Assembly (NCBI GenBank): GCA_016288795.1
Contig: JAEELI010000009.1
Span: 1 to 41,970, forward strand
Direction of reading: 5' to 3'
Origin: Caryophanales bacterium
GTDB lineage: Bacteria; Bacillota_I; Bacilli_A; RF39; UBA660
Length of the DNA stretch: 41,970 nt
Shown piece after piece: positions 1-41,970 of this stretch (the first letter of the stretch is position 1; every line of letters begins with the position of its first letter). The translations under genes were made by a program, and so were the position numbers. Below the pieces are notes generated by a model. The model searched no databases, was not told where the DNA came from, and saw nothing but the letters and a program-made list of their open reading frames with translations.

Positions 1-794
1 ACTTGCGAGTGGCTATAGGATTCAGTTTTGCTCATTTTTTTGTGTTCTTTGATAACACTTAAATCGATTCCGTTTGCATGATTCCATAATTCTAATCCCA
101 TTATCCCAAATTTGTCTTTTAAATAATACTTATTAGTTTTTGCTAAATCACCAACGGTATAAATACCCATTTTATTTAAATTTCTTTCCATATTATGGCC
201 AATTCCCCACATGTTAGATAAGGGCTTGATTGTCCATAATTTTTTTTCAACATCATCATATGTCCACTTTGCAATATTATTTTTATTGTGCTTGGCTTCA
301 ATATCCATGGCAATCTTAGCTAAAAGCATATTTGGCCCAATTCCACATGTTGCAGTTAGTCCGGTTTTTTTGAATATTGTTTCCAAAATTAATTTTCCGA
401 GTTCCTCATCATTTTTTTTATACATATTCAGGTAATTAGTAACATCTAAAAAACATTCATCAATTGAATATACTAACAAATCTTCTTCAGAAACGAAATC
501 CAAATATATTCCAACAACTTCCTTGGATTTTTCAATATACAGATTCATTCTTGGTTGCGTTACTACATAATTAATGTTTTTAGGTATTTCAAAAAGCCTA
601 CCTCTAGATTTGACACCTTGTTTTTTTAAATATGGTGTCACAGCCAGCGTAATCGCGCCATTACCTTGCCTTTTATTTGCAACTACTAAAGGGTAGTTAA
701 AGGGATCTAATCCTTTATCTACACATTCCACTGAGGCAAAAAAACTCTTTAAATCAATGCATAAAATATTTCTTTTAGGGTAGATGTTTTCCAT
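1..794 (-). CDS. Y-family DNA polymerase, UmuC/UvrX-like (3' end outside window)
   Basis: This is a translesion DNA polymerase of the Y family. The protein begins with MENIYPKRNILCIDLKSFF, where the Asp of CIDLKSFF is the first metal ligand. The second catalytic site is SIDECFLD, about 120 residues in. Later motifs GIGPNMLLAKIA and WGIGHNMERNLNKMG match the palm and helix-hairpin-helix regions. The wording of these motifs is closer to the UvrX/UmuC-like group of Firmicutes than to DinB. The start at 794 is supported by a GGAGG ribosome site just upstream. The C-terminal little-finger domain is lost at the window edge. A promoter and a LexA-like box lie directly upstream, so SOS control is likely. 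Confidence 0.9.
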   Translation of the reverse strand, partial: MENIYPKRNILCIDLKSFFASVECVDKGLDPFNYPLVVANKRQGNGAITLAVTPYLKKQGVKSRGRLFEIPKNINYVVTQPRMNLYIEKSKEVVGIYLDFVSEEDLLVYSIDECFLDVTNYLNMYKKNDEELGKLILETIFKKTGLTATCGIGPNMLLAKIAMDIEAKHNKNNIAKWTYDDVEKKLWTIKPLSNMWGIGHNMERNLNKMGIYTVGDLAKTNKYYLKDKFGIMGLELWNHANGIDLSVIKEHKKMSKTESYSHSQ

Positions 795-804
795 AATTCC
801 TCCA

Positions 805-818
805 CAAACATTTGTTCT
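805..818 (-). promoter_or_regulatory. LexA/DinR-like SOS operator
   Basis: The site reads CAAAC-ATTT-GTTCT. The Gram-positive LexA (DinR) consensus is CGAAC-N4-GTTCG, so one base differs in each half-site. It lies between the -10 box and the start codon of the Y-family polymerase, overlapping the expected transcription start, which is a position suited to repression. Binding is inferred. Confidence 0.5.
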
Positions 819-824
819 AATTTG

Positions 825-853
825 AGTATAGTTCAATCAAGAATAAAAATCAA
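825..853 (-). promoter_or_regulatory. SigA-type promoter of the Y-family polymerase
   Basis: On the minus strand the -35 box is TTGATT (848-853) and the -10 box is TATACT (825-830), with a 17-bp spacer. It points at the polymerase gene starting at 794. Confidence 0.65.
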
Positions 854-887
854 TCCCTTTTTTTGTCAATGACGTTTTTTTATTTTC

Positions 888-916
888 TTGCCAAAGTTCA
901 AAAATAAAAGTATACT
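888..916 (+). promoter_or_regulatory. SigA-type promoter of yidD
   Basis: The -35 box TTGCCA (888-893) and -10 box TATACT (911-916) are 17 bp apart. The yidD start codon begins only 7 bp after the -10 box, so transcription would start at or next to the A of the ATG. The mRNA may be leaderless. Confidence 0.65.
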
Positions 917-923
917 ATTTCAT

Positions 924-1145
924 ATGAAAAGATTATTATTAAAATTAATAGATTTATATCAAAAGACTCCTTTAAGATCCCATTCAAAGTGCAAATATTA
1001 TCCTTCTTGTTCTAACTATGCCAAAGAAGCTATTACTAATCACGGAGCTTTTAAAGGTAGTATTCTTTCGATAAAAAGAATATTCAAATGCAATCCATTT
1101 AGCAAAGGTGGAATCGATTTGGTTCCTCCTAAAAAAAATAGTTGA
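924..1145 (+). CDS. yidD: Membrane protein insertion efficiency factor YidD
   Basis: YidD is a small protein that sits at the inner membrane and assists YidC/Sec-dependent insertion. The 73-residue product has the family pattern of a basic N-terminus, then [22 protein letters not shown] with its conserved cysteines, and a C-terminal [13 protein letters not shown]. The expected family length is about 70-85 residues. An upstream in-frame ATG at 888 would add a lysine-rich stretch, but it overlaps the -35 box, so the start at 924 is preferred. No Shine-Dalgarno sequence precedes 924, which fits a leaderless message. Confidence 0.92.
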
Positions 1146-1170
1146 AAAAATTATTTTTTTTTGCTAAAAT
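1142..1170 (+). promoter_or_regulatory. SigA-type promoter of the kinase-like gene
   Basis: The -35 box TTGAAA (1142-1147) overlaps the yidD stop codon. The -10 box is TAAAAT (1165-1170), and the spacer is 17 bp. The downstream gene starts at 1194. Confidence 0.6.
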
Positions 1171-1193
1171 AACACCCCGGAAAAGGCGATAGA

Positions 1194-2069
1194 ATGAATA
1201 GTTTAAGCATAACAAAAAGCGAATTAAAGCAACTTCATCCGCTAGAGTTGAATAATGAGATTATGAACACCGAATCTCAATTATTTGTCATGGATGAAAA
1301 AACTATTTTAAAAAGAATTTATCGCGATTCAGGTCCGTATTTTAGTAACAAAGTCAATACAGTTAAATCACTAATTGAAAAAAGAGATACAATTGATATG
1401 GAAGAATTGATTATTCCTGAATCATTAGTTAGAATGGGCAAATACTTTATTGGCTGGACTATGCCATACATTGAAAATGTCAATTTAACTACAATTCTAG
1501 CTTCTTCTAAATGGACTATAGAACAAAAAGTAGAGTATTTAAAGGATATTGGTAGAATTTTGAACGCCATGAAACAACTACGTGATAAAGGAAGTGTAGA
1601 AAACTTTTATATTAATGATTTACATGATAGTAATCTTATTTTAAATCTTAAAACTAATAGAATTAATGTAGTAGATTTAGATAGTGCTAAAATAGGTGAT
1701 AATATGGCTGCACCTTCTAGATATTTAACACCATATAGTAAAATAGATGAAATTGATAAATATCCTAAAGAAAGTAACCCCCTAGGCGGAGCATTCAAAA
1801 TAACAGAAGATACTGAATTATATTGTTATATTCTAATAATTATAAAAGCTTTCTATGGTGAAAGTGTTAGTAGTCTCCCTATAAAAACATTCTATGTATA
1901 CTTAGAATATCTAAATAGCATAGGAATTCCTCAAGATATTTTAGATATTTTTTCATATATTTATAGTGATCATCCAAATGTCAATCCAGCAGAGTATTTA
2001 GAGGAACTTATCCCTTATTATTCAAAAATGACTAAACAAGCCTATAAAAGAGCATTAAGTAAGAAATAA
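1194..2069 (+). CDS. Protein-kinase-like fold protein, function unknown
   Basis: The 291-residue protein has traces of a eukaryotic-like kinase or aminoglycoside phosphotransferase fold. A candidate ATP-binding lysine lies in TILKRIY (about residue 40). A catalytic-loop motif NDLHDSNLIL, with D and N in the right places, is near residue 142. A metal-binding VVDLDSAK, standing in for DFG, is near residue 160. There is no signal peptide or membrane segment, so it is probably cytoplasmic. It has its own promoter and stands between yidD and the infC operon, giving no functional clue. It could be a small-molecule kinase, a protein kinase or a pseudokinase. The glycine-rich loop is not obvious. Confidence 0.6.
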   Translation: MNSLSITKSELKQLHPLELNNEIMNTESQLFVMDEKTILKRIYRDSGPYFSNKVNTVKSLIEKRDTIDMEELIIPESLVRMGKYFIGWTMPYIENVNLTTILASSKWTIEQKVEYLKDIGRILNAMKQLRDKGSVENFYINDLHDSNLILNLKTNRINVVDLDSAKIGDNMAAPSRYLTPYSKIDEIDKYPKESNPLGGAFKITEDTELYCYILIIIKAFYGESVSSLPIKTFYVYLEYLNSIGIPQDILDIFSYIYSDHPNVNPAEYLEELIPYYSKMTKQAYKRALSKK

Positions 2070-2075
2070 AATTTA

Positions 2076-2104
2076 TTGACTTTAATATAATATAGTGTTA
2101 AAAT
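2076..2104 (+). promoter_or_regulatory. SigA-type promoter of infC-rpmI-rplT
   Basis: The -35 box TTGACT (2076-2081) and -10 box TAAAAT (2099-2104) are separated by 17 bp. The site lies about 145 bp upstream of infC, leaving room for the structured leader. Confidence 0.7.
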
Positions 2105-2249
2105 ACTATTGATTTAAAAAGGAAAGCGGTTTATATCCATGAATCCACCTGATTGCCATAGCAATAGGTAAAAAGCCAAAAAGATATTTAAGGTTTTTAA
2201 AGTGGGTATAATGTTACTCACTTTTTAATTTTGTTGGAGGTGCTTTAGA
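2105..2249 (+). promoter_or_regulatory. infC leader, probably L20-responsive, with terminator
   Basis: This untranslated leader of about 140 nt separates the promoter from infC. It ends in a hairpin at 2199-2226 (AAAGTG...CACTTT followed by T residues), which looks like an attenuator terminator just before the infC ribosome site GGAGG. In many Firmicutes, ribosomal protein L20 binds such a leader and represses infC-rpmI-rplT. The position and operon support this role. I did not confirm the L20-binding fold. Confidence 0.55.
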
Positions 2250-2771
2250 ATAGCAAAAACAGATGATTTATTAATTAATGACCAAATAAGGGTTCCAGAA
2301 CTAATGGTAATTGGCCCAAACGGCGAAAAAATGGGAGTTAAACGTTTAGACGATGCAAAAACGTTAGCAAATTATGCCGGATTGGATTTAGTTTTAATGA
2401 GTGAAAATTCAACACCAGCTGTAGCAAAGATAATGGATTATAATAAATATCGTTATGAGAAACAAAAAAAATTGAAAGAAGCTCAAAAAAAGCAAAGAGA
2501 AAGCAATAAAGAAGTTAAAGAATATCGTTTATCTGTAACTATTGACGTTCATGATTTTGAAACGAGAAAAAGAAATGCTGCTGAGTATTTGAAAAAAGGA
2601 CATAAGATTAAGGCTTTTATCCGTTTTAAAGGACGTCAAATGGCGCATACAGAATTAGGAAAAGATGTTTTAATTAGATTTGCAAATGAACTATCAGAAT
2701 TTGGTCAAATTGAAGTTGAGCCTAAATTAGAAGGCAAGCAAATGTCATTGTTATTAGCACCTAAAAAATAA
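2250..2771 (+). CDS. infC: Translation initiation factor IF-3, with ATA start codon
   Basis: IF-3 binds the 30S subunit and checks start-codon pairing. The reading frame extends upstream of the first ATG (2304) through an N-terminus typical of IF-3, AKTDDLLINDQIRVPELMVI. The only start that includes it is an ATA at 2250, placed 9-10 nt after GGAGG. That gives 173 residues, the normal family length. Non-AUG starts on infC are known (AUU in several species) and let IF-3 control its own synthesis. ATA is an unusual variant. The linker and C-terminal domain are intact (HDFETRKRNAAEYLKKG, GRQMAHTELG). It is first in the operon with rpmI and rplT. Confidence 0.93.
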   Translation: MAKTDDLLINDQIRVPELMVIGPNGEKMGVKRLDDAKTLANYAGLDLVLMSENSTPAVAKIMDYNKYRYEKQKKLKEAQKKQRESNKEVKEYRLSVTIDVHDFETRKRNAAEYLKKGHKIKAFIRFKGRQMAHTELGKDVLIRFANELSEFGQIEVEPKLEGKQMSLLLAPKK

Positions 2772-2787
2772 TAAGGAGGAGAATATT

Positions 2788-2976
2788 ATGGGAAAACAAA
2801 AAACACATAAAGCAAGTAGCAAAGTTTTAAAAGTAAAAAAGAATGGAACATTGACTTATAAGAAGAGTAATGGTAACCATAAAACAAACAAAGATACTTC
2901 AAAACAAATTCGTCAAAGAAGAAATAAAGGAGTATTAGCAAAAGGAGAAGCTAGCAGATTAAAATCTGTTATCTAA
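2788..2976 (+). CDS. rpmI: 50S ribosomal protein L35
   Basis: This 62-residue, lysine-rich protein is L35 of the large ribosomal subunit. It has the family start GKQKTHKASSKVLKVKKNG and a basic C-terminus. AAGGAGGAG lies just upstream of the ATG. It sits between infC and rplT with short gaps, the usual order for this operon. Confidence 0.95.
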   Translation: MGKQKTHKASSKVLKVKKNGTLTYKKSNGNHKTNKDTSKQIRQRRNKGVLAKGEASRLKSVI

Positions 2977-3000
2977 TCTAGAGTGTAAGGAGGGTATATT

Positions 3001-3558
3001 ATGGCAAGAGTTAAAGGCGGAAACGTATCAAAAAATAGAAGACGTAAGGTTTTAAAACAAGCAAAAGGATATTTTGGAAGTAAACATAGATTATATAAAA
3101 CAGCTCAAGAACAATTATTCCATTCAGGAACTTATGCTTTTAGAGACAGAAGACAAAATAAAAGAAACTTTAGAAAACTTTGGATTACAAGAATTAATGC
3201 TGCTTGTAGATTAAATAATATTAGTTACTCTAAATTTATCAATGGTTTAGAAAAAGCTGGTATTGAAATTAATCGTAAGATGTTATCTGAAATAGCAATA
3301 AATGATCCTAAATCATTTACAAAATTAGTTGAAACTGCTAATAAAGCTTTAAAAGGCGAAATAAAATCTGAGACTACAAAAGAAGTAAAAGAAATAAAAA
3401 CTGAAGCAAAAAAAGAAGTAGTTAAGGAAACCAAAAAAGCAGAAAAAGAAGATCTAAGCTCTAAAACTTTAGCTGAATTAAAACAAATTGCTAAAGAAAA
3501 AGGAATTAAGGGTTATAGCACAATGAAAAAAGACGAATTACTATCTAATTTAAAATAG
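3001..3558 (+). CDS. rplT: 50S ribosomal protein L20 with extra C-terminal SAP/Rho-N-like domain
   Basis: Residues 1 to about 118 are a complete L20 ([38 protein letters not shown]). L20 is usually about 118 residues; this one has 185. The extension starts with a charged, Lys/Glu-rich linker, then ends with [18 protein letters not shown] and [14 protein letters not shown]. That pattern resembles the helical SAP-like domain at the N-terminus of Rho, which binds nucleic acid. The fusion is continuous, with no frameshift. AGGAGGGT precedes the ATG. What the extra domain does is unknown. Confidence 0.95.
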
Positions 3559-3584
3559 TAATTCTTTTTTTATGCTTAAAAATC

Positions 3585-3613
3585 TTGCTAACTAATATAT
3601 TTTTAGTTATAAT
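3585..3613 (+). promoter_or_regulatory. SigA-type promoter of ftsA-ftsZ
   Basis: The -35 box TTGCTA (3585-3590) and the perfect -10 box TATAAT (3608-3613) have a 17-bp spacer. ftsA begins 26 bp after the -10 box. Confidence 0.7.
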
Positions 3614-3638
3614 TAATAGTGACAATAGGAGTGATGAT

Positions 3639-4880
3639 ATGCGCAAAATTATTGCTAGTTTAGACGTTGGATCATCTCTAATTAAGTTAGTTGTTGGAGA
3701 GGTAGTCAAAAATAAAATTAATATTTTAGCATGCGTTGATACTCCAGCCCGAGGTATAAAAAACGGGTATGTAATAAACGGAGAAAGCGCAATCGAAGCT
3801 TTTAAAGAAGTTTTTGCCAAGGCCGAAAACATTTTGGGCATGCCAGTAAAGAAAGTTATTTCTATTGTTCCATCTACTTATGCAGATTGTTTTTTGAGTA
3901 GCAGTTCAATTGCTATTACCAGTGAAAATAAAGTCATAACTTCCAAGGATGTATTAAGAGGAATGCAAGCTTGTATAAAAAATAATATTGTTGATAATAG
4001 GGAATTAGTAGCCATATTACCAACGGGATTTAAAGTCAATGATGAATTAGTTAACAATCCTTTGAATATGATATCAGAAAAGCTTGCTACAAAAGCAATT
4101 CTTGTAACAGTACCTAAAAAAAATATTGCCGGTATTAATACATGTCTTAAAAAGATTGGAGTTAGTCTAGTTGATATTGCTATATCTCCTTTAGGGGATT
4201 ACTATGAAGATAAAACAAAAGATTTAAACAAACTTATTGGCGCAATAGTAAATATTGGTGAAGAAACTACAACTGTATCAATATTTAATCATGGTATACT
4301 AACTAATTTAGAAGTTATAGACATTGGCGGAGATGCTATAACAAACGATTTGTCATATGTATATAAAATATCTAAAGAAGATTCAATATATTTGAAAGAA
4401 AATTTAGCCTTAGCTCATACACGACTATCTCAACCTAATGAATCAGTTACATTTACTGATAAGCATGGTGAAATGGTTAAAATTAATCAATATGATGCCT
4501 CAGAAATTGTCATGGGAAGATTAATAGAAATTATTAATTTGGCGAAAAAACAAATAAATCTCTTAACAAAAAAAGAAATTAGTTATATAATACTAACAGG
4601 AGGAGTAGCGGAAACCCAAGACTTTGATATCTTAGTTGAAGAATTACTTGGTTCTAAAGCTATAATTAGTTCTCCAGAAGAAATAGGGGCTAGAAGTTCT
4701 AAATATGGAACTGCTATTGGTTTAATAAAATATTATAATAGTAGATTAAAATTAAAGGGAGAAGAATTCTCGATTTTTACAAGTGAAGATGAAGAAGAAT
4801 TAGGGGGAAATAATAAGAGATTAAATATTCCTGATAATTCAATTTTAGGAAAATTGTTTGGATACTTTTTTGATAATTAA
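3639..4880 (+). CDS. ftsA: Cell division protein FtsA
   Basis: FtsA is an actin-like ATPase that anchors FtsZ to the membrane. The protein (413 residues) begins MRKIIASLDVGSSLIKLVVG, the phosphate-1 motif. NIGEETTTVSIF and LTGGVAE match later actin-fold motifs. The last residues, IPDNSILGKLFGYFF, could form the amphipathic membrane-targeting helix. The start at 3639 is chosen over an upstream frame extension because AGGAGTGAT lies just ahead of it and the family N-terminus starts here. ftsZ follows after 12 bp. Confidence 0.95.
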   Translation: MRKIIASLDVGSSLIKLVVGEVVKNKINILACVDTPARGIKNGYVINGESAIEAFKEVFAKAENILGMPVKKVISIVPSTYADCFLSSSSIAITSENKVITSKDVLRGMQACIKNNIVDNRELVAILPTGFKVNDELVNNPLNMISEKLATKAILVTVPKKNIAGINTCLKKIGVSLVDIAISPLGDYYEDKTKDLNKLIGAIVNIGEETTTVSIFNHGILTNLEVIDIGGDAITNDLSYVYKISKEDSIYLKENLALAHTRLSQPNESVTFTDKHGEMVKINQYDASEIVMGRLIEIINLAKKQINLLTKKEISYIILTGGVAETQDFDILVEELLGSKAIISSPEEIGARSSKYGTAIGLIKYYNSRLKLKGEEFSIFTSEDEEELGGNNKRLNIPDNSILGKLFGYFFDN

Positions 4881-4892
4881 GGAGAAGATGAA

Positions 4893-5957
4893 ATGAACGA
4901 ATTACAAATGGATCAAATAGCCAAGATAAAAGTTGTTGGTGTTGGTGGCGGTGGATGTAACGCTGTTAATAGAATGATTGAAGAAGGAGTTAAAAGTGTA
5001 GAGTTTTATGTTGTTAATACAGATTTACAAGTTTTAAATGCTTCTAAAGCTGAACATAAAATTCAAATCGGTAAATCTATCACTGGTGGTAGGGGTGCTG
5101 GTGCTAATCCTGAAATAGGTAGAGCTGCTGCTTTAGAGAGCAAAGGAGAAATAGAAGATGCCTTAAAAGGTGCTGACATGGTCTTTGTTGCTTGTGGTAT
5201 GGGCGGTGGAACCGGAACTGGTGCTGCACCAATTATTGCTGAAATTGCTCAAGAATTAGGTTCCTTAACAGTAGGAATTGTCACTAAACCATTTAGATTC
5301 GAAGGTAAAAGGAGAATGGAAAACGCTCTTCTAGGCCTTGAAGAATTAAGAAAACATGTTGATACCTTAATTGTTATTCCAAATGATAAATTAAGAGATA
5401 TTATTGATAAAACAACATCATTTGATGATGCATTTAAAGAAGTAGATAATGTTCTCCATAGAGGAGTTCAATCTATATCAGATTTAATTGCAGTTACTGG
5501 GGTTATTAACCTAGACTTTGCAGATGTTAAAGCTGTTATGGAAAAGAGTGGAACTGCAATTATTGGAATTGGTTGCAATGCTGGTGAAAATAGAGCAATT
5601 GAAGCAGCACGTCAAGCAGTTGCTAACTCACTTCTAGAGGCAACAATAGATGGTGCTACAAATGCTATAGTTAATGTAACTGGTGGTAAGAATTTAACTT
5701 TATTTGAAATTGAAGACGCTGTAGAAACGGTTAGAGAAGCTGCTAAAAGTGATGTTAACATTATATTTGGAGCTATTAAAAACGAAAACCTTACTGATGA
5801 AGTAATAGTTACTGTAATAGCTACTGGATTTGATGATGGAGAAGCTGAAGAACTATATGCACCTTCAGAAAGAAAAGAAGCGCCAAAAAGAAGAAGCGTT
5901 CCAACTGATGATGACTTAGAAATACCTCCATTTTTAAGAAATAATGATTTATTTTAA
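4893..5957 (+). CDS. ftsZ: Cell division protein FtsZ
   Basis: FtsZ is the tubulin-like GTPase that forms the division ring. The protein has 354 residues. The N-terminal [19 protein letters not shown] and the signature [12 protein letters not shown] are present. The T7 loop includes NLDFADVK. After a short acidic and basic linker, the C-terminal peptide [12 protein letters not shown] is the conserved tail that binds FtsA. It is co-transcribed with ftsA and followed by a terminator. ftsA-ftsZ followed by spoIIGA and sigE matches gene order in Bacillus. Confidence 0.98.
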
Positions 5958-5980
5958 ATGTTCTATATAGAACATTTTTT
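5956..5980 (+). terminator. Rho-independent terminator after ftsZ
   Basis: A ten-base inverted repeat (AAATGTTCTA and TAGAACATTT) overlaps the end of ftsZ and is followed by T residues. Confidence 0.8.
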
Positions 5981-5992
5981 ATTTGCATAATC

Positions 5993-6021
5993 TTGACTAT
6001 AGCACATAATTATTATAAACT
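5993..6021 (+). promoter_or_regulatory. SigA-type promoter of the surface protein gene
   Basis: The -35 box TTGACT (5993-5998) is 17 bp from TAAACT (6016-6021). The TTGACTATAG stretch recurs in the promoter at 39010. Confidence 0.5.
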
Positions 6022-6057
6022 TATAATTAGAGTAGAATAATATAAAGGATGAAACAT

Positions 6058-7086
6058 ATGGGGAAGAGAGAAAAGGCTTTAGTAGTTTTAGCAATAATTA
6101 TTTCGTTTTTATTTATAATTCTAGTTGGCACTGCATATGCCTATTTTTCATTGACAGTAACAAATAGTTTTGGTTCCAAAACTATAGCTTCAACAACTCC
6201 AATAATTGGCTCCGTTAATTTATCAACTGGCACTAGCATATCATTAGATTTAACTGCTGATCAAATTGCTTCTCAAGCAAGTGATGTTACATACTATGCT
6301 TCAACTAGTGGAGCAACTACAACCGTAACTAGCCCTGTAGTAGCAACTGCAACTGCATCAGGTAATGGAGTTTTTTCGTGTAATTATACTTTGCAAGTTA
6401 CAGCAAGTGCTACCCAAAACATGTATGCTGCGTTTTTAGCTATGCCTGGTCACTCAACAGGACAAATAGTCCTAACAATAGATGGAGTAGTTTATGATTT
6501 TAATACAACAGGAATATTTCCTCTAACTCATCAGGGAACAATAACAAATATAAAGGCTGGAAGTCCTCAAAATATAACAGCTCAATTTAAATTAGTAAAT
6601 AAATCAAATGTCGATCAAACACCATTAAGAGGAACAGATATAAGCTTATCATTTAGTGCAAATAGCTTCAGTTGTACTCAAACAGATGAATATACTCCAG
6701 TTACTTATTATTATGTGTATGATGTAAATGGAATAAACCAAATATCCAGCGGAACGACGAATAATAGTGGTTTAACTTATTATTTAAAAGGATATGTAAC
6801 TCAGGGAGTATATGATGAAATATGTGGAGTATTCAATGGAAATGAATATTGTCTTGATCGAAGCGTTAGGTTTAGTGATGCTGCAACAAAAAAAGCCGAA
6901 ATGGAAGCCTTAGGGGCGACATGTAACTCAACATACTCTAGTGATAGATATTTAGTTTGTTCACTTGGACAAGTTAGATGTTATGTTGGTCGAAGCGATG
7001 TTTACTGTGGTTCACCGAGTAAAATATGTAGTATTCTTTATAATCAAAGTCAATATCCTGAAACTAATGGAGCGAATTGCGGATAA
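6058..7086 (+). CDS. Signal-anchored extracellular protein with Cys-rich C-terminus
   Basis: The product is predicted to be exported or membrane-anchored. It has a basic start (MGKREK), one strongly hydrophobic segment over about residues 7-27, and TAYAYFS just after it. The following 200 residues are Ser/Thr-rich, like a surface stalk. The last 90 residues hold at least nine cysteines in short pairs (CGVFNGNEYC, CSLGQVRC), suggesting a disulfide-bonded, possibly pilin-like head. The ATG at 6058 is chosen over 6049 because AAAGGATG is spaced correctly only for 6058. I do not recognise a named family. It interrupts the ftsZ-spoIIGA neighbourhood but has its own promoter and terminator. Confidence 0.75.
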   Translation: MGKREKALVVLAIIISFLFIILVGTAYAYFSLTVTNSFGSKTIASTTPIIGSVNLSTGTSISLDLTADQIASQASDVTYYASTSGATTTVTSPVVATATASGNGVFSCNYTLQVTASATQNMYAAFLAMPGHSTGQIVLTIDGVVYDFNTTGIFPLTHQGTITNIKAGSPQNITAQFKLVNKSNVDQTPLRGTDISLSFSANSFSCTQTDEYTPVTYYYVYDVNGINQISSGTTNNSGLTYYLKGYVTQGVYDEICGVFNGNEYCLDRSVRFSDAATKKAEMEALGATCNSTYSSDRYLVCSLGQVRCYVGRSDVYCGSPSKICSILYNQSQYPETNGANCG

Positions 7087-7108
7087 CTAGCTTATTATTA
7101 AACTAGAA

Positions 7109-7135
7109 AACGACATTTTTTGTCGTTCTTTTTTT
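7109..7135 (+). terminator. Rho-independent terminator after the surface protein
   Basis: AACGACA and TGTCGTT form a stem around a T loop, followed by a run of T residues. Confidence 0.8.
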
Positions 7136-7158
7136 ATATAATGATTTTGGTGATAATA

Positions 7159-7905
7159 ATGAAAATATATATAGATTTATTATTCATATTAAATTTTATA
7201 TATGATTTTTTATTGTTGATGACTGTAGATATTACATTAAAGAGAAATATTAATATTAAAAGATTACTATTAGGTAGTTTATTTGGTTCTTTATCAACGT
7301 TCATTATATTACTTAGAATTAATAAATATATATTGTTAATTATGAAAATAATCATTGGATTATCAATGGCCCTAATAACCTATGGGTATAAGAGTTTTAA
7401 ATATTTTCTAGAGAACAATTTATATTTATATATGACAAGTGTTATCCTAGCGGGTTTTCTATATTTTCTAAAAATAGAATTTAGTAATTTGAGTTATTTT
7501 TTAATACTATTAATAAGCCCAATAATATTGTATTTATATATAAAACAAACTAAAGAATTAAAAAAGATAATTAATTATTATAGAAAAGTTATAATAACAT
7601 TTAAAAATAATAAAACTATAGAATTAACAGGATTTATTGATACAGGTAATAACCTAAAAGATTCAGTTACTAATAAATATATAATTATAGTTAATAAAAA
7701 GAGACTTAAGGGAATATATAATATAAGAAGTCCTATGTATGTTCCAATTAAAACCGTTAATAAAACAAGTTTATTAGAATGTATAGGAATAAAAAATATT
7801 ATAGTAGATAATAAAGTTTATACAGGTTATCTATTGGGAATATCAGAAGAGTTTAATAATAAAAACTATGATTGTTTACTTAATTATCATTTAATGGAGG
7901 AATAA
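7159..7905 (+). CDS. spoIIGA: SpoIIGA, sporulation sigma-E factor processing peptidase
   Basis: SpoIIGA is the membrane aspartic protease that activates pro-SigE in the mother cell, at the sporulation septum. The N-terminus MKIYIDLLFILNFIYDFLLL is typical, and several hydrophobic segments fill the first 145 residues. The protease half has the catalytic motif FIDTGNNLKDSVT near residue 165. It ends with DCLLNYHLMEE. At 248 residues it is shorter than the roughly 309 of Bacillus subtilis but has both domains. The start at 7159 follows GGTGAT. Its stop codon abuts the sigE start, so the protease and its substrate are translated together. Confidence 0.93.
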   Translation: MKIYIDLLFILNFIYDFLLLMTVDITLKRNINIKRLLLGSLFGSLSTFIILLRINKYILLIMKIIIGLSMALITYGYKSFKYFLENNLYLYMTSVILAGFLYFLKIEFSNLSYFLILLISPIILYLYIKQTKELKKIINYYRKVIITFKNNKTIELTGFIDTGNNLKDSVTNKYIIIVNKKRLKGIYNIRSPMYVPIKTVNKTSLLECIGIKNIIVDNKVYTGYLLGISEEFNNKNYDCLLNYHLMEE

Positions 7906-8589
7906 ATGTTTAAAAGAATAATCTTATATTTAAAAAAGAAGTATAATGAATGTTTTTTTGTTGGAGCAACTGATAAGTTGCCACCGCCTCTTCCTAAAGA
8001 AAAAGAATTAGAGTATTTAATAAAAGCCAAGAAAGGGGATATAGAAGCAAGAAATATATTAATCGAGCATAATCTTAGATTAGTTGTATTTCTTGCTAAA
8101 AAATATGAAAATACCGGATTTGATATAGAAGATTTAGTATCTATTGGATCCATTGGTTTAATAAAGGGTATAAACACTTATAAAATAGATAAAAACATAA
8201 AGCTTGCTACTTATGCATCAAGATGCATTGCTAACGAAATATTAATGTTTTTAAGAAAGAATAAGAAGAAAAAGGGAGAAGTAAGTTTAGAGGAAACATT
8301 GAATTATGATGCTGAGGGTAATGAACTGCATTTAGAAGATATACTAGGAACTGATATTGATATAGTTCCTCAAGAATTAGAAAATAAAATTAATAAAGAA
8401 ATATTAAATAACGAAATAGATTTATTAGATGAAAGAGAAAAAGAAATAATGACTTTGAGATATGGTTTAAATAATACTTTGGAGTATACCCAAAAAGAAG
8501 TAGCAGAAATGTTAGGAATAAGTCAATCATATATATCAAGAATTGAGAAAAAAGTAGTTAAAAAACTCCAAAACATAATGAAGATATAA
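7906..8589 (+). CDS. sigE: RNA polymerase sporulation sigma factor SigE (pro-form)
   Basis: SigE directs early mother-cell transcription. The 227-residue protein keeps a short pro-sequence (about residues 1-24), then GATDKLPPPLPKEKE, the region cleaved by SpoIIGA. Region 2 includes NLRLVVFLAKKYENTG and KLATYASRCIANEILMFLR. Region 4 ends with GISQSYISRIEKKVVKKL, the -35-recognising helix. It directly follows spoIIGA with no gap. It is a candidate regulator of spoVD, and possibly of the recombinase of the element that splits spoVD. Confidence 0.96.
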   Translation: MFKRIILYLKKKYNECFFVGATDKLPPPLPKEKELEYLIKAKKGDIEARNILIEHNLRLVVFLAKKYENTGFDIEDLVSIGSIGLIKGINTYKIDKNIKLATYASRCIANEILMFLRKNKKKKGEVSLEETLNYDAEGNELHLEDILGTDIDIVPQELENKINKEILNNEIDLLDEREKEIMTLRYGLNNTLEYTQKEVAEMLGISQSYISRIEKKVVKKLQNIMKI

Positions 8590-8618
8590 ACTAACTATAG
8601 TTTTTTAGTTAGTTTTTT
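8589..8618 (+). terminator. Rho-independent terminator after sigE
   Basis: AACTAACTA and TAGTTAGTT form a nine-base stem ending in T residues, directly after the sigE stop. Confidence 0.75.
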
Positions 8619-8651
8619 GTTATAATTTTTTTAAGTAAAGGTGTGGTTTAT

Positions 8652-10205
8652 ATGTATCGAAATGGAAAAGTATTAGTTGGTAAAAGTGGCAAAAAAGATG
8701 TAGAAATACTTCTAAATATGGCCAATCGTCATGGTTTAATTACTGGAGCTTCAGGAAGTGGCAAAACAATTACTCTAAAAGTTTTAGCAGAAAGTTTTTC
8801 TGATGCAGGAGTTCCAGTGTTTTTATCTGATGTAAAAGGGGATATTGCTGGGTGTGCTTTAGTTGGAGAAGAAAGTGAATCTATAACAAAAAGATTAAAA
8901 AACTTAGGTGTTAAAGATTTTGAATTCAAGTCTTATCCAGTTAGATTTTGGGATTTATATGAAACTGGAGGACATCCAATTAGAACTAAAGTATCAACAA
9001 TTGGTCCATCAATATTATCTATTATGCTTGGTTTATCTGAAGTTCAAGAAGGAGTTTTAGATATAGTATTTCAAATTGCTGAAGATGAAGAATGGAATTT
9101 AATAGATTTAAAAGATTTAAAGAGTGCTTTGCAATACATTGGCGATAATAAAAAAGATTTTATTACTAAATATGGAAATATTACTTCTCAAAGTATTGGA
9201 GTTATTCAAAGAAGTTTACTAGCTTTAGAACATCAAGGGGCAGACAAATTCTTTGGTGAACCAGCATTAGATATTCATGATTTTATTAAAATTGATAATG
9301 ATGGAAGAGGAGTTTTAAACATATTACATGCTGTAGAATTATTTAATAATCCAGATTTATATGCTTCCTTCTTATTATGGTTATTAACTGAATTATTTAA
9401 TACATTACCTGAAGTTGGAGATTTAGACAAACCTAAAATTGTATTCTTCTTTGATGAAGCTCATCTATTATTCAATGGAATGCCAGGATATCGTTTAAAA
9501 CAAATAGTTCAAATAGTTAAATTAATAAGATCTAGAGGTATTGGATTATACTTTATTTCTCAAAAACCTACCGATATACCAAATGAAGTTTTGAGTCAAT
9601 TATCTAATAGAGTTCAACACACTTTAAGAGCGTATACTCCAGCTGAGCAAAAGATAGTTAAAACTGCTGCCGATGCATTTAGAACTAATCCAGAGTTTAA
9701 TACAGAAGAAGCTATTCTAGCACTTGGAACAGGTGAAGCTTTACTAAGTTTCTTAAATGAAAAGGGAGAACCTAGTATTGTTGAAAAAGCAATTATATTA
9801 CCTCCTCAAAGTAAAATGGGAACAATTGATGATATGACTAGAAATAAGGTAATAAACAATAGTGACTTAATAGGCAAATACGAAGAAAGATTAGACAATG
9901 AAAGTGCTCATGAAAAAATCAGTCAAAAAAAGGAAGAAGAAGAATTAAGGAAAGAAGAAGAAAGAAAAAAATTTGCCGAAGAAAAAGCCGAAAAAGAAAG
10001 ATTAAAAGCTGAAGAAAAAGAGAAAAAAGAAGCCGAAAAGAAACGCAAAGAGGAAGAAAGACAAAAAGAAAAAGAAAGAAGAGAGGCTGAAAAGGCAAAG
10101 AAGAATAATCCGGCTTATAAACTTGGTAAAAAAGCTGTTAATAAAGCTCAAGATAAAATTTTAAATAAGATATTAAATAAAGTATTAGGTAAATTTTTTA
10201 AATAA
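8652..10205 (+). CDS. HerA-like (DUF853-type) ATPase with coiled-coil tail
   Basis: This is a P-loop ATPase of the HerA/FtsK superfamily, in the YjgR/DUF853 group. Walker A is GASGSGKTIT (about residues 35-44). Walker B is KIVFFFDEAHLLF near residue 275. An arginine-rich segment, IKLIRSRGIGLYFISQKP, follows. Roughly the last 110 residues are a Lys/Glu-rich coiled coil followed by a basic tail. It is predicted to be a cytoplasmic helicase or translocase; the substrate is unknown. The ATG at 8652 follows AAAGG with normal spacing; the GTG at 8643 lies too close. It separates sigE from sigG, which are adjacent in Bacillus. Confidence 0.85.
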   Translation: MYRNGKVLVGKSGKKDVEILLNMANRHGLITGASGSGKTITLKVLAESFSDAGVPVFLSDVKGDIAGCALVGEESESITKRLKNLGVKDFEFKSYPVRFWDLYETGGHPIRTKVSTIGPSILSIMLGLSEVQEGVLDIVFQIAEDEEWNLIDLKDLKSALQYIGDNKKDFITKYGNITSQSIGVIQRSLLALEHQGADKFFGEPALDIHDFIKIDNDGRGVLNILHAVELFNNPDLYASFLLWLLTELFNTLPEVGDLDKPKIVFFFDEAHLLFNGMPGYRLKQIVQIVKLIRSRGIGLYFISQKPTDIPNEVLSQLSNRVQHTLRAYTPAEQKIVKTAADAFRTNPEFNTEEAILALGTGEALLSFLNEKGEPSIVEKAIILPPQSKMGTIDDMTRNKVINNSDLIGKYEERLDNESAHEKISQKKEEEELRKEEERKKFAEEKAEKERLKAEEKEKKEAEKKRKEEERQKEKERREAEKAKKNNPAYKLGKKAVNKAQDKILNKILNKVLGKFFK

Positions 10206-10260
10206 TTAATGAATAAAAAACTTCTTAAATATCAAAATAGATATGAAAGGAGTTTTTTGT

Positions 10261-11037
10261 TTGGCAAATTATAAAGTTGATATAACGGGCCTAGACACTA
10301 ATAATATAAGAGTTTTATCAAATGAAGAAACTATAGAACTTTTTTATAAATTAAAAAATGGTGATGAAAGCGCTAAAGAAAAAATAGTTAGTGGTAATTT
10401 AAAATTAGTTCTATCCATTTTAAAAAGATTTAATAATAACAAGTGTCCCATGGATGATTTGTTTCAAGTTGGAGTTATAGGTCTTATAAAAGCCATAGAT
10501 AATTTTGATGTTTCATTGGGACTAAGGTTATCAACCTATGCAGTCCCTTTAATTATTGGTGAAGTTAAAAGATATATTAGAGATAATACTACATTAAGAA
10601 TAAGTAGATCAACAAAAGATTTAGCATATAAAATAATGAAATATCAAGACGATTACCTAAGCATAAATGGATATTATCCAACATATTCAGAGATTAGCAG
10701 TAGTTTAGGAATTGAGGAATATGAAATATCTTATGCTCTGGATTCATTGAAAGACCCTATGAGCATCTTTGAACCAATATATAATGATGGTGGAGATACT
10801 ATTTTTTTAGAAGATCAAATCGCAGATATTAAGGATAAAAACTTGGATAAAGACATGTTAATATCCCTTAGAAAAGCTTTATTTAAAATTAAAGAAAAGG
10901 AAAAAAATATATTAATATCTAGATTTATCATTGGGAAAACTCAAATGGAAATTGCAGAGGTTATGGGTATATCTCAAGCTCAAGTATCAAGATTAGAAAA
11001 AAATGCCATAGAAAGTGTTCGTAAACTAATAAGATAG
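10261..11037 (+). CDS. sigG: RNA polymerase sporulation sigma factor SigG
   Basis: SigG drives late forespore transcription. The true start is probably the TTG at 10261, 8 nt after AAAGGAG, giving MANYKVDITGLDT, which matches the family N-terminus. The in-frame ATG at 10243 has no ribosome site and would precede it. The length is then 258 residues, near the Bacillus value of 260. Region 2 includes NLKLVLSILKRFNNN and LSTYAVPLIIGEVKRYIRDN. SigG hallmarks FEPIYNDGGDTIFLEDQI and GISQAQVSRLEKNA are present. ylmC follows, as in Bacillus. Confidence 0.96.
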   Translation: MANYKVDITGLDTNNIRVLSNEETIELFYKLKNGDESAKEKIVSGNLKLVLSILKRFNNNKCPMDDLFQVGVIGLIKAIDNFDVSLGLRLSTYAVPLIIGEVKRYIRDNTTLRISRSTKDLAYKIMKYQDDYLSINGYYPTYSEISSSLGIEEYEISYALDSLKDPMSIFEPIYNDGGDTIFLEDQIADIKDKNLDKDMLISLRKALFKIKEKEKNILISRFIIGKTQMEIAEVMGISQAQVSRLEKNAIESVRKLIR

Positions 11038-11060
11038 CATATATTTAACTAGGTGATATA

Positions 11061-11282
11061 ATGCTTTTAAGTGAATTACAAAGTAAAGATATTATTAATA
11101 TGAAAGATGGAAATAATATAGGAAGAATAATAGATGCTAAAATAGATACAAGTGGTTCAATTAATTATTTTGTAGCAGAAGAAAGAAGATTATTAAGAAA
11201 AGTTACAAGAGGGGGAGAAATTACCTTCACTTTTGAAAAAATAAAAAAAATAGGTGAAGATGTTATATTAGTTGATTTATAA
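11061..11282 (+). CDS. ylmC: YlmC/YmxH family PRC-barrel sporulation protein
   Basis: This small (73-residue) protein folds as a PRC barrel. LSELQSKDIINMKDGNNIG and the segment ending ITFTFEKIKKIGEDVILVDL match the YlmC/YmxH group, which is widespread in spore formers. Its molecular role is not established. AGGTGAT lies 3-4 nt before the ATG. It follows sigG by 23 bp and is probably in the same transcript. Confidence 0.87.
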   Translation: MLLSELQSKDIINMKDGNNIGRIIDAKIDTSGSINYFVAEERRLLRKVTRGGEITFTFEKIKKIGEDVILVDL

Positions 11283-11331
11283 AATGCTCTTAGGTATAGA
11301 CCTTTCTAAGACTTTTTTTAAATGCAAAAAA

Positions 11332-11340
11332 ATGATATAA
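11332..11340 (+). promoter_or_regulatory. Extended -10 promoter of lspA
   Basis: TGATATAAT is a TGn extended -10 element. No good -35 box is visible. lspA begins 15 bp later with a leader of about nine bases that ends GTGATATT. Confidence 0.55.
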
Positions 11341-11355
11341 TAATCATGTGATATT

Positions 11356-11829
11356 ATGAAAAAGAAAATTATTTTTGGGAGTATATTATTTTTAATAATT
11401 GATATAATTACTAAAATTATAATTGATAATTGCCTAGAATTAGCCAAATCTATCACAATTATTAAGAATTTCTTTTATATTACTAAAGTATATAATTATG
11501 GCGCTTCTTGGAATATTCTATCGGGCTATAATATTCTTTTAATAATTATTACATTTTTGGTTTTATTTATATTAATTAATTATCAAAAAAAATTTAAAGA
11601 TAATATTCGAAATATTATAGCTTTTAGTATCCTTTATGGAGGAATAATAGGCAATTTATTAAACAGAATATTTCTTGGCTATGTAATAGACTTTTTTGAT
11701 TTTTATATATTTAAATATGATTATCCAATATTTAATGTTGCCGACATAGGAATAGTTATTGGTATATTTCTAGTAGTTATTGCTATTATTAAAAAGGAAG
11801 ATAATAATGAAATTGGTAGTTCAAAATGA
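11356..11829 (+). CDS. lspA: Lipoprotein signal peptidase (signal peptidase II)
   Basis: LspA cleaves the signal peptide from diacylated prolipoproteins in the membrane. The 157-residue protein has four hydrophobic segments. The conserved boxes are IDIITKIIIDN, the YNYGASWNI motif, GGIIGNLLNRIFLGYVIDFFDF, and FNVADIGIVIG. The Asp in VIDFFD and the Asp in NVADIGI are the catalytic pair. Its last 23 bases overlap the start of rluD, so translation is probably coupled. lspA followed by rluD (ylyB) is conserved in Bacillus. Confidence 0.93.
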   Translation: MKKKIIFGSILFLIIDIITKIIIDNCLELAKSITIIKNFFYITKVYNYGASWNILSGYNILLIIITFLVLFILINYQKKFKDNIRNIIAFSILYGGIIGNLLNRIFLGYVIDFFDFYIFKYDYPIFNVADIGIVIGIFLVVIAIIKKEDNNEIGSSK

Positions 11830-12688
11830 AAATATTAGAATAGATAAATATATTAGTGATGTAACTGATTATAGTAGAGAATTAGTTACCAAGATGATTA
11901 AAGATAAGTTTATTTTACTTAATGGTTCAATAGTTAAACCAAGTCACTTAGTTAATGTTGGGGATGAAATAACTATAGATGAATCATATATTAAAGAAAC
12001 TTCAATTGAACCTCAGGAAATACCTTTAGACATTCTTTATGAAGATGAAGATATAATGGTTATTAATAAACCAAGTGGTTTAGTAGTTCACCCCGGGAAT
12101 GGAAATAAGAATTGGACTTTAGTCAATGGTTTAAAATACCACACAGAAGAGTTATCTGATTTAGGGGGAGAAGAAAGAGTAGGAATTGTTCATCGTTTAG
12201 ATAAAGATACCTCAGGACTTATGCTTGTGGCTAAATCAAATAAAGCTCACGAAATTCTTTCTGAAGATTTTAAATATAAAAGAGTTTATCGAGAGTATTA
12301 TGCTTTATTATGTGGAGTATTTCCATCAAATACGGCGTTTATTGATGCTCCGATTGGTAGAGATAAGAATAATTTTAATAAAATGACTGTTCGTGGTGAT
12401 GGTAAAAGTGCTAGAACAAATCTAAAGGTTTTAAAAAGATATGAAGATTATACATTAGTCAGTTTAGTTCTAGAAACAGGAAGAACTCATCAAATAAGAG
12501 TTCATATGGCCTACATTGGTTATCCAATATATAATGATCCAATTTATCAAGGGAAACCTACTACAGATTTTGGTCAATTTCTTCATTCAAAGAAAATTAG
12601 ATTTATTCATCCAATTACCAAAGAACAAATGACTTTTGAATGTGATTTACCTAAATATTTTCAAGATTTCATTGACAAATTAAATTAG
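11807..12688 (+). CDS. rluD: 23S rRNA pseudouridine synthase, RluD family
   Basis: This enzyme converts specific uridines of large-subunit rRNA to pseudouridine. An S4 RNA-binding domain covers about residues 1-70 (RIDKYISDVTDYSRELV, FILLNGSIVKPSHLV). The catalytic domain has the RluA/RluD signature GIVHRLDKDTSGLMLVAK, whose HRLD aspartate is the nucleophile. ETGRTHQIRVHMAYIGYPI is also present. The start at 11807 follows AAGGAAG inside lspA. At 293 residues it is a normal length. It corresponds to ylyB of Bacillus. Confidence 0.94.
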   Translation: MKLVVQNENIRIDKYISDVTDYSRELVTKMIKDKFILLNGSIVKPSHLVNVGDEITIDESYIKETSIEPQEIPLDILYEDEDIMVINKPSGLVVHPGNGNKNWTLVNGLKYHTEELSDLGGEERVGIVHRLDKDTSGLMLVAKSNKAHEILSEDFKYKRVYREYYALLCGVFPSNTAFIDAPIGRDKNNFNKMTVRGDGKSARTNLKVLKRYEDYTLVSLVLETGRTHQIRVHMAYIGYPIYNDPIYQGKPTTDFGQFLHSKKIRFIHPITKEQMTFECDLPKYFQDFIDKLN

Positions 12689-13000
12689 AGTTATTATGTA
12701 ACTAAAAGTCCAAGTAGTCCATATTAAATAGGGAATACTTAATAAACTATAAAAGTTAAGTGTATATTTTATCTTTCTTATTAAAAAATAGGAAGAAAGA
12801 CATAAAGAAAAACTTATAAAAACACTATAGATTATCTGATTATAATAATCAAATATCATAGATAATAAAAATAATAATAAGTAGTTAATCCATAATAAGA
12901 ATTTTAAATCATTATCTAATTTATCATCAATAATAATTTTTATTATTGGAATAGCTATATATAATAAAACCGCTACATAAATAATAAAATATAATTTCAT
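12680..13000 (-). CDS. Small polytopic membrane protein, unknown function
   Basis: The 106-residue product is almost entirely hydrophobic, with about four membrane segments. A strong ribosome site (AAAGGGTGA) lies ahead of the ATG at 13000, which supports a real gene. Its 3' end overlaps the end of rluD by nine bases, tail to tail. It is divergent from the rhomboid gene. I see no conserved motif and recognise no family. Confidence 0.6.
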   Translation of the reverse strand: MKLYFIIYVAVLLYIAIPIIKIIIDDKLDNDLKFLLWINYLLLFLLSMIFDYYNQIIYSVFISFSLCLSSYFLIRKIKYTLNFYSLLSIPYLIWTTWTFSYIITLI

Positions 13001-13057
13001 AATTCACCCTTTACTAATATTATGTTTAAGGGTAGAATTATATGCAAAGGAGAGAGT

Positions 13058-14203
13058 ATGAATAGTATGTTAAATAATAAAGATGAGATGATAATGAGTC
13101 TTGTTCATTATTTTGTAACTGAAGAAGATTATACTCCTATTAACGTTCAAGGGACTAAAAATGAAATATGGTTAGAAAATTTGAATGCTCCATATAAAAT
13201 AGTTAGAATTAATTCTAATTATATTCATAATACTGAACAATTCGAAATGGATATATTTAAAATGCAATACATTATTAAACAAATTAAGAAAAAAACTTTA
13301 TCTTTTAAAATGAATGCTTTAAATATATGTTTAGATTTAAGTGATTATGTTAAATTAAATAATCAAGATAAATTAATTAATACTATAAATGTTAATAGTT
13401 TTAATGATGTTAAAAAGAATTCTTTCTTAAGTAAGTATTATCCTAAAATTAAAACTAGTAGTTTTAAGAAAACAGATAATTTAGATAAGATTATAAATAT
13501 AACTGATGATATAAATAACAAAACTGAAAAAGAAAATTTAAAGTTTGAAGATGTATTTAAGCCTAAGAAAATAGTAATGACTAAAATTATTATGGCTATA
13601 TGTATTCTAATGTATTTTGTTACTTTATTTTTAACAGATAATTTCAATTTATCATTAGTTTTGCTTGGAGCCAATAATAAAGCTTTAGTCCTAAGGGGAG
13701 ATATTTATCGCTTAATTACTTCAGCCTTTTTACATGGCTCAATTATTCATTTAGTTATTAATATGTATTCTTTATGGATAGTAGGAAGTGAAGTAGAAAC
13801 TTACCTAGGGAAATGGAAATTCTTAGTAATTTATTTGCTAAGTGCTATAATGGGTAGTTTGTTAAGTTTAATATTTTTAAAAAATGGCATTTCCATTGGA
13901 GCTTCTGGGGCTATATTTGGATTGCTAGGATGTTTATTATACTTTGGATATCATTATAGATTATATTTATCAAATGCTTTAACTAATCAAATTATTCCAA
14001 TAATAGTAATAAACTTAGTTTTAGGTTTTTCTATAACAGGTATAGATAATGCTTCTCACATTGGAGGATTAATTGGAGGATATTTAGCAACAATGATAGT
14101 AGGACTTAAATATAAGACTAAAAAAAGTGATACAATTAATGGTTTAATTGTTTATATATTATTAACACTTTTTTTAGTCTATGCTTTATTAAAACTAGTT
14201 TAA
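13058..14203 (+). CDS. Rhomboid intramembrane serine protease, GluP/YqgP-like
   Basis: Rhomboids cut substrates within the membrane. The first 175 or so residues are a soluble N-terminal domain, as in YqgP (GluP) of Bacillus. The membrane domain follows. Its catalytic serine lies in GASGAIFG and its histidine in ASHIGGLIGGY. The HGSIIHLVINMYSLWIVG segment is the family loop and second helix. The start at 13058 follows AAAGGAGAG, giving 381 residues. Candidate substrates cannot be deduced from the neighbours. Confidence 0.9.
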   Translation: MNSMLNNKDEMIMSLVHYFVTEEDYTPINVQGTKNEIWLENLNAPYKIVRINSNYIHNTEQFEMDIFKMQYIIKQIKKKTLSFKMNALNICLDLSDYVKLNNQDKLINTINVNSFNDVKKNSFLSKYYPKIKTSSFKKTDNLDKIINITDDINNKTEKENLKFEDVFKPKKIVMTKIIMAICILMYFVTLFLTDNFNLSLVLLGANNKALVLRGDIYRLITSAFLHGSIIHLVINMYSLWIVGSEVETYLGKWKFLVIYLLSAIMGSLLSLIFLKNGISIGASGAIFGLLGCLLYFGYHYRLYLSNALTNQIIPIIVINLVLGFSITGIDNASHIGGLIGGYLATMIVGLKYKTKKSDTINGLIVYILLTLFLVYALLKLV

Positions 14204-14248
14204 TATCATTAACATATTTTATTATTTAGAATATTTTATAATAGGTGA

Positions 14249-14353
14249 ACAATAGACCTCCTTTCTCTAATTTCACTATTCATAGTTTTAACTTTTTTGT
14301 TCCATGATAAATAATGGTTATAGACTAAGCAGATTTTAATAAATCTGCTTTTT
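14249..14353 (+). ncRNA. Candidate small RNA carrying a 16S-tail-like CCUCC motif
   Basis: No protein gene occupies 14204-14461. A TATAAT at 14237-14242 could start a transcript near 14249, although no good -35 box is visible. The end is a clear terminator at 14327-14353, with a ten-base stem (AAGCAGATTT and AAATCTGCTT) followed by T residues. Between them, ACCTCCTTTCT (14256-14266) is identical to the 3' end of 16S rRNA and complementary to Shine-Dalgarno sites. GAACAA (14247-14252) can pair with TTGTTC (14297-14302), which would put that motif in a loop. The RNA is inferred; no known family is recognised. Confidence 0.4.
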
Positions 14354-14391
14354 AATTGCCTTCGTATGTGTTGATTCTCGAGTGGGTATAT

Positions 14392-14414
14392 ACTATACTA
14401 TTAAATAGTATGGT
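14392..14414. repeat. Imperfect inverted repeat, 11-base arms
   Basis: ACTATACTATT and AATAGTATGGT pair with one mismatch around a single base. The repeat sits about 50 bp past the end of the DUF368 gene (minus strand). It lacks a T tract, so it may be an operator or a weak terminator. Confidence 0.35.
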
Positions 14415-14461
14415 AATAGGTAATAAATATGAATTCAGCCCATATCAAATAGCTAAATATT

Positions 14462-15247
14462 CTAGTTAGATAAATAATAAGATATATTAAAAGAGAATAA
14501 TATAATTATTATGCAAGAAAAAGAAAAATAATTAGGATAAATAAATATACAAGAAGATATAACAAAACCTATAATTGCGCTATAACTTAGATGATAATAA
14601 TTATTTAATAAATAATTTATTAGTTTTAATAAGATAATTGCACTAATAATAAAAGATATAATAAAAGGAATTAAATTAATTATATCTTTTGTGTTTATAT
14701 TAAATGGGTTAGATAAAATATTTAATAAATACTTATATATACCTAATAAGATTAGGAGAGCAGAGCCACTTATTCCTGGAATTATTTTACCAATTGCGTA
14801 AAATAATCCACCTATAATCATAACTATAGTGGTTTTATCACTAGATATGTTATATTTTATTTGAATTATATATAAAGTAATACTTATTAACGAAGCTATA
14901 ATAAATGGAATGAAAGCAATATTTTTATGACATTTATTTTTTATTTCTTTTATTAAATAAGGAATACTACCTAGTATTAATCCTATAAAAACATAAGAAA
15001 TAAAAATATACTTAGTATCTAATAACTTAAGTATTATTTTGCTAAACAAAATAATACCCAGGCTAAAACCTATTAATAAACTCCCTAAGTATAACAAGTT
15101 ATCTTTAAGATTTTTAAAAAGATTATTTAATCTAAATATAATATCTTCATATATACCTAGTATTGAGGCTAAAACACTACCAGAAACACCAGGAATAATA
15201 AAACCAATTCCTAATATTAAACCATATAATATATTTCTTAATAACAT
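14462..15247 (-). CDS. popT: DUF368 membrane protein, PopT-type undecaprenyl phosphate transporter
   Basis: DUF368 proteins (PopT) have been shown to return the lipid carrier undecaprenyl phosphate across the membrane for wall synthesis. The 261-residue protein is polytopic. It has the duplicated family motif: GIGFIIPGVSGSVLASILGIY near the N-terminus and IGKIIPGISGSALLILLGIYKYL in the second half. AAAGGAGG lies just upstream of the ATG. It is divergent from the SanA-like gene. Its presence agrees with active peptidoglycan synthesis (mraY, spoVE) in this organism. Confidence 0.88.
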   Translation of the reverse strand: MLLRNILYGLILGIGFIIPGVSGSVLASILGIYEDIIFRLNNLFKNLKDNLLYLGSLLIGFSLGIILFSKIILKLLDTKYIFISYVFIGLILGSIPYLIKEIKNKCHKNIAFIPFIIASLISITLYIIQIKYNISSDKTTIVMIIGGLFYAIGKIIPGISGSALLILLGIYKYLLNILSNPFNINTKDIINLIPFIISFIISAIILLKLINYLLNNYYHLSYSAIIGFVISSCIFIYPNYFSFSCIIIILFSFNISYYLSN

Positions 15248-15278
15248 TTTTAGCCTCCTTTTAATAATAAGATAACTA

Positions 15279-15287
15279 TGATATACT
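15279..15287 (+). promoter_or_regulatory. Extended -10 promoter of the SanA-like gene
   Basis: TGATATACT is a TGn extended -10 box. The gene starts 14 bp later, with a short leader ending GTGATATT, the same layout as lspA. Confidence 0.5.
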
Positions 15288-15301
15288 AACTATGTGATAT
15301 T

Positions 15302-15889
15302 ATGAAGAAAGTAAAGATTATAGCTATAATATTATTAATAGTCCTATTAATACCTATTATTATTAGTTGTTATATAGTTAATGTTTCTAAATCTAGTATT
15401 CAAAGTGAAGATAAATTAGCTAATCACTATGATATAGCAATAGTTTTAGGCTGTAGTGTTTTACGAAACGGAAAACCAAGTCTTATGCTAAGAGATAGAT
15501 TAAATAAAGGAATATTTTTGTGGACTAATGGAATAGTAGATAAAATTCTTATCACTGGTGATCATAACGACGGTTATAGTGAAGTAGATGTTATGTATAA
15601 ATATCTAATTAATAGTGAAGTAGATAAAGACTCAATTATAATTGATAGAGAAGGATATTCTACTAGTGAAAGTTTATTAAATTATCATAAAAATTATGCT
15701 AAGAAAAAAGCAATAATAGTTACCCAACAATATCATTTATATCGTTCTTTGTATATTGCCAAAAAATTAAACTTAGATGTCATTGGTGTTCCTGCTGATA
15801 ATATCAACTATCGAGGTCAAATATTTAGAGAACTAAGAGAAGTATTAGCCAGAAATAAAGATTTTTTAAAAATGAATTTTATTAGTTGA
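15302..15889 (+). CDS. SanA/YdcF-like protein (DUF218)
   Basis: The 195-residue protein has one N-terminal membrane anchor (about residues 4-24) and a DUF218 domain. The motif DIAIVLGCSVLRNGKPS opens the domain. KILITGDHNDGYSEVDVM and TQQYHLYRSLYIAKKLNLDVIG follow, matching SanA of Enterobacteria and its Firmicutes relatives. SanA affects envelope permeability and vancomycin tolerance; the biochemical activity is unclear. The domain probably faces outward. It is a single-gene unit with its own terminator. Confidence 0.85.
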   Translation: MKKVKIIAIILLIVLLIPIIISCYIVNVSKSSIQSEDKLANHYDIAIVLGCSVLRNGKPSLMLRDRLNKGIFLWTNGIVDKILITGDHNDGYSEVDVMYKYLINSEVDKDSIIIDREGYSTSESLLNYHKNYAKKKAIIVTQQYHLYRSLYIAKKLNLDVIGVPADNINYRGQIFRELREVLARNKDFLKMNFIS

Positions 15890-15909
15890 ACTAAAAGTTC
15901 AACTTTTTT
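15884..15909 (+). terminator. Rho-independent terminator after the SanA-like gene
   Basis: AGTTGAACT and AGTTCAACT form a perfect nine-base stem around AAA, followed by T residues. Confidence 0.85.
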
Positions 15910-15969
15910 ATTGAAATAAAAAGGAAATAGCATATTTCTTGTGAAAAATAATAGTAGAAGGAGAAGTAT

Positions 15970-16252
15970 ATGAATTATTAAAAAGAAATAAAAAACAAAC
16001 TAATAGATAATGAAGTATATGCAAAAGTAAAAGATTATTCAAAAGAAAGAATTAGAAAATGGTTTTAGTTTTATAGATAGTGAATATAAAATAAAAATAA
16101 GAGATAGTTATAATTATATAGATAAACATTTAAAAAACATAAATCAATACAAAATAATAGGTATAATAATTGTTAAAAAAGATAATAAATTTGTATTAGA
16201 GTACTCAAGTGACAAAAGAATATATAAAATTACTTATTTATTATACCAATAA
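15970..16252 (+). pseudogene. Decayed DUF1016 (YhcG-type PDDEXK nuclease) gene
   Basis: A good ribosome site (AGAAGGAGAAG) precedes an ATG at 15970, but the fourth codon is a stop. Past it, the frame reads KEIKNKLIDNEVYAKVKDYSKER, typical of the DUF1016 N-terminus. After a frame change comes NGFSFIDSEYKIKIRDSYNYID, the start of the nuclease domain, then a jump to IIVKKDNKFVLEYSSDKR, near the domain end. About two thirds of a normal gene is missing in at least two deletions. YhcG proteins occur in phage-defence and mobile contexts, so this is probably a relic of an accessory gene. Recognition rests on remembered motifs. Confidence 0.65.
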
Positions 16253-16301
16253 TTGGATTATTACTAGTTATTATATAGGCCATAATAATAATGGTGATAA
16301 A

Positions 16302-17264
16302 ATGAAAAAGTATTTCTTTTTATTGATAGCCATAGTCTTTCCCCTCAAAGTCTTAGCATATTCAGATTATGTTTATTTAGGGGGAAAGACCCTAGGAATA
16401 GAAGTGAATTGTTATAGTCCATTAATTGTGGGTTTTTATCAAATAAATGGCTCTTATAACAAAGGAGAATTAAAAGTAGGCGATTATATCACTAAAATTA
16501 ATGGTAATCCAATTATGACTTTAAAAGAGTTAACTGAAGAAATAGAAAAATATACAGATATTGGTTATGTAAACATAACATATAAAAGAAATAATAAGGA
16601 ACATGAAACTAAGTTAAAATTAATAAAAGATAATAAAATATATAAAACAGGATTATATGTAAAAGATAGTATTCTTGGTATAGGTACCCTAACTTATATA
16701 GATCCCGAAAGTAATATATATGGTGCCTTAGGACATGAAATAATAGAGAGTAATACAAATAAAAAAGTTGAAATAAAAGATGGTTCAGTATTTAGAAATA
16801 CTATAGTGTCCATTGATAAATCAATGATAGGGCATGCTGGAAGCAAAAATGCTAAGTATTATTACAATACCCAATATGGTTCAATAAATAAGAATACAAA
16901 TTTAGGCATATTTGGTAATTGGAATTCTAATTATAATGATTTAACTTTAATTAAAGTGGGAAATATTAATAATGTAAAAGTAGGAGAAGCAAGTATTTGG
17001 ACAGTTTTAGACGGTGAAAAAATAGAAGAGTATAAAATTGATATAACTAGCATTAATGAAAATGGTTTAACGAAGAACATTACGTTTGAAATAACAGATA
17101 AAAGATTATTAAATAAAACAGGGGGAATAGTTCAAGGAATGAGTGGTTCACCAATTGTGCAAGACAATTCAATTATAGGAGTTGTAACCCATGTCATTAT
17201 TGATAATCCAATAAAAGGATATGGTTTATTTATAACTAATATGTTACAAGAAGGAGATAATTAA
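16302..17264 (+). CDS. spoIVB: SpoIVB serine peptidase
   Basis: SpoIVB is made in the forespore, crosses its membrane, and triggers pro-SigK processing in the mother cell. The 320-residue protein has a signal peptide or anchor (about residues 2-18). A PDZ domain covers about 45-115 (GELKVGDYITKINGNPI). The S55 peptidase domain has GALGHEII (catalytic His) and VQGMSGSPIVQD (catalytic Ser). The start at 16302 follows GGTGAT. An upstream extension of the frame overlaps the DUF1016 relic and is rejected. SpoIVB is shorter than the Bacillus protein (about 425) but complete in domains. Confidence 0.93.
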   Translation: MKKYFFLLIAIVFPLKVLAYSDYVYLGGKTLGIEVNCYSPLIVGFYQINGSYNKGELKVGDYITKINGNPIMTLKELTEEIEKYTDIGYVNITYKRNNKEHETKLKLIKDNKIYKTGLYVKDSILGIGTLTYIDPESNIYGALGHEIIESNTNKKVEIKDGSVFRNTIVSIDKSMIGHAGSKNAKYYYNTQYGSINKNTNLGIFGNWNSNYNDLTLIKVGNINNVKVGEASIWTVLDGEKIEEYKIDITSINENGLTKNITFEITDKRLLNKTGGIVQGMSGSPIVQDNSIIGVVTHVIIDNPIKGYGLFITNMLQEGDN

Positions 17265-17292
17265 AAAAGATTTGGATAGCCAAATCTTTTTA
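17264..17292. terminator. Bidirectional terminator between spoIVB and pilB
   Basis: AAAAAGATTTGG and CCAAATCTTTTT make a perfect 12-base stem with a four-base loop. A and T runs on opposite sides let it serve both convergent genes. Confidence 0.85.
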
Positions 17293-18576
17293 TAAAGTAT
17301 CAATTTCTTCTTTAGCAAAAGGATTGCTATTAGCTTGCATAGTTGATTTACCAATAATTGCATCTCTAAGTTCTTTATCATCTTCACCAAAGTCATCGTT
17401 AACATCAATAACTCTAACTATTTCATCCATTGATGTATATCCCTCTAAAACTTTAATCAAGCCATCTTTTAATAATGTATTAGCGTCTTTTCCATATACT
17501 TTTCTTCTTAATTCTTGTTTTCTTATATTTCCAACAATTGCATCTCTAATATCTTGAGAAATTTCTAGGACTTCGTGTAATGCAATTCTTCCTTTATAAC
17601 CATCTAAGCATTCCTCGCAACCAACAGGAGTATATATTTCATTTACATCCATATTAAGAACTTTTTTAAATAAGTTCTTTTCATATGTATTAGTTGCTCT
17701 AGTTGCTCGACATTTAGGACATAATTTTTTTACTAATCTTTGAGAAATAATACCAGATAGAGCACTTCCTAGTAAGTAACGTTCAACTTCCATATCCAAT
17801 AATCTTTCAATTGTATTTAATGAGTTATTGGTGTGGATTGTAGATAAAACTAAGTGACCAGTAATAGATGCACGAACCGCGATTCTTGCAGTTTCATCAT
17901 CTCTTATTTCTCCGATCATTATAATATCAGGGTCTTGTCTTAAGATACTTCTTAAAGCATTACCAAATGTTAAACCAATTTCACTCATAACTTGAACTTG
18001 GTTAATACCTTTAATTTTCATTTCGACCGGATCTTCAACAGTTATAATATTTCTTTCTGTAGTATTAAGAACTTGAAGCATAGTATAAACAGTAGTAGAT
18101 TTACCACTACCAGTAGCTCCAGTAACTAATATGATACCATTTGGTTTCTTTATTAAATCAGTAATTTTATTATAATTATCTTTAGTAAGGCCAATTGATT
18201 CAAGACCATTTAAACTCATACGGTAGTCTAAGATACGGACAACGATTTTTTCGCCATCAACGATTGGTAAACAAGATACACGTAAATCTACATCTATATC
18301 TTGAATTAATCCTTTAATAGCACCATCTTGAGGTAGTCTTGATTCTGTAATGTTCATTCCAGATATAATTTTTATTCTTGTTACTAAGTTCTTTTTTACT
18401 ATAGTAGGAACTTTAGCATACTCTAAAAGAGAACCATCTATTCTGATTCTAACCATTAATTCTTCTTCAGTTGGATCGAAGTGAATATCGGATGCACCAT
18501 GACGAACAGCATCGATAATCATTTCGTTAACTATATCAACAATTGGTTTGTTATCGTAGTCAAATTCTCTGAACAC
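17290..18576 (-). CDS. pilB: Type IV pilus assembly ATPase PilB/GspE-like
   Basis: PilB-type ATPases power pilin polymerisation. The 428-residue protein has the N2 domain (ASDIHFDPTEEELMVRIRIDG), Walker A GATGSGKSTTVYTML, the Asp box EDPVEM, Walker B ILRQDPDIIMIGEIRDDETA and the His box STIHTNNS. The zinc site is built from CPKC and CEEC. The long N-terminal (MshEN) domain of classical PilB is absent, so it resembles short ComGA-like forms. The GTG start at 18576 follows GGTGG; an in-frame stop lies upstream. No other pilus gene is near. Confidence 0.92.
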   Translation of the reverse strand: MFREFDYDNKPIVDIVNEMIIDAVRHGASDIHFDPTEEELMVRIRIDGSLLEYAKVPTIVKKNLVTRIKIISGMNITESRLPQDGAIKGLIQDIDVDLRVSCLPIVDGEKIVVRILDYRMSLNGLESIGLTKDNYNKITDLIKKPNGIILVTGATGSGKSTTVYTMLQVLNTTERNIITVEDPVEMKIKGINQVQVMSEIGLTFGNALRSILRQDPDIIMIGEIRDDETARIAVRASITGHLVLSTIHTNNSLNTIERLLDMEVERYLLGSALSGIISQRLVKKLCPKCRATRATNTYEKNLFKKVLNMDVNEIYTPVGCEECLDGYKGRIALHEVLEISQDIRDAIVGNIRKQELRRKVYGKDANTLLKDGLIKVLEGYTSMDEIVRVIDVNDDFGEDDKELRDAIIGKSTMQANSNPFAKEEIDTL

Positions 18577-18704
18577 GCAGTACCACCGATTTCCCTTACT
18601 ATCTTCTATTATTTATTATACAATAAACTATTTATTTATACAATAATATATGTTTCTTTTTTAATATTTATTTGTTAAAATATTTATGAATTGAAGGTGA
18701 TGAG

Positions 18705-19829
18705 ATGATTAACTTAATTAAACTTAAAAATAATAATGATGTTAATATTGTTAATAAAATTAATGATTTCCAATCACCTAATAGTATATATATTCCTATT
18801 GTTGACAATGTTCGTGCCAACGATTATGTCTATAAAAACAGCATTATAAATGGTTATGTTTCTTCAATTTCGGGAAGTATTACGGGAATAAAAAAGGTAT
18901 TAATTAATAATGAATTAGTAAATGCTGTTGAAATTACAAATGATTTTAAAGAGAACGCTAAAGCTAAAATTAGAAAGAAAAAAGTAAATAATAAAGAAGA
19001 ATTGATTGAATGTTTAAAAGTATTTAAATTAGATTTTATCGCGGATAAAATAACTAACATTGATAAGATAAATAACTTAGTAATATCATCCATTGATGAG
19101 GAAAATTATTCAATGAAAGAATTTTTAAGATTAGCTAATGATTATTCAGATATCCTAGGAACAATCGATGAATTAACTAATATACTTGGCTTAAAAGAAT
19201 CTACTTTAGCTACTAAGAATACTAATTATAATAGTATTAGTAATGTAAAATCAATTATTGGAACTTATCCAAATATTAAAGTAACATTAGTTCCTGATAA
19301 ATATATGATTAGTTATAAAGATTTTTTATGCGACTACTTGAATATCCCATCTAGTGAAACTTTAGTTTTAACTACTAATGAAGTTTACTATATATATAAT
19401 GCTCTAAAGTTTAAATATGTTGATAGTGTTTTAATAACTATAAGTGGCAACGCTATTGCTAAATCTTTAGTTATTAATACTAGACTTGGAACGTCTCTTA
19501 AAGAGATTATAAATGAATTAATAAAAATAACTATAGATGATTATGAAGTCTATTTGAATGGATATATTAAAGGGAGAAGAGTATCATCAATTGATGATAT
19601 AATTATAACCTTAGATACGGAATCTATAGTTATTAATCAAAAAATGTCAGATGAAGTTACTGATTGTATAAAATGTGGAGCTTGTGAAAGAATATGTCCA
19701 TGTCATATTAATGTTTTAAAATGTTATTTAAATAATTATTCTCATAAAAGATGTATTGGATGTGGGTTATGTGACTATGTATGTCCTGCAAATATTAATT
19801 TAAAAGAAATTGTTTGGAGGGATAAATAA
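18705..19829 (+). CDS. rnfC: Electron transport complex subunit RnfC-like
   Basis: RnfC is the peripheral iron-sulfur subunit of the ion-pumping ferredoxin:NAD oxidoreductase. The 374-residue protein ends with two [4Fe-4S] motifs, CIKCGACERICPCHI and CIGCGLCDYVCPANI. The central part matches the RnfC/NqrA-type fold (TYPNIKVTLVPDKYMISYKDF). It is shorter than usual (about 440) and the glycine-rich NADH-binding motif of RnfC is not obvious. GGTGAT precedes the ATG. The stop codon overlaps the rnfD start, so the two are translated together. Confidence 0.85.
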   Translation: MINLIKLKNNNDVNIVNKINDFQSPNSIYIPIVDNVRANDYVYKNSIINGYVSSISGSITGIKKVLINNELVNAVEITNDFKENAKAKIRKKKVNNKEELIECLKVFKLDFIADKITNIDKINNLVISSIDEENYSMKEFLRLANDYSDILGTIDELTNILGLKESTLATKNTNYNSISNVKSIIGTYPNIKVTLVPDKYMISYKDFLCDYLNIPSSETLVLTTNEVYYIYNALKFKYVDSVLITISGNAIAKSLVINTRLGTSLKEIINELIKITIDDYEVYLNGYIKGRRVSSIDDIIITLDTESIVINQKMSDEVTDCIKCGACERICPCHINVLKCYLNNYSHKRCIGCGLCDYVCPANINLKEIVWRDK

Positions 19830-20704
19830 TGAAAACAGCTAAAACAAAAAATTTAGTTATTCAACACATTTTATTATTAATTCCTTTAATTATTTATGGT
19901 ATTTATAAAAATGGCTATTTAATTTATGAAAAAAAATTAATTCAACCAGCTATGATACTAAAGCCTTTGTATTTCGTATTAATTGGTATATTTATTAAAC
20001 TTGTTTATGATTTGATTAGGTATCATAAAATAAAAGTTGATTATGATTATGTGTGTTTATCTCTATTAGGGATGATAGTCCCTTATAATACCAATTTAAT
20101 TATTTATTCCATTGTTGTTATAATTACTTTTATTATTATTAAATTATTATCTAAATATATAAAGTTTAATTATATATGTTTGGTCTACATTATAATTCTT
20201 GGCATTGCTTATATTATGCATTCTTTAACTTTTATGACTCCTTTAGATCTTAATTATTCTTATAACTTTGATTTTTTAGATATTCTAATGGGAAGAAGTA
20301 TTGGCGGAATATCATCAACAAGCTTAATACTTATTACATTTGCTTATATATTCTTAGTTAATAATTATTATTATAAAAAGAATATTCCTTTATTTATAAA
20401 TATTTCTTATCTATTATTAGCTATAGTTTATTATGCAATAACCAAAAATATATCTATATTGTTAAATATTGAGGTAGTATTTGGTAGTGTGTTTGTTAGT
20501 TCTATTCCTAACTATAGCCCTTATCGAAAAAACAACCAGATATTTTATGGAATAGCCATTGGAGTATTAAGTTTTATAATTGCTATCTTTATCAATAGAA
20601 TAATAGCTATATATGTTGCAACATTTATTGCTTCTTTATTTCTATATATTGAAAAGAGTAATCGCTCTTCTAAAAAATCGACAAAACTTCCTATTTCCAA
20701 ATAG
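19829..20704 (+). CDS. rnfD: Electron transport complex subunit RnfD-like
   Basis: RnfD/NqrB subunits are polytopic membrane proteins carrying covalent FMN. The 291-residue product has about eight to nine hydrophobic segments. MGRSIGGISSTSLILITFAYI matches the region where FMN is attached to a threonine, with GISSTS standing in for the usual site; that attachment is inferred. A small Arg/Lys/Ser tail ends the protein. It overlaps rnfC by one base. rnfG, rnfE, rnfA and rnfB are not in the window, so this pair is either a partial Rnf operon or a separate two-gene system. Confidence 0.8.
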   Translation: MKTAKTKNLVIQHILLLIPLIIYGIYKNGYLIYEKKLIQPAMILKPLYFVLIGIFIKLVYDLIRYHKIKVDYDYVCLSLLGMIVPYNTNLIIYSIVVIITFIIIKLLSKYIKFNYICLVYIIILGIAYIMHSLTFMTPLDLNYSYNFDFLDILMGRSIGGISSTSLILITFAYIFLVNNYYYKKNIPLFINISYLLLAIVYYAITKNISILLNIEVVFGSVFVSSIPNYSPYRKNNQIFYGIAIGVLSFIIAIFINRIIAIYVATFIASLFLYIEKSNRSSKKSTKLPISK

Positions 20705-20728
20705 TAGAATATATGATATTGTATTTTT

Positions 20729-20770
20729 AACACAGGAAAACATGGTAACATGATGTTTTTCTGTGTTTTT
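20729..20770 (+). terminator. Rho-independent terminator after rnfD
   Basis: A long imperfect hairpin (AACACAG...CTGTGTT outside, AAAACATG...CATGatgTTTT inside) ends in six T residues. Confidence 0.8.
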
Positions 20771-20784
20771 TAATGGGAGGTTTT

Positions 20785-22236
20785 ATGTTAAAAAAAATAA
20801 TATATATTTTATTTATTATTTTTTTAAATATTAATATTTGTTATGCTTCAACCCTAAAAAGCAGTGCAACACCATATTATGCCAAGATAAAAGATAGTAG
20901 AAATAATACTGAAGTAGTAGTGCAAATCAAAAAAATTGAAGATGAAAATGGTGATGCTGTGTTTAATCTTAATTATGATTTTTATGATACAAATGGTGAT
21001 TTTCTTAAATCAAATTCTTTCGATAGAAGTGTATGTTCAAAAAATAATTTTGATTTTAATTCTTTTATGACAAGAGTTTACTATGGTTATAATGTTTCTC
21101 CAAGTCCACTAAAGTATTATCTAACCCAAGTAATTGTTTGGAATATGTCTGATTATGTTAAAGCATGGACTTCAGATGAAGATGGCAATATAATTACAAC
21201 TTATCAAAATATTCAAAATGATATAACTTCTCAAGCAGCATTTCATTATTTATCTTCTAGTTTTTTTAATCAAACTTATAATAGAAATGTTTTTGATGAG
21301 GACAAATGGACATATTCTTCTAATGCGATTATTTTAGATAATCCTCAAACTGATGCATTTTCTTTCCAAAATAATAATAATGATTTATCCATCAAAGCTC
21401 TAAAACCAGGTTATTATGAATTAGTTTTTGAAAAGATATATGATCATGATATTCATTGCTTTCGCACTGGAAATAATATTTATTGGCAAAGCCTTAAAGG
21501 TCCAGAGGACTTAGTTAAGAATATAACATACAATGTTTCGGGTTATAAATTTCAAATTAAAGAAAATTTATTAGGTATAAATAGTAGATTTGGAGATGCG
21601 AAAATAAATAATTCTCAGTATGAAATTTATTATAATAATGATTTAGAAAATACAATAAGTTCTACCCAAGAAATTTATTTAAAACATGATTCTCAATATT
21701 TAGTTAAAGATATTTCTGAGACAATTGGATATAATCATGTTGATGATTATATCTTTGCCATGGCAAATGAGGATTATATTCTAGAAATAAATAGAGAAGT
21801 TATAAGTAAAAATGTTAGTTTAGATATAAAAGATAATAATAAATACTATATATATTTGAAAAGTTCAAATGAATTATATGAAGAAATAAATAGTAATATA
21901 GATTTAATAACATTGCCATATGGCATATACTATATTAGTGATCAAAAAAAATACTATAAAGAATTAAATGTTTTGGACAGTGTAGATGAAGTATTAGTAA
22001 TCGATAATACTCCTCAAGATATTATAGAAAACAAAAGTGATGATTATCCAGAAGAGGTTATAGAAATAAAAGAACTCATTCCAAATATTGAAGAAGTAGT
22101 CAACGAAGAAGATGAAGAAATAATAGTAGTTAATCCCAAAACAGGAGATAAAATTAATTATTATCTAATAATCTTTTTAATAAGTTTAATAGGATTAACA
22201 TCAATATTAATATTAAAATATATAAATAATAGATAA
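20785..22236 (+). CDS. Thioester-domain (TED) surface adhesin with NPKTG sorting signal
   Basis: The predicted product is a wall-anchored adhesin. A signal peptide (LKKIIYILFIIFLNINICYA) opens the protein. The next 130 residues resemble a thioester domain: a Cys at SVCSKNN and, further on, YYLTQVIVWN, equivalent to the TQxAIW motif whose Gln forms a thioester with that Cys. An acidic linker precedes VVNPKTGDK, a hydrophobic helix and a basic tail, the layout of a sortase substrate. The start at 20785 follows GGGAGG; the ATG at 20773 overlaps that site. No sortase is present in the window. The gene lies directly upstream of spoVD. Confidence 0.8.
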   Translation: MLKKIIYILFIIFLNINICYASTLKSSATPYYAKIKDSRNNTEVVVQIKKIEDENGDAVFNLNYDFYDTNGDFLKSNSFDRSVCSKNNFDFNSFMTRVYYGYNVSPSPLKYYLTQVIVWNMSDYVKAWTSDEDGNIITTYQNIQNDITSQAAFHYLSSSFFNQTYNRNVFDEDKWTYSSNAIILDNPQTDAFSFQNNNNDLSIKALKPGYYELVFEKIYDHDIHCFRTGNNIYWQSLKGPEDLVKNITYNVSGYKFQIKENLLGINSRFGDAKINNSQYEIYYNNDLENTISSTQEIYLKHDSQYLVKDISETIGYNHVDDYIFAMANEDYILEINREVISKNVSLDIKDNNKYYIYLKSSNELYEEINSNIDLITLPYGIYYISDQKKYYKELNVLDSVDEVLVIDNTPQDIIENKSDDYPEEVIEIKELIPNIEEVVNEEDEEIIVVNPKTGDKINYYLIIFLISLIGLTSILILKYINNR

Positions 22237-22241
22237 GAGCT

Positions 22242-22279
22242 AAAAAACATATTATTTAATGGTGAATAATATGTTTTTT
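22242..22279 (+). promoter_or_regulatory. Perfect 15-bp hairpin over the spoVD ribosome site and start
   Basis: AAAAAACATATTATT (22242-22256) pairs perfectly with AATAATATGTTTTTT (22265-22279) around the loop TAATGGTG. The loop holds most of the GGTGA ribosome site. The right arm contains the spoVD ATG (22271) and ends in six T residues. It may be a terminator of the adhesin gene, a switch on spoVD translation, or both. Confidence 0.6.
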
Positions 22280-23191
22280 AATGATATTCATACTAGAGTT
22301 AGATTTATTATTTTAATAGTTATTATAATCTTTGTAATTATTATTGGTAAAGTGTTTTATATTCAAGTGCTAAACTATAGAAAATTATCCCAAATGGCTG
22401 AGGATTTGTGGAGTAGAAAGATGACTATCAATGCTCCAAGGGGAGATATTTTAGATAGAAATGGTAAAGTATTAGCAACAAGCATAAGCACTACGACAAT
22501 ATATGTCGTGCCTAATCAAATAAAAAATAAAGAAAAAGTATCTCAAGATATATCTAGAATACTTAATTGTGATTATCAAGATGTTTATAAATATGTTTCT
22601 AAAAATAGTAGTATGGAAATAATTCGTTCAGGTATGGATTTGGATTATGATAAAGCATCGAAAATAGAAAGTCTTAATTATGACGGAGTATATCTAGTAG
22701 TTGATACAAAAAGATATTATCCATATGGAGAAACCCTAGCGCATATTATAGGTTTTGTTGGAAAAGATAACCAGGGATTATCTGGATTAGAATTAACATA
22801 TGATAAATATTTAACAGGAATAAATGGAGAATTAAAATATTACAGTGATGGCAAAGGTAATAAATTAGAAATACCAGATAGTTATGTCGCTCCCAGTCCT
22901 GGCATGAACTTAAAATTGACAATCGATATAGATATTTTGAGTTCAATAGATAATGAATTAAATAATGCTATGGCTAAGTATAATAGCGAATCAGCTTGGG
23001 CTATTGCCATGAACCCCAAAACTGGAGAAATACTTGCTATGGATAGCAAACCATCTTTTGAGCCCAGTAATTATCAAAAATATTCTGAAGATATCATAAA
23101 TAGAAATCTACCAATATGGATGACTTATGAACCTGGGTCTACATTTAAGAACGTAGTGTCGCTTTTGGAACGTTATTTATTGAACTATTAA
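22271..23191 (+). CDS. spoVD: SpoVD, N-terminal half, interrupted by the integrated element
   Basis: SpoVD is the class B penicillin-binding protein that crosslinks cortex peptidoglycan in Bacillus. This half has the N-terminal membrane anchor, the dimerisation region starting INAPRGDILDRNGKVLA, and the beginning of the transpeptidase domain up to LPIWMTYEPGSTFK (Ser290, Lys293). Right after that Lys, 14 foreign residues follow and the frame stops. The SxN and KTG motifs are 6.7 kb away in the second half. The start at 22271 follows GGTGA. As it stands it cannot be a working enzyme. Joining codon 293 to the second half restores a continuous SpoVD. Confidence 0.93.
   Translation: MFFNDIHTRVRFIILIVIIIFVIIIGKVFYIQVLNYRKLSQMAEDLWSRKMTINAPRGDILDRNGKVLATSISTTTIYVVPNQIKNKEKVSQDISRILNCDYQDVYKYVSKNSSMEIIRSGMDLDYDKASKIESLNYDGVYLVVDTKRYYPYGETLAHIIGFVGKDNQGLSGLELTYDKYLTGINGELKYYSDGKGNKLEIPDSYVAPSPGMNLKLTIDIDILSSIDNELNNAMAKYNSESAWAIAMNPKTGEILAMDSKPSFEPSNYQKYSEDIINRNLPIWMTYEPGSTFKNVVSLLERYLLNY
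23139..23150 (+). repeat. Left attachment core (attL)
   Basis: CTACATTTAAGA, identical to 29839-29850. It covers the last bases of the codon for Ser290 and the codons Thr-Phe-Lys of the STFK motif of spoVD. To the left is spoVD sequence; to the right is element sequence beginning ACGTAG. Confidence 0.88.
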
Positions 23192-23204
23192 GGTTTAATA
23201 AATG

Positions 23205-23234
23205 TTGAACTTAAAAGTTTTAGTGTGATATAAT
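23205..23234 (+). promoter_or_regulatory. Element cargo promoter
   Basis: The -35 box TTGAAC (23205-23210) and -10 box TATAAT (23229-23234, with an upstream TGA extension) are 18 bp apart. It lies 55 bp inside the element and would drive the sugar cassette regardless of spoVD transcription. Confidence 0.65.
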
Positions 23235-23251
23235 TGAATTGGTGTAAAAAG

Positions 23252-24868
23252 ATGGCTAAAGATAAAAGTATAACAATAAATAACAAGTATTTAATAGCTC
23301 TAAGAATTATTCTGGCTATATCTTGTTCTTTTTTTACATTATTGATATCTAATAGGTTTTTTCCTATGCATATTTTTATTGGTTGTCTTCTTTCTTTTCT
23401 TATTGCTATTATATTATTTTTCAAAATAAAAATAGATAGTTCTATTAGTATTAAAGAATTTATTATTTTTTTAGTTATCTCTCTTTTTTTTATTAGTAAT
23501 ATTTTGCCATTTGTAGATCAAAATGGTGTTTTGTTTCAAGAAATATTTAACAATCTTATTCATATTAATGTCCCAGCAAATCTAGTTGGCAAAATTATTG
23601 GTATTATGGCGCTTCCATTTACTATTTTTATAGTTAATTGGTTTCATAAATATTTATATAATAATATAATTCTTTTCTTTAAAAAGTTAACAAAAGTTGA
23701 GAAGATATACCTTTATATAATTCTTGTTTTTTCTATCATTTCTTCAATTGTGATTATATATTTCACTACAGCATTTTCGCGTCCACAATATTATTATGAT
23801 ATTATTTATACTAGCGATACTGGTGCCTTACTTATGAATAATGATTACATGAATATTAGTTATGCCGAAAACGATATTAGGCAACCTCTATTTGGGATAT
23901 TTGCAGCGCCTTTTGGTTTTGCTGCAAAATCAATTAGTAATTTATGTTTCTTTTTAAGAACCGGTTATGAATATGAAACAATTTTAACAATTTTTCAGTT
24001 TCTTTTGCTTGCAATTTCTACAATATTATTATCTAGGCTTTTAAATATCGAGGAAAATAGAAAAAAATATTTTTATGGATTAATATCTTGTTCATTTCCA
24101 TATTTATTGTTTTCACTTTTGCTTGAACAATATGTCCTTTGCTTATTTTACTTGATTCTAGCTATTTATTGTTATCATAATAATCCGGATAGAGTAAATT
24201 ATACATATATTGGTGCAGTGGGAACGTTAATAACATCTGGAATAATATTTCCATATATTGTAAAAAACAAAAATATTAAACAATGGTTTAAATCTGTATT
24301 TAAATGTTTATCGGCCTTTTTAGGAGTTGTTATTGTTGGAGGTCAGTTTCCTCAATTACTAACAGTAGCAAAAGACATTAAAAGGCTATTAGTGGGTGGT
24401 GCCATAGGTTTGCCATTTATAAACAAACTTTATCAGTATTTTGCGTTTGTTAAAGGGCTATTTTTACCTAGCCCAGGAGAAATTGTTTGGAATGGTTATA
24501 TTTCTTCATATCGTTTATTACCAATTAATTCTTTAGAATGGTTAGGAGTATTAATAATTATACTTTGTATAATAAGTTTTATTTTAAATTATAAAAATAA
24601 AATGGCAAAACTGCTAATGTTTTGGGTTTTCTTCTCAAGTGTAATATTACTTTTTGTGGGATGGGGAAGTTTAGAGAATGGTTTAGTATTATACAGCTTA
24701 TACTTTGCTTGGGCTTTTTATTCATTAATATATTTACTAATTGAAAGAGTATGCAAGAATAGAAAAGTATTTAATGTAGCCATGATATTATTAATAGGGG
24801 TAATTGTAATAGCTAATTTAGTTGAATTTATTAATATTTTAAAGTTTGCAATTAGTTATTATCATTAA
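23252..24868 (+). CDS. Polytopic membrane protein, GT-C-like glycosyltransferase
   Basis: The 538-residue protein has ten or more hydrophobic segments. The first large outside loop contains YTSDTGALLMNNDYMN and AENDIRQPLFGIFAAPF. An acidic motif in that loop followed by RQP is typical of GT-C glycosyltransferases, which use polyprenyl-phosphate sugars. The start at 23252 follows GGTG; an upstream TTG start is less likely. It is first in the cargo operon, before a phosphoribosyltransferase-like gene, which suggests it uses a sugar donor made by that pathway. The exact family is not recognised. Confidence 0.65.
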   Translation: MAKDKSITINNKYLIALRIILAISCSFFTLLISNRFFPMHIFIGCLLSFLIAIILFFKIKIDSSISIKEFIIFLVISLFFISNILPFVDQNGVLFQEIFNNLIHINVPANLVGKIIGIMALPFTIFIVNWFHKYLYNNIILFFKKLTKVEKIYLYIILVFSIISSIVIIYFTTAFSRPQYYYDIIYTSDTGALLMNNDYMNISYAENDIRQPLFGIFAAPFGFAAKSISNLCFFLRTGYEYETILTIFQFLLLAISTILLSRLLNIEENRKKYFYGLISCSFPYLLFSLLLEQYVLCLFYLILAIYCYHNNPDRVNYTYIGAVGTLITSGIIFPYIVKNKNIKQWFKSVFKCLSAFLGVVIVGGQFPQLLTVAKDIKRLLVGGAIGLPFINKLYQYFAFVKGLFLPSPGEIVWNGYISSYRLLPINSLEWLGVLIIILCIISFILNYKNKMAKLLMFWVFFSSVILLFVGWGSLENGLVLYSLYFAWAFYSLIYLLIERVCKNRKVFNVAMILLIGVIVIANLVEFINILKFAISYYH

Positions 24869-24890
24869 TAGTTTGGGAGGTAATTAAATA

Positions 24891-25781
24891 ATGAGACAAC
24901 ATAAATTATTTCAATCTTTAATAACATATTTAAATTTGATTAGAGTAAAACAATGGATAAAAAACTTTTTGGTATTTATTCCTGTTATAAGCGCCAAATT
25001 ATTAAATGCTAATAATTGTGTTTTAGTAATAATTGGCTTTTTTTCTTTTTCCTTTGCTTCATCTTTTATTTACATTATAAATGATTTAAGGGATATTGAA
25101 AAAGATAGATTAAATGCAAGTAAGAAAAAAAGGCCTCTGCCTAGTGGAAAAATAAACAAAAAACAAGCAATAATTATTTCAATAATAATGATTATTATTT
25201 GTGTTTTACTAAATGTTTGTATTTATAATTTATCTAATTCAGCAAATATATTATTATCATTTTTGATAATTGCATCATATATTATTATTAATTTGTTATA
25301 TTCTTTTGGTTTAAAAAATGTAGCTATATTAGATGTAGCAATTATAGCTGCAGGATTTATATTACGAGTTTATTATGGCGCTTTAATTCTAAATATTGAA
25401 GTATCACCTTGGTTATTTTTGACCATTATGAATGCTTCTTTGTTCCTTAGCTTAGGAAAAAGAAAAAAGGAAATATTATGTAGTAAAGATTCGAGAACTG
25501 TTTTAAAAGAATATAATGAGCAGTTTTTAGATAAATTTCAATATGTAAGTCTTGGTTTAACATTAGTTTTTTATTCACTATGGGCAATAGAACAAAATGA
25601 AAAAAGTTTGGTTTTTACTATTCCTATAGTAACAATTATATTTATGAGATATTCTCTTGTTATGGAATATAATAACGAGGGAGATCCTACTACCATATTG
25701 TATACAGATAAGATTTTACTATTATTATGTATTATTTATGGAATTATAATGTTTGTTTTGTTAGGAGGAGGTTTAAATTAA
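24891..25781 (+). CDS. UbiA-family prenyltransferase, decaprenyl-phosphate phosphoribosyltransferase-like
   Basis: This protein resembles DPPR synthase, which transfers phosphoribose to a polyprenyl phosphate, the first step to ribose or arabinose donors of cell-wall glycans. Its UbiA motif IINDLRDIEKDRLNASKKKR holds the NDxxD metal ligands, followed by RPLPSG. LRVYYGALILN, LGKRKKE and the late GDPTTILYTDK match the DPPR-synthase subgroup. There are about eight membrane segments in 296 residues. Its stop codon overlaps the start of the next gene, so they are translated together. Confidence 0.82.
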   Translation: MRQHKLFQSLITYLNLIRVKQWIKNFLVFIPVISAKLLNANNCVLVIIGFFSFSFASSFIYIINDLRDIEKDRLNASKKKRPLPSGKINKKQAIIISIIMIIICVLLNVCIYNLSNSANILLSFLIIASYIIINLLYSFGLKNVAILDVAIIAAGFILRVYYGALILNIEVSPWLFLTIMNASLFLSLGKRKKEILCSKDSRTVLKEYNEQFLDKFQYVSLGLTLVFYSLWAIEQNEKSLVFTIPIVTIIFMRYSLVMEYNNEGDPTTILYTDKILLLLCIIYGIIMFVLLGGGLN

Positions 25782-26745
25782 TATATATGATTTTGATGGA
25801 ACAATATATGATGGCGACTCTACAATTGACTTTTTTAAATATGCAATTAATAAGAATAAAAAATGCTTATTAATGTTACCAAAGTTTATTATTGTGTCAG
25901 CTCTTTATTTAATAAAAATATATAAAAAAGAAAAATTAAAGTCTGTTTTTCTGAGTTTTATTAAATATTTTCCTGATTCTAAAGAATTGGCAAATGATTT
26001 TTGGGAATTCAAACAATATAAACTTAAGGATTTTTATTTAAAACAGAGAAGAAGTAGTGATATAGTTGTAAGCGCTTCGCCAGAATTGTTATTGCAACCA
26101 GTTGCTAAAAAATACAAATTCAAATTAATTGGCACTAAAATAGATTCCAAATCAGGGGCTATAATTGGAAAGAATTGTCAAGGATTGGAAAAGGTTAAGA
26201 GATTAAAAGATAGTAAAATTACTAAATGTAAGAATTATTATACTGATTCATTAAGTGACCTTTCTCTAAAAGAGATAGCAGATAATTTTTATATTGTGAA
26301 GGGGGATATAATCACTCCTCTAGATGAATATAAAGAAAATCCAATAAAAAAAACATTTTTAAATAGGGATTTCATAACTTTCTTATTTATCGGGGGAATT
26401 AATGTTCTAAATGGTGTTTGGATATCATTGGTATATTCAATATTTACAAAAAGTGCTATAGTAGCATTTATATATGGCTTTTTAACTAGTTTAATCATTT
26501 CATACATTTTGAATTCACTATTTAATTTTAAAGAGAGAATATGTGCATCTAAGTTTTTGAAATTTGTTGTTAGCAATATTCCTAATTTTGTTATTCAGTT
26601 TTTATGTGTATTTGTATTAATAAACAAATTAAATATCAATAAAGCATTAGCTTACTTTTTGGCAGCGCTAATCGCAGTTCCAATTACTTTTGCTTTAGTA
26701 AGAATCAAAGTATTCAAAGTCGCTAATGATAAGAATAAATCATAA
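25777..26745 (+). CDS. HAD phosphatase-GtrA fusion with ATT start codon
   Basis: The first ATG in this frame (25873) cuts off the catalytic motif. The frame extends to an ATT at 25777, placed 5 nt after GGAGGAGG, giving INIYDFDGTIYDGDSTIDFF, with DFDGT the HAD nucleophile motif. VVSASPELLLQ is motif II and TDSLSDLSL the acid motif. From about residue 220, a GtrA domain with four hydrophobic helices follows (FLFIGGINVLNGVW, FKERICASKFLKFV). The phosphatase could dephosphorylate the DPPR product; GtrA proteins help flip polyprenyl-linked sugars. The ATT start overlaps the previous stop codon. Confidence 0.78.
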   Translation: MNIYDFDGTIYDGDSTIDFFKYAINKNKKCLLMLPKFIIVSALYLIKIYKKEKLKSVFLSFIKYFPDSKELANDFWEFKQYKLKDFYLKQRRSSDIVVSASPELLLQPVAKKYKFKLIGTKIDSKSGAIIGKNCQGLEKVKRLKDSKITKCKNYYTDSLSDLSLKEIADNFYIVKGDIITPLDEYKENPIKKTFLNRDFITFLFIGGINVLNGVWISLVYSIFTKSAIVAFIYGFLTSLIISYILNSLFNFKERICASKFLKFVVSNIPNFVIQFLCVFVLINKLNINKALAYFLAALIAVPITFALVRIKVFKVANDKNKS

Positions 26746-26813
26746 TTTTTTTGATGTTTTTGGGTATTAGATAGAGTTGTATTTTTAATAATATTTCTCT
26801 TATCTATAAGAGT

Positions 26814-26845
26814 AGCAAGCATGTTAAAAAAACTTGCTTTCTTTA
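26814..26845 (+). terminator. Probable terminator of the cargo operon
   Basis: AGCAAG and CTTGCT form a stem with a 13-base loop, followed by a T-rich stretch. The rest of the gap 26746-26979 holds a possible TTGAAA promoter and GGAGGTG ribosome site for the next gene. Confidence 0.5.
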
Positions 26846-26979
26846 TGTGAAAATTTATCGTTTTTTGTTGAAAACAATTATCTTTTTTATTATTAATAAT
26901 ATGTAAAAATAGGTAACGATAAAGAAAGTAAAAAGCCGGTCGTTTTTACAAGAAGTATTGAAGTAAAGGAGGTGTAGAG

Positions 26980-27476
26980 ATGCAAGACAATAATGGAAAC
27001 AAAAAGTTATTAATTATTGCAGTTTTATTATTATTAATCGCTGTAACTTTCAGCACTTACGCTATTTATAAGTCAACTGCTACTTCAAGTGATTCAATTA
27101 GAGCTGCTAAGTGGATTGTTAAAGCTAATAATACTGATATCGTAGCAAATAATACATTTACTTTAGGAAATCTTGATTGTGGTAATGCACAATTGGAACT
27201 GATAGAACTGGAACAATTGCTTACTTCTTAGAAGGCCTTCTAGGAGCATCTAATGAAGATCGTTTACGTGATTATGAAATGACATATTTCTTTGGATTAA
27301 CTAATCGTTCAAGATTCCATAATAATCTAAGCACATCTAATATTAATCCAAGATTCTATGCAATGTATAAGTCATATCCTAGTGTTTCTGATATAGAAGA
27401 TTTCTATTTCAATAATTACCCAGAAAGTGACGATGCGACTTTATTATCAGCATTTAGAGCTGAAATGATTCAATAA
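26980..27476 (+). pseudogene. Decayed chimera: surface-protein N-terminus joined to tyrosine phosphatase C-terminus
   Basis: The first 83 codons (26980-27231) encode a signal-anchored start, KKLLIIAVLLLLIAVTFS, then TYAIYKSTATSSDSIRAAKW, like SipW/TasA-type exported proteins. The frame then closes. From about 27186 a second frame reads CTIGTDRTGTIAYFLEGLLG, the P-loop of a Cys-dependent tyrosine phosphatase (CxxGxDRTG), and continues NEDRLRDYEMTYFFGLTNR to a stop at 27476. The phosphatase N-terminus, including the usual His before Cys, is absent. This looks like a deletion junction joining two genes out of frame. A good ribosome site (AAAGGAGGTG) remains. Confidence 0.65.
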
Positions 27477-27505
27477 AAAGAACTGTATTTACAGTTCTTT
27501 TTTTA
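27476..27505 (+). terminator. Rho-independent terminator after the chimera
   Basis: AGAACTGTA and TACAGTTCT flank a short loop, followed by seven T residues. A second hairpin (AACCTCG and CGAGGTT, 27517-27535) serves the opposite-strand gene. Confidence 0.8.
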
Positions 27506-27533
27506 TAACATAATAAAACCTCGTAATTCGAGG

Positions 27534-27849
27534 TTATTTATTTTTAATAAATATATTATCTTTTCCATTATTGTCTGTAATAATTAAATTATTCTTTTCA
27601 AATCGATATTCAAAAGTTTTAGCTTGATCAGATCCTTTATATAGAATAGTCAACGATTTACCATCATCTTCATAAGTGCAATCGAGTCTTGCAACTTTCA
27701 TTTCATATGAACATGTTTTATCTTCATTAAAAAAAAATAATACTCACTTTTTTCATCTAACGATTTCCATCTACCAATAATACTTTTTTGGCATCCTGTA
27801 GTTAATAATATTAATAATATAAGCATTATTCCTAAAAAATATTTTTCAT
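27534..27849 (-). pseudogene. Small lipoprotein gene with two frameshifts
   Basis: Read on the minus strand from the ATG at 27849, a frameshift in a six-T run occurs within the signal peptide. The next frame gives MLILLILLTTGCQKSIIGRWK, with a lipobox LTTGC. A second shift in a run of A residues (plus strand, near 27730) moves to a frame reading NEDKTCSYEMKVARLDCTYE and ending KDNIFIKNK. Repairing both runs by one base would give a small extracellular lipoprotein of about 100 residues. Either the gene is dead or the assembly miscounted two homopolymers. No function can be named. Confidence 0.55.
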
Positions 27850-27904
27850 ATATTCACCTATATTAATTTTATCTAAAAAGTGCAAAAAAGACAATTCTTT
27901 TATA

Positions 27905-27932
27905 GTCTATTTTTTTCTGCTGAGCATAAATT
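27905..27932 (+). promoter_or_regulatory. Candidate SigE-like promoter of the recombinase unit
   Basis: GTCTATT (27905-27911) and CATAAATT (27925-27932) are 13 bp apart. The SigE consensus is roughly KMATATT, about 14 bp, CATACAAT. Each box is close but imperfect. No convincing SigA promoter is seen before the small gene at 27967. In an AT-rich region chance matches are common, so this is weak evidence. Confidence 0.3.
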
Positions 27933-27966
27933 TATATAGTTAATATAGATTATTGAAAGGATAATT

Positions 27967-28098
27967 ATGTTTAATAAAACTATGGAATTAAAAATAAAAA
28001 TGATTATTAATAATAGTCTTTATAAAAAGAATATCATTGATGAGCAAACATATTATATAGTTAATGATAAACTATTAAAAAAACTGAAGACTTTATAG
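27967..28098 (+). CDS. 43-residue protein before the recombinase, possible excision helper
   Basis: GAAAGGAT precedes the ATG at 27967. The product is small and basic, with MIINNSLYKKNIIDEQTYYI followed by VNDKLLKKLKTL. The pattern 'helix, xxLYxxxIIxxxxY, helix' resembles short SHOCT-like proteins often found beside serine recombinases in Firmicutes. The gene ends 13 bp before the recombinase start and is surely co-transcribed. Directionality factors of serine integrases are also small (SprB of SPbeta is about 58 residues), so a role in promoting excision is possible but not shown by sequence. Confidence 0.55.
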   Translation: MFNKTMELKIKMIINNSLYKKNIIDEQTYYIVNDKLLKKLKTL

Positions 28099-28111
28099 AA
28101 CTGGAGACAAT

Positions 28112-29830
28112 ATGACATATGATGATATTGCCCAAGCTATTAGCCGTGGCGAAAAGATTTATAATCTACCACTTAGAGTTACTTATTATTGTAGAGTATC
28201 AACCGATAGTGACACTCAGCTTAATTCATTAGATAATCAATTAGATTATTATGAAAAATATATTAAGTCAAAATCATCTTGGACTCTTGTAAATGGATAC
28301 ATTGAAAATGGTGTCACTGGAGTTCGAGTCGATAATAGAAATGTTTTTAAGAAAATGATTAATGACGCCAAATTAAACAAATTTGATTTGATTGTTACTA
28401 AAGAAGTAAGTAGATTTGCTAGGGATTTAGAAGATAGTATTCATTATATTAGAGAGCTAAAAGAATGTAATGTTGGAATATTTTTTGAAAATCAAAATTT
28501 AAATACTTTTGATCCTAATTCTGAATTAATACTAAATATTATGTTTAATATAGCCCAAGATGAAAGCAAAAAGCTTTCATCAAGAGTTAAATTTGGCCAT
28601 AGACAAGCAATGGAAAAAGGACATGTCTTGGGTTCCTCTAATATTATTGGTTATCGAAAAGATAAGTGTAAATTAGTCGTTGTTCCGGAGGAAGCTAAGT
28701 TTATTAAAAAAGTATTTGAATTATATACAACAAATGAATATGGTCTTTATAAATTGGCAAATGTATTAGCTTCCTTAGGCTACTATAACAAAAAAGGAGA
28801 AATATATGATAAAGGAACTTTAAAGAGAATAATAACTAATCCTAAATATAAGGGATTTTATCGAGGTCATACTTATGAAATAATGGATTATCGAACTAAA
28901 AGAAGAAAAAGAATATTAGAAAATAATCAAATAATATATAGATGTTCTAATGATATAATACCACCAATCATAACAGAGGAACTATGGGATAAAGCTAATC
29001 TTATATTAAATAATAGAAAAGAAAGTTACAATAGTTCTAATCATTGGTCAGGAGGACTTAAGTATCCCTTTAGTTCTAAAGTCTATTGTGGTGAACATAA
29101 TACTAGTTTTCAAAGAACGCATGGTAAATCTAAGAAAAATAGACCAACATGGTGTTGTTCTTTGTATTTGGCGCATAGATTAAAAGCATGTTCATCACCA
29201 TTAATTAGCGAAGCTGATTTAAATAGTATTATAAAATATATTATGAACTCTATTATTCCCAATGATAATAGTATTATTGATGATATGATAGATATATATA
29301 AAGATATTAATGTTGATAATAACTATGATGAAGAAATAGATAATATTAATCAAAACATAGAAAGAATTGAAAGAAAAAAATCTTTAGCAATTGATTTAGT
29401 GTTAAATGGGGATTTAAAAAAAGATGATTTAAAGGTTCAATTTCTTAATTATGAAAAAGAATTGGAATCATTAATTAGTAGCAAAGAAAAATTAATAAAA
29501 GAAAAGAATAAAACCAAACCATATATTAAAGATTTATCTAAATATATTAAAGAAGAAATAAATAATGGAATGTTAGATGAGTTTGTTAGAAGTTTTGTTG
29601 ATGAAATAATTGTTTCTAAAATAAATAATGATCGTAATAATATTTTTTTATCTATATATTTAAATTATAAAGAAAATAATCAAATTAGGATAAAAGGTTC
29701 AAGACATATAGAAGGTCCTTTAGATAATGAAATTCTTTGTTTAGAAAATCAAAAGTTTGAAAGTGTAGATAAATTAAGAGCTGATAGAACAAGAAACAAA
29801 TATACTTATAATGTTTATATTATGAGTTAA
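28112..29830 (+). CDS. Large serine recombinase of the spoVD element
   Basis: This site-specific recombinase cuts DNA through a serine. The catalytic domain covers about residues 20-150: YYCRVSTDSDTQ with Ser30 as nucleophile, VTKEVSRFARD, and the helix leading to KLSSRVKFGHRQAMEKG. The recombinase domain follows (VLGSSNIIGYRKD, KRIITNPKYKGFYRGH). A zinc-ribbon-like part has YCGEH, WCCS and KACSS. A coiled coil spans about residues 405-470. The protein is 572 residues, in the range of SpoIVCA and SprA. GGAGA precedes the ATG. The stop lies 8 bp before the right core, the usual place for an integrase gene. Confidence 0.95.
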   Translation: MTYDDIAQAISRGEKIYNLPLRVTYYCRVSTDSDTQLNSLDNQLDYYEKYIKSKSSWTLVNGYIENGVTGVRVDNRNVFKKMINDAKLNKFDLIVTKEVSRFARDLEDSIHYIRELKECNVGIFFENQNLNTFDPNSELILNIMFNIAQDESKKLSSRVKFGHRQAMEKGHVLGSSNIIGYRKDKCKLVVVPEEAKFIKKVFELYTTNEYGLYKLANVLASLGYYNKKGEIYDKGTLKRIITNPKYKGFYRGHTYEIMDYRTKRRKRILENNQIIYRCSNDIIPPIITEELWDKANLILNNRKESYNSSNHWSGGLKYPFSSKVYCGEHNTSFQRTHGKSKKNRPTWCCSLYLAHRLKACSSPLISEADLNSIIKYIMNSIIPNDNSIIDDMIDIYKDINVDNNYDEEIDNINQNIERIERKKSLAIDLVLNGDLKKDDLKVQFLNYEKELESLISSKEKLIKEKNKTKPYIKDLSKYIKEEINNGMLDEFVRSFVDEIIVSKINNDRNNIFLSIYLNYKENNQIRIKGSRHIEGPLDNEILCLENQKFESVDKLRADRTRNKYTYNVYIMS

Positions 29831-29831
29831 T

Positions 29832-30872
29832 ATGGTAGCTACATTTAAGATAATAACTTTAGCAGCCTCCATTAATGAAAAAACAGTTGATTTATTTAAT
29901 GATACATTCGTTGATAATGGAAGTATTAAAGTAGATGGGGCTACACTACATTGCTGGAAGCATGGAGGCCACGGTTTAGAAACATACTTAGAAGTAGTTG
30001 AAAACTCTTGTAACCCCGGTTTTGTTTCTTTAGGAAATAAACTAGGAACATCTAAACTGATGAAATATATTAGAGATTTTGGCTTTGGAGAAAAGACAAA
30101 AATTGATTTAAATGGTGAAGAAAATGGCATTTTATTTAAGGAAGAGAAAATGGGACCAGTTGAACTTGCTACAACTTCTTTTGGCCAAGGTATAAGTGTT
30201 ACGCCAATTCAGCAAATTACTGCAGTATCGGCAGCGATTAATGGAGGCTTTTTAAATAAACCTTATATAGTGTCAGGTATTATTGATGGAGTTAATTCTA
30301 CAACCATATATCAAAAAGAAAAAGAAACTAAAAGACAAGTGATTAGTGAAGAAGCCTCGGCTCTAGTTAGATATGCTTTAGAAAGCGTTGTAGCTAAGGG
30401 AACAGGAAGGAATGCCTATATTGAGAACTATCGCGTTGGGGGTAAGACTGGAACTGCTCAAAAAGTATCACAAGGAAAATATATGATAGGTAATTATATT
30501 TTATCTTTTATTGGTTTTTTACCAGCAAATGATCCTAAAGTGATAGTATATGTCGCGGTTAATAATCCCAAAGGAGTTACTCAGTATGGGGGAACAGTTT
30601 CCGCACCAATAGCTAGAAGTATTTTGCTTTCAAGTATTCAGATTTTAGGAATAAATGAAGAAAAAGATGGAATATTAAAAGAATATACATATTTAGACAC
30701 AAAATACATGGTTTTACCTAATGTTATGGGAATGAATAAAAAAGATGCTACTAAAGCATTAAAAGATTTTAAAGTTCAGTATAGTGGGTCAGGTGATAAA
30801 GTTATATATATGACTCCTAAGGCTAATTCTTTTCAAAAAGTTGGCGGGACAATAACTTTGATGTTAAATTAA
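29832..30872 (+). CDS. spoVD: SpoVD, C-terminal half (transpeptidase and PASTA domain)
   Basis: This half carries the rest of the transpeptidase domain: NSCN (SxN, residues 59-61) and GGKTGTAQK (KTG, 205-207), plus TLHCWKHGGHG and SFGQGISVTPIQQ typical of SpoVD. One PASTA domain ends the protein (VLPNVMGMNKKDATKAL), as in SpoVD; FtsI/PBP2B of Bacillus has two. The first residues are MVATFK, so the element supplies a start codon and turns STFK into ATFK, without the serine. There is no ribosome site, only possible coupling to the recombinase stop one base before. It lacks a membrane anchor and should be inactive. Confidence 0.93.
   Translation: MVATFKIITLAASINEKTVDLFNDTFVDNGSIKVDGATLHCWKHGGHGLETYLEVVENSCNPGFVSLGNKLGTSKLMKYIRDFGFGEKTKIDLNGEENGILFKEEKMGPVELATTSFGQGISVTPIQQITAVSAAINGGFLNKPYIVSGIIDGVNSTTIYQKEKETKRQVISEEASALVRYALESVVAKGTGRNAYIENYRVGGKTGTAQKVSQGKYMIGNYILSFIGFLPANDPKVIVYVAVNNPKGVTQYGGTVSAPIARSILLSSIQILGINEEKDGILKEYTYLDTKYMVLPNVMGMNKKDATKALKDFKVQYSGSGDKVIYMTPKANSFQKVGGTITLMLN
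29839..29850 (+). repeat. Right attachment core (attR)
   Basis: CTACATTTAAGA, the second copy of the core. Element sequence (ending TATGGTAG) lies to the left and spoVD sequence (TAATAACTTTAGC) to the right. Joining element ends gives an attP with a CTAC...GTAG dyad across the core. Confidence 0.88.
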
Positions 30873-30940
30873 TGTAAAATGTTTTTCATTAGATAATTAG
30901 ACTAGAACATTTATTGTATAATTAAGAAGAGGTGGAGAAT

Positions 30941-31933
30941 ATGCTAATACTTGCAAAAGCCGCAATGGCTATGATGTTAGGATTTACATTAGCTATAGCT
31001 TGTGGGTTAATATTCATTCCGATATTAAGAAATTTAAAATTAGGTCAAATAGTTAGTAGAGAAATAAATGTTAGACATTTAACTAAAGAAGGAACACCAA
31101 CTATGGGTGGAATAATCTTTATTATCCCGGTTATATTATCATTAATACTACTATATTTTAATGGTAGTATAGAAATTAGTTATAATCTTTGTATACTGGT
31201 GTTTGTTTTTTTAGCATATGGAATTCTTGGTGGTATAGACGATTTTCTAAAGATAAAGTTTAAAAATAATGCTGGTTTAAGCATAGTCACCAAGTTTTTG
31301 TTGCAAATGGTAATAGCTTTAGTATTCTTTTATTTATTTATGAAAAGTGGTGGTTCAACAACCCTTAAGTTTACAGCTTTGAACTTAGTTTTACCATTAG
31401 GTTGGATGTTTGGATTATTCATTTTATTCTTACTTGTTGGAACAACCAATGCAGTTAATATCACTGATGGGTTAGATGGACTTGCTACTGGATTATCTGC
31501 TATTGCGTTTTTAGCTTATGGTATTATTTCTTGGAACTGCGGATGGTTAGTAGGGTATCAAGAAATTGCAATCTTCTGCTTTTTAGTAGTAGGAGCATTA
31601 TTAGGTTTTCTAGTTTATAATTCTCATCCTGCTAGAGTATTCATGGGTGATTTGGGTTCACTATCTTTAGGAGGAGCCTTAGCAACCATAGCAATTATTA
31701 CAAGACACGAATTATCTTTAGCAATTATTGGAGGCGTTTTTGTTATTGAAACCTTGAGTAGTTTAATTCAAATAATTGGTATAAGAAGATTTAATAAAAA
31801 AGTGTTTTTAAAAGCGCCATTACATCATCATTTTGAAGAATTAAAATGGAATGAAAGTGATATAGTTAAACTATTTTATGTTATAGGTTTATTACTAGCA
31901 ATGGCTGCGATTACTTATGGTGTTTGGTTATAA
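30941..31933 (+). CDS. mraY: Phospho-MurNAc-pentapeptide transferase MraY
   Basis: MraY makes lipid I, joining MurNAc-pentapeptide to undecaprenyl phosphate. The 330-residue protein has about ten membrane segments. Catalytic motifs are GGIDDFLKIKFKNNAGLS, NAVNITDGLDGLATG, and APLHHHFEELKW. The ATG at 30941 follows AGAGGTGG; the in-frame GTG at 30932 lies within that site. mraY directly follows spoVD, so an element that blocks spoVD also sits upstream of this essential gene; a TATAAT at 30917-30922 may give it separate expression. Confidence 0.96.
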   Translation: MLILAKAAMAMMLGFTLAIACGLIFIPILRNLKLGQIVSREINVRHLTKEGTPTMGGIIFIIPVILSLILLYFNGSIEISYNLCILVFVFLAYGILGGIDDFLKIKFKNNAGLSIVTKFLLQMVIALVFFYLFMKSGGSTTLKFTALNLVLPLGWMFGLFILFLLVGTTNAVNITDGLDGLATGLSAIAFLAYGIISWNCGWLVGYQEIAIFCFLVVGALLGFLVYNSHPARVFMGDLGSLSLGGALATIAIITRHELSLAIIGGVFVIETLSSLIQIIGIRRFNKKVFLKAPLHHHFEELKWNESDIVKLFYVIGLLLAMAAITYGVWL

Positions 31934-31935
31934 TA

Positions 31936-31964
31936 AAAGCAAGAATAATTATTCTTGCTTTTTT
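31936..31964 (+). terminator. Rho-independent terminator after mraY
   Basis: AAAGCAAGAATAA and TTATTCTTGCTTT form a long perfect stem, followed by T residues. spoVE begins only 15 bp past it. Confidence 0.85.
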
Positions 31965-31978
31965 CATATATATTTATT

Positions 31979-33067
31979 ATGAAAAAACAGTTTGATAGAC
32001 AATTATTTGGGATAATAATAATTTTATCAATTTTTGGAATAATAATGATTTATTCTTCCAGTTTTATCTGGGCTAATTATAAATATAATGATCCATATAG
32101 ATATGTGAAAATGCAAAGCATATTCTTTTTAATTGGAATATTATTGATGTTAATAACTTCTAAAATAAACTATAAGTTCTATTATAAATACGCTAATAAT
32201 GGCCTATTACTAGGGATAATTTTATTAATATTAGTATTAATTCCTGGAATAGGTTCAGTTCGAAATGGTAGTAGAAGTTGGTTTGGAATAGGCCCTTTAG
32301 GCATTCAACCTTCTGAGTTTGTAAAAATAGCTTTAATAATTTATACATCTAAATATTTATCTAATAATCAAAAAAGTATTAAGAATATATATAAAGGTTT
32401 AATGCCACTACTAATAATAGTTTTTTTTGTATTTTTATTGATAATGCTAGAACCAGATTTTGGTAGTGCCATGGTTTTACTAATAACGATTATATTATTA
32501 ATATTTACTAGTGGAGTTCAATTATCTTTCTTTGTTAAAGGTGGAGTATTGGGATTACTAGGTATAGTAGGAATAATTATCATGGCACCATATAGAATGA
32601 AAAGAATTGTCAGTTTTTTAAATCCTTGGAGTGATCCCTTAGGGAGTGGATATCAAATATTACAAAGTTTATATGCAATAGGTCCAGGAGGCCTTTTAGG
32701 CCATGGGCTTTTAAAATCAAGACAAAAGTATTTTTATCTACCAGAGCCTCAGACAGATTTCATTTTTTCAATTATTAGTGAAGAATTAGGATTTTTAGGC
32801 GTTCTTCTAGTAGCATTTGCATTTATATTCATTTTTTATAAATGTTCATCTATTTCATTAAAATGCAACGATTTATTTCCAAAATACTTAGCTTTCGGCT
32901 TGGCTCTGGGAATAATTGTCCAATCGACATTAAATTTAATGGTAGTTGTAGGACTTATTCCAGTAACTGGGGTAACTTTACCATTCATAAGCTATGGGGG
33001 AAGTAGTTTGCTTGTTAGTATGATAAGTATTGGGATTGTTCTGGGTATATCTAGAAATAATTATTGA
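31979..33067 (+). CDS. spoVE: SEDS glycosyltransferase SpoVE/FtsW family
   Basis: SEDS proteins polymerise glycan strands together with a class B PBP; SpoVE pairs with SpoVD in the cortex. The 362-residue protein has about ten membrane segments. LGIQPSEFVKIALI, MLEPDFGSAM and PEPQTDFIFSIISEELGF are SEDS signatures, and FISYGGSSLL is near the end. Its length and place after spoVD-mraY favour SpoVE, but FtsW cannot be excluded and one protein may do both jobs. The start at 31979 has no clear ribosome site and lies 15 bp after the mraY terminator, so its expression may depend on a separate, unrecognised promoter. Confidence 0.87.
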   Translation: MKKQFDRQLFGIIIILSIFGIIMIYSSSFIWANYKYNDPYRYVKMQSIFFLIGILLMLITSKINYKFYYKYANNGLLLGIILLILVLIPGIGSVRNGSRSWFGIGPLGIQPSEFVKIALIIYTSKYLSNNQKSIKNIYKGLMPLLIIVFFVFLLIMLEPDFGSAMVLLITIILLIFTSGVQLSFFVKGGVLGLLGIVGIIIMAPYRMKRIVSFLNPWSDPLGSGYQILQSLYAIGPGGLLGHGLLKSRQKYFYLPEPQTDFIFSIISEELGFLGVLLVAFAFIFIFYKCSSISLKCNDLFPKYLAFGLALGIIVQSTLNLMVVVGLIPVTGVTLPFISYGGSSLLVSMISIGIVLGISRNNY

Positions 33068-33117
33068 CTTTATATATGAAATATATTATTTTAAGAAGCA
33101 TTAAACGAGTGATATGT

Positions 33118-33915
33118 ATGGTTGATTTTTCAAAGATGAAAAGAGATAATTACGGTTTAATATCTTTAAATAATTTGACATTAGATAATATTCGTTTATT
33201 TAGAGATTATAACCATAAAACATTTGAATATAATGATAGAACTTATTATTATAAAAGAATTAGTTCTTTAGATAATATGTATAATGAATTAATATGTAAT
33301 GAATTAGCTAAAGATTATGGTATTCCTTGTGTTGAATACGAGTTAGTATCTTTTGGAGAACAAATTGGTTTAATTAGTGAAGAAATCTCTAATTTACATC
33401 TTCTAAGCGAATATTTAAGTGATGATGAGTGTAATTTAGAAGATATATGGATGTTTTTAGAAAGTAGGTTTTCTGATAGTGAACTAGTTTATAAATTAAT
33501 GTCTGATTTAGTAAATGTGTTTATATTTGATGTTTTAATCGCTAACAATGATAGACATATAGATAATTTGGGATTAATAATAGACGGTGATAATATTAGC
33601 CTTAGCCCAATATTTGATAATGATAATTTACTAAACGAAATTGCTTTATATTATGGGGAACATGCATTGGGTGTTGATAAATTAAATAGCTCTATTAGTA
33701 AATTCATTGATATTAGTGATAGTTATTACATAGAATTAATTAGAGATAAAATTAATATTATTTCTCTAGAAAACATTGATTTATGTTTTGAAAGAATTTC
33801 TCAAAAAATACAAGCACCATTAAATGATTTTATCGCCGAAAAATTAAAAAGAAAGTTTGCAACAAACTATGATTTGTTAAATGCTGTAATTATTAAAAGA
33901 ATGTTACTTAAATGA
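33118..33915 (+). CDS. HipA-like kinase-fold protein
   Basis: The 265-residue protein resembles HipA/CtkA-like kinases. The clue is FIFDVLIANNDRHIDNLGLI, with NDRH...N as the catalytic loop, followed by LSPIFDNDNLL, with the Asp that binds metal. A lysine in YYYKRISS may contact ATP. HipA kinases inactivate translation components and are often toxins. No antitoxin-like HipB gene is next to it, and the N-terminal HipA domain is absent. The ATG at 33118 is preceded by GTGATATGT. The role is unknown. It is the second kinase-like orphan of the window. Confidence 0.6.
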   Translation: MVDFSKMKRDNYGLISLNNLTLDNIRLFRDYNHKTFEYNDRTYYYKRISSLDNMYNELICNELAKDYGIPCVEYELVSFGEQIGLISEEISNLHLLSEYLSDDECNLEDIWMFLESRFSDSELVYKLMSDLVNVFIFDVLIANNDRHIDNLGLIIDGDNISLSPIFDNDNLLNEIALYYGEHALGVDKLNSSISKFIDISDSYYIELIRDKINIISLENIDLCFERISQKIQAPLNDFIAEKLKRKFATNYDLLNAVIIKRMLLK

Positions 33916-33968
33916 ATTGATTAATAAATTATTTTGTGATAGTATTTAAATATAAGGAGGAGATTTTT

Positions 33969-34520
33969 ATGCCATGGTGGGGCTATTTACTAATTGTTTT
34001 AGGTGTCCTTGCTCTATACGTTGTTAAGGTATACAATGGCTTAGTATCATTAAGAAACAAAGTTGATGATCAAGCTAGTCAAATCGATGTTCAATTAAAG
34101 AAAAGATTTGATTTAATACCAAACTTAGTAGAAACAGTTAAAGGATATACTAAACACGAAAAAGAAACATTAGAAGGAGTTATTAAAGCAAGAAATACTT
34201 ATGTAACTGCAGATAACCTAGGTGATCAATTAAAAGCTGATGGTGAATTACAAAATGCAATAAGTAAATTATTTGCTTTAGCAGAAAGTTATCCTGAATT
34301 AAAAGCTAATGAAAACTTCATGAATTTACAAACTGAATTAACTGCTATTGAAGAAAAAATTGGTTATGCTAGACAATTCTATAATGATTCTGTTTTAAAA
34401 TATAACAATAAGATTCAAATGTTTCCATCAAACATTGTAGCTGGCTTATTCGGATTTAAGAAAAGAGAATTCTTTGAAGCAGCTAGTGAAGAAAGACAAA
34501 ACGTTAAAGTTCAATTTTAA
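33969..34520 (+). CDS. lemA: LemA family protein
   Basis: LemA proteins have one N-terminal membrane helix and a helical bundle outside or inside the membrane. WWGYLLIVLGVLALYVVKVYNGL forms the anchor, and RNKVDDQASQIDVQLKKRFDLIPNLVETVKGY is the family signature. A strong AAGGAGGAG lies before the ATG. The 183-residue length is normal. lemA is often followed by a glycine-rich DUF2207 membrane protein, as here. The biochemical role of the pair is not settled. Confidence 0.93.
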   Translation: MPWWGYLLIVLGVLALYVVKVYNGLVSLRNKVDDQASQIDVQLKKRFDLIPNLVETVKGYTKHEKETLEGVIKARNTYVTADNLGDQLKADGELQNAISKLFALAESYPELKANENFMNLQTELTAIEEKIGYARQFYNDSVLKYNNKIQMFPSNIVAGLFGFKKREFFEAASEERQNVKVQF

Positions 34521-34542
34521 GGCATTATCAAATGCCTTTTTT
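34519..34542 (+). terminator. Terminator between lemA and the DUF2207 gene
   Basis: AAGGCATT and AAATGCCTT form a stem with a short loop, followed by T residues. It may only partly block transcription into the next gene. Confidence 0.7.
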
Positions 34543-34556
34543 AGTAGGAGTCAATT

Positions 34557-36212
34557 ATGAAAAGAATAAAATATATATTATTTAGTTTAATTCTAATATT
34601 ATTTGGTAAAAGTGTTTATGCTGATCATATATATAACGTTAATATGGATATTTACTTAGATGAATTAGGAAATGCCAAAATAACTGAAATTTGGGATGTT
34701 CAAGCTGATTCAGGAACAGAATGGTATAAACAATTATATAATATTGGAAATGAAGAGTTAACTGATTTCAAAGTATCAATGGATGGTAAAGAATTAATCT
34801 TTAAAGAATGGGATGTAGATGAATCACTAAGTGAGAAAAAAGGATTCTATGGAATTAATTATGTTTCTGAAGGATTAGAATTATGTTTTGGTAAAGGAGA
34901 TATGCAAAGACACAAATTTACTTTAACTTATTCTTTATCAAACTTTATTTTTAATACTAGTGATAGTCAAGTTCTATACCAAACTTTACTTCCAAATGTA
35001 ACCTTGGATACTTTTTATGTAAAAGTTCATAGTTTTTATAACTTTCCTCAAGAATTAGATGTTTGGGGATATGGTTACGAAGGTTATGCCTACGTTTATG
35101 ATGGTTATATTGAAATGAGCCAAAAGGAAGATAAAGGATTAAATGGAGAATATGTTGTTTTACTAGTTAAATTTCCAAAAGACACTTTTAAAACAGTTAA
35201 TTCATATGAACAATTTGAAAATTTTGATAGTGTCTATAACATGGCGCAAGAGGGAAGCTTCAGATATGACAAAACTAAATTTTCAGATATCATCGCAGGA
35301 TTTTTTAGTGTCTATGCAATTCCATTTATAGTTTTTATGGTAGTTGCTGCTATGTCATCAGGCCATTCTGAATACGGAACTAAGAGATTAAAATTTAGTA
35401 AAGATGGCAAAAAGTTAAAAGATGTGCCTTACTTTAGAGACATACCTTGTAATAAAAACATATTTAGAGCTTATTGGATAGCATGTCAATATAATTTAAT
35501 TAAAAATAAAACAGACTTTTTAGGAGCTATATTACTTAGATGGTTAAAAAATGATAATATAGCAAATACTACAGTTACATCAAAGATTTTAAAGAAAGAA
35601 GAAAGAGCAATACAGCTTCTTAATAGCAATAATATGGGGCTTAGGGAAATTGAATTGTATAATATGATGATGACTGCTAGTAAAGATGGAGTTTTAGAAA
35701 GTAACGAATTTAAAAAATGGTGTTCAAGTAATTACAAAAAAATACTTAATTGGTTTTCAAATGTTATAGATGACGTAACTAATGAATATGTTAATGAAGG
35801 TTTAATAACTCCGGAAAAGAAAACTTTTTCAACAATTTATAATGTTGATGATAGAATGAAAGAAACTGCAATGCAAATGGCAGGTTTAAAAGAATTTTTA
35901 AATGAATTTTCTAACATTAGTGATCGTGAATCTATAGATGTTAAACTATGGGAAGAGTATTTAATATTTGCCCAAATATTTGGTATAGCAGAAAAAGTTG
36001 CTAAAGAATTTAAAAAGTTATATCCAGATGTTATAACTGATGATTATTATAATGATATAATCTTTATTCACCACATTTCATATGAAGGTGTTCACGCTGC
36101 TTCAGTAGCAAAATCTCGTGCTGAAAGCTATTCTAGTGGTGGCGGAGGCTTCTCATCTGGAGGCGGAGGCGGAGGTTCCTTCGGTGGTGGAGGCGGCATG
36201 GGAGGCCGTTAA
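34557..36212 (+). CDS. DUF2207 family membrane protein with Gly-rich C-terminus
   Basis: The 551-residue protein has a signal peptide (RIKYILFSLILILFGKSVYA), an extracellular beta-rich DUF2207 domain (HIYNVNMDIYLDELGNAKITE, YSLSNFIFNT), a membrane helix near residue 250, and a cytoplasmic region. The end is a run of Gly with Ser and Phe. This architecture, next to lemA, is a common pair in Firmicutes. A role in envelope or secretion stress is often suggested for it, but none is proven. TAGGAG precedes the ATG. Confidence 0.87.
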   Translation: MKRIKYILFSLILILFGKSVYADHIYNVNMDIYLDELGNAKITEIWDVQADSGTEWYKQLYNIGNEELTDFKVSMDGKELIFKEWDVDESLSEKKGFYGINYVSEGLELCFGKGDMQRHKFTLTYSLSNFIFNTSDSQVLYQTLLPNVTLDTFYVKVHSFYNFPQELDVWGYGYEGYAYVYDGYIEMSQKEDKGLNGEYVVLLVKFPKDTFKTVNSYEQFENFDSVYNMAQEGSFRYDKTKFSDIIAGFFSVYAIPFIVFMVVAAMSSGHSEYGTKRLKFSKDGKKLKDVPYFRDIPCNKNIFRAYWIACQYNLIKNKTDFLGAILLRWLKNDNIANTTVTSKILKKEERAIQLLNSNNMGLREIELYNMMMTASKDGVLESNEFKKWCSSNYKKILNWFSNVIDDVTNEYVNEGLITPEKKTFSTIYNVDDRMKETAMQMAGLKEFLNEFSNISDRESIDVKLWEEYLIFAQIFGIAEKVAKEFKKLYPDVITDDYYNDIIFIHHISYEGVHAASVAKSRAESYSSGGGGFSSGGGGGGSFGGGGGMGGR

Positions 36213-36247
36213 TAAACTGTTAAAAAAGCCTCAATATTTTACAAAAC

Positions 36248-36276
36248 TTGACATTTTTTGGTGTCTATGATATAAT
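36248..36276 (+). promoter_or_regulatory. Strong SigA promoter of the cell wall hydrolase
   Basis: The -35 box TTGACA (36248-36253) and -10 box TATAAT (36271-36276) both match the consensus, with a 17-bp spacer and a TGA extension. It is the best SigA promoter in the window, so the gene is likely expressed in growing cells. Confidence 0.85.
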
Positions 36277-36303
36277 TATCATGTTCATTCAGGGGGATTT
36301 GAT

Positions 36304-36951
36304 ATGAATAAAAAAAGTGTTTTGGATCACCTCCGCGTTATGTGGGGTAGTGTTATTTCAAAAATATATAAGAATAATATAGGGTATTTAGTTTTACCAT
36401 TAGTATATATAATTATTATGTTTATGGTATTACCTAATCCTAGTGTGCAAACAGTTAAATATAGTTATATAAATTTAGATTCTTATAAAACTATTAATTT
36501 AACAAATGAAGAAAAAGTTAAAGAAATATTAGTTCAATATAATTTAACTAATGAACAATTCAAGACTTTAGCTGCAATTGTTCTAAGTGAAGCAGCTAAT
36601 AACTATGATGATGCATATGCCGTTATAAATACTATTTATAATAGAACTCATAGTAAAAACTGGGTTAGAAGTGTAAATAGTTACTTTGGAAAAGGTAAGG
36701 GTAATAATATGTATTATCAAGCAATATCACCTAGACAATTTACAGTTTATAGTAGTGGTTCATATAAAAGACATTTAAATAAAACTAATAGTGTGGGATA
36801 TCAAGCTATAATAGACTTCTTATGGACAGAGAATATAATGCACAATTATTTGTCCTTTAGATCTCACAGTATTAAAGTTAAAAATAGTGAATCATTTTGT
36901 TCAAATGGTAATAACTACTTTGGTGTTATAAAAGAAGAAAACAGGATTTAA
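36304..36951 (+). CDS. Cell wall hydrolase, SleB/CwlJ (Hydrolase_2) family
   Basis: The 215-residue protein has a membrane anchor (about residues 26-45) and a SleB/CwlJ-type catalytic domain outside. AAIVLSEAAN, with its Glu, followed by DDAYAVINTIYNRTHSKNW and AISPRQFTVYSSGSYKRH, match the Hydrolase_2 pattern. In Bacillus these enzymes degrade spore cortex during germination. Here a consensus SigA promoter suggests vegetative use. AGGGGG precedes the ATG. The gene ends convergent with rnhC over a shared terminator. Confidence 0.82.
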   Translation: MNKKSVLDHLRVMWGSVISKIYKNNIGYLVLPLVYIIIMFMVLPNPSVQTVKYSYINLDSYKTINLTNEEKVKEILVQYNLTNEQFKTLAAIVLSEAANNYDDAYAVINTIYNRTHSKNWVRSVNSYFGKGKGNNMYYQAISPRQFTVYSSGSYKRHLNKTNSVGYQAIIDFLWTENIMHNYLSFRSHSIKVKNSESFCSNGNNYFGVIKEENRI

Positions 36952-36964
36952 TTAATCCTGTTTT
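36938..36964. terminator. Bidirectional terminator between the hydrolase and rnhC
   Basis: A near-palindrome AAAACAGGATT...AATCCTGTTTT overlaps both stop codons and can act on both strands. Confidence 0.85.
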
Positions 36965-37875
36965 ATTTTATCTATATTTTTAAAATTCATTTTTGCTATT
37001 TCAGATAATTTATCATAACCATATTTATCTACAATATCCTTGGCTACTTTATTAACTATATCTCCAGCACCTTTAGGTAGAGGCTCATGAACTAAATCAG
37101 ATAATTCATTCATTTTATTAAGAAATATATATCTAGATATAATAGAAGAACAAGCAACACTTAAATATTTATCTTCTGCTTTAGTAGTAAATGTTATATG
37201 TTCTACTTTATTATCTATATCTTTTATATATTCATAGTATTTATCTTTAGAACAAAATTCATCAATTACTATTTTAGCGTAATTAAACTTATTTTTATTT
37301 TTAAGTTCATATAAAGCTTTATTATGTAATATAGCCTTTAATTTATTCATATTTAAATCTTTATTATGATGCTTATTATATGTAATATTATCTAAGATAG
37401 TAGTAACATAAGGAATTTTATTCATAATTTTAGGAGCAATTTCATTTATTTTTTCATCAGTGATTTTTTTGGAATCCTTAACTCCTAAACTTTCTAACCA
37501 TTCAAAATCTTTAGTTTCAACATAAGTAGCTGTAACGACTATAGGTCCAAAAAAATCTCCAGTTCCAACTTCATCAGACCCAATAGTATTATAGTAAAAT
37601 ACTTTATCATCTTTTTTTTTGGCTTTTGTTTCCTTACCATCCAAGTTAATTATTCTATTATTAAGTCTTCTTTCTAAATCTATCCATATATTAGCATCAA
37701 TATCTGCACTGACACCTTGGAACATTATTTTGCCGCTTTCATATAAAGTTATAGTCGTGTCAGCTTCCATAGCTTGAAAAACAGCATAGGGAGGAGTTTT
37801 ATCTTTTTTTAAATCTTTATAATAATCGATAACTTTATTCTTTAAATTATCAGATAGTTTGAATACTATAGTCAT
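36952..37875 (-). CDS. rnhC: Ribonuclease HIII
   Basis: RNase HIII removes RNA from RNA-DNA hybrids. The 307-residue protein has the N-terminal TBP-like substrate-binding domain (about residues 1-80, YAVFQAMEADTTITLYESG). The catalytic domain begins NTIGSDEVGTGDFFGPIVV, whose Asp and Glu are metal ligands, and continues with KIVIDEFC. AEDKYLSVACSSIISRY supplies further conserved residues. The start at 37875 follows GAGGTGT and gives MTIVFKLSD; a longer upstream frame lacks a ribosome site. It is convergent with the hydrolase gene and divergent from cvpA. Confidence 0.95.
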   Translation of the reverse strand: MTIVFKLSDNLKNKVIDYYKDLKKDKTPPYAVFQAMEADTTITLYESGKIMFQGVSADIDANIWIDLERRLNNRIINLDGKETKAKKKDDKVFYYNTIGSDEVGTGDFFGPIVVTATYVETKDFEWLESLGVKDSKKITDEKINEIAPKIMNKIPYVTTILDNITYNKHHNKDLNMNKLKAILHNKALYELKNKNKFNYAKIVIDEFCSKDKYYEYIKDIDNKVEHITFTTKAEDKYLSVACSSIISRYIFLNKMNELSDLVHEPLPKGAGDIVNKVAKDIVDKYGYDKLSEIAKMNFKNIDKIKQD

Positions 37876-37958
37876 TTTACACCTCAAAACAATTTTAACA
37901 CAATTATCTTTATTTTTCATTACATTTATAATATAATTTAAACTAGGAGATGAGTTAG

Positions 37959-38690
37959 ATGAATGTATTATTAGATATTCTTATAGTTGTATTTATAGTT
38001 CTTGGTGTTTTAGCTGGAATAAAAAGAGGATTAATTAAATCTATAGTTAGTATTGTTGGTTTAATAGCAATAATTATTATTAGTTATGCATTAAGAATAC
38101 CACTTGCAAATTTTTTAATCGACAAATTACCATTCTTTAGTTTTGGTGGTTCATTAGCAGGTTTAACTTCACTTAATATTTTGATATATAATTTAGTGGC
38201 TTTCATTGTTTTATTTATCGTTTTGTATTGTGTATTAAATATTGTGTTAGCTTTAACTGGATTTATTGACACATTATTAAAGTTTACTGTTATATGGATT
38301 ATACCATCAAAGATTGGAGGAGGAATAATTGGTTTTATTGAATCATGGTTATTCGTTTATTTAGCATTATTTGTTTTAATTCAACTTAATTTTTCTACCG
38401 TTTGGGTTAGTAAAAGTACTTTAGCTAACGTTGTTTTAGATCATACACCATTAATTGGTTCATTCTTAGGAGGCGCAAAAAATGCTGCGATAAACATTTA
38501 TGAATCAATTGAAAACTCAGTTAACGATCCAAATGTTGATACTAAAGCTTTAAACTTACAAATATTAAATACTGAAATATCATATCAAATTATTAGTAAA
38601 GAAAAAGCAAATGAATTAATTCAAACTGGTAAACTAGGAATTGAAGATGTTTTAATTGGAAAAGGAATTAATAAATGGTTAGATATTTAA
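37959..38690 (+). CDS. CvpA family membrane protein
   Basis: CvpA-family proteins are small membrane proteins with roles in envelope homeostasis (named from colicin V production). The 243-residue protein opens LLDILIVVFIVLGVLAGIKRGLIKSI, the family signature with the GxxRGxxxS pattern, and has about four membrane segments. A soluble tail of about 75 residues follows. TAGGAGATGAG precedes the ATG. Its end overlaps the start of the thioredoxin gene by 16 bases. cvpA beside rnhC is common in Bacillus relatives. Confidence 0.85.
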   Translation: MNVLLDILIVVFIVLGVLAGIKRGLIKSIVSIVGLIAIIIISYALRIPLANFLIDKLPFFSFGGSLAGLTSLNILIYNLVAFIVLFIVLYCVLNIVLALTGFIDTLLKFTVIWIIPSKIGGGIIGFIESWLFVYLALFVLIQLNFSTVWVSKSTLANVVLDHTPLIGSFLGGAKNAAINIYESIENSVNDPNVDTKALNLQILNTEISYQIISKEKANELIQTGKLGIEDVLIGKGINKWLDI

Positions 38691-38977
38691 GTAAAGATGA
38701 TGATTACTTTGATATAGTAGAAAAAGGAATCGTTCTAGTAGATTTTTATGCCGATTGGTGTGGACCTTGCCAAATGTTAGCAAGCATACTTGAAGAAATT
38801 GATTACATGGATGTATTAAAAGTTAATGTAGATGAATTTCCAGATATAGCGCAAAAATTTTCCGTTATGAGTATTCCAACTTTATGTTTTTATAAAGATG
38901 GATTAATGATTCAAAAGGAAATAGGTTATAGAACTCCAGAGGATATAAAAAATATTTATAATAAGATGATGGAATAA
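38675..38977 (+). CDS. trxA: Thioredoxin-like protein
   Basis: This 100-residue protein has the thioredoxin fold. VLVDFYADWCGPCQMLASIL holds the redox CGPC site, and MSIPTLCFYKDG holds the cis-Pro loop. It is an intracellular disulfide reductase; no signal peptide or anchor is present. The gene begins inside the end of cvpA, so translation is coupled. Bacillus trxA is usually about 104 residues, so it is complete. Confidence 0.92.
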   Translation: MVRYLSKDDDYFDIVEKGIVLVDFYADWCGPCQMLASILEEIDYMDVLKVNVDEFPDIAQKFSVMSIPTLCFYKDGLMIQKEIGYRTPEDIKNIYNKMME

Positions 38978-39002
38978 CAAGATTTATCTTGTTATTTTTT
39001 TT
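38973..39002 (+). terminator. Rho-independent terminator after trxA
   Basis: AATAACAAGAT and ATCTTGTTATT form an eleven-base stem around TT, followed by T residues. Confidence 0.85.
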
Positions 39003-39009
39003 AATTTTC

Positions 39010-39038
39010 TTGACTATAGTCATAAAAATTATTAAAAT
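39010..39038 (+). promoter_or_regulatory. SigA-type promoter of the giant surface protein
   Basis: The -35 box TTGACT (39010-39015) and -10 box TAAAAT (39033-39038) are 17 bp apart. The TTGACTATAG stretch is shared with the surface-protein promoter at 5993. Confidence 0.65.
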
Positions 39039-39075
39039 GATTATGGATATATATATATAAGGTAAGAGTGATGTT

Positions 39076-41970
39076 ATGAAAAAGAAATTGGCAATAGTTT
39101 TGGTATTAATTGTGGTAGTCTTAACTACTTTATGTTTAGTAAATGTGGACTATACACCTCAACCAAAAAGATATAAATTTGCCACTAAAGATAAATTTGC
39201 CTTATTAATTGAAACAACTCCTGAAAATTATGAAACATCATCTAGTGCAGTATGGCCTCAAAAGGGATATATATTTAATGGGGAAAGAACATACTGTATA
39301 GATGTTAATGGAAAAAGAATTAATGAAGAGATAGTAGTTTATAATCCTCGTGATAAAGAGGCTCTTGTATATAACGATGAGATGAGTTTTTGTTATTTGT
39401 ATTTTCAAAAATATGATGTTATTCCAACAATTAAAGCGTTTTATATGGGAGGAGTAACTAATCCAGAATATGTAGGAAACGAAAATACTCAGGCCTATAT
39501 AGAATTAAACGAAAATGATATTAATTATTATTGTATTGTTGAAAGTGCAAACGTGAATAACTGTGAAGGCCATTGGGTTAGATTGACAGATGAAGAAAGA
39601 GAGAATAAAGTTATAACTACATCAGTAACTTTAAGAACTCCTTCAAATCCTTCAGTTCCAGAAACTCAAACTTGGTATGTTCATTTAAAAAACGATGCTG
39701 ATAATACTGGTAGTGCGCACGATAGTATAACCATAGATAAAAGTGTTGCATCAGTTATATTATCTGCAAAGAAAAAGACTGCAAATTCAATAGTAGCTGC
39801 AGGAGATTATTCTAATGAAGGTTTAATTTATACATTTACTACTTCATGTAATAATTGTGTAATAGATTATTGTAAAGACACAAATAATACCTGTACACCC
39901 ACAACAAGAGCAACAAAAGGAGTAGCAATTACTGATTATCAAAATATCACTACTGGATATTATATTAGATATAAAATTACAACTGCAGTAGGAGTGCCAT
40001 CAGACATAATGAGTTATCAAGCTAAATTTGATACTTCAACTCCAACTGTAACTCCTTCTGTGCGTAAAACAACTTCAGGAACCACATTAACATCAGGTTC
40101 TTGGTCAGATGAGACTGTTACCTACAAATTAACAGTTAATGGTTGTGGAGCAAGTGGCTGCACTATTTATAGATGTTGGAATGATGTTCCAGGAACTGCA
40201 TGTGATCCAATGACTGCAACCGGAACAGGAAATGGAATTATAAATAATAATACTGATTATGCATCATCAAAATTAGGAACATGGGATTTAAGATATGTGG
40301 TTGTTAATGGAGCAGGAACAATTTCAACAGTTCAAGCATTCTCAGTAAAAATAGATAATACTACACCGAAAGCTTCTATAAGAGCTTATTCATCAGGAAC
40401 AACAAATGTAATCGCATCAGACACTTGGAACCAATCAGGATTAGATTTTGTCATATCTGAAGCTGAGTGTGGTTCAACCTGTACTTTAAAATATTGTAAA
40501 GATACAACAAATACGTGTACACCTTCAACTAGTGTAACGAGTGGAAATAAAATAACATCTTATGCAACATCAACTGGAGTATATTATATTAGATATCAAA
40601 TAGAAAACTCACCTGGTAAAAAAGAAACAAGTTCTTTCAAAGCCAAGGTAGATAATGCTGATCCAGTCATAAAAGTGGATTATAATGGATCAAAGATAAC
40701 TGGTACAGTTTCAGATGGTTTGTCTGGAATAGCAGCTTGGACCGTGACAGAATCATCTAGTTATCCAACTAGTTGGTCTCATGATTATAACTCAGAGCCT
40801 AAATCTTCAGATACATTAGATTATACATATTCGAGTGGAAACAAAAAGTATGTTCATGCTTTAGACGCTTCTGGAAGAAAAACTAGTCAAGAGTTCTTAG
40901 TGTCTAGCGAAATTTTAGAAAAAGGTAAAACTTCTACAATAACTGCAGCGATAAATACAACGTTAACATGTACTACTTCAAATTCAGCAGTAGCAACATG
41001 TTCTAGATCTGGATCATCAGGAAACTGGACATTTACAGTTACGGCAGTTAAGGGCGGAAGTGCCGTTATAAAAGTAGCTGATGGTAGTGGTTCTTTATAT
41101 AGATATAGAACTGTAACTGTTTTAGAGGCGCCATCAGTTCCAACTATTACAGCAAACGATAATATAACAAGTGGAAATTGGCATAAAGCAAGTACAACCT
41201 TAAGCTTTAGTGGTTCAACTGTTGCTAATGGTTCTGGTAGTGTAACTTATTATTATGGAACAAGCACAAGTTCAATGATTTCAACTGGATCAAGTGTTAC
41301 TCAATCTACTAGCACTAGTGCAGTAACATACTATGTTAAAGCATGTAATTCTAGTAATACAAGTATTTGTAGTGCAAATACTTCATATCAATTAAAAGTC
41401 GATTTAACACCTCCTCAAGTAGCAGTTTCAACAACATCTGGAACTACATATGCTAAGTCAAAGAGTGCAACAGTAACACTTTCAGATACATATTCGGGCT
41501 TAACAAATACAGGATTTAAAATATATTATAAATGGTCAACAAGTTCAGTAGCATGTAGTGCCATGACAGATTACATAACAATCACACCAACATCTGGAGC
41601 AACTTCAAAAACTGGAACAATTACAATAAATAAGGGGACTGGAGCTGGAAAATTATATATTTGTAATAAAGATGGTGCTATTACAGATGTTGCTGGAAGT
41701 AGTTTAGCATCTGCATCTGGAACAGCTAATGCAAATATGTATCTAGATAATACAGGACCAGTGATTATGTTAACTCATAATGGTTCATCTATTGGTGGAA
41801 AAATAACTGATGCAAACTCTGGAACAACTGCTTATTCTATAACTGATTCAAATGAAGTTCCAAGTTCATGGGGAACTACATTTACTGCTACAACTTCTGC
41901 AAAATCAATAACTTCAACAGCAAATACAAGCGGATGGAAATATGTTCATGCAAAAGATGCTTTAGGAAAT
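39076..41970 (+). CDS. Large repetitive cell-surface protein, Ig-like repeats (3' end outside window)
   Basis: The open frame covers 965 codons with no stop. A signal anchor (KKKLAIVLVLIVVVLTTLCLV) begins the protein. The rest is Ser/Thr-rich and beta-rich, in repeated Ig-like units. Two units carry a similar cysteine block, VIDYCKDTNNTCTPTT and LKYCKDTTNTCTPSTS, each followed by a YYIRY strand. Several others share DNxxPxI-type linkers (VDNADPVIKVDYNGSKI, LDNTGPVIMLTHNGSSI) and KYVHAxDAxG. Such proteins are usually adhesins or large envelope proteins. GTGATGTT precedes the ATG. The sorting signal, if any, lies outside the window. Confidence 0.8.
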   Translation, partial: MKKKLAIVLVLIVVVLTTLCLVNVDYTPQPKRYKFATKDKFALLIETTPENYETSSSAVWPQKGYIFNGERTYCIDVNGKRINEEIVVYNPRDKEALVYNDEMSFCYLYFQKYDVIPTIKAFYMGGVTNPEYVGNENTQAYIELNENDINYYCIVESANVNNCEGHWVRLTDEERENKVITTSVTLRTPSNPSVPETQTWYVHLKNDADNTGSAHDSITIDKSVASVILSAKKKTANSIVAAGDYSNEGLIYTFTTSCNNCVIDYCKDTNNTCTPTTRATKGVAITDYQNITTGYYIRYKITTAVGVPSDIMSYQAKFDTSTPTVTPSVRKTTSGTTLTSGSWSDETVTYKLTVNGCGASGCTIYRCWNDVPGTACDPMTATGTGNGIINNNTDYASSKLGTWDLRYVVVNGAGTISTVQAFSVKIDNTTPKASIRAYSSGTTNVIASDTWNQSGLDFVISEAECGSTCTLKYCKDTTNTCTPSTSVTSGNKITSYATSTGVYYIRYQIENSPGKKETSSFKAKVDNADPVIKVDYNGSKITGTVSDGLSGIAAWTVTESSSYPTSWSHDYNSEPKSSDTLDYTYSSGNKKYVHALDASGRKTSQEFLVSSEILEKGKTSTITAAINTTLTCTTSNSAVATCSRSGSSGNWTFTVTAVKGGSAVIKVADGSGSLYRYRTVTVLEAPSVPTITANDNITSGNWHKASTTLSFSGSTVANGSGSVTYYYGTSTSSMISTGSSVTQSTSTSAVTYYVKACNSSNTSICSANTSYQLKVDLTPPQVAVSTTSGTTYAKSKSATVTLSDTYSGLTNTGFKIYYKWSTSSVACSAMTDYITITPTSGATSKTGTITINKGTGAGKLYICNKDGAITDVAGSSLASASGTANANMYLDNTGPVIMLTHNGSSIGGKITDANSGTTAYSITDSNEVPSSWGTTFTATTSAKSITSTANTSGWKYVHAKDALGN

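Follow-up and report, generated by a model that had tools for sequence, protein, structure and literature searches.

The window, meaning the whole 41,970-bp stretch of contig JAEELI010000009.1 that was analysed, contains spoVD in two parts, separated by an element that carries a site-specific recombinase gene and has short direct repeats at both ends. The features discussed here, all on the forward (+) strand, are as follows.

7120–8589, +: spoIIGA and sigE, the latter encoding the mother-cell sigma factor
22214–22273, +: spoVD leader, conserved in the genus, with a SigE-like −10 (CATATTAT) as part of a putative promoter
22259–23150, +: spoVD 5′ part, approximately residues 1–292 (anchor, dimerisation domain, SxxK serine)
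23139–23150, +: left core CTACATTTAAGA, in attL, at the codons of the SxxK motif
23234–24868, +: cargo, predicted multi-pass membrane protein, no Pfam family
24891–25781, +: cargo, UbiA-family protein, decaprenyl-phosphate phosphoribosyltransferase-like
25780–26745, +: cargo, HAD phosphatase fused to a GtrA-type membrane domain
26980–27476, +: cargo, two short ORFs, apparently one broken small exported protein, as inferred from the sequence
27967–28098, +: 43-aa ORF directly upstream of the recombinase gene, candidate partner or directionality factor
28112–29830, +: large serine recombinase (LSR) of the site-I clade (PF00239, PF07508, PF13408)
29839–29850, +: right core CTACATTTAAGA, in attR
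29851–30872, +: spoVD 3′ part, rest of the transpeptidase domain and PASTA
31955–33067, +: spoVE/ftsW-like SEDS gene

The window contains exactly two copies of the core CTACATTTAAGA, at 23139–23150 and 29839–29850, against 0.05 copies expected. An earlier, sequence-only reading had noticed two 12-bp cores inside the spoVD halves and an LSR gene near the right one; the core coordinates were verified with no third copy in the window, and the LSR gene at 28112–29830 ends 8 bp before the right core. Taken as one core plus the interior, the element that splits the window's spoVD measures 6,700 bp, with a GC content of 24.9% versus 27.0% for the window. The crossover falls within the codons of the SxxK motif (EPGSTFK). 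A search of the host's own genome for the unsplit 84-bp empty site found no further copy, only the two split ends.

The reading frame of the 5′ part continues into element sequence as far as 23191, and that of the right half opens at 29832 with VATFK and lacks the SxxK serine. Because the serine stays with the left part and the right part starts with VATFK, neither half could serve as the enzyme. Precise excision had been predicted to yield a 633-residue SpoVD, and joining 23150 to 29851 in silico does give an in-frame ORF with no internal stop, 638 aa long or, counted from the ATG at 22274, 633 aa. The rejoined product scores 704 bits against the spoVD model TIGR02214, above the curated cut-off of 688; the separate halves, at 276 and 419 bits, both fall below it. 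In-frame restoration alone is no evidence of developmental use, since it follows automatically from any precise site-specific insertion. Upstream, an inverted repeat conserved in the genus (AAACATATTATT/AATAATATGTTT) spans the ribosome-binding site and start of spoVD.

The setting is that of a spore former. Genes for SpoIIGA, SigE, SigG, SpoIVB and SpoVE lie in the window, those for Spo0A and SpoIVA are present in the host genome, and the product of the spoVE/ftsW-like SEDS gene is the probable partner of SpoVD. In B. subtilis, SpoVD is a mother-cell protein. According to one B. subtilis study, the cortex requires its transpeptidase activity (PMC3906833). The skin-like design proposed at the outset, an LSR element splitting a mother-cell cortex gene, thus lies in a genome with sporulation genes. 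Another contig of the host genome encodes an FtsI-like protein of 708 aa, and this vegetative paralogue is unsplit wherever it was seen in the genus. A second LSR of the host genome (G000:C10) has no obvious split sporulation gene adjoining it. The named relatives are uncultured Bacilli, from the guts of rabbit, ruminant, chicken and others according to the hosts given in sequence records; the order, RF39, includes Ca. Aphodocola and Ca. Faecimonas (PMC8035907).

Gene content of the element

The LSR has Resolvase, Recombinase and zinc ribbon domains, all scoring over their cut-offs, and an invariant RVST motif with the catalytic serine. The 43-aa ORF upstream of it matched no Pfam family, and ORFs of 40–80 aa with a shared pattern (LYKKNIIDExTF at site I) precede most LSRs of the group. 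Since known systems employ small directionality factors such as SprB and GirX, this small ORF is the best candidate for such a role here.

The window's cargo consists of glycan or surface-type genes; elements elsewhere carry Fic, AbiE, an ABC transporter or very long surface proteins. Such variable cargo fits mobile islands rather than prophages, and no phage structural or replication genes were recognised in the elements inspected.

No convincing mother-cell promoter was found upstream of the window's LSR gene, and the upstream regions of the LSR genes that were compared share no common consensus. Besides spoVD, the leader TATTAT[AT]2-4[AG]TGGTGA precedes four related LSR operons of site I; the 3.2 Mb of sequence searched contains a single further match. 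Together with the SigE-like motif, this shared leader is suggestive, and too little for a claim of co-regulation. A phage origin of the elements was also considered and set aside, as a scan of IMG/VR returned only LSRs of at most 46% identity.

Recurrence in relatives

Elements interrupt spoVD at three motifs: SxxK (site I), SxN (site II, NSCN|PGF) and TPIQQ (site III). Among 38 genomes of the genus, 20 have a spoVD of full length, one of which (in G004) contains two stops, and in at least 12 the gene breaks off at a defined split site. In a broader sample of 145 genomes, approximately one per genus and classified by open-frame length, a SpoVD C-terminus was present in 116, of which 81 are intact, 33 apparently split (contig ends may contribute a few false splits) and two ambiguous. 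Split copies thus occur in approximately 28% of spoVD-bearing genera, mostly at site II or III. Comparison with relatives, suggested earlier as a search for intact spoVD, therefore returned intact and split versions alike.

Several genes are split more than once. G036 has elements at sites I and II, and G087 has elements at II and III on one contig, its pieces rejoining to 633 aa. In G273 all three sites are occupied, and the four spoVD pieces again rejoin to 633 aa. Within the genus, in silico deletion gave full-length SpoVD in 10 genomes (11 excisions), and all 34 exon pairs found on a single contig are in register. Elements are as small as 2.7 kb and carry one LSR each, whose gene precedes the right part on the same strand in nearly all cases; the site-II LSR of G287 is reversed. 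The scale goes beyond the sequence-only reading: there are three split positions, as many as three elements in a gene and many genera involved, and dacB is also hit.

Identity over 12 bp between cores is not general, in-register cores in relatives being approximately 4–15 bp. A longest-common-substring search was unproductive outside the window because the cores of relatives are too short; in-register comparison replaced it for defining them.

These genomes are metagenome bins, and contigs break at the split sites in a few of them (G003, G016, G024), as might be seen if unrelated contigs had been joined in assembly. Such an artefact is hardly credible, given that independent assemblies, covering many genera and hosts, show the same three sites, the same LSR clades and junctions that are in register. 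It is also very improbable that each half is translated on its own and the two products combine into an active enzyme, with the DNA left as it is. In most site-I elements the right half does have its own ATG (ATGGTAG before the core), as that explanation would want, but this half has its SxxK serine replaced and no membrane anchor, and some middle pieces of doubly split genes comprise only approximately 59 codons.

Site specificity and a second target

The best-matching LSR type agrees with the site in 91 of 91 exon–LSR neighbours. In a tree of 60 LSRs, the site-I, site-II and site-III groups are each set off by a branch with full support, and a fourth group, found at dacB, by one with 96% support. 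Site-III LSRs are 78–85% identical across hosts whose SpoVD is 46–64% identical to the query, and L149 and L150 have an almost identical site-I LSR in diverged hosts; given such similarity, the elements also move horizontally. Split and intact species are intermixed on the spoVD tree, which, with LSR transfer, points to frequent insertion and loss, some copies possibly being recent.

The dacB-associated LSRs form a sister clade and precede the gene of an N-terminally truncated D,D-carboxypeptidase, whose Pfam match begins at the SxxK region. The N-terminal half lies upstream on the same contig at L186, L174 and L170, elsewhere within the L167 genome, and on other contigs in Faecimonas and Aphodocola genomes. 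The split carboxypeptidase gene is dacB, another gene for the cortex, judged by its neighbours: a pseudouridine synthase and two proteins of spmA/spmB size, most of them with a Gate domain. In the host genome of the window, dacB is intact and the gene order is the same; one Aphodocola genome combines a site-III split of spoVD with a split dacB. Not every target is a sporulation gene, since another LSR of the group adjoins a truncated transporter gene.

Selection and retention of split spoVD

Attention had been drawn at the outset to stop codons or deletions in the spoVD halves of relatives; all of the 153 spoVD pieces examined are free of internal stops. A shared split gene is found in two sister pairs. 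For the site-II pair G035/G036, exon dN is 0.009 and dS 0.276, with an LSR dS of 0.165; for the site-III pair L197/L222, the values are 0.027, 0.375 and 0.415. The resulting dN/dS of 0.03–0.07 indicates strong purifying selection and is limited to these close pairs, as pairwise YN00 and maximum-likelihood estimates were saturated or unusable for distant ones. These values suggest that spoVD stayed under purifying selection while split in both pairs, independent insertion in both members of a pair being less likely. G035 and G036 differ in cargo and have kept the LSR end. An empty site occurs in the near relative G030; between G016 and G030, 114 codons differ synonymously and 11 non-synonymously.

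Retention of spoIVA was compared across the broader sample. The gene is present in 33 of 33 genomes with split spoVD, in approximately 76 of the 81 with an intact copy and in 13 of the 29 without a SpoVD C-terminus (split versus spoVD-less, Fisher p = 2.5e-7, with genomes taken as independent of relatedness). In G014, G046 and G131, spoIVA is kept and spoVD is absent.

One reading of the split is that a selfish island simply inactivated spoVD in hosts that no longer needed it. Some family members have indeed lost spoVD wholly, and related orders show repeated loss of sporulation (PMC10868615). As the pieces show no stops and purifying selection, and spoIVA accompanies every split copy, dead insertions are not the explanation we adopt; with two cortex genes hit besides, we regard simple inactivation as improbable.

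A further alternative retains excision and dispenses with mother-cell timing. Islands would leave at a low rate, randomly or under stress, in any cell; only island-free lineages would sporulate, and turnover would keep spoVD. The mixture of split and intact species on the spoVD tree and the evident transfer of elements (L149/L150) are as this alternative would predict, and in C. botulinum the yin element is excised in part of the culture at every time point (PMC10747680). On the other hand, the low dN/dS and matching LSR divergence of the two sister pairs suggest long persistence of the split, genomes with two or three elements would require several rare excisions in one cell, and spoIVA is never absent from split genomes. 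On balance, random excision appears rather unlikely.

Proposed mechanism and precedents

The explanation we favour, and consider reasonably likely, is that an LSR-integrated island in spoVD is excised during sporulation, most likely in the mother cell, restoring cortex synthesis. The element's own LSR would have integrated the island at an attB formed by the DNA encoding the active-site SxxK motif of SpoVD. In growing cells, spoVD would be split, as it is in the assembled genome, and inactive. In sporulating cells, the LSR would recombine attL and attR, probably aided by the small protein of the upstream ORF as partner or directionality factor; the island would leave as a circle, spoVD would be rejoined and cortex could form. 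Since mother-cell DNA is not passed on, excision in that cell would leave the island in the germ line. Split spoVD is thus probably functional only after its DNA has been respliced in sporulating cells. We infer the occurrence, timing and cell type of excision from the choice of targets and from precedent, namely sigK, spsM, spoVFB, spoVR, gerE and yabG (PMC4191935, PMC5595907, PMC10747680).

The closest parallel is skin in sigK (SpoIVCA in B. subtilis; CD1231 plus a directionality factor in C. difficile), likewise a serine recombinase element in a mother-cell gene. There too, the recombinase gene lies inside the element and excision restores the frame, here in silico. The skin target is a sigma factor gene, whereas here it is a cortex enzyme gene, with three sites, up to three elements per gene and elements down to 2.7 kb, known here from assembled sequences. 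SPbeta in spsM (SprA/SprB) shares the LSR, short core, small accessory protein gene and mother-cell target, but is an active prophage whose genome is far larger; phage genes were not recognised in the spoVD elements inspected. The gin element in gerE of B. cereus ATCC10987 (GirC/GirX) is similarly an island of non-phage type that interrupts a mother-cell gene and varies in cargo. It measures 28.6 kb, has three recombinases and is known from one strain, unlike the spoVD elements with one LSR each in many genera. The same principle, with other targets, underlies yin in yabG (C. botulinum), vfbin in spoVFB and vrin in spoVR; in contrast to spoVD, the accessible parts of the reports on these describe single targets and no stacking in one gene. 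A similar habit outside sporulation, as one report describes it, is that of helper-embedded PICIs, in which an integrase clade repeatedly targets genes needed only late; unlike the spoVD elements, these are phage satellites in prophage genes (PMC10111431).

This kind of system is therefore already known (sigK–skin, SPbeta–spsM, gerE–gin, yabG–yin); what is new is the targets, the stacking in one gene, the spread and the minimal size. The sequence-only reading did not recall spoVD as a described target of such an element, and our search of the open-access literature likewise found no description of it in that role. To our knowledge, each rearrangement of a sporulation gene recognised so far is an isolated case from a cultured species of Bacillus or Clostridium.

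Here, islands dock repeatedly in one cortex gene across many uncultured gut genera, and a second gene of the same pathway is also hit. A broader proposal is that a group of RF39 serine integrases has come to specialise in codons for the catalytic motifs of cortex enzymes made in the mother cell, using three sites in spoVD and one in dacB as safe harbours. Every mother cell that sporulates would then have to remove all of the independent inserts in a gene, up to three, with a dedicated recombinase for each; we give this proposal about an even chance. The LSR clades, site-specific and with conserved attachment sites, also form a natural integrase set for engineering. RF39 genomes have been reported that lack spoVD yet are predicted to sporulate, and split genes, easily missed by annotation, may bear on such reports of absence (PMC10868615). 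If excision takes place as proposed, the 2.7-kb elements would be among the simplest systems for studying its control, and spore formation in these bacteria would routinely include programmed DNA splicing.

The SxxK codons of dacB, a cortex carboxypeptidase gene, are the insertion point of a large serine recombinase (LSR) clade sister to the spoVD LSRs. The fetched contig stretches (L numbers) bearing dacB or a further carboxypeptidase paralogue are as follows.

L186:1899-2075 and 11556-12491, split dacB pieces
L174:6893-7051 and 11589-12506, split dacB pieces
L170:6892-7050 and 11589-12506, split dacB pieces
L171 and L173, with L343 and L344, split dacB pieces
L346:1591-4500, unsplit dacB-spmA-spmB-rluB, window's genome
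L350:4503-6945, minus strand, LSR immediately 5' of the C-terminal portion of a different carboxypeptidase paralogue

For the L350 paralogue, the fetched stretch contained no recognisable left half. A further LSR clade of the same family adjoins a truncated transporter substrate-binding protein gene (L352:6913-9312; L353:4906-8135), which is a target outside sporulation.

Small spoVD elements at the SxxK (site I) or TPIQQ (site III) codons carry the following cargo.

L155:11761-12525, Fic-family protein, site I
L220:1585-3039, AbiEi/AbiEii toxin-antitoxin pair, site III

Three genomes (G014, G046 and G131) retain spoIVA and lack a SpoVD match. In G003 (L046, L047 and L048), two contigs bear spoVD pieces that overlap, one spanning residues 290-413 and the other 347-632, perhaps reflecting two strains with differing element sets in one bin.

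Immediately 5' of spoVD lies one gene.

Window 20773-22236, exported protein without a Pfam family, whose C-terminus bears an NPKTG-like motif and a membrane helix

An inverted repeat, AAACATATTATT/AATAATATGTTT, spans the spoVD RBS and start codon (window 22214-22273) and is kept genus-wide. The leader TATTAT..[AG]TGGTGA, with one further match in 3.2 Mb, is common to spoVD and related site-I LSR operons (L044, L045, L120 and L152); these may be under shared control.
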